NCBI GenBank assembly: GCA_946807835.1
Contig: CAMPEX010000001.1
Coordinates: 4,293,001 to 4,357,000, forward strand
Length of the DNA: 64,000 nucleotides
Direction: 5' to 3'
Source of the DNA: Ailanthus altissimus
Lineage: Eukaryota > Streptophyta > Magnoliopsida > Sapindales > Simaroubaceae
Part shown: one piece after another, positions 1-64,000 of the stretch
Layout of the letters: the number at the start of each line of letters is the position of its first letter
How positions within the stretch are numbered: the first letter of the stretch is position 1
Position numbers and translations under genes: made by a program
The notes under the pieces: model-generated
The model's database searches: none
Told to the model about the DNA's origin: nothing
The model's input: only the letters and a program-made list of their open reading frames with translations

Positions 1-206
1 GTAATCTGATACCTGTTATTTTGGGTCGTCCATTTTTAGCAACTTTTAACGCTTTGATTAATTGTAGGAGTGGAGTAATGAAACTTTCAATTGGAAACAT
101 GACACTTAAGCTCAATAGTTTCAATATGTGTAAGCAACCACATGAGGAGGAGGATGAAAGTGAAGAAACCGACATGATTGAAATGATTGTGGAGGATCAT
201 ATTTAA
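1..206 (+). pseudogene. Retropepsin-like protease, C-terminal end (G1)
   Basis: The frame contains the LGRPFLAT-type motif (here GRPFLATFNALINCR) that closes the plant gypsy aspartic protease domain, followed by the conserved MKL..GNMTL segment. The family cleaves the Gag-Pol polyprotein. The catalytic D-S/T-G region would lie upstream of the window. About 60 codons are open before a stop at 204-206. The linker to RT (207-590) is degenerate but still shows acidic, Lys-rich pol-linker composition. Confidence 0.8.
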
Positions 207-589
207 AAAAGGAGTTCTAGTGATCCTTTAGAAATGTGTTTAATAAATTTAATTGAGTTAAATATACAATTAGATCCTGAATTCTTTGACATATGTTCTT
301 TACTTGACTGTTCATAGGTAATTGAAAATAAAGGATGGAAATCAAAGTTTGAAGAATTAGGAGAAAATAAGGATAAACAAAATGACATTTCAAAGTTGGA
401 GTTGAAACCTCTGCCTGAAGGACTGAAATGCATTTCTTGAAGAGAAACAAACTTACCCAGTGGTAATCTCTTCTACACTCACAAGCGAACAAGAAAGTAA
501 GTTAATTGAATTATTAAAAATGCATAAAAATACAATTGGGTGGACTTTAAAATATATAAATGGCATAAAAACAAACTTACCTAAAACTT

Positions 590-1335
590 CCTAACAACCT
601 CAAAAGAGATTAAATCCATATATCAAAGAGGTAATGAGAGCTGAAGTTCTCAAATTACTTGAAGTAGGAATCATCAATCCTATCTCAGATAGTAAGTGGG
701 TAAGTCCTACTCAGGTAGTACCAAACAAATCTAGAATCACAGTCATTGAAATGAAAAATATGAGTTAATACCAACTCAAGTCTCATCTAGTTGGAGGATG
801 TGCATAGATTATAGGAAGTTGAACTCGACTACTAGAAAATACCATTTTTCCTTACCTTTCCTTGACCAAATTATAGAAAAAGTAGTAGGACATCCCTATT
901 ATTATTTTCTAGACGGTTATTCTGGATATTATCAAATTCCTATAGCAATAGAGGACCAAGAAAAAACTACATTCACATGTCTTTTGGGACCTTTGCTTTT
1001 AAAAGAATGCCCTTCAGACTTTATAATGTCCCAATAACATTTCAGAGATGTATGTTAAGCATTTTTAGTGACATGGTTGAGTATTATTTAGAAGTTTTCA
1101 TGGATGATTTAACTGCATTTAGAAATTCTTTTGATAATTGTCTTGAAAACTTAGAAAATGTCTTAAAAAGATGTGAAGAAAAGAGTCTTGTGTTGAATTA
1201 GAAAAAATGTCATTACATGGTTACTTCTGGAATTATTTTGGGGACATGTAGTGTCTTCTAAAGGAATTAAGTGGATAAGGCAAAAGTCGAACTCATTACA
1301 CATTTGCCTCCACAAAAAACAGTCAGAGAAGTCTA
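590..1335 (+). pseudogene. Reverse transcriptase (G1)
   Basis: Broken RT of the gypsy class, which would copy element RNA into cDNA in virus-like particles. Recognisable blocks are RLNPYIKEVMRAEVLKLLE near 607, CIDYRKLN near 800, the FLDGYSGYYQI block near 910, FGTFAFKRMPF near 980 and the catalytic box, here VFMDD, with FMDD at 1097-1108. Both catalytic Asp residues are kept. Frames change near 790 and 1000, and stops sit at expected Gln and Trp codons, for example at 1199-1201. The order and spacing are those of a full RT domain. Confidence 0.88.
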
Positions 1336-1339
1336 ATCC

Positions 1340-1890
1340 GTTTTAGGACATGTTAGATTTTATAAGAGGTTCATCAAAAGTTTTAGTGCTATATCTAAAC
1401 CTCTTAGCAAAAGATGTATCATTTGAGTGGACTCAAGAGTGTCAAAATTCATTTGAAAAATTAATTAACCTCTTAACATCTGCTCCTATCATACAATCTC
1501 CTGACTGTTCTTTACCTTTTAAGCTCATGTGTGATGTTAGTGACTACACTGTTGGTGTTGTATTTGGACAAAGAAAGAGAGGTAAATCCTATGTAATTTA
1601 TTATGTAAGTAGAGCTTTAAATGTTGCACAAATAAATTACGCAACAACTAAAAAATAACTACTTGCTGTAATATTTGTATTAGACAAATTTTGTTCTTAC
1701 TTAATTGGTTCTTCAACTGTTGTGTTTACCGATCATGCTATTGTAAGGTACTTAATGTCAAAACATGATGCAAAACCAAGACTAATTCAATGGATTCTAT
1801 TGCTTTAAGAATTTCATATCACTATCAAGGATAAGAAGGAAGCTGAGAATGTTATTGCAGATTGCTTATCAAGACTCGCACTAGATTCAT
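1340..1890 (+). pseudogene. RNase H and RT connection domain (G1)
   Basis: Continues from the RT. A block around FYKRFIKSFSAISK is reached through a frameshift near 1350, then SAPIIQSPDCSLPFKLMCD (1480-1540) with the first RNase H Asp in LMCDVSD, and YYVSRALN near 1600. The later block matches the ENVIADCLSRL motif near 1845-1880 that ends gypsy RNase H. It would remove RNA from the RNA:DNA hybrid. A stop sits at 1656-1658. This copy is not functional. Confidence 0.85.
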
Positions 1891-2099
1891 CAATAGATAT
1901 AACACTAATTAATGATTCTTTTCCCGATGAATTTTTATTTTCTATTATTACAATGCCTTGGTATGCTAATATTGTTAATTTTCTTGTAATAGAAGAAATG
2001 CCACCTCAATGGAATGCTTAAGACAAAAAAAACAATTTAACTGAGGTAAGAAAGTTTTATTAGGATGATCCTTATCTCTTCAAATATTATCCCGACCAA

Positions 2100-3776
2100 A
2101 TATTTTGAAGATGTATACCTGACAATGAAGTAAGTAGAGTTGTTGAATTTTGTCATTCTGAAGCATGTGGGGGATATTTCTCATTAAAGAAAATAGCTGC
2201 AAATATCTTGCAGTGTAAATTTTATTAGCCCACTTTATTTAAAGATACACATGCATTTTGTATAACATGTGAAAATTATTAAAACTTGGGATCTATTTCA
2301 AAACGAAACATAATGCCTTTGAACCCCATTGTTATAAAAATCTTTGATTGTTAGGGGATAGATTTTATGGGACCATTTTAACTATCATTTGGATTTACAT
2401 ATATCTTAATCGCAGTAGATTATGTCTCAAAATTGATTGAAGCTATGCCATATCGAAATAATGACCATAAAACAGTCATGAAATTTTTGAATGAAAATAT
2501 CTTTAGTTGATTTTGAATCCCTCGAGCCATTATAAGTGATGAGGGTAAGTATTTTTGTAATAGACTGATGAACACATAAAAATGCATATTTATTAAGAGA
2601 TTCAGTCACCATTTAATGTCACTAATTTTAACATTTTTGTATTTTTAGCTTGAAATAAAGTATTCTCATTAAATTATAATTAATGAATATTATTTGCACA
2701 GGTTTAGATAAAATGGACATAACTCTTAATGTAGAAATTAAAATGAAGAAATTAGTGAACCTGAAGTAACATGACTCAAACTTACACAAACTTGAATAAC
2801 AGTTGAAAATCCAAATCCAACATTGTATGGGTCAAAATTGGGATACAACAGAATTGGATTACAACTTCTGCTCAACGTGACCCACCTCACGTATTTGAAC
2901 CGTATTTTATAAAATACGTACCCAATTAGTATAATTCTTGAAGCTATAAAATACTGACTTAATTAATTTTCTCCTTTACCACTACTTTAATATTTTACTT
3001 CACCAAACTATTTTACCAAAAGCCTCCTCGCGCGATCGACACCTCAATCTATACTATGATAGCCGCATTACATTTTGAGCATAAACATAGGCCGTTTAAA
3101 ATATTAATGAAAAAAATATGGTATTACTCATAAAGTTGTTATCCCTTATGATCATTAGACAAGTAAATAAGTTGAATTAGCGAATAGGGAGATAAAACAA
3201 ATTTTAGAAAAAACTCTAAACCCAAATCTCAAAGATTGATCTTTAAGACTTAATGATGCACTGTGGCCTTATAGAACTACTTTTAAAACTTCATTGGGTA
3301 TGTCTCCTTATAGGATAGTTTATGAGAAATCTTGTCACTTACCTGTGGAACTTGAGCATAAAGCCTACTGGGCCATTAAAACTTTCAATGTAAATCTTGA
3401 TTATACTGGACAGATACATAAATTACAAGTAAGTGAACTTGAAGAATTGAGAAATGATGCATATGAGAATTCAAAAATTCATAAAGGTAAAATCAAAGCT
3501 TTTTATAATAAAAAAATTCAAAGAAAAACATTTGATGTTGGTCAGAAGGTTTTTCTTTATAATTCTCGACTTCACTTATTCCATGAAAAATTAAGATCAA
3601 GATAAAGTGGCCCTTTTATTGTGAAACATGTGTACCCTTATGGAACAATTGACATTGAAAATTTTAGGGATGGTAATGTGTTAAAGGTAAATGAGCAAAG
3701 ACTTAAGCCATTTCTAGAAAATCAAGATTTTCATAAAGAATTTGTGTCCCTGTCTGACCCTTGTTACAAGACCAAT
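2100..3776 (+). pseudogene. Integrase (G1), interrupted by a solo LTR
   Basis: The zinc-binding region (CHSEACGGY near 2150 and CITC near 2262) is followed by the catalytic core: the GIDFMGPF-like block with a stop, LIAVDYVSKLIEAMPY near 2410 and IISDEGKYFCN ending near 2563. The frame resumes at 3088 (RPFKILMKKYGITHKV), then [32 protein letters not shown] and the C-terminal [16 protein letters not shown] block, ending around 3776 with LKPFLE. The 522-bp gap between the two parts is exactly the solo LTR described separately. The core Asp at VDYVS and the D of SDEG are visible. Confidence 0.9.
2566..3087 (+). mobile_element. Solo LTR nested in the G1 integrase
   Basis: A 522-bp insert begins TGATGAACAC and ends CATAAACA, the usual TG...CA ends of plant LTRs. 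It is bordered by 5-bp target duplications TAGAC (2561-2565) and TAGGC (3088-3092), which differ by one transition. Removing it restores the FCN-RPF reading of integrase. A TATA-like TATAAAATA lies near 2944. No internal retroelement sequence is present, so it is best read as a solo LTR left by LTR-LTR recombination. The start resembles other Athila-type LTRs in this window. Confidence 0.8.
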
Positions 3777-4009
3777 TAATATTTGTTTTACATATTTACA
3801 TATTTATATATATTTATTCTTCTTCTAATTGTTTTTTTGTTTTTACTTGCAAGTTAATTTAGTATTTTTGTTAAAGTTTTATTTTGCACGACAATTAAGT
3901 GGCAAATAACGGTACTCCGTGACATTTCAAGTCGATTTTGTCAGTTTTTCATAATTACTGATACCTTATCTTCTTCCCTCTTTCTAAAAAAATTGGATAA
4001 CATTTTAAA

Positions 4010-4545
4010 AAATTTGAAAAAGCATTTTTCCTCATTGCCTCAAAATGCCTTAAAGAAAATTTACCAAGTAAGATGTGAAAGATTAAGGTTATTAATGATT
4101 ATGAATATACCTATTGATGTACGTTGGTTAATTAAAGCTAAAGTTTGATTGACAGGTGAATTTTCAGACTCATTAATTTCCTACATGCCTGGCTTAGGTA
4201 AAAACTCTTTTGTAAAAAAATAAAGAGCAGAATGATTAAGCGTTTGTTAAGTATGCACGCATGACTTTCAACATACGTTGCTGCATTTTAAGAATGATGT
4301 CTATAAATCGTGAAGATAAAATTAGGTTCATTAAGGATGGACAAAGTAAAGAGTCTTTAGATGATATTTTATCGACTCTTAAGATGCATCCTAGTGGATA
4401 TGTGCATATTGTAATTCATAAATTATGGGACATATTCCTAAAAGAATATGAGCGGTACAGTCTCAGAAATCTAACTTTAAAAACAAATTGGATGAGAAAC
4501 CTATCCCTGATCCATAGAGGGCGTTTAAGCTGTTACTGAACGTAA
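4010..4545 (+). pseudogene. Extra ORF of unknown function between integrase and LOG-like gene (G1)
   Basis: A coding-like stretch follows the post-integrase spacer. One frame runs from about 4036 (PQNALKKIYQVRCERL) through IPIDVRWLIKAKV and SLISYMPGLGKNSFVKK with few stops. A frameshift near 4230-4260 then leads into an open frame at 4261-4539 containing IRCCILRMMSINREDKIRF, SLDDILSTLKMHPSGYVHI and LWDIFLKEYERY. I see no signal peptide, membrane segment or known catalytic motif. It lies where Athila elements carry env-like or accessory ORFs. The long, mostly open frame suggests a real former protein, but I do not recognise the family. Confidence 0.55.
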
Positions 4546-4749
4546 AAGCAGAGAAAGATGTGAGCCACAATCACAACTACTTATATATATTTACTGTAAC
4601 TGTTATTTTTAAATATTTTATTTTAATCTCAAACGTCTTCTCCAATAACCAATCAGCCACAGTCGATTTTAAAAATTTTGCATTTAAAGCTTAATCTTAT
4701 CCATTAACAACCAACTACCTATGTGACTTAACTTTACAACACTTTTTGG

Positions 4750-4765
4750 CTCTATAAATATATTG
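4750..4765 (+). promoter_or_regulatory. Putative TATA box ahead of the LOG-like gene
   Basis: TCTATAAATATATTG lies about 70 bases upstream of the LOG-like start codon, leaving room for a 5' UTR of roughly 40 bases. The start itself (4826-4828) has A at -3 and G at +4, a favourable plant context. The spacing suggests the captured gene had its own transcription start rather than relying only on the LTR. This is inferred from motif and position only. Confidence 0.45.
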
Positions 4766-4825
4766 TATTATTTATGCATCTTTATACAACCTTAAAATAA
4801 TTCAAGAGAGAGGGTGAGTATAATA

Positions 4826-5425
4826 ATGGAAGGAATATCAACTCGTAAATTCATAAACAAATTATGTCTTTTGTAGATCCATCCTTGAAAAAATTAGAGA
4901 GTTTGTAAAGCAGCAAAAACTCTTGGTAAGGTATTAGCTGAGTGAAAATTTTATTTAGTATATGGGGGAGGTAGTCTTGGATTAATGGGATGTGTGGCAA
5001 TCGCTGCACAAAATAAAGACATTCACGTTTTAGGTATCATAACGAAAGCTCTAGCTGTTAGGAATATTGTAGGAAAAATAATTGGGGATGAGTTACAGGT
5101 ATCATCAATGCATGAATGAATGTCTTTTATGCTTTGAAATGCTGATGCCTTTATAGCTCTACCTGGAGGTTTTGAAACTTTGGAGGAAATTTTTCAAATT
5201 GTCTCATAGGCACAATTATAAATCCATCAGAAACTCACTGGTTTATTAAATGTTGATGGTTTTTATAATGAGTTGTTATCTTTTCTTAACTATGCCGTTG
5301 AAAAATAGTTCATCTCATCTATAGCACGACAGATCCTCATTTCTGCTTCAACTGTTGATCAATTACTCAATGAACTACAAGCTTTTACACTTTTATCTGA
5401 TCCAACAATGTGTCAGATAGATTAG
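4826..5425 (+). pseudogene. LOG: LOG-like cytokinin riboside 5'-monophosphate phosphoribohydrolase carried by G1
   Basis: LOG enzymes release active free-base cytokinin from cytokinin nucleotides in the cytosol. The 600-bp reading is colinear with a whole LOG protein of about 200 residues: MEGISTRKF at the start, a VFC-type strand at 4865-4875, LVYGGGSLGLMG (4957 on), HVLGIITKAL, the NADAFIALPGGFETLEEIF segment, HQKLTGLLNVDGFYNELLSF, and FISSIARQILISASTVDQLL. The family motif PGGxGTxxE reads PGGFETLEE, so one Gly is lost. Six in-frame stops and two small frameshifts (near 4862 and 4909) make it a pseudogene. Plant LOG genes normally have several introns and none is present, which points to capture through RNA. 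It sits between integrase and the 3' LTR. Confidence 0.88.
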
Positions 5426-6828
5426 TATACTAATGACAGTGAAAAAAAAATGCAAGATAGATTTGACGCTTCGTCTGTAGCCTATCTACTTTTATGTATT
5501 TTTAAGCATTTTGTGTAGCTTGTTTTATTTTGTTGCAAGTTTAATTTTCAATAAAAGATGTTTCAGGTGATATCTTCTATACTTTATTCTTTCTATATTT
5601 TAACATTGAGGACAATGTCTCAATCTGGTTGGAGGGAGAATAGTTGATATATAATATTATTGTTATTTATTTTTTGTTATAACTTTGATCTCTAATAATA
5701 AAAAAATTCATCATGAATGGCATGAGTAAAAGGTTCATTTATGCATTCTTGAGATGCATTCTAGTTCTAGAATGGCAGAGTAAGGAGTACATTACTGAAC
5801 CTTTGAAATACATTTTAATTGGTTTATGTTTAATGTATTTTACGTATATTTGTTTTGTTGCTTAAGTTTTTGGTAACTCTTGCGTAAATAAATTTGCTTT
5901 ACTATCGAGGTGTGATTTTAAAATTGTTTAGTTTAAATTATTTTTTCTATTTAGGTTATTAAAGAATAACTTCTTAAGTTATTTCTTGAGCACAATACTA
6001 AGCCTTGTGGTAAGATAGATGATTCAATATATATAGCCAAGAGAATTTTCATGTTTAAGTATACATATCTTTTGTGAGTGAGTAGAGAGGTTTGAGATAA
6101 TAACTTATGAACTTTCATTGATATTTTGAAATGGTTAAGTTTTATTTGGAATGACATTATTTGGGATGAGGAATAATTTGGTTACTTAACTAAAGGATTA
6201 TAAAAAAAAATAGAAAAGTATTATGGTGAGAAATTGCTCTTATTTTTTAATAATTCCTTACATCATTAAAATAAATACAAAAAAAAAGAAAAAAAATAAG
6301 GTATAAAAAAAAAGAAAAAAAGTCAATTCAATTCAATAAAGTCTTCGTTCAATTTTAGAAGACAAAAGTCATCAGAAAATAATTTTATCACAGGACTCTC
6401 TATTTGTAAGATTCGCATAAAATAATTAAAGTCCTTAAGCTAGCATATGGTAGGAATAGTTTGACTCTAAATAATTAATTTTTCTATCTTTGGATTAATG
6501 TTAGTTTGTCTGTCTATTCTTAAATATAACCTTTTCTTGAGTGGCTATCTGTTTTTCAACTCCATGAGTGAAATTCTAACCCATTAAATAAGTTATTCAC
6601 CTGTGAGGATATAGAGTTGAGACTTTTACTTGGAGAAAATTTTCAAAGCTATATATGTTGTGGTTTGTGGTAAGAAGACTTTGACTTAATTCACACACAC
6701 AATTTTGGAAGTTATGATTGAAATAACCTTTATAGCGATTGTGATATTTAACTAATGTTTTGTTTGAAATACTTAGGCAGTGTTCAAATTTTATTTATGC
6801 TTAAATTGTTAGAGACTAGCAATACGCT
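5426..6828 (+). other. Post-pol spacer of G1, no gene seen
   Basis: AT-rich sequence without a convincing frame. It contains the phrase ACATTGAGGACAATGT near 5603, followed by TTGGAGGGAG, typical of the non-coding stretch before the 3' LTR in Athila-type elements. Short A-rich runs lie at 6200-6320. Nothing else is supported. Confidence 0.6.
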
Positions 6829-6840
6829 GATTGGGGGGTG
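6829..6840 (+). other. Polypurine tract (G1)
   Basis: GATTGGGGGGTG directly abuts the LTR start TGATAAACAC. A G-rich tract next to TG is the plus-strand primer signature of LTR retrotransposons and fixes the element's orientation and LTR boundary. Confidence 0.8.
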
Positions 6841-8240
6841 TGATAAACACTTAAAATTACACATTTAATAAGGTTTTACATCATTATTTTGTATTAATAG
6901 TGTCTTTAACCCCCCTAACTTAAGTATGTCTACAATATTATACCCAATTAGCTTTTAACTGTTTTGTGGTAGGTTCAGTAAAATATGCATAAAATTTTAC
7001 CTAAGGATCCAATTGGAATGATTCTTGATCCTGTGAAGAGATGACTCAATGAAAAAACATATTGTATCACAAAGTATTTAAAATTCGAGCATTTAGAAGG
7101 TGAAAATGGCCTAGAATAGAACTGATATGCAGTACAAGCATAGTTCGAATAATCATCAGTTTTTGGCCCATAACTATAGAAATACCTATCTAATATGCAT
7201 AAGACAACTCAATTTGGAACGCTAAGAGACTTATCTACAACGTTAATGTTTTGAGTGACAGCTAATTCAGATCACATCAATTCTAAATTGGAAAATCAAG
7301 TGGGTGCATTAATGATAATCAATGTAAATTATTTGCCACCATTCTTCACTTTTATCATCCAAGTGGTTCCCTCTTTATTTGTCTCAATTTATCCATATTT
7401 TTCTATAAATAGGTAGCATGTTTATGCCTAAAGGTTGTAATCAGAGAACTAGATTTTAGTTGAAAACACTTAAATTTTGTATTATTTCTTTGTAGTATTA
7501 TTTCTCTTGTTTACTATTCTAAAGTCATATTATCTCTTCTTCTATCTCTTTTCTTTTTCTTTAGTATTGTTATGTCAAAGTAATTTTCTTTTTGCTAAGG
7601 TGAAAGGGTTAAACTCTTGGCAAGGTAATAAGACATACTTAACTTTTATTCATGAATTTAATATTTTATTCTTAATTATACAAATTTATATATGATGTAT
7701 TTATTTTGTTTGTAATAGTAATACTCTTTCTTGTAAAGTGGCGTATCTTGATTTATTATAGACAATTTTTATAGTTGACACAATAAATGCTTGAAACCAT
7801 TTATAAGATTTGGAGTAGATACCCTTTTTTGTAAAGTGAGAGTCTTGATTTATTATAGACAAATATAAAGATTGACATAATAAATACTTGAACTCATTTA
7901 CAAGATTTGATGTATAATATATAAATGGTGATGAACTTTAATTGTTACATCTTCCGATTAGAACCTCATTTGTGTGAGGATTGTAATTGAGTTATAAAGA
8001 GTTGAATATATTCATATTTCATATGCTAAGAGTGGATCCCCTTAACCTTAACTTTTATTTTAATTAGTTAATTGAATTATTATTTGCAAACATCTTATAC
8101 TGTTTTAATTGTCTTTAAAGTATTTATAGTATGTAATTTTAATTCTGTTTTCCTGTGGATCGACCCCGTTCTCATCGGGTTATTTATTACTTTGACAATC
8201 ATGCACTAGAGAATAAACTTCTATATTCTGGACATGTCAG
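6841..8240 (+). repeat. 3' LTR of G1
   Basis: Starts TGATAAACAC after the polypurine tract. It contains a TATA box (TATAAATA at 7404-7411). Near the end it has GTGGATCGACCCCGTTCTC at 8156 and TTATTACTTTGACAA, the phrase common at the 3' end of plant gypsy LTRs. At about 1.4 kb it fits the class. The exact end is uncertain because no 5' LTR is in the window for comparison. Confidence 0.75.
7726..7912 (+). repeat. 98-bp tandem duplication inside the G1 LTR
   Basis: Two copies, about 7726-7815 and 7824-7912, with a 98-bp period. Each has TTGTAAAGTG, then CTTGATTTATTATAGACAA, TTGACA.AATAAATGCTTG-like text and ACAAGATTTG. They have diverged at several positions. The duplication lies downstream of the LTR TATA box, so it is in the transcribed part of the LTR. 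Confidence 0.75.
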
Positions 8241-9570
8241 TAAGCTTATGCATGAGTGACAAATGCCACTAATCCATGCAAACACTTTGCATGGTTGACA
8301 GTTGTCACATGCAACTTTATGCATGCTACCATTTGTCACACAAATGGCCATAAATGGATGCTATATTTACATTTGCACTTTTTCATGCAAGAGGGATCTA
8401 TTTGTAACATTTGAAGACTATGGTACCCACTTTCTATATAGGTTCTAAAACGTATCCTGCTTTTTGAAATCTTTCCGGATTAATCCATACAATCAGTCCC
8501 GCTACTTTTATGCTCAACTAGTACACTTCATATTGTGAGACTCTCTAGATTCACACTTGTTTGTTTTATGGAACACTTCTGCAAGTCCATGAATGATGCC
8601 CCTACACACATTTCAGATATTACAAAATGACGCAATAAATCATACAAGTTGAGGTCAATCATATTCGTATAATCCTTCCAGTACCTATATCCTTGAAAGT
8701 GCAGAGATATAAATCATCACCATCAAATCTCTATATACTCAACCATAAACTTATCTCTAGATTTGTATTTTTGTAAATAATAGCTGCAAACGCCTTTGCT
8801 ATATTGTTTAACCATATGAAAAAACTCTTTTTGGGTTTTATGTTTGTGGCCACAAGACTTTCTAAAATATAATCTTGGAGTACCAGGATATATAACTCAC
8901 CCATATGAGCTGACATATCCTATATCTATACACACCAAACTCTATGGGTATCGGACTATACCTAACGACACCCAACGGTCAGACCATGAAAAGTTTCTAA
9001 AATGCATGGAACCAAAATATGATGGATTACTCATAAGCCCTTTATGGTGCTTAGGTCAAAGGATTTTAAATATTACTCAAGTTAAGAAGATCCTCTATCG
9101 ATGACTTTATGGGATGTTTATTAGAGGTCTTCGTGAGGCCGTTCAGTACCTAGTCCTTACTGAATACTTGCATGCCTATGCGGACTTCTACTAAGCCTAT
9201 GGTTTGCTAAGACTAACCATCTAAATAATTTAGATATAAACATACACTCTGGAGGGAATACCAATCAACCCGTGTCAGTAGACATAGATTAAGAACGATG
9301 TTTTCGAGAACATATACCACAATGATATTTATTAGTACCATTTGCAACTCTTTACAACTACATTATTATTATATTATTCTCAGGTCTTTGTCCTTATTTC
9401 AGACAAGATTCTAACTCTTTATAAATTGCTAACTTCAGCGCTGACCTAAACTCTTTTAAATTATATCTAAACTCCTTTAAAAGCTTCTTACCATATAATT
9501 ATGTATTAACTATTATTATTGAAATGTTTACTGTATATCAGAATGACACGTGATGTAGGATTGACTTCAA
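8241..9570 (-). mobile_element. Copia LTR remnant A
   Basis: Matches the 2.2-kb LTR of copia element D (58381-60570) over its middle and right parts. Landmarks are AGTCCATGAATGATGCCCC near 8586, ATATCCTTGAAAGTGCAG, the CATATGAGCTGACATATCC block near 8903, the CTTAGGTCAAAGGAT phrase near 9050, and the end CAGAATGACACGTGATG near 9538. No internal copia sequence is attached. The left end is truncated against the G1 LTR and no target duplication was found. Confidence 0.7.
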
Positions 9571-10585
9571 CTATGATCTTCTAGCCATGTTTCAATTATA
9601 ACGATTATAATTATTGTCTTCAATGTGACTTTGAATGATTTTATATGGTAATATTTCAAAATAAAACTTTAGCAATTCAAAACTTTTCTTATTTAGTGTG
9701 GTGCGAATTAGCCTATGTATGCCACCATAATCACAATATATGCTCCATATCTCAAATTTACATAGATATCTTAATAGAATTAGTGCAAAGACCATTTTTT
9801 AATTTATAAAATTGACACTATTAAACATTATTAGATTTAAATGACAAAAAATAACTCTTAGGTAGTAAGTTCTTTTTATTATAGTAAATCAACAACCTGT
9901 GAACAATATTCCACCATGAACAATGAATAGTACCACTAGTGAACAGTCTCCGCCACCATTTGCTGATCAGAAACTATTACCAATGGCAGATTGATTTAAA
10001 ATATATATCATTTAACTTAAAATTTCATGATTTATGCGATGGTGAAGTGATTTTCATTAATGGAGCACTAGAAGGGGGCCCAAAAGTAGAGAGAAAACAA
10101 CGGCCTCTATAGAGCCAACATTCATATGGTGGCAAGTGGTAGTGTACCACCACTACCATTGGCATTGCCGACCATCAATCTATCAAACAGTGGTAGCGAT
10201 ACACCATCACTCGCCACCGTGTGATGGTGGCTCCATGAAGGCTACCGCCCTCTCTCTATATTTTGGCTTATCTTTGGTGTTCCATTGAAAAAAATAACTC
10301 TACCATCACATATATCATAAAATTATGAGTAAAATAATGTGTACTTGGATCAATCTGCCATTGATGATGGTTTTCGGTCAACAAGCGATGGCAGAACTGT
10401 TCACTTACCATACTATTAACTATTCACGATTAAGTTACACACCATTTGTTTATAATTTTATTTTATTTTGTACAAGGCTTCATTTGATATATCTTGTACT
10501 GTCAATTTATTAGTGCATTGAGTCTATTATTTTTTACAATACTTTATTTTATGTAGTCTTATTATAAAAACGTTTGATGAATGAG
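9571..10585. other. AT-rich stretch with a CCACCA/TGGTGG-rich patch, no gene
   Basis: No supportable frame. At 10050-10260 a less AT-rich patch carries many CACCA and TGGTG words in both orientations (for example GTGTACCACCACTACC and GTGATGGTGGCTCC), which form imperfect inverted repeats. The remainder is featureless. Confidence 0.5.
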
Positions 10586-10589
10586 CGTA

Positions 10590-11386
10590 GATACATATTC
10601 AAAATTATAATACACAACGGAAGTATATTTTAGGCATATTACACTTAACCAATACATTAAACTCATGTATCACATTCATGCACATGTATAACTATTATAC
10701 AAAAATTATAAGTAAAGAGCACTTACCAAAAATGAAGGTAGCCGTCTAAATTTGTATGTGTTTTAATTTCTAGCATCCAAGGATTTTGTATTTTACTTAT
10801 TTTATTGCAAAATGGACACTAACTCCACTTAATAATCTTTCAATAAAATAAGTGTCTTTTGATTATAAAATGCTTGATACCTTAAGCATTAATAATACTA
10901 ATATTTTTATAATATAGTGAGTGGTACATTATCATTTATCAATATATCGTTGTATTATAAAATGCCAATCATTTTAAACATTAAGAATTTTTTAACAAAG
11001 TAAGTGGTGCATTTAAATTTATCACTTTATCTTTATATTATAAAATACCAAAAGAAATAATCATTAAGTATTTTTAATCAACTAAGTGATTGTCATATAA
11101 GTAGATCACTCATAAGTTCATTGTGGTGCTTAAGTTAAAGGATCACAAATACTTCTCAACTCAAGATGACCATCCATTGACGGCTTTTTATAGAATGTCT
11201 ATTGGATGTCTTTGTGAGTCTGTTCAGTGTTAAATCCTTACTTAACACTTACATGCCTATATTAACTTCCACTAAACTCGCAGTTTGCTAAGACTTATGT
11301 ATGAACATTCTAAATACAGATATACACCAGTCAATATAAATAAAATATATACGAATTAGAATGGCGCTCGAGCACCAACTCTAACA
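10590..11386 (-). mobile_element. Copia LTR remnant (second left-arm copy)
   Basis: Same LTR family as element D, in the same orientation. It has CACAACGGAAGTATA near 10613 close to the LTR 3' side. TTGTGGTGCTTAAGTTAAAGG (11120 on), CATTGACGGC, GAATGTCTATTGG and TGTGAGTCTGTTCAGT follow. The end AATGGCGCTCGAGCACC..CTAACA at 11361-11386 matches the D terminus. It is internally deleted compared with the 2.2-kb copy, and no coding part is attached. Confidence 0.65.
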
Positions 11387-11587
11387 CTTGTATGGTCTTA
11401 TATTGTCATCTCTTTGTTTTGAATATTCACATTCATTTACCACTGCATTTTTATTAATAAATGTTTAAGGCATAAGGTTTCTACAATACTAACTTTCTTC
11501 CAAACAAGAATGTGTAATTGGTGGGTACTTTTTTTTACCCGAATCTAAATTGTAAGTTACATGTAAAAGGTTCCTATCTTCAGACCA

Positions 11588-12030
11588 TTTATCATCATAA
11601 ACAATCGACATGCACACAATGTGCATTGATCTAAAGAAAATACAATTAAAATACAATCTATTTAGAATAAATTAATTAACAAATTATTGTTAACTACGCA
11701 AGACCATGTATACAAAGTCTAGTACAAAGTAATATAAATTGGACTGGCTTAAGTGACAGTACAAGACTTGTACAAGACTTGAACAAGACTATATAATATT
11801 AAATCTTGTAAGAAAACAGAAAGCAATTTATTAATATGATTGACGATACAAGACTACATAAGACCATGTACGTAAAGTCTTGTACAATAACATAATCTAC
11901 TATATTGACATAGGTGACGGTACAAGACTACTACACGACTCTTACATGACCATCATGAATTTTTATAACTAAATTTTAAAATAATAATCAAAGTACAAGA
12001 ATAAGACAAAATAAGAATAATAGACCTGAT
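11588..12030. repeat. 440-bp direct repeat, copy 1
   Basis: This block recurs with about 80-85% apparent identity at 12548-12990, offset by 962 bp. It is rich in ACAAGACT and its complement AGTCTTGTA, which occur many times (for example ACAAGACTTGTACAAGACTT near 11762). No frame is supported. It may be the LTR of a miniature terminal-repeat element, with the roughly 520 bp between copies as its interior, but I found no primer-binding site or polypurine tract to confirm this. Confidence 0.7.
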
Positions 12031-12547
12031 TTAGACATTGAAACTAACGTAATTTGGGCATGCCTAATGTAGATATCCGAATAGCCTAACTTAGCATGAT
12101 GACTTAAACTATGTTTGTTTAACAATTTTGTGGTAAAATAGTTGAACTGAAAAATCACATTGATTTATTTGGTTTTCTGATTAGTTTCTAGATCTGAACT
12201 CAAATGGTCATTTAGACTTGTAGATGTTGTTTGTATTCATATGAGAAAGTTTTCAATTACTGAAATCTTCTTCTTGCCAATTTGTTTCAAGGTTTAGAAT
12301 ATAATAGGCATTCATATTTTCTTAGTGGATCGGTTTGACACTTATAGTGCCCTAGTTTTCTGTCATTATTAATTATCTTAAGTCTAACAAATTTTATTAG
12401 ATGCTAGGTTATACTCATCTACTATATTGACTATTCTCTACACCCTTCCTTGAGATTTATAGGGACTTTCATCCAAATGGCACCACTTAGATTATTAATT
12501 CAATTTTTTAGACTTACACTCTCTAACAAGTCCTTATTGGCTTTAAT

Positions 12548-12990
12548 ACCATCATAAACAAAAAAATCAACGTGCACACAATATGCATTGATCTAAATAA
12601 AATACAATTAAAATACAACCTAATTAGAATAAATCATTTAACAAATTATTGTTAACTACACAAGACTATGTATACAAAGTCTGATACAAAGTGATATGAA
12701 TTGAATTGACTTAAGTGATAGTACAAGACTTGTACAAGATTCGTAAAAGACTGTATAATATTAAGTCTTGTAAACAAATAAAAAGTAATTTATTTACATG
12801 ATTGACAGTATAAGACTATACAAGACCATATATGTAAAATCATGTACAATAACACAATCTACTATATTGATTTATATAACAGTATAAAACTGTTACACGA
12901 CTCTTACATAACTAGCACGAAGTCTTGTAATAAAATTCCAAGATAACAATAAAAAAGTATAAGAATAAGACAAAATAAAAATAAAATAGA
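12548..12990. repeat. 440-bp direct repeat, copy 2
   Basis: Second copy of the ACAAGACT-rich block in the same orientation. Shared anchors include TGCACACAATATGCATTGAT, TTGTTAACTACACAAGAC, ACACAATCTACTATATTGA and AAGAATAAGACAAAATAA. Sequence divergence and small indels show the pair is old. The interval between copies (12031-12547) has no gene. Confidence 0.7.
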
Positions 12991-13560
12991 ATGCTATTAC
13001 GATCATTTCAAAAATTTTATTTAAGATAGTATTAAATGACTTTGTGATCATTTCTCACCCTCTTTAGGATATCTATGTAATTATTATTGAGTGGGATATT
13101 TATGTAATTTAGAAACTATTTTAAGATATTTAATTAAATAACCCTTTAGTGTGGGCGTTCTTGAATTAAGAAGAAAATACGAATATTTTATAGCCAGTGC
13201 TAACTCTAAAATAACATCGAGTTGAGTTATACATTATTGTGTATCTTTAAATCTGAATTTCTAAGGTGCAAATGTTTTCATTAAACGATGTCACATTATC
13301 TAATATGCTCTAGAAGTTAAAATTAATCTAATAAAAAATAATAATTTATGACATTTTGACCTTTACGTATTTGTGAAACTAATCGAAAGATTTTCATGAT
13401 TTTAAAAAAATCTTCAAACACTTCGTTTATTAATTTTTCCCGTTTAGTTTTTGTCATTTGTTTTAATAAGTATATAAGAAATTTATTATTTTAATATACT
13501 AAAAATGAGAAAAACATGCTAAATATTTAACCAAATTTATGTGACAGCTTTTAATTCCTG
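12991..13560. other. No gene seen
   Basis: AT-rich, with no coding-like frame and no recognised repeat. Confidence 0.5.
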
Positions 13561-13610
13561 GTTTTCACTGCCACATTCTAATATCTAATATGTAATTAGA
13601 AGAAAGATGT

Positions 13611-13775
13611 TTGGCCAAAAAAAAAAAAAGAGGAGAAGAAAATGAACGAAAAAGAGAGAAGAAGAAGAACAATGAAAAGAAAATGGGATCGAAAGAAAAA
13701 AAGAAAAGAGGAAAGAAAAAAAGAGAGAAGAAAATTAAAAAAATAAAAAAGAGAGAAGAAGAAAACGAAAAATAT
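13611..13775 (+). repeat. Purine-rich low-complexity tract
   Basis: About 165 bases that are almost only A and G on the plus strand, made of runs such as AAAAAGAGAGAAGAAGAAG. It yields Lys/Glu-rich plus-strand and Phe/Leu/Ser-rich minus-strand translations that are composition artefacts, not genes. Confidence 0.85.
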
Positions 13776-13776
13776 T

Positions 13777-14170
13777 CTACCGGCGGCATTTGGGCCTATA
13801 CTTCTGCAGTTGGTTCTGGGACACGACACTGGAAGAGGGTAATATGAGCTTTGGAGTGTCAATTCTTTCAGCCAGTTTGGTGGGAAATGAGTGGATCATT
13901 TTGGCCAAATTGCATCTTCCAGATGATTTGTTATCAGTTGACCAAGTTTGATGACTAGAAGGTCGTATGAATGGAGACACTTTTGGCTGACATCCTACAA
14001 CTGAAGATAAGATCCGAGTATTAATTTCAGAACTGGACAGATTGCTTTGAGCAGGGACAGCTTCTACTCTAGAGAGAAGGGAAAATTTAAGTGATCGAAT
14101 CCCTTTTGTGGTTTGGGTTTCATTTCGAAAGTTTTTATATTTTTGTTTTTATTTTAGAAAAATGATTTCG
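13777..14170 (-). pseudogene. Unidentified coding-like frame, possible host exon fragment
   Basis: On the minus strand a single frame stays open for about 130 codons from around 14170 to a stop at 13777-13779. Base composition is clearly less AT-rich than the surroundings. It reads Ser-rich text, including KGIRSLKFSLLSRVEAVP, QPKVSPFIRPSSHQTW, CNLAKMIHSFPTKLAERI and a basic end QLQKYRPKCRR. I see no start codon with good context, no transmembrane segment and no motif I can name. It does not resemble gag or pol. It could be one exon or a captured gene fragment, or a chance open frame. Confidence 0.3.
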
Positions 14171-14524
14171 GTAGAGTAGTAAATTTTTTTTATTTGGTAT
14201 GTTATTAATTCAAGCTCAAACTTAAACACCGATGTTTATTATTTGATTTTTTTAATGGTTAAACTTTTGGGAATAATGGTCATTTAATAACTTATAAATT
14301 AATTTTATTCAACGGGGGTGAGTTTTCAATGTTATCTCAGTCAAAGTTAAGTCTTATTCCATGTTTTTACTTGTACAATAATTAAGTTACCAATAGTTAT
14401 CAAATCCCAATTAAAAGTAGTAACTATTTTAAACTTATAACAAATATCTTGTGTAATCTTGTCTTTTACCATTGATGATCAAGTATTTAAGTGCATTGTA
14501 AAATTGGATTTTTAAGCTTCTAAT

Positions 14525-14701
14525 TTAGAGTAATGATATATTTTTTAAATAATATTTTAAAATTTTTATTTTAAATTAACGTGTCAAGTAATTATTAAAT
14601 AATGAAATAGTATAATTTTTAAAATTATTTATTATATTATTTTATTATTTAAAAATTACTTAATATATTATTTAAAATAAAAATATAACATTATTCTTTA
14701 A
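14525..14701. mobile_element. Foldback MITE
   Basis: A 177-bp AT-rich palindrome. The left end GAGTAATGATATATTTTTT is mirrored by the right end AAATATAACATTATTC, and a long inner stem of TAATTATTAAATAATGAAATAG type is visible. TTA/TTTA flanks both ends as a possible short target duplication. Related arms occur at 37691-38085. Confidence 0.65.
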
Positions 14702-15099
14702 TTTATGAGCATGTTGAGTTCACATTTGGGAATGTATTTAACTTCTCTTGACGAGTGTTATAATTAGTCCCTCCATAAAGAGTGGACCATGTGATGTAGA
14801 TTTATCTTTATTTCTTTTATCTTTTCTTTTTATTTAACATCAAACAATATATTTTATTAATAGAATAGAATTGAGAAAGGCATATAATTAACATAAGAAA
14901 ATAACTCAAGAACGAAACTAAGGTACATTATTTTATTAAAATATGTCAATACTTAATGAACTGAAGTCAAACTTAGTTTGACCATAATATCCATACCATA
15001 TGAGCATATACTATCTAATATTTAACGAGAAATTCCATATTGTTTAAAGCTAGGGGCAAAAAAAAAAATGATCATAAAAATTAGAACAAAAATTGGACA
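14702..15099. other. No gene seen
   Basis: AT-rich sequence with no frame or recognised repeat. Confidence 0.5.
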
Positions 15100-15540
15100 T
15101 ATAAAAGCTACATATGCCAATTGTTAAGTCCATAATTGAAGTAGGTTTAATCAGTAGACCACTTTAAATCACTATTGAATTCTTAAAAGGATCTTAGTTA
15201 GAATTAACTCAAGACTAAGTCAAGATCGGACCTAACACATTTTGACTCGAAGCCTAAAATTAACATAAGGATCGAGTCTGAATTTGTATGACTCGGTTAA
15301 CAAGTAAATCCAATCCATCCTTGTACGAATATTTCCTAAGTAGATAAGGGAAAACGTGGGAAAGGAGGAGACTAGTTTGAATTTTAACTTCTATTCTTTC
15401 TTCGATTATAATTTATGAATCTTGGTATAATTATGACTTATAGTCTAATTTTACTTCTTCTATTCATTGTATAATACGAACTATTTATATACACTCAAAT
15501 TCTATATAGATTTTGCTTTCACTATTATATAAAGATACAA
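15100..15540 (+). repeat. 430-bp dispersed repeat, left copy
   Basis: Closely related in the same orientation to 33867-34290. Shared phrases include AACTCAAGACTAAGTCAAG/CTTAAGGCCAAGTTAAGG-type text, AAATCCAATCCATCC, TATTTCCTAAGTAG and TTCGATTATAATTTATGAAT. The two copies flank retroelement F on its two sides. Identity is unknown; a solo LTR is possible. Confidence 0.65.
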
Positions 15541-15629
15541 TTTCTTATAATTTTTTCATTCAATTTAATTCAATAGACAATAACTAAAATATTCTCAAGA
15601 TCTTTGTCATAACTATACTAATCTTAATA

Positions 15630-17013
15630 TAAACGTAAGTGCACGTTAATGTAATAAGTAATAAAGTGATGGAATAGGATGTGATATCACAGGAAATTTA
15701 ATTCTATTTTTAATCAAGTACTAAAATTATATTTTTTCACTTTTATTTAGATAGTCAACTCATATAAAATTAAACTAAACTTAATCTAAGAATTTGAAAC
15801 AAATAAAAGAACCCTAATTATAAAAAAAATTTATGAATTACCAAGATTAAGAAAATCTAAGATTATATACTATCGCTCAATATGTTACTTATCTTAATCG
15901 TATCCCTTTATATTTATCCATTAGTCTAACTATTGGTCAAAACATGAATTCTTTCACTAGTCTCTTCCGATGATCAAGTAAAAAAAATTTATTCTAAAAA
16001 TTACCTATATTTCTATGATAATTAGATAGAAATAAAATTCATTACACATAAGTTTTATTAACTGTACAGGCCATATGAGTATATTCATATCTCATATAAA
16101 ACTCACAATTATTACGATGTGATCATGCATTTATTTATCCTAGGCTTAACAATATATATTTCTTTTTCAAGTTTATCTAAGTGTTCTTAAATCAATCTAA
16201 TTATTGTCTAGGTAATAAGAAAGCATTAGAATAAAATAAATTAAATAGTATCAGCTAATTTTACAACAATGAATTAATAAATCAAATTAATCACATATTG
16301 AGTTCAAGAATGTAATCCTAGAAAAATTAATTAACTCTTAATAACAAGAATTCTGGGGCTAATAACAAAGTTTATCATGGTTATAAAAAAATCAGAGCAG
16401 TATTGAATAAGAAGAAGAAATTTCCCTTCACTCTCCAGTCCTTGATTTAATCTTGTTTGAATTTAAAAATATGCCTAAGAAAGTCTTAAAATTTTCCCAA
16501 GTTAATTGCTTCAATTTTCTTAGTAGTTGCAAAACGTTCTCTCCCGTGGCTAAAAAAAACCTTATTATTTATAGGAATGACTTTTAATTCGAGTTGGACT
16601 CCTCTTCAATTAGGTAAAATTTTCCAAAATAAGGTTCTAGCACTGCGGTCTTCTATTCACAATACTATGGCACTGGCTCGATTCTATTTCATTGCTGCAG
16701 TGCTGACTTCATAGCATTATAGTGCCGAGTCTATGAAATTTTGAGCAACTTTTCTATTATTTGGTCACATGACACTGATAAGTTGTCATTATAGCGTTGA
16801 CTTTCTAACATAAAAGTCTTTTCATTCTTTCAGCATCTCAACTTAGGCTCTTCAGTGCTGTAGTGCTCAGCTACTATTCTGAGTTTCTTGCTTCTAGCTT
16901 CTTGCTCGGTTCTTCAATTTTTTGACTCCTAATTCCTCCGTTTTTCTTTAATTTCTTATGTTTTCACTCCCTAAGCTTAATCCCTATAAAATTAATATAA
17001 AATGCATAAATAG
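15630..17013 (-). repeat. 3' LTR of F
   Basis: Minus-oriented LTR. Its U5-like end at 15630 reads GTAAGTGCACG followed by TAATAAAGTGATG, as in B's LTRs. Its start at about 17000-17013 (plus-strand AATATAAAATGCATAAATAG) corresponds to AATATAAAATGCACTTATCA in B. A less AT-rich island with ATTGCTGCAGTGCTG lies at 16640-16880. No frame is supported. Confidence 0.65.
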
Positions 17014-18183
17014 CCATATATTTTCTCATAACCGGACAATTCTTAAGCTTACTCAAGATAAATTCTTATACCTAAATCCTTTTTATCAAATTCCTGCAAA
17101 CTTGAAGAATTGCTCATCTTTGAGCAAAAAGAAAAAATTAAAAAAATTAATATAAAAAAGAAAAATTAAAAAAAAATAACAAAACAAAATAAAATATACA
17201 AACAATTTACCGGGTTGATTCAATGATCATTACATTGTCTTAAATGCTATGCAATTTTTGTTCATAAGTGTTTTGAAAATTATAGACAGCTCTTAAAAAT
17301 TCCAACATGCTGCACCAAAATATTTCATTCTCCCCATCAGTGATCAAAATGTGGGTGAATTTTAGCCAACCGCCATTTAAATCAGTTCATTCATTCAAAA
17401 TTATATAGTAATAATATATTTTGGCATATATTCAAGTGTGTTTTTAACACTTCCATAGGCTTATTTTTATATCACTCTTTGCTAATGTAGAAATATACAT
17501 ATCCAAGGAGTTATTAGGTCTTTTATAAACTTGTAACATAAGATTAGGGTCAAGGTGAGATATATGTTGTTGGATTAATTCACACCATGAACACACATTC
17601 TTGTCATCAGATTATCTTTACCTTCCATCAACTTTCTGAAAGATCCCCTCAAACTTATTTCATACTTTCTTTGTTTTACTTTGTTGCTTATTTTTTTCTA
17701 AGTTAGGGGTATAGTAAACTTTTGCCTATTTTTTTTAACAAATTGAATAAGTCACTATCCCTCCAAACTTAAGTTTTAAAAATTCATTTTGAACAACTAA
17801 AACCCACAACTACTTTTCATTCCACTTCCTTTTTCCATTAGCTTAATACTTCTCTACAATCCTTAAAAAAGAATATTATGCATATGGTGTGAATGGTGTT
17901 ATGAAGGAACATATATTTAAATGTTAATGTATAGATATGGTAAAAACAAATAAGCATTGGCTCAAAATAGGTAACTAGAGATAAAAACATATAGTGTACG
18001 CTTAAAAGGCTCAATCAGTTCAAATATTGAATATGAGCTTTTCTAGACAATAAATCAATTAAAATCACTTTAATTAAATGTGATTTAAAATTGTGATCAT
18101 AAAAATGGTCAAATTCAGTATAAGTACTAGCATGTTAAATCTCAAGAGTGTTTATGTGATCGCAAAATTAAACACATGCCATA
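17014..18183 (-). other. Post-pol spacer of F (3' portion)
   Basis: Non-coding. It shares phrases with B's post-pol spacer, for example ACCGGGTTGA near 17210 and TCCAAACTTAAG near 17765, then GTGTGAATGGTGTTATGAAGG-like text near 17887. It ends where B's 3' LTR begins. Confidence 0.6.
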
Positions 18184-19492
18184 TGTAAAGCTGTAAGTGC
18201 ACAGGTCGTGAGAAAATAATAAAGTGATGAATAAGTATCGTTTCCACGATGATTGATATTCTAAATTAATGCTAAATACTATAGTGCTAACAACCTAATT
18301 TTATCTAGGATAATTTTAATTCTAAGTTGATTAAGAAAATTAAAGATACTTAAACTAACAATTACAAATTTAAGGGGGTGAGAAGTATATGGTAAAGAGT
18401 CATAGGGTCTTGATTTCACTCTACCTTTTTCATGTTCTTCATATTTTAGTGAGTAACAACTATTCTTATGAATTTATTAATCAAGAGTTTAAGACTAATC
18501 TCATTACCTCTCCTGAGCGTCAAATGAGATCCTATGTATATATATTCAAGTTGATATCCCTTTCAAATTTGTCTATCTATATATGCATTATGCAACTCTT
18601 AGCTTTATTACCCAAGTTTTTATTACTCTCTTAACTTAATAAAAGCTAAGGTCGTATTTTTCAAGTCTAAAAACTAGGTTAATCTTTTCTAAGAATACAT
18701 CTCATAAGTTTAGATCATCTAATGAATTTTTCAATCATATTAGAAACTTTAAATTCATAAAACCACAATTGAATAACACAAGAAATGTCGTTAATCAACT
18801 AAAAATATCCAAACATAGTATATGGTAGAGCTACATCAAGCTCTAGAACAAGAAATTTAGCCAACCATATTCAAGCACAAAATCAAAATAATCCAAAAAT
18901 GTATAAGAATAATCACATTTAGAGCAACATAAACTACAAATATAAACTCTAAATTAAAGTAAATAAGAAAAATAAGAGAAAACTGGTTAGAGATGTCTTT
19001 TTGGGCCTTCAATTTCTAAAAGTCTTCAAGAATTCAAGCTCTAAAGTACTTTCTCTCACTAACAATCCCTTGTTTCTCTCTCAAATTTCATGCTTTCTCC
19101 CTCCATTTTAAATGAGATTTTTCATCTCTTTTTCATAGGCTCTAAAATGGGCTTTTACAATTAGGGCACAAAGTTTAAAATTGATCCATTATTGGCAGCA
19201 CTGTAGACTTAAATGAGTTGTGTCGCAGCCCAACACACTGTCTAACTTGAGGTTACAACCCCAACAGTGGCGCTGCAGCCCACTGTTCACTGTTACTATT
19301 TAAATTGAGCATTTAATCCTCTTTTTACAATTTTGCGTAATTTCATCAGTTTGTTTTGATCCCAAATAGTTTTGTTAACTTAAGTCATAAGAAATAACAT
19401 TAATATATATATAAAAAATCACATATTCTTATTAAAATTGAGAAATTACTAGTTTAGGAGTTCAAAACAATTAATATAAAATGCACTTATCA
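18184..19492 (-). repeat. 3' LTR of B
   Basis: Minus start TGATAAGTGCATTTTATAT at 19492, end ...CACTTACAGCTTTACA at 18184. It parallels the 26009-27260 LTR throughout, for example CTTGATTTCACTCTAC (18407 and 26202), CGTCAAATGAGATCCTATGTA and AAAAATATCCAAACATAGTATATGG. An open frame at 18389-18634 is LTR sequence, not a gene. Confidence 0.85.
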
Positions 19493-19506
19493 AACTCTCT
19501 AAAACT
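19493..19506 (-). other. Polypurine tract of B
   Basis: The plus-strand AACTCTCTAAAACT abuts the LTR; on the minus strand this is AGTTTTAGAGAGTT followed by TGATAAG. It is comparable to TTTGAGAGAGTT before the 3' LTR of element C. Confidence 0.65.
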
Positions 19507-21175
19507 GAATAACTTTTTCGTCATTGAGTAAGGAGAAACAACTAAAATCTAAAAACTAAAAGAAGAAAATGAAAACACCGGGTTGACAAATGATTAACAA
19601 ATTGTCTCAAAGGTTTCTCTTGACTACAAATCTCAAGGAAATTCTAAAAGTCAAAATAGTTCAACATGTTAATCCTTTACTAGTTCTACCTCATAAGTGA
19701 CATACTTGGTGTGTGTGTATAGTTAGTATCATTAGTCATAATACCTGAATTAGTTTACACACACAAGTTAATGAAATGATTTATGAATCCCTTGCTATTT
19801 TGTTGTTCAATTTTTTTTCTATATAGCAAACTCAATCTATACAATATATTTTTCTCTCTTTTTATTTATTTTTATTTTCTTAAATATATTATATATATAA
19901 AAGTCACTATACCTACAAACTTAAGCTTTATATTATATTAGAACAACCAAAATTTGTAACCAATCCCATAACCTTTCTTTAATTCATTCCTTCATTTTTA
20001 AAAGTTCACATAACTCTCTAAAAGGAATGTTATGCCTATGGCGTAATGGGTACTATGAAGGATAATTAAATTTATGGCTAAGGTATAGATGTGGTTAGCA
20101 AAGAAAAAGGGTTATTAGGCTCAACGAGAGTAATTAGGGGTAAAAAAATATGCAATGATTATCTTAAAAAGTTCAATTGGTTTAAAGATGGCATAAAATC
20201 ATTTTTTAAATTATGTGCCCTCTAGGATTTTGTCTCAAGTAATGCTTAAACAAGTTCTAGAGTATTTCTGAGACCCTAAGTATTCATTTTATGCATAAAC
20301 ATCCTTTAAGTAAGCATAATAACTAGATGATCCTAACTACATGCTCAATAGGTCAAGCAGTCACAAAATGAAGCCGAACTTATCTTTGGTTTAAACAAGC
20401 AAACAATCATAACATTTATTGTTTCCAACAGAAAGTAGCAATTGAAATCATATTTCTATTTCATATTATTGACTACTAATTACTCAAGCAACCCATGACT
20501 AACAACGAAATAAATAAAAAATTAGTCATAAAGAGTAAACATGTAAAGAAAATGATAATTAAACACTAAATAGTATTTCCTTCCTCCAAACTTAAAATTG
20601 ACATTGTTTGCAGTGACAAGAATAAGAGTGAATAAAAGAAACTTTCCTTGTAGATGATGGCTTAGTAGAGCAGTGCTCGAATCATGAGGCCGAAGTTGTT
20701 ACTTGAGTTGGTGCCTGAATCCCTCAAGTGATGACTTCTAAAATTTGATATTTTGATTTCTACTTTTGAGCCATGTTGTTTGTTGATGTTTGAGGGGGGA
20801 TTCTTGGGTGGTTTAGTGTTTGGAGTGCTTAGGTATAAGTGACAAAAGAGTTAAAAGGTGGTTGAGGGGAATGGAGATCAAGTGGTGCTACTCTTAGAAT
20901 GAATGGAGCTATAGTACCACTACCTAGATTTAAGTGTCAAATTTCCAAGTGTTGAGGCTGTAGCCCCAAGTCAATTGGCTATGGCCCAAACTTACTTCCA
21001 AAGCTTAGAATTGTTTTAGTTTTGAGCTCCTTTCAATTGCACTTTGTTGGCTTTAATTTTGCTTCTTTTTTCATGTATTATATGGTGCCAACTTGCTGTT
21101 TTAATACGCTACAAGAAAGAAAAAAACATTAAAAATTAATATTGAAATTAAAAATTAAATTTCACTTAGGTTGCT
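19507..21175 (-). other. Post-pol spacer of B, no gene
   Basis: AT-rich, without a convincing frame. It contains CTCCAAACTTAAAATTGACATTG near 20585, the minus-strand equivalent of the 'acattg..' phrase before Athila 3' LTRs. A less AT-rich patch at 20925-20990 includes GGCTGTAGCCCCAAG and GGCTATGGCCC. Nothing else is supported. Confidence 0.55.
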
Positions 21176-21600
21176 CCCAAGAAGCGCTTGATTTAACATC
21201 TTTAGCTTGACGTCTTTCAGATTCATAAGGATTAAATTACACATTGAAAATATTATGCTCATGGAACACTCCTCCATTGTGGTGCTTTGGTGTGTGCTTA
21301 ATAGCCATGTCAATTGCTTTCCTCAAATTTTAAAGCTCCATAAAATGATCATCAAATATTAACCCCAACTTTTTTATTTTAATCTTGCCTGAAAGAGTTT
21401 TAATCTTGGTCAGAAGAATAAACCTTATTGGCTGGTATTTGATTGTTTTCCCAAAAATGATCTTGCCATGCCTTATCTTTTTTTTTTTTGTCGGTTCAAC
21501 ATTACCTTATAATGAACTTGTGGTGAGATTACATCTATCTCCTTTCAAGACACGGCATGTTATTCTCCATCCAAATGCATATTGTCAATCCTCAAGCATT
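21176..21600 (-). pseudogene. Integrase C-terminal remnant fused behind protease (B)
   Basis: After the protease the minus frame reads RIDNMHLDGE, then KKKKDKAWQDHFWEN and SSDQD-like text. This aligns in order with the K-x-W-H-D-K block and the VLLFNSRL region of the Athila integrase tail, and more clearly with the same segment of element C. It ends with ATGTTAAATCAAGCGCTTC and TTGGGAGCAACC (plus-strand 21175-21210), the usual text after integrase in these elements. No RT or catalytic core lies between protease and this tail. The call relies on comparison with C and is less certain on its own. Confidence 0.5.
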
Positions 21601-22130
21601 TTTCATATTCATTTCGCTACTTTAATTCCTTGAAGACCTTATATGTAGCTTCCTCATCTTGCACCATATTTTCATCTCTCCCATTTAATGAGAACCCTCT
21701 TAATAGTTAAGAATGGTTGGCTAAGAATAATAGGAACCTCCTTATATTCCTTTGACTAGCACATCTTCAATAACACCCCATAGATAAGTAAGAGATCTAT
21801 CTACCATTTGCAAGAAAATTGTTATTGGCTTCACTTCTCTAGGTCCTAACTTTCAGGAAATAGATAGGGGCATAAGGTTTATGCTAGCATTGTGATCACA
21901 TAAGGCCTTCTCAAAAGTTAAATCTCCAAAATGTATAAAATTATGAATCTCTTGTGATCCTTCAATTTTTGTCGTAATTTTATTTGAATAATTGTACTGC
22001 ACTCCTATGTTAGCCTTACCATCTTATAGTCCTCTAACCTTTTCTTCTTTAACAGTATAATCTTCATGAATTTCACTTAGTTTGGCATTTACTTTGGTGC
22101 ACTCGCAAAAGACATATTGATGTGAATTTT
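21600..22130 (-). pseudogene. Retropepsin-like protease (B)
   Basis: On the minus strand, QFSKFLNIIKKIHINMSFA is followed by KALCDHNASINLMPL-type text near 21880-21900, where Athila proteases have LCDLGASINLMP, then DRSLTY, IIEDVLVK and VPIILSQPFLTI near 21740. The catalytic D-L-G-A reads D-H-N-A, so the active site is lost as well as the frame. The domain sits between gag and the integrase tail. Confidence 0.7.
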
Positions 22131-22513
22131 CTTAATGATGTTAAGGAACTTGGAGAATTGAGCATCTAATTCCTTCTTATACAACCATTACGGATATGCA
22201 AATGAGGAGTAATAGGAAGATTATTTGGAAAAAAATGAAGTTAGGCTTTGTATTCACCTTTTGTGGTTTAGGTTCAACTTCTTTCTCCTCATTTTCACTT
22301 TCCTTTGGCTTCGGGGCTTCCACTTCCTTTCCACTCCTAAGAGTGATGGCCTTACAATGCTCCATTGGGTTAGGCTCCGTGTAACTTAGAAACTTACAAG
22401 AATATTTGTCTTTGATTGTATCGGCAAGTTAGCTAACTTGCACCTTTAGTAATTTTAATATAGCATTCATGTGTTGGAGTTGATTATTTAAGGGTGTTTG
22501 CATGTTGGTTTTG

Positions 22514-24660
22514 TGTTTAACAACAATATATACATATCTCATACATATAATCAGGCAATGGAAGCTTAAAACATTACAGTAAATACAATCATTACATATT
22601 AAAGGAATTAACAGAAACAAAATTGAGAAATAACCCTTGAAGCCTTTGGATGAAAATTGTTGAAGTCCACCGAAATTTAATCTTTGATCAATTCTAGTAA
22701 TCAACAATGATGAGTTTGATTATCTAGAATGACAACCTTTGATCCAGCAGAAGTTTAACAACTTAAACTTATGTTCTTGATTTTTTCTTTTGATTAACAC
22801 TTAATCAATTAATCAAAACCTATTTTGCTAAATTGGTTTTATGCCTTATAAAAGAAAATTATGAATTAAACTCTTGAATCCAATAAATTAGAAAAAGTTT
22901 CTCTTTTCTCTCTTTGTAATGTTGCCCAAATTTTTAGCAAAATGAAAATTAACAAAACTTGTGAATTTTAATTACATTTGTCTTATTTATACAAATGAAT
23001 TTAATTTTATTTTATAACACTTAATTTCAATTTGTATTTAACTTAACCTAATCATAGTTAACTCTTAACTCTAGTTAGGTTAAATGAACATTTAAATATT
23101 CTAACTATAGTTAACACTTAACTCTAGTTAGGTAAAAGAACATTTAAATATTTTAACCATAGTTAACTAACTTAACCATGGTTAGGTTAACTTTTACTTA
23201 ACCATTAAGTAAGGTTAACTTAACTTAACTAAATGGTTAACTCTTAACTATAGTTAAACTAAATTATTTATTTAACAATTAAATAAATAAATATTTATTT
23301 GAATTATTTAACAATTAAATAACCATTAAGTGAAATTACATTTATGTCTTTACTAGGTTACCAAATTAACCTAAAGTGGGTCCTACCATTTAATCATATA
23401 CTTTAGTTAACTTAACCTTAGTAAATTACTAGATTTTACTGTATTGAACTATTCAATACAATACGCTACCCAAGTGGTTAAAGAGTATATTTCATATTGG
23501 AACTCCCTAAGTCTACGCCTGATTCATCAAATGGAACTATTTCATAAGTCCGTGATCGATGCCCCACACACATGTTACGGATATTACAAATTAGCGCATT
23601 AGACCATACATGTTGAGGTTACTACATATTCGCATAATTCTTCTGTCATTATATCCTGGATGAGTGGGATATAGATCATTACCGTCAAATCCCAATAATT
23701 TCATCCATTTCTTTATCTCCAAATTCGTATCTTAATGAACAATATATGTAAACACTTTTGCTTTAATGTTCAAACCTGTAGGAAACTTTTTTCCCAAGTT
23801 GATTGCTTATAACCATAAGACTTTACAAGATACAATCTCGAAGTTTCAGATATACAACCCATCTATGTGAGCTGGCGGATCCCATATCTACGCACACCGA
23901 ACTCCATGAGCATCGGACCATACCTAGCGACACGTAGCGGTTAAACTATGAAAGGTCTCTGATATATGTGGAACCAAAGTATGGTGGATCTCCCACAAGC
24001 CCACCATGGCACTTAGGTCGAAGGACCACAAATAATACTAAACTCGAGAGGACATTCCTTTGACGGTTTCATAGGATATCTATTAGGGTCCTTGTGAGTC
24101 TGTTCAGTTTCTAGTCCTAACTGAATACCTGTATGTCTATATGAGCTTCAACCAAGCTCATGGTTAACTAAGAATAATCATCTGTACAATATAGATGTAG
24201 ATATACACTAATCTATATTATTGTGTTTCACCAATAGACCCTCATTGGTGAACGTAGATCAGGAATTCTTTATTTGAGAAGATACTTACATAATGACATT
24301 TCTTAGTGTCTATTGCAACTCTTTGGAACTATGTCATTACTAGTAGATTCTCAGGTCTTTGTCACATTATAGATAAGGTTCTAACTATTTAGATCTCACT
24401 GGTTATTATAACCTGCTAACTCTTAGTAGTGCTAACTCTTAGCATTTATAACTATCAGCATTGCTAACTCTTAGCCATGGTCTAAACTTCTTTAAACCAG
24501 ATATGAACTTATTCAGATCATATATATTGCCTATAATGTTACAAGCTTAATTACCATTTAATAAAGGTTATTAGCGATTTAATAAAATATTCATTGCATA
24601 AATATTACAAAATTAAATATTCATACAAACAGGGATGACGCGTAAGCACAAACCCTTACA
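22514..24660 (-). mobile_element. Copia solo LTR in B gag
   Basis: A 2147-bp insert of the D-type LTR. The right end AGGGATGACGCGTAAGCAC...CCCTTACA at 24660 parallels D's end at 60570. Shared blocks include AGTCTACGCCTGATT (23511), CATGTTACGGATATTACAA, ATATCCTGGATGAGTGGGATA and GTGAGCTGGCGGATCC. The left boundary is placed at TGTTTAAC. The flanks TTTTG and TCGTG match at only 3 of 5 bases, so the target duplication is weak. Gag sequence continues on both sides and no copia coding part is present. Confidence 0.75.
23040..23425. repeat. GTTAAC/TTAGGTTAA-rich array inside the copia solo LTR
   Basis: A dense series of AGTTAACT, CTAGTTAGGTTAA and ACCATGGTTAGGTTAAC words in both orientations over about 300 bp. 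A longer unit of about 60 bp (ACTCTAGTTAGG..ACATTTAAATATT) is seen twice, at 23068 and 23130. The other copies of this LTR lack it at the equivalent position. Confidence 0.7.
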
Positions 24661-26008
24661 TCGTGTTGGTGCAATATATCTCGATGTTTTCAAGTTGGTC
24701 CTCATCTTTGTTGAATATTTCTCTTAGCTCAACAATAAAATATATAAGAGGTCTTCCAATAAGGGTTTCTTCTTAACTATCAGTTAATTAAACTCCAGTG
24801 AAAGTTATAAAGCATTCATTGTGTTACCAAAAGAGAATTTATTATAATTGTAAAGTCCTAGATAGTAATGAGTGAGTAAGTTGTTACTTTAATAGTTAAA
24901 GTGTTTGTTATCTATATAATGCACTTGTTCCGATTCACTCCCTTTGCTAGTGTAGGACATATTTTAAACCATCGCTAGCTCTTTGCTTATTGAAGTTTCC
25001 CTAGCATTGAGTACATAAATTTGATTGGCTAATGCCAAGACTTGAGCTGAAAGTGCAACTATAGGGTCAACTGCATGTACTCTGATGGCTTTCCATACAA
25101 TAGATCTCTTATTAGGCTATTAGTAGTTGTTACAAGGCATTTCCTTCAATAAGACTTGAGCTTCTTTTATGGGTTTTGACAACAAAGTACCACCTATTGC
25201 CACATTAACAATAGTTCTAGTTTACCTATTTAATCCATTGTTGAAGAGTTTTATTTGGAACCAATCTTGATATCCATGTTAGGTCTTTGAACTACTCCTA
25301 AGCTTCATAGAGTAGCTCGAAGTCCAATTGCTAGAATTAAGCTATTCTCCTTGGAGTTGAGAAGTCTTTGATGGTGGTAAGAATTTGGTGAGAAATCTTT
25401 GTGCTAACTCTTTCCACATTGTTATACTCATTTGTTGCAAAGATTGAAGCGACCATTACCTTGTGCCTAAGAGAGAAAGGAAATAAGTGTAGCCTAATGA
25501 CATCCTCTGGAGCCTCATTCATCTTAACAGTATCGTATATCTCAAAGAAAATGGCAAGAATCACATTAGTGTCCTCACTTGGCAATTCCCCATACTGATT
25601 TTGCTATACTATATGAATAAGGGACAACTTCAACTCAAAATTATTGGCTTGAATTCTTTGACGCCAGATCCTTAAATAGTTATCATTGACCATGGGCTTG
25701 AAATAGTCTCCAAGGCTCATGGTTAGTGGTTTTTGGTGTCGTCGGCCATAGCTTGTGCTAGATTTTCCCCTTTTCTCCTAAGCCTCTGAAAAGTGCGCTC
25801 AACATCCATATTAAAAGACAAAAGCTATAAGCTTTTCTCAAATACCTTTAAAACACCTACAACAACCAAAACTCAACAAGGACAAAAGAAAAATAAATGC
25901 CTAAATTAAAATCAAATTGGTTATCCACAATATTAACAAAAAATTCAAAATCTACAATCCCTAACAATAGAACCGAAAACTTATTCACGAAATTAAACTC
26001 ACGTGATA

Positions 26009-27260
26009 TGTAAAGCAGCAAGTGTATGGATTGTGAGCAAGTAATAAAATGATGAGTGAGTATCATTCCCACGAGGATTGATCTATTAACAACATAATTT
26101 TATCTAAGCCAATTTTAATTCTAAGTTGGTTAAGAAAATTAAAGATACTTAAACTAACAATTTAAGTATATGAGAAGTCTATGTTAAAGGGTTCTAGGGT
26201 CTTGATTTCACTCTACTTTTATAATATTTTTTATGTTTTAGTTATTAAAAACTATTATTGTGAATTCATTAATCAAAGGTTTAAGACTAATCTCATTACC
26301 TATCTCGAGCGTCAAATGAGATCCTATGTATACATATTCAAGTTGATATTCTTATCTAACTTGTCTATCTATACATGCATTACACAATTCTTAAATTGAT
26401 TACTCAAGTTTTTATTAGTCTTCCAACTCAATAAAAGTTAAAGTCATACTTTTCAAGTCCAACAAATGGGTTAATCTTTTCATGCATATAATCCATAAGT
26501 CTAAATCATATAATCAAATTTTTAATCAAATTAGAAGCACTGAATTCAGAAAAGTACAAATGAATAACACATGACATAGTCTTTAATAAACTAAAAATAT
26601 CCAAACATAGTATATGGTATAGTTATATCAAGCTCTAGAATAAGAAATTTAGCCAACCATATTCAAGTACAAAATTATAATAATCTAGAAATTTATAAGA
26701 GTAATCATGTTTAAAGCAACACAAACTACAAATTTAAACTCTAATTTAAAGTAATTAAGAAAGACAAAACCGAAGATGCCTCTTTAGGCCTTCAATCTTT
26801 AAGAATCGTTAAGAATCCAAACTCCAAAGTGCTTCTCTCATTAAAAGTCCATTGATTCTGTCTCTAATTTCGTGCTTTCTCCATTCTTTTTTAATGACGT
26901 TTCATCTCCTTTTAATAGGCTCCAAAATGGGTTTTTAAAATTAGCGTATAAAGTTCAAAATTAATCCACTACTAGTGGCGTTATGACCTGGGTTCTTTCG
27001 AGCCACAGCACCATTGTTGTTGGCATTGCGTGCACTGTCACTGTTCACTATTCACTTTTCATTATTATTGTTCAAATTTAGCATTTTGGCCCCTTTCCTA
27101 CCATTTTGTGTGATTTTCTCAAATTTTTATCTCAAATATTTTTGTTAACATAATACTTGCAAAATGACATTAATGCACATAAAAACCACATATTCTTATT
27201 CAAAGAAATTAATTACCAAATTTATGAGTTCAAAATAATGGATATAAAATGCACTTATCA
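26009..27260 (-). repeat. 5' LTR of B
   Basis: Mate of 18184-19492, 1252 bp, from plus-strand TGTAAAGCAGCAAGTG at 26009 to ATGCACTTATCA at 27260. The two LTRs differ by many substitutions and small indels, so insertion was not recent. No canonical primer-binding site (TGG...) follows the LTR end at 26008. Confidence 0.85.
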
Positions 27261-27885
27261 TTATGTTTTCCTAGGAACTTGTGAATATAAATTTTACCTT
27301 ATCCATACTTCTATTTCATATAATAGACTAATGATTATTTCACAACTCAACACAAAACATAAATACAAAATAAAATAGTAGACGAATATTTGAATGAACA
27401 AGAATAAGCATTATATTACTTTATTTAAATACTAAAAATAAAAACTAAATAAAAGACATAAAAATAAGGCAAAATATAAAAATAAATGAAAAGACAAATA
27501 TAGGTATAAGAAAGTGTTTTCCACCCCAAAAACGTGGACTTTGACATGTCTTTACAGCATATAGAAAATATAAGAAAAATTGAATCACTCTTTGATGTCA
27601 TGAATGCGCAAGCTCACTCATCGTCCAGCTCTTTCGAGGTAATCCCTAGATCATCTCTATTAGCTACATAATTCAGATGAGGTACGAAGGTGGATGGCTA
27701 GTATCAAGCCCAAGGTGGGTGGCTGGTATCAAGTTTTAGATGGGTGGCACATAACTACATCCATTAGAGTTGATAATCTCAAAACTTTGTAAACTCCTTT
27801 TAAAATGCCTCTATTTTTTCCTCTAATCTGCTCAATCGCTTAGAAATCGGCTGTGCTTGAAAAGATAATAAAGATGTTGCTATTG
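27261..27885 (-). other. Post-pol spacer of F (5' portion)
   Basis: Continues F's spacer after the B insertion, with ACAAGAATAAGCATTATA near 27399 and CCACCCCAAAAACGTGG near 27521. It then enters a better-balanced stretch with the repeated words GGTGGCTGGTATCAAG and GTGGATGGCTAGTATCAAG (27690-27745). No gene is supported. Confidence 0.5.
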
Positions 27886-27889
27886 CTCT

Positions 27890-28340
27890 GGTGATTTTGG
27901 TTGGTGGGTGGTGCTAATCATTAAGTGATCATATTTTGCCCAATCTACTGATGTTTAATGGTCGCAATAGATGTAACAATTAGTTATTAGGCTCCCATTA
28001 AATTCTGGCCTATTTGCACAAGGCAATGATAAGAGATTGGATGAACAGGCTCACCTTTTCTTACTAGGAGCTGTAAATGTTTTGCCAAATTACCTTACCA
28101 ATGTTGATCATTTTCGCAATCATGTTTCCGTAGAGAAGAACAACTCTATCTTTGGTCACATCATTAAAGTGAAAGACTAACATAAGTCATGTACCTAGAA
28201 GTAATGCCATATCTTCTCATCACAATCGATGGATTTAGTAGGGAAAGTCACCTATTGACCACCTACAATCCCCCACTTCATCCCAGGTTTGCACTGTCTC
28301 TAAATAATTGCATCGTAATTTGGCTTTGAAACCATCAAGT
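27890..28340 (-). pseudogene. Extra ORF resembling the plant transposon-associated domain (F)
   Basis: Minus-strand text from about 28290 reads PGMKWGIVGGQ, KIWHYFLGT, LMLVFHFNDVTKDRVVLLYGNMIAKMINIGKVI split by stops, and SLFIQSLIIALCK. The pattern (W.yF....l.P..h...vt.drv.LLy.i..gk.invg.vI...i....k...L.fPslIt.Lc) is that of the putative plant transposon protein domain found in Athila accessory ORFs. Function is unknown. It lies between integrase and the 3' LTR, the expected place. The frame has several stops. Confidence 0.5.
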
Positions 28341-29840
28341 GGTACTCATCATCATTGTCGTCTAGAAGGTCAAAGAAATGGTTTTATAATAGTGCTAGCA
28401 AATACAACCATCTTTTCTCAGACCCTGATTTTGAAGTTTTGATGCTTAGTTATATTAGTATAGAATTCTCGCACGATAGGAAGTACTGATGCCTTTAAAT
28501 GTTTTCTGAATTTTTGTCAATTTTTACTCTGAATCATACATTCATAGTATTTGAATTTGCCTATCACTAAGTCAAATTCGTGTTCTAGTTTAGTGCCTTT
28601 TTGAACCACCAAAGTATTGTATTTTTTTATGGCAGCTACTGAGATAAACTTGGTAAAGTTATAGGATGTCTCTAAATAGGTTAAGGTATGGGCTATTTGG
28701 GTGTCATGGCTGTTTAATAATTTGAATTTTCCTTGATGAATTGGTTATTTTCGGGTTGAGTAGGTTGAAATTAGGTTTTCCCTAAAACTTGGGTTAATTT
28801 CTTAGGTTGTGGTATTTTTGGGTTTGATTCAGTGAAATTGATTGTGCTTTAAGTTTTTAAAGGTCGAATTTTGTTTTCAAAGGCTTAGATTGATTGGATT
28901 TGGCTTGGACTGTCATTTGTATTCTAGGGTTGTGAAGAGTAAGGGTTTAGTGAATAAATGAATGTCATCAAATTTTTAAGGAAAAATTAAAGTAGAGTTG
29001 TGACACTCATGCCATGGTCATTGTTGTTGGGTTTTTAGGTATGAACGCTATGGCATGACTTGAGGAGGGTCATGACATTGTGTTGGAAAATCTTAGGGTA
29101 TCTAGGTTAGAATTAAAACCCCAATACTCAGTTTCTAACTCGTGACTTTGAGTGATCCCTGTTATGGCATCGCGACATTAATCTAAGGTATTGCGACACT
29201 GAGTCTCTGACTTCAGCTCTTAGGTTTCTTTATTTTAGGCATTGCGATGCTAATCTAGAGTGCTACACATTGAGTTTCTAACTCAACTACATTTTTATAA
29301 TTTGAGTGAGTACTGTTGCACTGTATCTGGGCGCTACAACTCTGGATTTTTGACTTTGCCTCTCTTTTATCCTATAAACAAAAAAAATTACATAAAAATA
29401 AAATAATAAAATATTAAATATGATAATACCTTGGGTTGCCTCCAAAGAAGCGTTTGATTTAACTTCTTCGGCTTGACATTTGCTTGTCTTTTTATGGCTC
29501 AAAAAATTCTAGGGAGGATTTCTAGCTGTCAATTTTGCCTCCCTAATATTGCTTCAATCTTTATCCATTGATTTAATTATTCTTTAGGATGATTCATCTT
29601 CAATCTCTATTGCTTCTTATAGATATACATTGACAACTCAGAATGTACTAGACCAACTTAATTTTAGCTTCCCAGAAAAGCATTTGGTCGAGAGTTAAAC
29701 AATTGTACCTATTGTCCTGGTTTAAATTATAAGTGGGTTATCCTCTTGTTATGCCTTCTCTTTATCTTCTCCTTATAAAACTTGGCATTCTCATATGCTT
29801 ATAGTCGAAACTCTTCCATTGCATTTAGTTAGAGCATGCA
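28341..29840 (-). other. Spacer between extra ORF and integrase (F)
   Basis: No intact frame. At 29430-29475 the minus strand has the text AAGTTAAATCAAACGCTTC with TTTGGAGGCAACCCAAGG, the phrase that follows the integrase gene in Athila-type elements. At 29000-29340 several short patches such as GGCATCGCGACATT and GGCATTGCGATGC recur. Confidence 0.5.
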
Positions 29841-30660
29841 TTTATCACAGGTAGGTTAGAGATCACAATTGAGAGTCTTGATGGCCCAATATACTTTATG
29901 CTCCAGGTTTTTAGGTAGATGACAGGCCTTGCCGAAAATAAGCCGATATGAATATATTCTGATGAAAGTCTTGTAGGTTATGTAATAGGCCAAAGTGCAT
30001 CGTCTAATCATGTTTTCTAATCCTTTCGACTTGGCTTTAATGTCTTTTAGAGGATGCACATTTCTCGATTTGACATCTCTACTTGCCCAATTTTCTAGGG
30101 ATGGTATACAATGGCGATCTTATCATTACTCCATATTTTTATAAAAGAGCTAAAAATAACTTGTTACAAAAATGTGGCCTTCATAATTGATTATTGCTCA
30201 TAGAGGGCTATATTGAGTAAAGATATTTTTCCTTCAAAACTTCAATACCACCTTTGCATCATCAGTCAAAAGAGTTATTGTTTTCACCCATTTAGAGACG
30301 TAGTCGATTACTACCAGGATATTTTTTAACCATTTGATGGGATGAACAACCCAATGAAATCGATCACCTAAACATTGAATATTACAACTTCTAAAATATT
30401 TTGTAAGGCATCTCTTGCTTTCTTGATATGGTCCCCACTCGTTGGCTTTGATCGCGACGTGAAACAAAGAAATAGGCATCTTTGAATAGCAATGGCCAAT
30501 AAAATCTACATTATAGTACCTTGGTAGCTATCTTGTCACTTCTAAAATATCCTTCATAGTTCAATAAATGGCAATGCCGAAGGATGTCTTCAATCTCTTC
30601 TCTTGGTACGCACCTTCTTATCATTTGGTTTGCACATTATTTTAATAAGAAGAGTTCATC
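29840..30660 (-). pseudogene. Integrase (F)
   Basis: On the minus strand from 30660: a degraded zinc-binding region, YFRSCNIQCLGDRFHWVV, then NILVVIDYVSKWVKTITLLTD (30320-30260) carrying the first core Asp. The C-terminal part at 30059-29856 reads RLIFGKACHLPKNLEHKVYW and AIKTLNCDL. The segment between has lost frame. The order matches G1's integrase, and the domain would insert the cDNA into the genome. Confidence 0.82.
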
Positions 30661-30789
30661 TCGGTAATAAAACTTTACATAATGTAAAAATATTTTCCTT
30701 TATAGAGAAGTTAAGTTAAGAGGAAAAATACCACTAATAAGATAATTTACATAATTAGCATATTATGGTAAACTGAGGTGTTATGCTAC

Positions 30790-31370
30790 TAGTAGTTGCT
30801 CGTTTGGAAAGAACTTATTTATCAATGTCTTGTTTTTACCTTTGTTTCCCCCTTCCAATTGTGAAAGATAATTTACAACTTGGTTTTCGGTGCCTTTTTT
30901 TATCTTGTATCTCCAGGTCAAATTCCTATAATAATAGTATCTATGTATCAGTTAGGGTTTTGTATCCTTCTTAGTGAATAAGTATTTGATGGAAGAATAG
31001 TCTGTGAAGACGATCACCTTAACTTCAATTAGGTACGATATGAACTTGTTAAAGGCAAATACAACTACTAGCAACTCTTTTCTTGAATAATTGATCTGTG
31101 CATCAAGGTTTTACTTGCATAGTAAATGGTACGGAAGACCATGTATTTTCTTTGCCCTGATATTGCTCTTACTAGGCTGTCACTTGCATCACATATAAGT
31201 TTGAATGGTAAGCTCTAATTCAGAACTACAATAATGAGGGCTAAAATGAGCTTATTCTTTAATGTTTTAAATGCTTCAATGCAGGCTATATCAAAAAAGA
31301 ATTGCACATATTTCTCCAATAGATTATAAAGTGGCTTGGTGATATTAAAGAAATCTTTAATAAATCTTCT
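30790..31370 (-). pseudogene. RNase H (F)
   Basis: Minus-strand text includes ACIEAFKTLKNKLILALII, SLPFKLICDASDSLVRAI near 31210-31150 (first catalytic Asp in CDAS) and RTIYYASKTL near 31120, the gypsy RNase H signature. Stops are frequent. It follows the RT directly, as expected. Confidence 0.78.
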
Positions 31371-31374
31371 ATAA

Positions 31375-32150
31375 AATCTTGCATATCTAAGAAAGCTCTA
31401 TACTTCCTTCACATTTATTGGTGCAGGAAGTTTCTCAATCGTCTCAATCATTCTCTAGTCAACTTGTATTCTTCTTAAAGAGATTTTATGACCCATGTTA
31501 ATTCATTTTATGACCATGAAGTGCCACTTTTCATAATTCAATACTAGGTTAGTCTCCTTATATCTTTTAAGTATAAAAGCCAAATTCTCCAAGCACATAT
31601 CAAATGAATCCCCAACAACTAAGACGTCATCTATAAATACATCCAAAAAGTTCTCCACAATATCTAAAAATATCGTCATCATACATTGTTAAAATATGGC
31701 GAGTTTATTGGAAAGTCCAAATAGCATACTCTAGAATGCAAACGTTCCATATGGACAAGTGAAGGTAGTTTTCTCTTTGTCTTTTAGGGTTATTTCTATC
31801 TAATTATAACCATAGTATACATATAAGAAACAGTAGTATTCATGTCCGAATGATCTCTTTAACATTTGGTGGACGAAGGGTAGTGGGAATTAGTCTTTTC
31901 TTGTGGCTATGTTTAGCTTGCGGTATTCTATGCACACTCTCAATCTAGTTATTATACATGTTCAAATCAGCTCATTGCTGTAATTGGCTATGACAATAAC
32001 TCCTCATTTCTTTGGTGTACATTGCACTAGACTTACTTAGGAACTATTGAATATTGGGTAGATGATCCCAGCATCTTGCCACTTAATAATTTCTTTCTTT
32101 TCCACTTTTTTGATTATTGGTTGACTCTTCTTTGCTTATATATTATTAGT
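31375..32150 (-). pseudogene. Reverse transcriptase (F)
   Basis: Minus-strand blocks in order: KWQDAGIIYPIFNSS near 32070, CIEYRKLN near 31920, the FLYVYYGYN block near 31810, EKTTFTCPYGTFAF near 31750, and the catalytic box VFIDD, with FIDD at 31626-31637. Both catalytic Asp remain, but several stops break the frame. It is a close relative of the RT in G1. Confidence 0.85.
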
Positions 32151-32699
32151 TTATGGCCTTCTTCTAGCAGTATCTTATACATAAAAAATGATAAACTAAT
32201 GCCTTGAATGTAGATGATGGTTCATCTTAAAGCTTTTTTATACTTTCGAAGCACTATAAGCGATTTATCCAATATCTCATCAAGTTTAGCAGAAATAATT
32301 ATAAGAATGGTGGCTGAGTTTCCTAGAAATGAATAGCATAAGTGGCTTGGTAAGGTTTTGAGCTCTAGGGTTGATGGTTCTTCTATTTAGGGCTTAATGC
32401 TTACCTCAATATTTTCTAGCATCTTTAATGGTTCAAATTTGAGTTTCACATAGTTGAAATAGGGAGAAGCATTCAGTGCTTTTAAAGATTCTTATGCCTT
32501 ATGGTTTTCTGCCTCAATCCTATTCATCATAGCATCTTCAAGAGACTCTTAGATGGAATTGTTGCTGAACATTTTTTGAACTTCCTGTTGATCACATTGA
32601 TGTTGAGGCATTATTCTACTTTACTTGGGAACTTCATGGCTTTGAACACTTTGAATTCCACCTCCTCATCTTGGACTTTTATGGTTGACGCTCCTTTCT

Positions 32700-33170
32700 A
32701 GGTATATATTTAGGTCCTCTTAGTGGCTAAGAATATTCAGCCTAAGATAATCGGATCTCACGATCCTCCTTCATGTCTAGCATTATAAAGTCAGTCCAAA
32801 AGATAAATTTGTCAACCTTGACTAGCCCATCTTGAGTGATTAATCCATAAGCTATATTGTGACATTAGAAGGCTTTGCTTTCTTCAATCCTAAATTGTTG
32901 TAGATTGACAATGGCATTACATTGATATTGGCTCCTAGATCACACAAAGCCTTACAAGAATATTGATTTTCAATAATGTACGGGATGATGAAGCTTCCTA
33001 GATCTTTGAGTTTATTAGGCAATTTCTTTTGTAATATTGCACTGCATCCCTCAGTTTGTGTCACTATTTTGTATTCCCCTAGCTTCATTTTTCTTGAAAG
33101 AATATCTTTTATAAACTTTACATTAGTCATCATTTTCTTTAATATTTCTAAAAATAGAATTTTAAATTCT
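32700..33170 (-). pseudogene. Retropepsin-like protease (F)
   Basis: An open minus frame (ending at 32852) reads KFIKDILSRKMKLGEYKIV, SAILQKKLPNKLKDLGSFI and ALCDLGANINVMPLSIYNNL. DLGA is the usual Athila form of the protease active site. Upstream of about 33170 the frame is fused to unrelated tandem-repeat sequence, which marks the truncation of F. The C-terminal protease part continues to about 32700 in degraded form. Confidence 0.8.
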
Positions 33171-33217
33171 ATGAATAAGCTAGCACTTCCCTTGCAAAGG
33201 ACATCGAGCCCTAAGTT

Positions 33218-33515
33218 AGGAAGTAAGGCCCTGTCAAGTGGAGACAGGTCACAGCATCTGAACCGTGCCAAGCCATTTAGGAAGCAAAGGCCCTGTTAAG
33301 TAGAGATGGGTCACAGTATCTAAACCTTGCTGAGTTTCTTAGAAAGAAAAGGCTCTGTCAAATGGATATGCGTCATAGCATCTGGACCTTGCCGAGCTTC
33401 CTCGAAAGCAAAAGCCCTATCAAGCGGAAATAAGTCACAATATGTAGACCTTTCCAAACTTGCTAAGAAGCAAAGGCCCAATCAAGTGAAGATAGGTCAT
33501 AACATCCAAATTTAG
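33218..33515 (+). repeat. 62-bp tandem repeat, five units
   Basis: Unit starts at 33218, 33279, 33341, 33403 and 33465 give a steady 61-62-bp period. Each has AGGAAGCAAAGGCCCTG, TCAAGTGGAGA, GGTCACAGCATCTGAACC-like and TTGCCGAGCTT-like parts. Further decayed units lie near 33575-33640 and 33718-33770. The array is less AT-rich than its surroundings and creates fake open frames at 33327-33515 and in the antisense of 32976-33299. Confidence 0.85.
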
Positions 33516-33866
33516 AAAGTACTTTGTGGAGGCTAGTATGCCAAAACTTGGAAAGACCTTGTGAAACTTCCATTGTGCAAAACACTTAGAAAGAAGATCT
33601 CATTAAGCGTAAACGAGTTATAGCATCTGAACTGTAGAAAAACCTTGTAAGGGTCACCATACCCAATTTAAGAATCAATATATGCCATATCATCTTTATA
33701 CTGGCTATCGCGCTATATTTGGAAGCAAGTCCCGTCAAGCGGAAGCTAGTCAGTATCTGAACTAAAAGGGAACCTCCTATAGTTCGTAGTATGCTAAATT
33801 TCCTAGCACATGGACCAAAACTAGGAAGTTGGCCTTGCTAAAGTAAAAAGACAAAATTCTAAAAAT

Positions 33867-34290
33867 CCCACATAAAAGGCTACCTATAATTAAAATAGGC
33901 CCAATAAGCCATGCAACTTAAAATTACTATTAGGCACTTAAAAAGACCTTAGCTAGAACTAACTTAAGGCCAAGTTAAGGCTGGACTTGACACATCCTGG
34001 CTCGAAGCTGAAAGTTTTTAAAAGGACCAAGTTTGGATTTTTATAACCTGATTAATATGTAAATTTAATCCATCCTTTCACAAGTATTTCCTAAGTAAGC
34101 AAGGAAATATTCTGGAAAGGAAGAGATTGGTTTGAATTTTAACTTATATTCTATCTTCGATTATAATTTATGAATCCCAATATGATTATAAGTTAGAATT
34201 TGATTTTACATCCCTTATTCATTGCATAATAATCACTATTTAGACATACTTAAATCGTATTTGGATTTACTTCCGCTACTGCGTTTAAAG
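33867..34290 (+). repeat. 430-bp dispersed repeat, right copy
   Basis: Partner of 15100-15540 in the same orientation. It begins around AAAAGGCTACCTATAATTAA and runs to TTTGGATTTACTTCCGC. It lies just beyond the truncated end of F and the 62-bp array. Confidence 0.65.
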
Positions 34291-34439
34291 AGAAAATGTT
34301 GCAGTGTTGTTGCTTTTTTCCTACACTATAAAAAGTCATTATTTTGAAATTTTCTGAGGGGCTTGATGCTTCAACTTTGGCACTTTACAAAATTAGACAC
34401 TTCTAAGTCAAATTTTTTTTTTTTTTTGGTGAAACGAAG

Positions 34440-35390
34440 AAGCAACCAACATTTGAAACCAACTTAGGAGAAGAAAAACATGATCAAGTGTTGGAGACTT
34501 CTCCATGGAGATATCTTCAAAGCTCAGACCTTGGGAAACCAACAAGACTAAAAGCTTCAAAAGTGCCTACAACTAGTTTTCATTCTCACTTTATCTCATT
34601 TATTGTTATTTGAAGTTTATATTAGTAGTTCTTGTTGTCTTAAACATGAGTACTTATATGAACATTTGGATTGATGTATTTAAGTATGGATAACTAAACT
34701 TTATATTCTATGGGTTTGATGAAACTCTACTAAGTACTATGTTTTAATGTATGTAATTGCTGAATGACTATATTTTGTATTATTCATTTATTTTTTTATG
34801 AATTTAATATTTCTAATTTAATTGAAAATTTGAAAAATGATTTAGAGTACTGAATTATGTGTATAGGAAAGTTTAACTCATGTATTAGATTTGAATAGTA
34901 TAACATTTAATCGTATTGAGTTGGGAGACTAATAGAGTCAAGGTGACCTCTTAAGGGTAGCATAATGCATGTACAAATGACTTAGCTAGATAGAGATATC
35001 AACTTAGTTGCATATGCATAAAGTCTAACTTAACACTCGGGAATAGTAGTGAGCATATCTTCAAACCCTTGGTTAATGGATTTATAAAAGTAGTCGTTAA
35101 TAATTATTACTAAAGAATATAAGAAAAGTAGAGTGAATTCAAGACCCTAGGACCCGTGCTATAAGAATTTCCATCTCCTTGTAAATGTTTGATTTGTAGT
35201 TAATTTTAATAATTTTTAATCATTAACCATTCTAGTGTTTAATTAGCCCAGATAAAGTTAGGTTATGAAGGTCATAGTACTTAGTGCTAATTTAGCAATC
35301 AATTCTTATGGAACGATACTTTACTCACACCTTATTACTTGTTTATGGCTAGTGCATTTGTTGTTACACTTCACGTGTGTTTAATTGACA
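34440..35390 (+). repeat. Gypsy LTR fragment, plus orientation
   Basis: Ends with TCTTATGGAACGATACTTTA, CTCACACCTTATTACTTG and a GTGCATTTG-like end, the plus-strand version of the U5 end seen in minus orientation at 18184, 26009 and 48291. CAAGACCCTAGGACCCGTG near 35140 and the GTTAGGTTATGAAGGTC region are also shared with those LTRs. The 5' part is missing. No coding sequence. Confidence 0.6.
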
Positions 35391-35671
35391 CCGAACAACA
35401 TCCTCTAGTAATTCAATTAGCTTCTCATGTTACTTAAACACTCTTACACATAGCACTTTCTTTTTTATTAAATATTGACTTTAGAGTTAGAGTGTTTTTT
35501 TTATAGGAAGACAGTGTTGTTCTAGAATTCGAGAAGTATTCAACAACAAAAAAGAAGAACGATTCATGATGTTAGAATTTCTAGAATCAAGAGTACTCAA
35601 ATAATTTCTTGAGATTCTGAAACTTAGGAACTTCACCAATAAAACAATGAAATTAATTGTATTATTATAAA
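35391..35671. other. No gene seen
   Basis: AT-rich; nothing recognised. Confidence 0.4.
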
Positions 35672-35679
35672 TTTATAAC

Positions 35680-37414
35680 TAGAGGTAGGCAACTTTAGGT
35701 TTGGGTTGGGTTCGAGAATTCTTGAAAAATTCTCGAATCCGTTCGGGATGGAGAAAAGTGTCCCATTCGGGATATTTTTTGGGTCAAGTCAAAAAATTTA
35801 TGATTACTTTTCACATTAAAACAATATTGTTTTGATTATTGTTCACATTTAAAAAAAAACATTCAAATTTAAATTTGATTTCAAATGCATTAAATATTAT
35901 TATTTGAAATTCAATTACGTTAAATGTGATTATTCCAAATTCAATTTGGATTTAAATAATGTTACATATTATAATTTGATTAATTTGAAATTGATTCATT
36001 TCAAATCCAATTACATTAAATGTTGTAATCCTAAATCTAATTTCGAGTTGAATACATTAAGTATTATTTCAAATCTTATTTTGATACATTAAATATTATT
36101 ATTTTAAATGTAATTTTGATTTTAAGTACATTAAATATTATAATCTAATTTTGAGTTCAATTAGTAATTACGTTAAATATTATCTATTTAAATTACATTA
36201 AATGTTATTATTTCAAATTCAATTACATTAAATATGATAATTTGATTAATTTTGAAATCATTTTGTTTTAAATTCAATTACGTTAAATGTTGTGTTCTCA
36301 AATCTAATTTTGAGTTTAAATACATTAAATATATAATTTCAAATCTTATTTCAATTTGCAATACGTTAAGTTTTATTATTTCAAATCTAAATTTAATTTT
36401 AAGTACATTAAATATTATAATTATAAATCTAATTTCGAGTTCAATTAGTAATTACATTAAATATTATCAATTTGAATTACATTAAATATTATTATTTCAA
36501 ATTTAATTACGTTAAATGTTATAACTTTATTAAGTTTGAAATCGATTCGTTCTGAATTTAATTATGTTAAATATTGTAATTTTAAATTCAATTTTGAGTA
36601 TAATTACGTTAAATATTATTGATTTAAACTATGTAAAATGTTATTATTTTAAATTTAATTACGTTAAATGTTCTAATTTAATTAATTTTGAAATTGATTA
36701 TAATTTCAAATCTAATTATGTTAAATATTATAATTCTAAATTTAATTTTAAGTTTAATTGCGTAAAATATTATAATCTCAAATTCATCTTCGATTTCAAT
36801 TATATTAAATATTATCAATTTGAATTATCTTAAATGTTATTATCTTAATTTTGATTACATTAAAATTAAAATTTGATTAATTTTGAAATGAATTCATTTC
36901 AAATTTAATTATGTTAAATGTTATCATTTCAAATCTAATTTTGATATTTATTACGTTAAATATTATAATTTGATTAATTTTAAAATTTATTATAGTTCTA
37001 AATTCTTAAATATTATAAATTTAAATAAATTATAAGCAATTAAAAAAATAATGTTATTTTATTGATAAAATAATAATCTTTTCTATCATATATATATATG
37101 TATATTAAAAAGTGTAATGGCAACATATATAATAAAAAAAAGTGATGGGAACACCTCAAAAGGCAAAAACAAAGAAAGTGAAGTTTTTTTTATTGATTAT
37201 TGCATTCGTAAAGCAAAAGTCAAAAGGCAACAAAAGTAGCAAATGAATCAAAGGAAAAAAATTTCAAGTTCGAGAAATTCTTAAACTCAAACTCAATCCG
37301 TTCGAGATAGGGTATTTTGTCCCAAACTTGTTTTGAATTAATATTCGTTTTCATCTTGATTTGAAATTCAAGACGGATCGATTCAAAATGAGAACGAAAA
37401 TTATCCCACCCTTA
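35680..37414. mobile_element. hAT-like non-autonomous element filled by a minisatellite
   Basis: Left end TAGAGGTAGGCAACTTTAGG and right end TTATCCCACCCTTA form short imperfect terminal inverted repeats of the TAGGGGTGGxxA type. The 8-bp flanks TTTATAAC (35672-35679) and TTTATAAT (37415-37422) match at 7 of 8 bases, the hAT duplication length. Subterminal parts are also inverted: GAGAATTCTTGAAAAATTC and TTCGGGATGG on the left, CGAGAAATTCTTAAACTC and TTCGAGATAGGG on the right. No transposase frame exists; the interior is a 1.1-kb repeat array. Confidence 0.72.
35880..36995 (+). repeat. AT-rich minisatellite with higher-order periodicity
   Basis: Built from variants of a roughly 40-bp monomer with ATTACATTAAATATTATAAT and TTTCAAATTCAATTTTGA-like parts. 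A longer unit containing GATTAATTTTGAAAT recurs near 35964, 36242 and 36530, a spacing of about 280 bp, then irregularly near 36682 and 36876. In-frame translations (FNYVKCxxxKSNFE-type repeats) are by-products of the array. Confidence 0.8.
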
Positions 37415-37690
37415 TTTATAATTTTCTTATATATATATATTAAACAATTGTTAAAAATATAATTGTTTTTATATGAATGTATTTAATAAGGCAACCTATA
37501 CGAGAAAGTTAGTTTGAATAATATAATAAGGTTTCAAAATATATGGGAAGGAAACAATATTCTTGACTTTTTTTGTTCTAAAACAATATTTAATCTAATC
37601 ATGTGAAATGAGTAAAAAGGGAAAAGTGGTCTATTTGTATTTTTAATTTGGTTATCTCAAACCTAACGGTCAACTATAGTCAGTATTAAC

Positions 37691-38085
37691 AAATAAAGTA
37701 ATGTTATATATATTTTAAAATATTATCTTAAATTTATATGTTAAATAATTATTAAGTAGTAAAATAATACAATGTTAAAAAAATAATAATACTAAATTTT
37801 TTAAATAGTATTTCAAATATTTAAATCCCGAATGATATATTAAATAATTATTAAATAGTAAAATAGTGCAAATGATAATTTTAGAAGTTGTACTATTTTA
37901 CCACTCAATAATTACTTGACAGGTTAATTTGATATAAAAAATTTAAGATACCATTTGAGAAATATAGCATTACTCTTATGAAAATTACTTATTACACTAT
38001 TTTATTATTTAATAATTATTTGACATATTAAATTGAAATAAAAATTTTAAGATAACATTAGAGAAGTGTAGCATTATTCTAACCA
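37691..38085. mobile_element. Foldback MITE pair
   Basis: Arms of the family seen at 14525-14701. One copy runs from AAGTAATGTTATATATATT (37699) to ATAGCATTACTCTTA (about 37978), with TAATTATTAAGTAGTAAAATA near 37750 mirrored by TATTTTACCACTCAATAATTA near 37896. A second, half-length copy ends at GTGTAGCATTATTC (38080). No coding capacity. Confidence 0.6.
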
Positions 38086-40462
38086 ATAATAATTAATGGA
38101 TTGCCGTGACCGATTTTAGACTTTTTATTTATTTGGATGGTTAGATTATTTCTTAACTCTAGATTATCAAATTGCTATATTACATTTTTTTTATTTATTT
38201 ATTTTAATAAATTACTGTTAAGAATTTTTTATTTAATAAATTTTATATAATTAATTATGCTTGTACGCCAGTCGATTACCTATCAATTCTAAAATGCAAG
38301 GTAGGGGATTGATTTTTTTTTTCTTCTTAATATTAAACTTTATTTATTTTCAATAATTTAGTTGTCACAAAATGTTTGTTTTTTACATGAATATTAAACA
38401 CTGAATAAAGTTCAATGAATAATTAAGTTAACGCTGATTTGAAAAACATCTGAATAACTTTATGATTTTCTTCTCAAAAATATCATTATAATATTAATTT
38501 ATTTTCACACAAAATCCTACTTTTTCCTTACCAAAATATTGTACTTAAAAATATATATTATCAAAATATTAGTTTTTAAATATATTTTTTCAAATGTGGA
38601 AAAATATATATATATATATATTTCAACAATAATTTTAGACTTACAAGTTCGGAATAAAAACTTTGTGACCTAATTAATGTGACATTTAATAATTCATTAG
38701 TAATTGGTATTGTATAACTACCATATTAATAAAAACTAAAAGATCAACTATTACATGATACATAATAGTCATTGATTAATGATACATTAACTAATATACG
38801 AAACTTGTGTCTCAATTTTGTAAGTGTAGCACTAATGATCAGTCAAATATATGAATTTAGATATATTTGAACTTCAACTCCAATCAAACTTATTCAATTT
38901 TCACTCAAAAAATAAAATCATACCTTAGTTTGATTGGGCTATGATGTCATGCAAACCCATTATTATTAGTGTTACTGTATAAAAAAAAAAAAAAGGCTTG
39001 GGTCTATACCTATGCACATGACCATGTATGTCTAACAAGTATGATATGTAAACCCAAATTACTTTACAAGATTAATTTATAAATTATAGTTTGGTAAGTA
39101 TATAATTATTCTAAGTAAGACCCAAAGTGACCTCTGGCTAAGGCCTAAAAGGAAGAAAATTAGCCTAAATAAAGTAAATTTATGTAAATAAGCCAGTGGA
39201 GAAACACTAACTCAATAAGCACTTATTGGCTCTTACAATCCTTTTAAAACTAAAAAGACAAGTTACTTATTTATTAGGTAAGTATTTGACTCTAAACCAT
39301 CCTAAAATATTAATTATTTAATGAGTTTTGAGGTATCTAAAAGAAAAAGATGAACCACAACGTATCATTAAGCTTTTGTCACGCTCTCTTCATACTTTTT
39401 ACTAATGATTAACCAATTACAATAGCTCTATGTACTTTTTAGAACTCACCACACTTAGAAAAATGGACTCCAAAACCTTACGAAGGATGAAAGATGCTAA
39501 CTTATTAAAATCTTAAAAGAGAGTTTCGTATGGTCTAAAACCCTAACCTTCTTTATCATGTAAAACAGATGCTAAACAATATTAATATACTTATATTTAT
39601 ACTTATTTGGGCTGTGTTTCTCCGTTATTGTCCAAGCCTAACTTCCACACATTTCACAACTTAAAATTGGATTTATTTGATTAAAAGACTTTTAGTCCAA
39701 AACTGTTAAAGCAAATTCATAAATGTGGGTCCTTGGATTCTAGGAACTTTTTAGTGGCATGATGGGCATTACTCCAAAACTCAATTAGGATTACAAGGCT
39801 GAGATGTAGTGCTTAAGCCTAAGTTTACAGCTGCCACATCAGTTGATATCACTACAACTAATGACATCCTGCCATATAAGAGTCTCAAGTATTTCACTCC
39901 AACAATTAGTGAGACTTGTGTTGTAACTAATTCATATGTTTATCTAATTTAAGGCCTTATTAAATAAAAGTACGGAAAAAGTACAAATAAAGATTTATTC
40001 GGAACAAATATCAACTAAATAGAAAATTCGTGAACAATATTTAAATTAACTGATAAAATATCTTATAATGGTACAAATGTTTGTAATTTAAAATTCGCTT
40101 GTTTAAAAGTAGGAAGGATGGACTTGATTTATATTCTTATAATATTTAGATACAACTGAAGTTCAAAAGAGCTATTTGGTTTTAAAAATTTAAAATAGGA
40201 AATAAAAGTTTTTATTGAATAAAAGAAGAGAAAAAGGCACAAATAAATAGTTAGCTGAAAGTTATAAAATATTTGTGATTTGAAATTTCATTTTTCCGAT
40301 GTTAATGGAGATAGACTTGATTTATATTCTTATATTTTTAAAAAAGAATATATATTTAAATTCAAAAGAGCTATCCAAAAGCTACAAAGCATCACTTTAT
40401 AGTCATTTCAATTTTATATTGGGACAAAGATGCAAAAGATGAAAAAAAAAAAGACCATTACA
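38086..40462. other. AT-rich intergenic stretch, no gene
   Basis: No supportable frame in about 2.4 kb. It contains an (AT)n run at 38606-38622 and an A-run at 38982-38995. The part at 39000-39960 is somewhat less AT-rich and could be an unclassified LTR, but I find no second copy or boundary. Confidence 0.45.
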
Positions 40463-42269
40463 TGTTGGAGATGTGTTTATGTACTATTCTAATTTCACAT
40501 AAATATTCATTTTGTTTAATGTTTATACAATGAATATTTTAAATAAATCGTTAATATTTAATTATATGGTACTAAGTTTGTTACTTTTCAAACATTGTAG
40601 TTCTAAATGAGTTTATATTTGATCTAAAAGAGTTTAGGTCAGCGCTAAAAGTTAGCATTTTAAGAGTTAAGACTTTGTCTGAAATGTGACAAAGATTTGA
40701 GAATATAGTAGTAATAACATAGTTGAAAGAAGTTGCAAATGGTTCTAAAAAATGTCATTATGTAGTATGTTCACGAAGACATCGTTCCCGATTTATGGTT
40801 GCTGACACAGATCGATTAGTATATCTTCTAAATCAGTGTGTGTTTATATATGGATTATCCAGACAGTTAGTCTTAGTAGACCATATATTTAGCAGAAGCT
40901 TGTATGGAAATGCAGGTATTCATTGAGGACTAGGTACTGAACAGTCTTATAAGAACCTCCAATAGACATCCCATAGAGCCGTCAATGGAAGGTCTTCTCT
41001 ATTTGAGTAGTATTCATGGTCTTTTGACCTGAGTGCCATGATGGGTTTGTGAGTGAACCACCATACTTTGATTCTGCGCATGTCAGAGACCTTTTATAGT
41101 CTGATCTTTGGGTGTCGTTGAGTATGGTTCAATGTTTATAAAGTCTAATGTGTGTAGATATAAGATCTATCAGCTCATATAGGTTATTATATATCTAAGT
41201 GCTCTAAGATTATATTTCAGAAAGTCTTATGACCATAAGTGATAACCCCAAAAAAGAGTTTTTTTGAAGGGACAAACGATATCTCAAAGGAGTTTACAGA
41301 TATTATTTACAAAAATACAAATATAGAGATAAGTTCATGGTTGAGCATATAGAGATTTAATGGTGATAATCTATATTTATAATTTTCTAGGATATAGGTG
41401 ACGAAAGGATTCTACGTATATAGTTGACCTCAACTTGTATGGCTCAACGTGTTGTCCTATAATATCCATAATGTGTGTGTGAGGCATCATTCACGGACTT
41501 GCGAAAAAGTTCTATAAGATAAGTGAGTATAAACTTAGAGAGTTTCACTATATGAAGTGTATTTGTTGAGTACTGAAAAATGTGCTTAGGTTGAACGGTT
41601 CAATACTATAAAATTTTAAAAAGCACTATTTATTTCAAGATCTTTAAGAAGTGCACTTGTCAAAGGCTTAAGAGTTAATTTAATTAAATAAACAATTATT
41701 ATTTATTTGAAATGTTGACAAGTGGCATGCATGTAACATGCATGATTAACACATGGCATGATTTATGGGCATGTGTGTGACACATAGCTTATGCATGTAA
41801 AAGCATTATATATGATGGACACTTGACTTGGTGCATGTGATACATCAAGAACAAGTGTCAAGTGTTCTAAGGGTTAAAAATATAGTAAATGTTGCAATTT
41901 CTCCCTTGTATAATTTGGTCATATATATATATAACTTGCAATTATTACATAGGATCCTTTAAGTCATTTTGCCCATTTAAGAGAAAAAAAGTAAAGTGTT
42001 GCTTGAATGAATCTTGTTGAAAATTTAAGATAAGTAACTATTCTAGCTTTATAATCCCATCAGTTATTGCAAATTAGAATTGTCAACGATTACACTTTTG
42101 TGTGAGACCTATAAATTGTTTCTACATCGTATCATCTTAAAGGGTAAATTTTTGAACTTGTTAATATAACAAGATTTACATTCAATATGTGTTTGTTAAA
42201 TAGAACATTAGATTTACATTCTACTGCATGTTATATGTATGATATGAATTTTATAATTCAATGAACACA
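40463..42269 (+). mobile_element. Copia LTR, plus orientation
   Basis: The reverse orientation of the D-type LTR. It starts TGTTGGAGATGTGTTTATG and contains, in mirror order to D, TTTAGGTCAGCGCTAAAAG (40632), CATAGAGCCGTCAATGG (40973), GCTCATATAGGTTATTATA and GGCATCATTCACGGACTTG near 41481. It ends about TTCAATGAACACA. No internal coding part is attached, so it is a solo or truncated LTR. The ends lack a clear target duplication. An ORF at 40723-40926 is LTR sequence. Confidence 0.7.
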
Positions 42270-42725
42270 TTCACACATATGCACCAATTAAGCGATTACA
42301 TTGCATACTTAAGTAACATTATTACCTTTTATATATTCAAGGACTTCATTATATATATATTTATTTATTTATTTATAAACTTAGGGAACATTTTGGTTTA
42401 AACGTGTTTTGAACACATAAAAAGGTAAAATAACTAGTTATAACAATTTTATTAACAATCCCTTAGATTGTTCCTTGAGTTAGATACAATGAATTCAACT
42501 AATAATTTATGTAATCTGTCACTAAGTAGACCACATGTTTAATTTAATTTAATCTATTGAAATGTAAATTCATTCATTAAAAAATTCATAAATTCAATCT
42601 AATTCAAAATAACAATAAAATAATAATATTAAATATACTTAATTCAAAATAACTAAGGTATTAAAAAAAATAATATGCAATTAATTGAAAAAAATTAGTT
42701 ATTCACAATAAAACAATGATAAAGC
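42270..42725. other. No gene seen
   Basis: AT-rich, with runs of TTATTTAT and AATAATA. It separates the copia LTR from the truncated 3' side of element E. Confidence 0.5.
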
Positions 42726-42729
42726 ATCT

Positions 42730-43780
42730 AAATGTAGATAGGGGTAGTATGACATTGAACGTATGCTTGACGTTGTATTGCCCCAAGGTGGCATGAACTT
42801 GTTTGTTCACAAAGAGTGTGTCATTGTCACTGATAATTTTATATGGGATGCCAAAGCATCATGATAAGTTCCCATTTTAAATATGATATAATAGTTGCTT
42901 GTTGCCCCTTTAATGGAGTGGCTTCGCTTGAAAAAGTAATCTATGACTATCAGTATCTAAATGCACCCATTAGTGGTTAGATTGTTTGGGGCTACCAGAT
43001 CTATCCCCTAGGTATAAAATGAATAGGGTTTTTTCATGTCTTAAAAAATAGTATGATGTTAATGCTATAAGTTGTTGTGGATCAACATTTATAACACTTC
43101 TAGATGAAGTCTTTCGCATCATTCTACATGCTAGGCTAGTAGTAACTAGTAGTACAACTTTTGCTTGCCTTAGTATTCCCCACATTTTTTTATATAGGTC
43201 TCATGCATCACTTTCTGCGCGCTTATGAAATTTAGGCATTTTAAGGCATCTCCTTTAAGCCTTTTCTAGAAAAGGATGTCGCTTTATGAAATACCATTTG
43301 GCGATCAATTTAAGCTTATGCAGATATGTTGAGGTAAAATATTGTTTAGAAGGCATTCTATGTAATGTACTCTCCAATCTTCTTCAGCTATGGTTAAGGA
43401 TGCCTCTTTATAAACTACGACTTGAAAATTTAGGCAAGTAGCATGTATGGCCTGTGCTTGGCACTTTATTTCTAGCCAGTAACATTAAACCCTCTACACC
43501 ATCTTGTATAAGTTAGCTATATGCTCCATAATATAAATATATTGATAAATATCGTGCAACAATTATTACCCTTCTTGTTCATTGATGCAACATATGAGTA
43601 TTCCTCTAGGGAACTTTTATAAGGTTACCCATGACTAGGTTTTAAAGCATAGGTTTTTTCCTATGTTTTGTAAGGCATACTTAATGATTCTCATCCATCA
43701 TTTGCATTGTCTAGTTTATGTCTAGCTATTCGACTTGTGAAAGGATAGATTCACCGTGTATTCTAATTGTGATGGTTGTT
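42730..43780 (-). pseudogene. Integrase core (E)
   Basis: On the minus strand IDYFFKRSHSIKGATSN corresponds to the VDYFTKWIEAEPL block (first catalytic Asp kept). CFGIPYKIISDNDTLFVNKQ corresponds to FGIPxxIISDNGTQF (second Asp kept). YNVKHTFNVILPLST corresponds to the block that precedes the catalytic Glu. The sequence leaves integrase near 42730, so the Glu helix and C-terminal domain are gone. An open frame at 43185-42970 covers part of the degraded zinc-binding end. Confidence 0.72.
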
Positions 43781-43789
43781 GATTCACTA

Positions 43790-44740
43790 ACTAGGTTCAT
43801 CTTAATCCCCAAAGTAGCTAAGGCATTTGTGTGTTTATTTTTCAGCAATAAGACAAGCTTTATTATAGTCTCTTTTGGATGTGGCTAGTAGCTATTAGAT
43901 CATTGTTCTGTATGGCAACAATGTTGGATCTTGTACAACAAACTTGCTCTTAATCTGTTAGATTATCATATTTGAATCCCTAATAAATTTGATCTTTATC
44001 GTGCCTATCCTCGAGGTAGTAATTATTCTCATGATGGCTGTCTCATACTCTATCATGTTATTTTAATACAAAGAAAGTCAAATTGAAATCAAAAGGTAAA
44101 TGACTTCCCTTCTAGATCAATGATCATAAAACTAGCGTTAATGTAAAGCTTCTACTAATCTTTTTCTTTGCCTACAGAGCTACTTGTTCAGGTAGAGCCC
44201 ATAGTATTTTTTCCAGACTGAGGCTTTTCTTGGTTTATAGAAAATGTTATAGTCATGATAGTTACAACTTGTCCTTTTACTACACTTGGAACAATATAAC
44301 TGATGTTGAATTTTATGAGGATTAAAAGCCATCGTGCTAGCTTGCCAAACAATACTAGTCTGCATAACAGATATTAGATAGGTCCAATCTTGGCCATAAG
44401 ATAGGGCAGGTGTACCTTAGCCTTTGTGGGTGTATATATAGAGGCAAGACAAATGTGCTTAAGCTATGAGTATTTGGTGTCTACATTAGATAGCTATAGA
44501 CTGACGTAGTAGATGAGATGCTCTTATTTCTAGTTGTCATATTAAGCCAACAAGGAACTTATGGCCTTGACAGTAGCAATAAGATAAATGAATAATGTCC
44601 TCTTATTTGTTGGATTTTTAAGAAAATTGCTTATTGTTCATCTCTCTATTTGTATTCAGCATTGTTTTAATAGGGGAGTGAAGTTGGAGATTAAGACGGC
44701 AAGTCTTGGAGTGAATATTCAAATGTAAGAATGGTTGCCA
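43790..44740 (-). pseudogene. RNase H region (E)
   Basis: On the minus strand near 44400-44250, YLLCRLVLFGKLARWLLIL and IKFNISYIVPSVVKGQ align with the LSRPVLSGRLARWxLLLxEFDIxYxPxKAVKGQ segment, where Tat elements join their two RNase H domains. A catalytic core is hard to follow because of stops. It sits downstream of the RT as expected. Confidence 0.65.
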
Positions 44741-44744
44741 ATAA

Positions 44745-45475
44745 TGCTCTTCATGTCTTTTTAAGTTTGTAAGGGTGGTAATGCATTTTTAAATTTTAGC
44801 TAAATCCATATTGATACCTCTTTGGTGGACTAGAAAGCCGAGAAATTTTCCAGTTAAGACCCAAAACAAACATTTATTAAAGTTCATTTTAAGGTTGTGT
44901 AATCGGCATCGCTTGAATACATTCTGTAGCATGTGTAAAAAATCAGGTCGTATGGTAGACTTAATTACCATGTTATGCATATAAGTCCTTTAGCTTTAGA
45001 AAATAACTATTATTGCTCGTTAATAGGTTGCTTAAACATTCTTAAGGCTGAATTGCAAGATAGTGTAGTATAAGTTACCTATGAAAGTTTGAAAGGCAGT
45101 CTTTTCAATGTCTTGAAGCCATTTTTAATTTGGTTGTAGCCATTGAAGCCATTTATATGACAACATCCCTTGTAGTTTAGGTGGAATCAATGGGTTTGTT
45201 GAGATCCTAAAGTCGACACTAAGGTAGAATTAATTACCTTTTTTATTTTCATGTCCATATTTGGATGTGGAACTCCATCTTTCGGACATGCTTTGTTGAG
45301 ATCCCCAAAGTGGAAGCAAATGTGTATCTGGCCATTGTTCTTTTTAGCATGTATTATATTAGCTAGTCAAGTAAGTTGCTTGATGGACTTAAAATATCTA
45401 GCAATGATGAGATTTTTAACCTCTTCCTTAATGTTTTCTTATAATTTTGAATTGAAGTTACAATGAGACTATTTA
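44745..45475 (-). pseudogene. Reverse transcriptase (E), catalytic box destroyed
   Basis: The minus frame at 44980-44789 reads MHNMVIKSTIRPDFLHMLQ, NVFKRCRLHNLKMNFNKC and GKFLGFLVHQRGINMD, the end of a Tat RT. In the normal YVDD box this copy reads YMHN (44972-44983), so both catalytic Asp are replaced. The N-terminal side near 45470-45360 shows LRKRLKISSLLDI-like text with stops. The fragment ends at the border with element C. Confidence 0.75.
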
Positions 45476-45815
45476 ACTAGTCTGACCCCAAGCTGTATGT
45501 TAAGAGCATGATAAACTATCTAAGGGGGTCAAGCCTAACTTGTCCTAGTAGCCCTAAGAAAAATGTCATTATACTCCCTTTACAAGTCGAGTAATGGCTT
45601 ATTTTCTTCAATCGGGAACCTGATGCTCATCGGCATAAGTTTGGTACCTTATCGTTAGTATAAAGTGAACTTTCCTCTAGCTATTTTATGTTTGCCAAGG
45701 AGTTATCTTACATGCATTTTGGAGTGGAAGAATTTTTATCTTCTAAGACCATGGGTATTTTTGTGGTCATAGAGAAGACTATTAAGAAGTTTACCTCTAT
45801 ATTATTGTTAAGACT

Positions 45816-47128
45816 TGATGGACATATTTTATACTTATTATTTTCGCTTTCTTAGGCTTAATATTAGTTCATTTTAGGCATGAATATTAGGATATTTATA
45901 TTTTTTATTGTCATTTTGTAGATTTGATATCAATGAAGCTATTTGTGATAAAAATACAAGGAAACAAGCAAAATTGTCAAATTTATAGTAATATACTATA
46001 GTAAATTTGCTATAGTGCTCAACACCATAATGCTAGGATAGGCACAATGTGAGCGCCACAACATTGGAAAACCAAGGATGTGACACATAAATAGTACTTG
46101 AACAATACTTGTGTATAATAGTTTTTGAACAATGTTGTGCTAGACATTGGAAAAGGAAAGCCAGTTTGACTTGTATTTAACGTTTTATCCTAATTGAATA
46201 AATAAGCCTATAAATAAAAGACCAAAAGTCTATTTCAACAATTAAGAAGACACCACAAAAGAGCACAAAAGAGAGCAAAAACATTAGGGTTTAAAGTAAC
46301 TTTAGAAGTTTAAAAATGAGACTTTCGTAGTAAGGAAGAGGGAGAAGACAAAGATTTCAAAACACCATCTCTTCTATTTTTCTTTTCACTTCTTATTAAT
46401 TGTTAATCTTTCAATGATGTTTATTGTGATATGCTTGATAATATTTTTTCTATCACCATAGGCTAAGTTTCTATTCTAGAGTTACAACTTTGAACTTGAT
46501 ATGCAACTTGAATTATTTCTTCTTTTCTTTTTATGAAATTAGTATAGAATTTTTCAGTTTATCTATACTTAATACTTTTTAATTACTTGATCATTAATTA
46601 AATTGTCTAAGAAACAATAAAGAACTTGACAGAGGGATTTATGTGTTTAGCATTAGGTAAATTGATATATAACAATAGCATAGTAGTTATGAATTTGATA
46701 TAAGATAGACATATACTCATATGACATTTATAGTATTATAAACTTTTTCTTAATGAGTTTGACCTTTATCTAATTACCATATAGGTAATTGTTAGGGTAA
46801 GTTATATTCACTTGACCATTAACAAAGGCTAGTGAAAATATTAAGGGTTTAGGCAAGAATTCATATTGAGGGATTAAAGTAAGAAAAGATTAGTTGATTC
46901 AAGTAAACTATCAAGGGATAGTTGTAATTTTAGGTTTATTCTATAATAGGAATTTATATTTGTTTATTTGGTTATCTCTGTGATATTTTCTTATTTTACC
47001 TAGAATTAGTTAATTGTTTTTAGTAATTAAAGTATTAATAATAACAAATCCTCATAGAAATGATATTCTACTCACTCTTTATTATTTATTTACAATAGCG
47101 TGCACTTACGCTTTAGTATAACACAACA
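45816..47128 (+). repeat. 5' LTR of C
   Basis: Starts TGATGGACATATTTTATAC and ends ACACAACA after GTGCACTTACGCTTTAGTA. Its mate in the 3' LTR shares GCCTATAAATAAAAGACCAAAA (TATA-like TATAAATAAAA), TTCAATGATGTTTATTGTGA, ATGACATTTATAG/AGACATATACTCATA and GGGTAAGTTATATT. The PBS expected at 47129 is not recognisable. Confidence 0.88.
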
Positions 47129-47805
47129 AGTTCTTGTGTTACTTTATTATTTTTGTTAATATTAATACTAATCTATCTTAGTCTTAATTTAGACTTTTCA
47201 TTTTCTTCTAGTTTTTGTTTATAGTTACTTTCCATTTTTTTGTTTTATTTTATAGTTATCATGGACAATAAAAAATCCTTGAGGGATTATACAGTCTCAT
47301 TGGTTAATGGCATTCACTCCAACATATGTAGACCAGCAATTAATGCCAATAACTTTGAGAGCAAACTGAGCACAATTCAGATATTAAGAGATTTTACACA
47401 CTTTAGCGGGCAGCCGAATGATGATCCTAATAAATATATCATAAATTTCTTGGAAATTTACTATACTTTTAAGTTCAACAGAATCTCTTATAATTACAAT
47501 TATTCTTTTTTTCATTCAAGGACAAGGTGAATAGCTTGTTGACGTTATCATTATCTAAATCAATATGACATAGAATAATTTGGTGCAGAAATTCTTGACT
47601 AAATTTTTCTCACTAGCAAAAATAGCAAAGATGCAGAATGACATACATTGTTAATGCAGTATCAAGCATAGGAGCAGTTTAAGGACATGCTGAGGAAGTG
47701 TCTGCATCATAGGGTCTTAAAGTGGAAATTAGTTTAGACATTTTATAATGGTTTGATGGAGCAAATGAGAATTATAGTGGATGCCGCAGTAGGTGGGGCA
47801 ATAAT

Positions 47806-47980
47806 TAGAGGTGAACACGATCCGGTTCTGTTTTTTCCGGTTTTCGATATTTTTTGGGAAAATTGAACTGGACCGGTTGATTTTTCCCCTAAATAAATGA
47901 ACTAGTTTTTTGTTAAAAAGAAACCGGACCGAACCGGCCGGTTCGGTTTTTTAGTTCCCAATTCTTTTTGTCCACCCTTA
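47806..47980. mobile_element. hAT-type MITE in C gag
   Basis: A 175-bp insert between perfect 8-bp duplications GCAATAAT (47798-47805 and 47981-47988). Terminal inverted repeats are TAGAGGTGAACA and, on the right, TGTCCACCCTTA. The interior has mirrored GATCCGGTTCTG / GAACCGGCCGGTTCGG text. The 8-bp duplication and TA[G/A]RGGTG end identify the hAT superfamily. No coding capacity. Confidence 0.9.
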
Positions 47981-48290
47981 GCAATAATGAGCAAATCAAC
48001 TGGCGAAGCCTCTAACCTGTTAGATGGGATGGTATCTAACAACTATTAATGTTCTGTAAAAATAGTAGCTCCAAGATAGATTATAGGTGTACATGATGTA
48101 GAAGCACTCACCTCATTAGTTACACAAGTTAACCTATTGTCAAAGAAGATTGATGCTATTAGAGTAAATATGGTAAAGAGCCAACATGTCACCTATGACT
48201 TCTGTAGTGACAATCATTAAAATGGGAAATGCACAGAAATTGTATAGTACATAGGGAATTTTTTGCCAAATTATACACCCACAAATTATT

Positions 48291-49964
48291 CCCGCAAGTG
48301 CACATGTCGTGTGCAAGTAATAAAGTGATGAGTGAGTATCGTTTTACGAGAATTGTATCCTACATTGATGCTAAGTACTATGATGTTGACAACATAATGT
48401 TATCTAGGCTAAACTAAAGTTGAAGTTAAATTATAAAATAAAAATGCTTTAAACTAAATAAGTCAATAAGTTAAAAGAATGAGAGATCTATAGCAACGAG
48501 GTTCTAAGGACTTGATTTCCCTCTATTATTCCTATAGTCTTTGTCATTAATGATCAATAACTAATTTTATGCATTCATTAGTGTAGGGTGTATGATTAAT
48601 TTCATTCCCTCTCCGGAGTGTCGAATGAGATTCTATGTACATACAACTAAGTTGATATCCCTATCTAACCCATTATACATGCACGCATTAAGTTACCCTT
48701 ATGTGACTACCCTAAATTCATTAGTCTCCCAACTTAAAAAACTCAAAGTTATGCTTTTTACAACCAACATATAGATTAAACTTTCCCAAGCACATAAATC
48801 ATATAACGACTTTAATACATATTGTTCAATAGAGTTTTATCAAGCCATAGAACATATAATCTAGCAATAAAATGATAATCTTATAATATGGTGGTAAAAA
48901 TGAGATTCTAGAGTATTGATTTCATTCTTTTCTTCCTATGTTCTTTATATTTAGCAATTTCGTTCAATTCATTAATTAAAAGAATAAGACTAATCTCTTT
49001 ACCTCTTTTGAGTGTCAAATGAAATACTTTGCATACATATTCAAGTTGATATCCCTATCTAACTTGTTTACCTATATATGCATTATGCAACCCGTGAATT
49101 GATTACCCAATGATTAATCTCATTACTTCTCCCGAGTGTCAAATAAAATCTTGACATAATGTCACACTCCAAGTGTTCTCACATGTTTTATCAAACACTT
49201 GATGTGCACCACATGCAATCATTGAGCAAACCATGGTGATTACCTAAGTTTTATTAGCCTTCCTACTCAATAACAACCTAAAGGTATGTTTCCCAAATTC
49301 AATAAATGGGTTTATCTCTCCCGAGCATCAATTTGTAAATCCACAACAACCAATTCATTTCCCAATCAATTAGAAGCATTAAGCCTAGAGAAACATAAAT
49401 GGGTTAAATGAAAATATATCAAATCATCCAAATAAAATACAAATAAAACTACATCAAGCCTTAGAATTCAAGTTTAATCACATACAAATCCAACCATAAC
49501 TAGAATTATCACTAAATTCATAGATACAAACATGTATAAACAACATTCATAACTATAAATTTCAACAAAAGAGAAGAAAATAAAGAAAAAATAAAATTTG
49601 AGGATGTCTCCAAGGTTTCAATCCTTTAAATATATTCAATGATGCTCAAGAAACCTTGGAGACATTCTTTCTTCTCTTCAAATTTGAGATGAAGTCTTTG
49701 ATAGATGATGAGAAGTGGCCAAAGGTTTCTCCTAGATGGTGGCACCTGGGCGCCAATCCTAGTTAATTTGGCACCTTAGCGCCAAACATTACAGTATATT
49801 TGGGTTTTTTTGCTTGTTTTCTTTGAATTTTTATTCCAAATAGCTCTATTAACTTGAAACCTACAAAATGACTTTAATACATTTAAAAAGCCATAAATTC
49901 ACATTCCGAATAAGCAATTATCAAATTAAAAGGGTATGACATCATATATAAAACATTCTTATCA
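48291..49964 (-). mobile_element. Solo gypsy LTR in C gag
   Basis: A minus-oriented LTR of the same family as B's. The plus-strand left end reads CGCAAGTGCACATGTCGTG, then AATAAAGTGATGAGTGAGTATCG, GACTTGATTTCCCTCTA, TTGATATCCCTATCTAAC, and the right end AAACATTCTTATCA at 49964 (minus start TGATAAGAATG). It contains an internal duplication: the GTTGATATCCCTATCTAAC block occurs at 48655 and 49046. Gag text resumes on the right side. The left boundary is good to about 15 bases and no clean target duplication was found. Confidence 0.7.
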
Positions 49965-50479
49965 AGAATTAAAACAAGCAGCAACATAACCTCAATTATA
50001 ACTTCTTTATTATGGGGTGGTGGAATCATTTGAATTTCTCATAGAGTAATCATCAAAGATAACCTTCAAAACCAATGAATCCCTCTGGATTTCTAGCACA
50101 ACCTCAACAATATTAAAAGAAAATAGTTTTAGAGGAGATATTTATACAGTACATGAAGCAAATTGATGCATTTCTATGGAGTTAATCAAATATCTTCGAA
50201 AGTCAAGTAGCTTCGTTAAGGATGTTGGAAATTCAAGTAGGCCAACTGGCCACATCCTTAACTAACCATTTATAAGGCTTCTTGCCCAATAATACAGAGA
50301 GTTATCCAAGGGAAAAAATGTCTAGTTGCTGGAGAAACATCCCAACTACATCAAGTTCTTGGAAGCCATCTTATAAAATAAGAAATAATTGAAAGATTTA
50401 GAGACAGTGGCTTTGATAGAGGAATATAGCATGATCCTATAAAATAAATTACTGCCAAATCTTAAGGATTTATGGAGTT

Positions 50480-50880
50480 TCACCTTACCATGCACAATCA
50501 AAAAATAATTCTAAACCCTATGTAACCTTGGTACTAGTATTAACTTGATGTTGTATCAATCTATAAGAGACTCGATTTAGGGGAAGAAAATCCAACCAAT
50601 GTCACCTTATAGCTTGTCAATCTATCTTTCACATATCTAAGGGGTATCATAGAACATGTGCTAGTAAAGAATGATAGATTCATCTTTCCTGTAGATTTTA
50701 TTGCATTAGATATAGAAGAAGATAAGGAGATCTCAATCATTCTAGGAAGGCCATTCCTAACAATAGGTTAGACATTAATGGATATGCAAAAAGGGGAAAT
50801 GAAAATGATATTGCAAGATGAAACAATACATTTTAAGGTCTATATGGCAATGAAATTTCCAAGTAAATTTGAAGACTATT
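50480..50880 (+). pseudogene. Retropepsin-like protease (C)
   Basis: LCNLGTSINLMLYQSI at 50518 on is the active-site region. The catalytic Asp of LCDLGASINLMP has become Asn (codon 50524-50526). IIEHVLVKNDRFIFPVDFIALD follows near 50650, then ISIILGRPFLTI near 50735-50766, and after a stop the open frame 50778-51011 starts with MDMQKGEMKMILQDETIHFK. The domain is complete in order but inactive. It runs without an RT directly into an integrase tail. Confidence 0.82.
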
Positions 50881-51290
50881 TTAGGATTGATTTGATATAC
50901 CCGTATGAAGAAAGGCTACCCCCAAAATTAGAGGTGATGAATGAAATTCAACTTCAAGCTCATAAGAAAGCAAAGCTTCACAAGGAAAAGAAAAAGAAAG
51001 GGTATGACTAGAACATCATGGAGAAGCAATTAGATACTAGCCAGCGAGATCCGTTGTTTCAGTCAAGGATAAAAACTTTTCCAAAAGGGCTCAAATCAAG
51101 ATAGTTGAAACCATTTCTTAAAGACTTTCTTATGGAGCTATGGGGCCTAAAGAAAAATAATATCAACAATTATAAGGACCAACTAAAGTTTTTTCGGTGA
51201 AATGCTAGCAATATGCAGTTTGATCCACCCTAGATTCAAAAGACGTTAAGTCAATGATGTTAATCAAGTACTTTTAGGAGGTAACCCATG
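50880..51290 (+). pseudogene. Integrase C-terminal remnant fused to protease (C)
   Basis: In the same open frame as the protease, KFEDYFRIDLIYPYEERL is followed by LEVMNEIQLQAHKKAKLHKEK, corresponding to the LQxxELEExRxEAYENAxxxKEK block of Athila integrase. After a stop come EKQLDTSQRDPLFQSRIKTF and GLKSR, matching VLLFNSRLxLFPGKLRSRW. It ends with TTAATCAAGTACTTTTAGG and AGGTAACCC (51253-51290), the usual post-integrase phrase. So everything from RT to the integrase core has been deleted and the flanking domains joined in frame. Confidence 0.75.
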
Positions 51291-52982
51291 TAATTTTTAT
51301 TTTGATTTCATATTATTTTGTTTTGTTTTAGAAGTTAGAGAGTCAATGTCGTAGCTCCAAAATATAGGGCCATGATGCCAACATAAAAAGAATTTGATAC
51401 CTCAAGTTAAAATCTCAACGTTGTGGCGCTAAAAAGCTAGGGCTGTGGCCCTAAGATCTGAAAAAACAACCTAATTTTTAGGCCTCAACACTACAATACG
51501 GAGACACATTAACTTATTTATCCCTTTACCCAAATTTTATAACAATTATAACAGTGAGGGTGATGATGCAACTGACATGGTGGATTATTGAGATCACCTA
51601 TTAAGGAAGTATTCTATTCTTGTTTTTCTCTTGTAAATAGGGTTAATGTCAATCTTATGTTTGGTGGAGGGAAACACTTCTCTGTGTCAAGTTTTGGCTT
51701 TATGTCTTACAATTTTTCTATTTTTTAATTTTATTTTGCATGTTATTGTTTTAGTTAGTTATTAATTTTGAGTTTGGTATGATATTTACTAGTCAATTTG
51801 ATTGTGATTGTTATAATTCTTAGGAAAGGATAGATATTATAATTGGTCTTATGTTTAATCATTATATTAAGTTTTTGCCTTGTTTGTGATTCCTTGAATT
51901 TGTTAAGCATATAGTTAGAATCATTTAGTTTTTTTTACTACTTAAAGAACATTTATGCATGAAATGGACAATTAGAGTCTCACACATTATAGAACTTGTT
52001 TTATTATTAATCAAGGTGAAATCCTAGGAAACATAAAATTAAAGAAATACTTTTAGGCCATGTGTAGGCTGTTTGAGCCTGTCGAGCCTCCCTATGTATA
52101 TTATTTTTACCTTTCGTCACCCACTTTGAGCGTAATGACTATTTTTCTTCATAAACTACAACTATACCTTAGCCTTTTGAATAAATTTCCCTTTCCAAAA
52201 CCTTTTACACCATAAACGTAATGGTCTTGTTTGAACGTTATAAGGAAATTATTAAACTTATAGGAAGAGGAGTGGAATGAATAGTGGTTGTGAGTTTTGA
52301 TTGTTCACAAAAGGTTGTAAGAACTTAAGTTCGAGGGTATAGTGACTTATTAAGAAAAAGATAGAAGAAAAGTGGATAAAGTTTACTATACTCATGTCTT
52401 AAGAAGATAGATAGATAAAGAGAGAGAGAGAGAGAGAGATAATGAGAAGCAAAGTAAACAAAGAAAGTTATGAAATACGTTTTGGGGGCTTTTTAAGAGA
52501 AGTTGATGAAAAGTTTAATGATCCAAGAACAAGAATGTATGTTTATAGTGTGAATTAAACCGAAATTTATCTATTTTATTCTACTTTCACCATAGCCATA
52601 TGTTAAAAGCTATGTAAAAACCTATTTGATCCATAATTATGTGTGCATCACTAGAGGTTCATATGAAAAGAAAGCATATAAAATGTGAACAAAAATTCTT
52701 TTTGAGGCAAATATTTTACATCCTTGTATGTATAACTGATCTGAGTTCGAATGACTAATGAGAACAATTTATACACATTCACACTAAATAAATCACATAT
52801 GAAGTAAAACTAGTGTATAGATTAGCATTCTATCATTTGTGGTATTTGGAGCTTTTAAGAGATGTAAACTATATGCAATCTTTGAGATCTATTGTTAAGC
52901 ATTAACCAACCCATCTTCTTATTTGTCTAGTTTTTAGTTTTAGTTTTCTTTATCTTTGCTCGAGGATGAACAAAATACTAAG
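51290..52982 (+). other. Post-pol spacer of C, no gene
   Basis: Non-coding. GGCGCTAAAAAGC and GGGCTGTGGCCC patches lie at 51345-51460, a (GA)n run at 52417-52438 and TTCTATCATTTGTGG-like text near 52829. It ends at CTCGAGGATGAACAAAATACTAAG (52959 on), the phrase common just before Athila-type 3' LTRs. Confidence 0.6.
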
Positions 52983-52994
52983 TTTGAGAGAGTT
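52983..52994 (+). other. Polypurine tract of C
   Basis: TTTGAGAGAGTT directly precedes the LTR start TGATGGGCATATTTTATAC. It parallels the tract of B. Confidence 0.65.
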
Positions 52995-53999
52995 TGATGG
53001 GCATATTTTATACTTATAATATTTTTTTCCTTACGCTTAGCATTTGTTCATTTAAGCATGAATATTAGGCCTTTATGTTCTTTATTATAATTTTGTAGGT
53101 TTAATTTCTATAGAGCTACTTAGATGAAAATCCAACAAAAACAAGCAAAGCTATAATTTAAATAGTAACTGCTATAGTAAGCGGTTATAGTAAACTTACT
53201 ATTGTGCTCAGCGTCGCAGCATCAGGATAGGTAGATTTTGACTGCTACAGTGTTGGAAAGCCAAGGCCCAATGTGTGAATAATACCTGTAAACAGTATGC
53301 ATGAAATAATACTTGTAAATAGTACTTTTTTAACAATGTTGGTGTTGGGCATTGGAAAAGGAAAACTAGTCTAACTTATATTTGACACTTTGCCATAACT
53401 TGAATACATAAGCCTATAAATAAAAGACCAAAAACCTATTTTAATAATTGAAAAGACACCACAAAAGAGCACAAAAAGAAAAAACAAAAACCTTAGGGTT
53501 TAGAGTGACTTTAGAATATTGAAAATGAGACTTTCATAACAAGAAAGAGGGATAAGATGTATATTTTAGGACATTATCTCTTCTACTTTTTTTTTTAACT
53601 TCTTGTTGATTGTTAATCTTTCAATGATGTTTATTGTGATATGCTCTAGAAATATTTTTATCACCATGGGTTAAGTTTTTATTATAAGGATACAACTTTG
53701 AATACGATATTTAGCTTGAATTATTTCTTTTTTCTTTTTGCAATCAATATAGAAATTTTCAATTTATCTATGTTTAATGCTTTCTAATTACTTAATCTCT
53801 AATTTAATTATCTTAGGAACCATAAAGAGCTTGATAAAGGAATTTATGTTTTCAGCCTTGGGTAAGTTGATTTATAATCATAGTATAGTAGTTATGAGTT
53901 TCATATAAGATAGACATATACTCATATGGTAGTTTTATTGATTCTTATTTTTATTTGATTACTATAAACATATACGTAATTGTTAGGGTAAGTTATATT
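52995..53999 (+). repeat. 3' LTR of C, left part
   Basis: Matches 45816-46817 in order. It is interrupted at 54000 by copia element D after GGGTAAGTTATATT and continues at 60571. Confidence 0.88.
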
Positions 54000-54240
54000 T
54001 GTAAGAGTGTGTAGGACCTACCAATACCTTGGTCCACTAGCTGGGTGACACCTCAGAACCACTAGCGTTCCAGCACATAATTCTGAGGTTACCTGCGCCC
54101 CCAAGGAATCGAACCCCCGCCTCCATCTCCATAGAGGCCTTATAGGCCTTTAGAGGTTCGTCCTTGTACCCATCGGGATGGCCATCTCCCACTTGCTCTA
54201 GTGCCATTCTTGATGGCATCTCATGCACATCAACTCCACG
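54000..54240 (-). other. Anomalous 3' terminus of D
   Basis: This less AT-rich segment should be the 3' LTR but has no match to 58381-60570. On the minus strand it carries GGGGTTCGATTCCTTGGGG, a perfect pol III B-box core (GGTTCGATTCC), and ends CACTCTTACA at the target duplication. An open frame (54228-54037, GDGHPDGYKDEPLKAYKAS) may be a continuation of pol. A convincing A box or tRNA fold is not seen. Confidence 0.5.
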
Positions 54241-54244
54241 TGTT

Positions 54245-54900
54245 TCATAAACACTTTTAAAGTTATGGCCTTTAAATAGTGGGTCCGCTAAATTATTTAT
54301 CGAACACTTTTACAAATAATCACATCTCCTTTACAGCCAAGATCTCTCTAGTCATGTGAGACTCCTCTCAACATAATTAGAGTATTGGTGTCCTCTTGGC
54401 ATCGTGGCTTGTACAATGGCCTTGATTTATCGCAAACCTATGGGATAGGATCCATATATCTTGGAACTCTTCCAAATCCAGCGACAAACCTATAAATCCT
54501 CACTGCCGCTTCTGCTGCGCCAATCTGAATTAGCAGTGAATCCCAGTTTGGTGCTACTCCAACTCTCTTATACTACTGAGAATGAACACATTTTTAGATG
54601 TAGACTCTCTATCGTCTAGGTCAAACTAAAAGTCTGACTTTGTGCGTGTTCTCTTTGTAAGGTACTTTTTGCATATTTGAGAAACTTATCCCTTGTATCT
54701 CTAAGGTACCTTGGGATATGTTTGACTATCATCAAATGATAGTCACCTGAATCAGACTGAAATTCGCTCGTAACTCTTACAGCCAAACTGATCTCAGGTC
54801 TCAAACACATCATAGCATACATCAATCTTAGAAGAGCTAATGTATTTGGTGTGTTAGACACTCTAACTCTATCATCTTCCATCTGAAGAGACACTTTCCT
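54245..54900 (-). pseudogene. RNase H (D)
   Basis: The minus frame 54894-54616 reads LALLRLMYAMMCLRPEISLAV and DYHLMIVKHIPRYLRDTRDKF, the copia segment YxxxxGSLMYAMxxTRPDI and HWxAVKxILRYLxxT at the RT/RNase H junction. The end near 54290-54250 has NNLADPL-like text, matching the conserved ADPLTK box that closes copia pol. The central part is degraded. Confidence 0.8.
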
Positions 54901-54904
54901 CGAA

Positions 54905-55620
54905 AGATGAACACTAGGTTTATCAAATACGTTAACTATCTCATAGTTATCTAACTATACCCATTTAGACGCTATTGATATGAAATGATATGGGAGAGTC
55001 CTATCAGCTTCCTAGCTCTATCTTTATAAAACTTTATACCTAGTATAAAGGAGGCTTTTCCTAAATCCTTAATGGAGAAATTCTTATAAGTTACTTCTGA
55101 CCGATTATATCATACTGATATCATTCCCAATGACCAATATATCATCAATAAAGAGTATCAAGAAGACTATTATACTCCCACTGACCTTTCATGTACACTA
55201 ACTCATAAGTCTAACTAGATGTAAAACCTTCAGGCTGTTCCATGAATATCTCTTACTCGAGGTATTCGTTCCGGAACACCTGCCTTACATCTATCTGTCA
55301 AACTTCAAAGTCATAATTTACTGCAAGAGCCAATAAAATTCTAATTGACTTTAACATCAATATTGGTCCAAAGGTTTCCTCTTAATTGATCCCAGATCAC
55401 TAAGGATTATCTTTCTAGAACCAATACAGAGCGTAGAAAGTCTCTACCTTCCATGTGGCTCCCACTACCTCTTTGTAAACTCTTTACAACCAATGAGAAC
55501 AATTCTCACAGGTAGCTTAATCAAGTCCCAGACTTTATTGTGATGCATATAGTCAATATTGATTTTATAGCTTCTTACTGCTTCCCGAATCGATGTCTAA
55601 CAATTACTCCTTACAGGTCA
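54905..55620 (-). pseudogene. Reverse transcriptase (D)
   Basis: The minus strand shows the catalytic block VFLILFIDDILVIGND at about 55176-55129, with FIDD (55141-55152) in place of YVDD. It is preceded by GFTSS-like and QMDVKTAFLNG-type text in broken frames (near 55330-55260, where ATGTAAGGCAGGTGTTCC on the minus-strand side matches the copia WIYRQVDVKx region). The copia order integrase-RT-RNase H is kept, which separates D from the gypsy elements around it. Confidence 0.8.
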
Positions 55621-55629
55621 AGGATGATT

Positions 55630-56440
55630 TTCTTCTACCAAGAAAACTCTAAATTCACCTTCAGGTATTAACCATACCTAAAAGGTGACCTAGACATCCT
55701 TTCCGACCCATTTAGAGGTGTGCTAAAAGGTCACTGTTTAACTAAACCTTAGTTTCTATCCTTGGTTCATTGATTTGTAGATTGACTTCACTAAGTTCAA
55801 TCTTTCTATGATTTCTACGATCCATAAGAAACTTTTCCTCAATGATAGTGGTGTACTGAGAAACGAACACTTCATTTCTCTAAATCATAGAACTAGTATC
55901 CTATTATTTTACAAGATACACAATGAACCTAAGCTTATACCTCTTGGGTGTTGTTTATCCTGTTGAGTAACTCTTACAAAATAAGATACCTTATTACGTA
56001 ACTCTTACGTAATCAGGATAATCCCAAGTCTTAACTATTTAAGATAAGGTTTCCTTCCTTTCTATATTTGATACGGAATGAAAGGAACAGCTTCTGATGG
56101 AACTTTATTTAATAAACAGCTATTTGAAGCATATCCTTAAAGATATAGATCGGCAACACTCATTATCGATCAGATCTTATCTAATAAAGTCTGATTCCTC
56201 CTCACTAAAACATCATTATGTTGTAGATAACCCAGAGGACTATAATAAGTGAGAATCTCATTCCTCCTTAATCAAATGGAGAACAAGATGTTAATGACCT
56301 CACTACCTCGATCTAATCGAAGGGATGTGATATACATTTTGGTATCTTTGGTCATCTCCGTGAATACATTATTTATAAACCAGTTAAGTCTTGATGGTCA
56401 GATCAGGAATCTAACCATCCTTAACTAGACGGATAGGCAT
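55630..56440 (-). pseudogene. Integrase region (D)
   Basis: A copia integrase should lie here, between the GAG-pre-integrase block and RT. The minus strand has GSDRGGEY-like text near 56290 (TCGATTAGATCGAGGTAG) and balanced codon composition, but stops and shifts prevent a clean domain reading. The call rests mainly on position. Confidence 0.5.
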
Positions 56441-56449
56441 CTCACGCTT

Positions 56450-56900
56450 ATATGACCAAAACGTAAATACCACAGCTCCGTTTCATTTACGGATTCTGAT
56501 CTACAGACATTTTTAATTATACATAATGTGAATTTATTAACTGACATTCAGTTAATAAAAACATTATACTTCTTATGTAATTTAACTATTGTATTGCATA
56601 CAAGAAGTAAGTCAAGTTACCCAACAACTTGGACCTGCAAGAAATCAATATTTCTCACTCTCAACTTTGCTTCTTCAATCTGTCGCATTGTAGTCTCTCT
56701 CAATCCTTGCAACATCTTGCAAATATGAGAGAGACATACAGTATCTAATACCCAGCTTGAACTGGCATCTTATGCCTTAGAAATGTCTCTATGTGTCAAA
56801 CACAAACCTGTGGGAGTCTTCCTGATAATTCTAATATTTCTAGGGTAGGGATTTCCAATACCTAGCCTTACTATATTGGAAACACTTTCTATCTATACGC
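56450..56900 (-). pseudogene. Gag zinc knuckle, protease and GAG-pre-integrase block (D)
   Basis: On the minus strand CFQYSKARYWK near 56870 is a decayed CCHC knuckle (CFxCxKxGHWKRxC). VLDTVCLSHICK near 56735 replaces VLDTGCGSHIC, the copia protease active site (Asp kept, Gly lost). LQGLRETTMRQIEEAKLRV and VRNIDFLQVQVVG follow and match the LRRSRxLxxGEVDLRVGNG block. Order and spacing are diagnostic for Ty1/copia. Confidence 0.82.
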
Positions 56901-56904
56901 CCTT

Positions 56905-58362
56905 TTATTGTTGATCTTCGGATAAATGTTACCTCTGAAGATTTATCCTGGGTATTTGCCTCATCTTCTTCTCCCTTACACATCCGGTCTCACAAGATAT
57001 ACTTGGATTAGAAAATGAAGCACCCTGAACAAAGAGGGTCACACTCTCTCTATTCTATCCTCTAGAGGTGTTATCAGAATTACCTTACGGTAAACTTTGA
57101 TCAATAATAAATCCATTTTTTTTTTATGTTGAATCTAGAACACTTCTGTAATTCATCCACCGGTCAAAATAATTCCTAGTACCCTAGAGTTGGACTGCAT
57201 CAACTATGCACACCAACTGGTTCGTAGTGACCATTAATCTTGACAAGCCAAGCTTACGGGAGATGTAAGCAGAATATTCATTAAATTGTTAATGAAATGT
57301 TTTAAATCATGGGTATACTAAGTATACATTTTTCGATTTAAAAATGCCCTCCCACTGCTTTACATAATTCCGGTAATCTCTCGAATAGGAAGACGATAGT
57401 TTAAAATCTTTTAAACTATACAGCGGGAGGTAGATCCCATTGAAATCTACTCAGGCCTCATGGTGTAGAAATATTGGCCTTTGTAAACCCAACAAGTAGA
57501 CAACACTTATTAATTGCATCACATGCAACTCTTACCACTTGATCCTAAATACACCTTATCCCACGTTGCAGCAATATTGGATAAGTGTATTCTAGATTAA
57601 CTTGTCGATGATCAAATATATGTTACCGATACTACCCTCACACTGTAGCAATATTGGGCAATACTTTCGCACATATTTGCCTCATCTCATGTTTAACTGG
57701 TATAGTCCAAGTCCAACCGACCAAGTCTCTCACGCTGTAGCAATATTGGAAAAAGGCCGACGTAACTCGTCTAACACTGTATTGACAAGACGGATCAGAA
57801 TAAAACATTATCTCATAATGTAATATTCTTTCAATCTGATTAAGAGAGATTTTTGTATCTATGGTCTCCATACTCCTAGGAAGGGTGATTCTTATTTAAT
57901 TAATTTTTCTATGCAAGCACAACTAACCCCCACTAGTAGGGCTCCCATTGTGGTTACCAGCACAAAAAAATTAATTCTAGTTTATAATGCAGACTGATAA
58001 CTCTTTATCACTGCATCTCATAAACCCTGATTTATAATGTAGACTGATAATTTTTATCACTACATCTCATAAATCTACACATGCAAAATTAATTTTGAAA
58101 CAATGTTCAAAATTACTGTAGCTGTGAACAATTGAAATACTGTTCATGTGCTACAGTTCAAGTGAACAGTACACTGCCGCGGCGCCAGAAGTCATTGCTG
58201 CAACACTGGAAAGTCAAACCCCCAACGCCGCAGCGCCACATCTCATAGCGCTACAGCGTCCAATGCACCCCATAGGCATACCCGTTTCAACACTTGAAAC
58301 GCACCATTTGCACCGAGCCTTTTGCATCCATTCACTCAAACCATACCCAAATATACCCTAAA
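56905..58362 (-). pseudogene. Gag and leader region (D)
   Basis: The stretch between PBS and zinc knuckle, where copia gag should lie. Frames are too broken for a domain reading. It contains four partial repeats of GTAGCAATATTGG (57463-57477, 57562-57580, 57641-57657, 57731-57749). A GC-rich leader segment at 58110-58270 holds CTGCCGCGGCGCCAG, ACGCCGCAGCGCCAC and AGCGCTACAGCGTCC. Confidence 0.55.
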
Positions 58363-58376
58363 TGGCTCTGATACCA
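58363..58376 (-). other. Primer-binding site, initiator tRNA-Met (D)
   Basis: The minus strand reads TGGTATCAGAGCCA, four bases after the LTR end. This is the complement of the 3' end of plant initiator tRNA-Met, the usual primer of plant copia elements. It fixes D's orientation and the 3' edge of its 5' LTR. Confidence 0.92.
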
Positions 58377-58380
58377 TTTT

Positions 58381-60570
58381 TGTTGGCGACGGAGGGATCT
58401 AATATATGTATATGGGTGTATGCATGTGCTATTGTGTCTATTGCCTAACGTAGCGAAAATATATAAATTTTGCAATAAACACAATAAATAAATATATTAA
58501 TCACATTAATATATTTTTAAGCTAGAGAACTCACCATAGCGTGTAACATTATACACGTATTTTTCCTGAAGTCCGCATGAAGACCAACTGACAGGCAGTT
58601 CTAGTCACCAACACGGTGGGCTTGGTGAGCTAGAACAGCAACCCTATACGCAGCACCGGGTTTAACTCTTAAATCCCAAAATAATCGGTGTGTATTTTTA
58701 TCCTTTTCTCTAAAAGGATAAGAAATGGAGGCTGAAACAATTCTCAATTACTTCTTAGACACCATAAAAAAATTTGAAACAATTTCAATTTTTCCCTCTT
58801 TTTTTCTTTCTTCTTTTCTTCTCTTCTTCCTCCATTTCTTTCTCATTTTTCTCTCGGCCATTTTGGCCAACACACATTCAAAAACAAAAACTTTCTCTCT
58901 TTCGCTTTATATATATATATATATAATAATAATAAAATATTAATATAATATATATAATATTAATATAAAAAAAGTAATGGGTGCCAACTATATGGCACCC
59001 AATATTTAATATTAATATATATATAATATCTAATAATAATATATTATATAATATAATAAAATAATATAATATAATAATATATTATATAATAAAATAAAAT
59101 AATATAAAAATATATTATATAATATAATAAGAGAGATATTTAATTATTTAACAATTAAATAATTACAATGAGAAATGACCATTTTGTCCCTCATAAATAG
59201 TTACCAAGTTTACCCCCTAGTGGGTCCCACCAAATTTGCACTTGGGTAAACTCAACTGAGGGTCCGCAATGCGCCACGTGTCATTATACAATTAGTAAAT
59301 AACAATTATTGACTAATTGTTGTATTTAACACTTAAATATAGACACGTGCATTCCTGTGGTATTGCTGAATATTACTAGATTAAATACTTTAATCCGGCA
59401 CGCTACCCCAGTGCACAGCGAGTACACTCTATATCGCGGGACTCCCTAGGTCCTACTCCCGATTTGTCAAATGAAACTATTCCATGAGTCCATGAGCAAT
59501 GCCCCACGCACACGTCACGGATATACAAATCAGCGCGTTGAACCATTCAAGCTGAGGTTACAATGCATACGTATAGTCCTTCCGTCATGATATCCTGGAT
59601 GTGCGGGGATATAGATTATCATCGTCAAATCCCCTAGTGCTCATCCATATCCTATCTCCAGACTTGTATCCCACTGAACAATATGCGCAAACGCTTTTGC
59701 CATATTGTTCAACCCTGACGGAACTCTTTCCCGGGTGGGTTGCTTGTGGCCACAAGACTTTTCGAGATACAGTCTCGAAGCATCTGAATATCAAACTTCC
59801 TATGTGAGCTGACGGATCCCATATCTGTACGCATTGGACTCCATAAGCATCGGACTATACCCAGTGGTCACACCATGAAAGGTCTGTGACATGCATGGAA
59901 CCAAAGTATGGTGGATCACTTACAAGCCCACCGTGGCACTCAGGTTAAAGGACCACGTATACTACTCAACTCGAGAAGACCCTCCCTTAACGGCTTACAT
60001 AGAATGTCTATCGGAGGCCCTCATGAGTCTGTCTCATATCCAGTCCTAACTAGATACCCATACGCCAATACGAGCTCTAAGTTCACAGTCGGCTAGGAAC
60101 AACCATCTATACTCTATAGGTATGACATATGCTGATCTATATTTAAAGATATCCACCAACTGACCCGCATCGACAGAAATAGATCAGGGATAAATATTCG
60201 ATAACATACTTACGCAACTTGCATTTTCTAACACCCGATTGCAACTTTTGTAACTATGCAGTTACTAGTATATTCCTAAGTCTATGTCCCATTACAGACA
60301 AGGCTCCAACTCTTAGATATACTGAGTATTATAACTAGCTAACACTTAACTGTGCTAACATTTAGCAATTATATCTCTCAGCGTGACTCACTATGAGCGC
60401 TTATCTAAACATCTTTAGATCTGATCCGAACTCCTTCAAATCTACAGTGTTTATAACGTTACATGCATAATACCATATAAATTAGTATTAGCGATTTGAT
60501 GAAAATGTATACTTGTATGAATACAAGTATATGTACATTCAGGGATGGCACGTAAGCACCGACCCTAACA
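58381..60570 (-). repeat. 5' LTR of D
   Basis: 2190 bp, minus start TGTTAGGGTCGGTGCTTACG at 60570, end ...GTCGCCAACA at 58381 next to the PBS. The other LTR copies (8241-9570, 10590-11386, 22514-24660, 40463-42269) can be read against it. It contains an AT-only stretch (58905-59140) and a GGGTGCCA..TGGCACCC inverted repeat at 58979-59000. Confidence 0.88.
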
Positions 60571-60944
60571 ATATTCACTTGACCATCGACAGAGTCTAGT
60601 AAATATATTAATGGTTTAGCCAACAATTCATATTGAGTTATTAAAGTATGAAAAGATTAGTTGATTCAACTAAACTATCAAGGATAATTGTAATCCTAGA
60701 TTTATTTCATAGTGGTAATGCAATCCTATTATATTTTCTTGCTTATTTATCTCTATGATATTTTCTTATTTTACTTAGAATATATTAGTTACCTTTGTCT
60801 TTTAATTGTAAGGATAAAAGTAAGAAGACAAAATTTTAATAATTAGCGCATCAATAATAACAATTCCTTATGAAAATGATACTTTTCTCACTCTTTATTA
60901 CTTATTTATAATAGCCTGCACTTACGCTTTAGTACACCACAACA
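60571..60944 (+). repeat. 3' LTR of C, right part
   Basis: Continues from 53999 after the D insertion: ATATTCACTTGACCATCGAC parallels 46806 on, and the end GCACTTACGCTTTAGTAC..CACAACA at 60944 parallels 47101-47128. Confidence 0.88.
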
Positions 60945-61079
60945 TCGGGACCCTTCCTCTTAGGTAGGTTAGACCTCACAAATCATCACAAGCAGTAGAT
61001 GACACACTTATTGAGCACCTGTTTATATCAATAAGGGTGTTCTAGCTTAGTTCTTTTTAAGAAGACTTGGTCTTTATCT

Positions 61080-61680
61080 AGATGTGCTATTTTGAGAAAT
61101 TCTTCCTTTTTTTATTATTTATTTATGGTTCTTAGAGGTCGAGGTCTAGGTCATGAAGTATACTATACCTGGCAGCCAATGGTAATTATTCTAGCATGTC
61201 ACTTAGGCCAATGTCAAACTTATCATAAGTTTGAGCATTTATAAGGTAACTCTTCTTTTGATGGAAAGAAATAGGATTAGCAAGATCCTAATTGGCTTTC
61301 TTTAATTTTTCCTTTAACATGATGGTAAATTGATAGCACTACCTAGTTTGTGTTCAACCATAGTCTTCCAAGTAGTAAGTGATATATGACCTCGATGTTC
61401 ATCAAATAAAATAGAGTAAAGGCTTGTAATGGCCCTAATTTTAGATATAGTTATACAATTTCTTCAAATAATTGGCCATATTACTAGAGCTAGACACTTG
61501 AATCTTTCTCTCTGTAAAATGGCTCGAAGGAATTTTGGTAGCTTATATTATAGCTATGGGAATAAAGTTGATTGGTGCTCCTATATCAACTATAGCCCCT
61601 ATGATTGGCACATTTTTAATCTTGACCTCTAGGTAAAGAAGATGCATGTCATCTGAATATTATGCTTCCTTGTCCTAGTC
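61080..61680 (-). pseudogene. Retropepsin-like protease (E)
   Basis: On the minus strand near 61640-61540 the text reads YLEVKIKNVPIIGAIVDIGAPINFIPIA. It matches the Tat protease pattern V.i....v.ralVDtGSSvNilp, with D-I-G in place of D-T-G. Downstream text to about 61080 is too broken to follow to the GRPW box. It separates gag from pol as expected. Confidence 0.6.
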
Positions 61681-61899
61681 GGAAAGACTATAATGTTAGT
61701 GGTTTCCAAGTAGGTTTGATGACTTAAACCTCACTTGCATCACATTGTGGCTTATATTATGCTTAGATGTTGAGATATGTTTTTATGGTATCTTTTACTT
61801 ACCTTGGGCCTAAATCCTAGTTAATCAAATAGGGATTTGAATTTGGAGTTTCGTTATAGGGCTTTTTAATACAGGATCTTCGAACTTCTCTTTTGGCTT

Positions 61900-63535
61900 C
61901 TCAAACTCTTCATCCTAAATGTTTATAATCACTTCTTCTATAATCCTCTTTTTACTAGGTTAACATTTTTGATGTATTCTAGTTAATTAAACAAGATTGC
62001 CTTTTCCTCTCATGTCGTGAAAGTGAATTAAGGTCAACAGCCTATAGCTTGTTAGATATTTCTAAGGCCTTATTCTTTAATTTTTCTAATGTATTAACCT
62101 CTAAATTTTCCTATAATACATGGTAGGGTGGTTGAATGTTTAATATAAGTAGTAGAGATTAGGGCTCCTCTTATCCTTATTGGTAGATAAGGCCATATAA
62201 ACTCATCTAGTATCTACTAATCTAAGAATGCATTCCTCACTTCTTCACTTAATAGTATGAACTATTCCTCGATAGTTTCTCATAAAGGTCATCTATCATA
62301 AGCCTTAGCTTGATATCTATATACAGGGCTTGTAGATTTATTTTCCTTTTCTCGTCAGGTTTCCATTACATACTGGTTGAGACTTGGACTAATAAGATAG
62401 TTCTTCTAGTAGGTTGCATAAGTATAATTAACAAAGTGATTCCCGTGTTTTTTAGTATTCACTCAACATGTTGGTTACACAAATTTTTTAGATTTATTAT
62501 TCTTCTTCCTCTTCATAATAGTTTAACAATAAATCTCCAAATCCTCTGACATATCAATTAATGCCTCTGAGTAGCCTATTTGGTTTGGTTGAGTGATATT
62601 ATTGTGATCTTTTCTTCACGTTAAAAAACATTATCGTAGAATTTTGAGGTCATCTCTTCTCGGGTGAGGATGGATCTTACTAATAAAGAAGCGTATCGAG
62701 TATACCCATAACATATGAGGGATTTAGTGAATTTTCTAAATCGTAGTCTCTTATTATTGGCATGTTTACTAAGGAAGTCAATGAATTTCCCATTGTCCTA
62801 TTTGGAACTTCCTTTTTTGACATCAAATAAGAAAATGACAATGTATCATAACCCTTGGGATAGGGCATTTGTAGAATCATACTTAGGTGAAGTGATAAAG
62901 GAACATACTCTATATTTATTGTAGGAATTTACGACTTACTTGGTTAATCATGGTCAAAGTGTCAGATCGAGTAAGGGTTTCTACCTTTCCCCCTTTCACG
63001 TTGTTGCTAGCATAAGTTACTTGTGCTTCGTTCTAAAGTGTGACCTGGACAACGATTGGCACAACTATTGTGGTCATAGGTGTGCTTAAGAGTTTGGCCA
63101 TATTGATAGCTTTAGTAATTCTTCTTGTCTTTGTTGTAAAATTTCTTACACGACATCTTTCACGATTTAGGCTATGGTTCCCAAATTAGTGTCTATGACT
63201 TGATTGCCTCTTTATATTTATTCTCAATTTATGGAAAGGTTGGTTTGAGAATCCTGACGATGAGAGGATTAGTCTTGTTCTTTAATGAAGTGTTCCTTAG
63301 GCTCCTATCTTTTCTTATAGACTTTTTCATTACAAGATCCTACCCAAACTCTTTATTAATGCATATTGTGATTATCTCTATCTCAACTAGTTTTGGTTTC
63401 TCAGATTTAGCATCAACAGCTTCCGGGTTTGGGTTCTTTTTTAGGGTCAGGTTAAAACCTTTTTGCATCGGTGTTCTTCCTATTTCTAATTTAGCAGCCC
63501 CTCTTTTCATAGCCATCTATTTTTTCCTTCCATCT
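61900..63535 (-). pseudogene. Gag (E)
   Basis: A probable start lies near 63521, with MKRGAAKLEIGRTPMQKGF, NLTLKKNPNPEAVDAKSEK and PKLVEIEI on the minus strand, a charged N-terminal gag-like region. An open minus segment at 62880-62680 includes MPYPKGYDTLSFSYLMSKK. The middle is degraded, and no Arg-rich core or zinc knuckle is legible. The assignment depends on position upstream of the protease. The plus-strand 157-codon open frame at 63200-63673 is antisense to this region. Confidence 0.45.
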
Positions 63536-63941
63536 TTCTACAATTTTTCTTTCACTCTCATTTGTTTCAAGTGCTCCCCCTATTGTCCCTACTCTCACCC
63601 AAGCACTATATGCAAATTCCACTTTCTCTTAATCTCCCACGTTAGAACTTTCACTTCCCTCATTTTGTTTTGAATTCTTAACTTGTATTCATCATATTCT
63701 CTCTATGAGTATAGTTTGGGCTAAATGTTTCTAGAGAGAAAAATTAATAACACAGAATTAGATTTCCTGCAATTTATCAACTCGCCTACACGAGTAGTCC
63801 ATTGGTTGGAGATACAACGTAGAAGATTTGCTGGTGTTAACCGAAAACAGCCCTAAAAATTTGTAATTAAGGTATTTTTCTTATACCATCTTATTACTAA
63901 ATTTAAATAGACACAATTTTTTTTAAAATCGTTCTTATAAT
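63536..63941 (+). repeat. Possible copia 5' LTR end at the right edge
   Basis: The sequence before the primer-binding-like site at 63942 should be an LTR of another element. No start can be fixed; TGTTTTGAATTC near 63666 is one candidate. No frame is supported. Confidence 0.3.
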
Positions 63942-63954
63942 TGGTATTAGAGCT
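63942..63954 (+). other. Decayed initiator tRNA-Met primer-binding site
   Basis: TGGTATTAGAGCT differs from TGGTATCAGAGCC by two C-to-T changes. It suggests that a plus-strand copia element begins here and continues beyond the window. Confidence 0.5.
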
Positions 63955-64000
63955 AAACTCATGTCTATATTAATTTAGCAATTGCAAATTTTATTTTTGT

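What the first reader, a model, noticed from the sequence alone, without database searches (positions are those of the whole stretch)
4826..5425. A full-length LOG-like cytokinin-activating gene carried inside an Athila-type retrotransposon
Seen: a 600-bp stretch colinear with an entire LOG protein lies between the integrase and the polypurine tract/3' LTR of G1, in the place where Athila elements carry env-like ORFs. Known: LOG enzymes convert cytokinin nucleotides to active cytokinin. Inference: G1's family transduced a host LOG transcript and kept it long enough for the frame to stay nearly colinear. A retrotransposon able to raise cytokinin in the cell where it sits would have an obvious route to favour meristem or germline proliferation.
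Basis: partly seen in the sequence, partly recalled or inferred. Interest (0 to 1): 0.88.

Follow-up and report, generated by a model that had tools for sequence, protein, structure and literature searches.

The report
Jumping gene carrying a cytokinin gene
A plant retrotransposon present in hundreds of copies carries a gene of the LOG (cytokinin-activating) family next to a gene like the zinc-finger proteins of plant RNA viruses; both have changed under protein-preserving constraint, and together they would likely help the element by pushing the cells that hold it to divide.

Summary
Window 4826-5480 is a dead, intronless LOG (LONELY GUY) gene inside an old Ty3/gypsy element, likely Athila (LTRs 86.5% identical, TSD GTAAG). 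It is not a one-off. In the window's own 939-Mb plant genome, 9 of 9 copies fetched with both flanks have LOG at the same place between integrase and 3' LTR; their LTR pairs are 96.7-99.9% identical, and 8 of 8 with readable ends have 5-bp target duplications. Two separate lineages carry open LOG frames. Between one copy of each, LOG dN/dS is 0.14. In a tree, 35 LOGs of this kind form one clade (99/98) apart from 16 host LOGs, with members from rosids and asterids.

LOG also has a conserved TATA box and a tail ending LxLxL, seen in none of 120 canonical LOGs.

LOG in Citrus and Populus gypsy elements is already in print (PMC9289625). My searches found no paper on the two-gene cassette. Activity is untested; a lysine invariant in canonical LOGs is lost, and LOG-less derivatives also multiplied. 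New variant of a known kind.

The parts
1..3779 (+). Decayed protease-RT-RNase H-integrase part of the element, interrupted by a 521-bp insert at 2566-3086
   Evidence: Colinear at about 87-90% with 9 other copies; domains named by Pfam on the corresponding frames of L032
3993..4517 (+). Decayed NABP gene: zinc-finger protein of the carlavirus nucleic-acid-binding family (182 aa where intact)
   Evidence: Alignment to L032:8596-9144, which hits PF05515 Viral_NABP above its gathering cut-off
4515..4588 (+). 74-nt stretch from the NABP stop on, nearly identical in both lineages; function unknown
   Evidence: 755 exact copies of a 30-nt core in the genome, control 0
4753..4760 (+). TATA box (TATAAATA) of the putative internal LOG promoter
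   Evidence: At -73 from the LOG ATG in 29 of 29 lineage-1 copies, at -60 in lineage 2 although the rest of the spacer hardly aligns
4826..5480 (+). LOG pseudogene (217 codons where intact); stops and three 1-base indels in this copy
6831..6840 (+). Polypurine tract
   Evidence: Sequence read directly; same place in the eight other copies printed
6841..8239 (+). 3' LTR (TG...CA)
   Evidence: Pairs with the 5' LTR at L029:6110 on, 86.5% identity; LTR pairs of other copies
8240..8244 (+). Target-site duplication GTAAG (right half)
   Evidence: the left flank ends in the same five bases

Best explanation
This is a Ty3/gypsy LTR retrotransposon lineage, likely Athila, with two accessory genes between integrase and 3' LTR, a zinc-finger gene of a plant-virus family (NABP) and a LOG gene that is likely of host origin, and it likely uses them to keep its host cell dividing and less able to silence it. 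Shown: gene order, copies, recent insertions, open frames, protein constraint between two lineages, the predicted LOG fold, the shared TATA box and the altered LOG tail. Inferred: LOG is transcribed from its own promoter just upstream; the protein hydrolyses nucleoside monophosphates (as cytokinin riboside 5'-monophosphates to free cytokinin) and may enter the nucleus through its basic tail; NABP, like carlavirus CRPs, would dampen RNA silencing and promote proliferation; cells descending to the germline would thus carry more, or more active, copies. LOG was probably captured once, through RNA, in an early eudicot element (no introns; one clade).
For: Same site in 9 of 9 copies with both flanks, LTR identity 96.7-99.9%, TSDs in 8 of 8 readable; the window copy itself has LTRs and a TSD. 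At least 300 LOG places scored in the genome in two lineages (150 of 6307 candidates; 150 of 6316, of which 134 without any stop by my count of the rows). LOG open in 18 and NABP open in 22 of 29 lineage-1 copies read, window included (mostly picked by similarity, so not a random sample). Lineage 1 vs 2, one copy each: LOG dN/dS 0.143 (67% aa identity), NABP 0.219 (76%). Model of the LOG protein: pLDDT 84, best PDB match 2a33, rmsd 1.0. Arg98 in 107 and Glu121 in 116 of 120 related proteins. One clade, 99/98, apart from 16 host LOGs. LxLxL in the last 25 residues in 93 of 120 against 0 of 120 canonical LOGs (a looser pattern, basic pair plus LxLx[LFP]: 95 against 3). TATA box at -73 in 29 of 29. 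PF05515 in 29 and PF01623 in 31 of 32 NABP relatives. Passages of PMC12172455 and PMC8839810: carlavirus CRPs suppress silencing; CVB p12 acts as a transcription factor and causes hyperplasia.
Against: No expression or enzyme data. Lys99, invariant in 120 of 120 canonical LOGs, is M, I or L in 115 of 120 here, and both glycine motifs are intact in 89 of 120 against 114 of 120 canonical, so catalysis may be changed or lost. 2 of 13 marker places on C1 (L052, L053) are lineage-2-like and lack LOG by one shared deletion, so LOG-less forms spread. LOG is broken in 11 of 29 lineage-1 copies. dN/dS between two lineages does not say in which cell LOG acts. The NABP model is poor (pLDDT 55) and its cysteine spacing differs from the carlavirus one. 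I showed residence in an element only for the two lineages of this genome, not for the other relatives in the protein database.
Confidence: 0.55

Rival explanations
1. Passenger: LOG and NABP were captured long ago and are carried along without benefit to the element.
For: LOG-less derivatives multiplied; 11 of 29 lineage-1 copies have a broken LOG.
Against: LOG dN/dS 0.143 and NABP 0.219 between lineages with dS 1.58 and 0.77; with the same number of random changes LOG would hold 6.6 stops on average and 44% aa identity, observed 0 and 67%.
Confidence: 0.12
2. LOG kept its fold but changed its job: a nucleotide-binding or regulatory protein (basic tail plus LxLxL, as in EAR repressor motifs) and not a cytokinin-activating enzyme.
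For: Loss of Lys99 in 115 of 120; tail motif in 93 of 120 against 0 of 120 canonical LOGs.
Against: Arg98 (107 of 120) and Glu121 (116 of 120) are kept, as expected for an enzyme.
Confidence: 0.28
3. Independent retrocopy of a host LOG mRNA that inserted later into a dead element.
For: LOG is intronless and a short A run lies near the end of the gene in the window.
Against: Same site in 9 of 9 copies with their own LTRs and in a second lineage; LOG of the window copy has decayed about as much as its pol (0.112 against 0.088-0.096 substitutions per site).
Confidence: 0.01
4. The related LOG proteins are a host LOG subfamily from which this element captured a copy recently.
For: Database names such as LOGL10 in Populus; element residence was not shown by me for the relatives in other plants.
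Against: The clade holds two deeply split lineages that are both multiplied in this genome; 37 of the 120 listed relatives are from Reevesia, with locus names on many chromosomes (my count); PMC9289625 reports the domain in Citrus and Populus LTR elements.
Confidence: 0.05

Closest known systems
YgdH/LOG domain in Citrus and Populus Ty3/gypsy elements (PMC9289625: section 12 and passages read; cites Steinbauerova et al. 2011, which is not held)
   Same: LOG-family domain inside plant Gypsy LTR elements
   Different: In the text I read it is a domain found in consensus sequences; here gene order, two lineages, constraint, TATA box, altered tail and the NABP partner are shown
AlkB-carrying Gypsy elements of Phalaenopsis (PMC9289625, abstract and passages)
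   Same: Host-like enzyme gene fixed in a Gypsy family
   Different: Other enzyme; activity was shown in vitro there, not here
Athila elements with env-like ORF between pol and 3' LTR (PMC6317226, PMC7264820, passages)
   Same: Position and sense orientation of the extra genes, no second RNase H
   Different: No Athila ORF-1 or env-like gene found; LOG and NABP instead
Carlavirus cysteine-rich / nucleic-acid-binding proteins (PMC12172455, PMC8839810, PMC8742542, passages)
   Same: PF05515/PF01623 match, basic stretch followed by a four-cysteine motif
   Different: In a retrotransposon; cysteine spacing C-x2-C-x4-C-x3-C instead of C-x2-C-x12-C-x4-C printed for jasmine virus C
Grande retrotransposon accessory gene with own promoter, nuclear protein (only the title seen, in the references of PMC7264820)
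   Same: Accessory gene in the 3' internal region with its own promoter
   Different: Another protein by its title; promoter activity is only inferred here

Membership tests
Ty3/gypsy LTR retrotransposon | LTR pair, 5-bp TSD, PR-RT-RH-INT order | tested here: met
Athila lineage | No second (archaeal-type) RNase H, which marks Tat (PMC6317226) | tested here: met
   Pfam at E<=1 on the frames of L032 finds only RT_RNaseH families before the integrase
Athila lineage | Placement by RT/INT phylogeny | not tested
   No reference RT set at hand
Athila lineage | Primer binding site complementary to a non-Met tRNA (non-chromoviruses, PMC6317226) | tested here: inconclusive
   PBS TGGCGCCGTTGCCGGGGA read; its match to tRNA-Asp is recalled, not computed
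Athila lineage | Athila ORF-1 / env-like gene (ORF-1 in 16% of Athila elements per PMC6317226) | tested here: not met
   [quoted passage not shown] the feature is not universal in Athila
LOG (type-I phosphoribohydrolase) | Sequence family and fold | tested here: met
LOG (type-I phosphoribohydrolase) | GGG..GLMG and PGG.GT.EE motifs, Arg98, Glu121 | tested here: met
   Present in intact copies L033 and L049; of 120 relatives 107 keep Arg98, 116 Glu121, 89 both motifs. In the window copy Arg98 is a stop
LOG (type-I phosphoribohydrolase) | Lys99 next to Arg98 | tested here: not met
   K in 5 of 120 relatives, 120 of 120 canonical
LOG (type-I phosphoribohydrolase) | Cytokinin nucleotide hydrolysis | not testable with these tools
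   -
Viral_NABP / carlavirus CRP | Profile match above curated cut-off | tested here: met
   PF05515 31.7 bits vs 23; PF01623 18.3 vs 20.9, below; at E<=0.01 29 and 31 of 32 relatives match
Viral_NABP / carlavirus CRP | Zinc-finger spacing as in carlaviruses | tested here: not met
Viral_NABP / carlavirus CRP | Silencing suppression | not testable with these tools

The most novel reading that the evidence does not exclude
A retrotransposon lineage as old as the rosid-asterid split carries a two-gene growth cassette, a virus-type nuclear zinc-finger protein and a hormone-activating LOG with a nuclear, repressor-type tail, and manipulates plant cell division and silencing to favour its own inheritance, the way tumour-inducing viruses and bacteria manipulate their hosts.
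Probability: 0.27. Interest if true: 0.92.

Novelty: new variant of a known kind. Interest (0 to 1): 0.74.

Why it matters
Accessory genes of plant LTR elements are common, but the reviews I read passages of (PMC7264820, PMC11728184) call their functions largely unknown. Here two are recognisable, adjacent and conserved, and both belong to families tied to cell proliferation (LOG through cytokinin; carlavirus CRPs through a nuclear route). Open frames in many recent copies make the question whether a plant retrotransposon manipulates hormone or growth state directly testable. Annotation is also affected: many 'LOG-like' database proteins may be element genes, which matters for LOG gene-family counts.

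Tried and rejected
Rejected: later independent insertion of a LOG retrocopy (same site in all nine copies with flanks). Rejected from my own notes: that several database contigs carry both genes because their lengths coincide; most are too short to hold both, and only P0028/P0129 was checked (through L049). Scans of viral contigs with LOG, the LOG alignment and NABP found nothing. Codon ratios within lineage 1 (LOG pN/pS 0.14 for 18 open copies, 0.34 for all 28 non-window copies; NABP 0.35 for 22 and 0.43 for 28) are weak evidence, since most copies were picked by protein similarity; window versus L010 gives 0.76 (LOG) and 0.61 (NABP), which includes decay after death. A search for native LOG exons in this genome did not complete, so the introns of the native gene here were not tested. 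The NABP model was too poor to search. One paper search on CVB p12 listed nothing on the subject (20 of 750 listed). Read-through of the NABP stop was considered because the stretch after it is open; near-identity at all codon positions speaks against simple coding; left unexplained. Fetched but not used: L048.

Full report
What was checked. The 600-bp frame at 4826-5425 is a LOG protein from end to end: AtLOG3 (2a33) E 1.7e-46, AtLOG8 (1ydh) E 1.2e-43, Pfam PF03641 E 4.9e-29. In this copy it is dead: 10 stops in the fixed frame; 7 stops and three 1-base indels when aligned to an intact copy. The gene continues to 5480. The element is complete: 5' LTR left of the window, 3' LTR at 6841-8239, 86.5% identical, TSD GTAAG.

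Is it one element or a family? In the window's own assembly (939 Mb, 37 contigs) the LOG DNA matches 40 full-length places, the window among them, the others at 88-89% (40 of 2976 candidates scored; one further 160-nt piece). Protein P0002 matches 150 places at 92-95% (150 of 6307 candidates scored), and P0028 matches 150 more at 97-100% (150 of 6316 scored; 34 printed as 100%, 134 without stop by my count of the rows). I call these lineage 1, with which the window copy groups in the tree, and lineage 2. Nine lineage-1 copies were fetched with both flanks (a stretch of a tenth, L048, was not used). All nine are colinear with window 1-8239: integrase, NABP, LOG, polypurine tract, 3' LTR. LTR pairs are 96.7-99.9% identical, 0.05-2.4 My at an assumed 7e-9 per site and year. 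Eight of the nine were printed with full-length LTR pairs and all eight show a 5-bp TSD when I read the flanks; the ninth (L042) aligned over 1256 bp of LTR only and its ends were not read.

A sample not chosen by LOG. A 30-nt piece of the stretch after the NABP stop occurs 755 times exactly, its reversed control 0 times. I took the first 13 places on contig C1. Five lie beside LOG matches already scored. The other eight were fetched: six are followed by LOG over its full length, two of them as open frames of 217 and 215 aa. So LOG is present at 11 of 13. Two (L052, L053) are lineage-2-like, about 90-96% in the flanks, but jump from the spacer to the end of LOG. As LOG is in both lineages and in the wider clade, a loss that then multiplied is the simpler reading. 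It speaks against LOG being required in cis.

The second cargo gene. Upstream of LOG lies a 182-aa frame (L032:8596-9144; window 3993-4517) that matches PF05515 Viral_NABP at E 1.9e-7 (31.7 bits, cut-off 23) and PF01623 below its cut-off. Of 32 aligned relatives, 29 match PF05515 and 31 PF01623 at E<=0.01. It has a basic stretch KKRRAKRL followed by C-x2-C-x4-C-x3-C. Relatives are named in Xanthoceras, Acer, Populus and Rhamnella (120 of 547 listed). Lineage 2 carries NABP and LOG in the same order (L049). Carlavirus CRPs are described as silencing suppressors, and CVB p12 as a transcription factor causing hyperplasia (passages, PMC12172455; PMC8839810).

Selection. Lineage 1 (L032/L033) against lineage 2 (L049), one copy each: LOG 215 codons, 67% aa identity, dS 1.58, dN 0.226, dN/dS 0.143; NABP 182 codons, 76%, dN/dS 0.219. 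With the same number of random changes one expects 6.6 and 5.8 stops; there are none. LOG is open in 18 and NABP in 22 of 29 lineage-1 copies, both in 15. In the 28 non-window copies 16 of 17 stops differ from L010 by one C-to-T change; 13 of the 17 are at just two codons (161 and 132), so they are not independent events. Deamination of methylated C would explain them (inference). The window's LOG has diverged from L032 by 0.112 substitutions per site, its pol parts by 0.088-0.096, NABP by 0.095, its 3' LTR by 0.140.

Phylogeny and distribution. In a tree of 52 proteins the 35 LOGs of this kind (the window among them) form one clade (99/98) apart from 16 host LOGs including AtLOG8. The bootstrap had not fully settled, and the program warned of long branches (the outgroup, AtLOG8, and the Melia, Rehmannia and P0105 rows). 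Named members come from Reevesia and Diplodiscus, Xanthoceras, Melia, Populus, Paulownia and Rehmannia (120 of 7934 hits listed); Reevesia is a rosid, Paulownia an asterid. Capture before that split and horizontal transfer are both open. Residence in an element was shown by me only for the lineages of this genome (LTRs for lineage 1; for lineage 2 the same neighbours and hundreds of copies); for Citrus and Populus it is stated in PMC9289625 (section 12 read).

How LOG differs from host LOG. The model has the LOG fold (pLDDT 84; 2a33 rmsd 1.0, 5zbk with AMP 1.5). Arg98 (107 of 120) and Glu121 (116 of 120) are kept; Lys99 is kept in 5 of 120 against 120 of 120 canonical; both glycine motifs stand in 89 of 120 against 114 of 120. 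The last 25 residues hold LxLxL in 93 of 120 against 0 of 120; a looser pattern with a basic pair gives 95 against 3. That LxLxL is an EAR-type repressor motif and KKRK a nuclear signal is recalled and untested. Both sets of 120 are the top lists of searches with one query each.

Promoter. TATAAATA stands at -73 from the LOG ATG in 29 of 29 lineage-1 copies including the window, and at -60 in lineage 2, where most of the spacer no longer aligns. This suggests a promoter of its own; no transcript data were available.

Prior knowledge. LOG-family (YgdH) domains in Citrus and Populus LTR elements are in print (PMC9289625; the cited Steinbauerova 2011 is not held). Searches for NABP, carlavirus or CRP together with LTR elements listed no paper describing the combination (0 papers; 10 of 22 listed, titles and abstract starts only), PMC9289625 holds no 'NABP' or 'Carla', and searches around LOG, Athila and gene capture listed no further case (listings). 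The 2026 review PMC13317346 has no 'LONELY GUY', 'cytokinin', 'YgdH' or 'Athila' (NABP not looked for there). The library holds only open-licence papers.

Verdict. The new points are the two-gene cassette, the constraint on both genes, the altered active-site neighbour and tail, and the LOG-less derivatives.

Noticed in passing
window 4515-4588; L032:9142-9215; L049: 74 nt from the NABP stop on are nearly identical between lineages whose proteins differ by 24-33%, and predicted to fold into small hairpins. Function unknown.
   Followed up: partly
L052, L053: Lineage-2-like copies lacking promoter and LOG by one shared deletion that ends at the end of LOG.
   Followed up: partly
window 2566-3086: 521-bp insert in the integrase, starting TGATGAACAC like the family's LTRs and flanked by ATAGAC/ATAGGC; looks like a small LTR-type insertion.
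   Followed up: partly
window 4813-4818, and the same place in L032 and L049: GGTGAG conserved a few bases before the LOG ATG in both lineages; resembles a splice donor or conserved leader.
   Followed up: no
L036 (5' LTR end): The sequence after the 5' LTR repeats this copy's 3' flank instead of the usual PBS lead-in; may be a gene-conversion or assembly trace.
   Followed up: no
window 18288-19492/26087-27260, 45815-46808/52994-53999, 8513-9482/41570-40601: Further repeated pairs of 77-79% identity, probably other old retroelements.
   Followed up: no
window 35859-37026: AT-rich degenerate tandem array (periods about 284 and 152).
   Followed up: no
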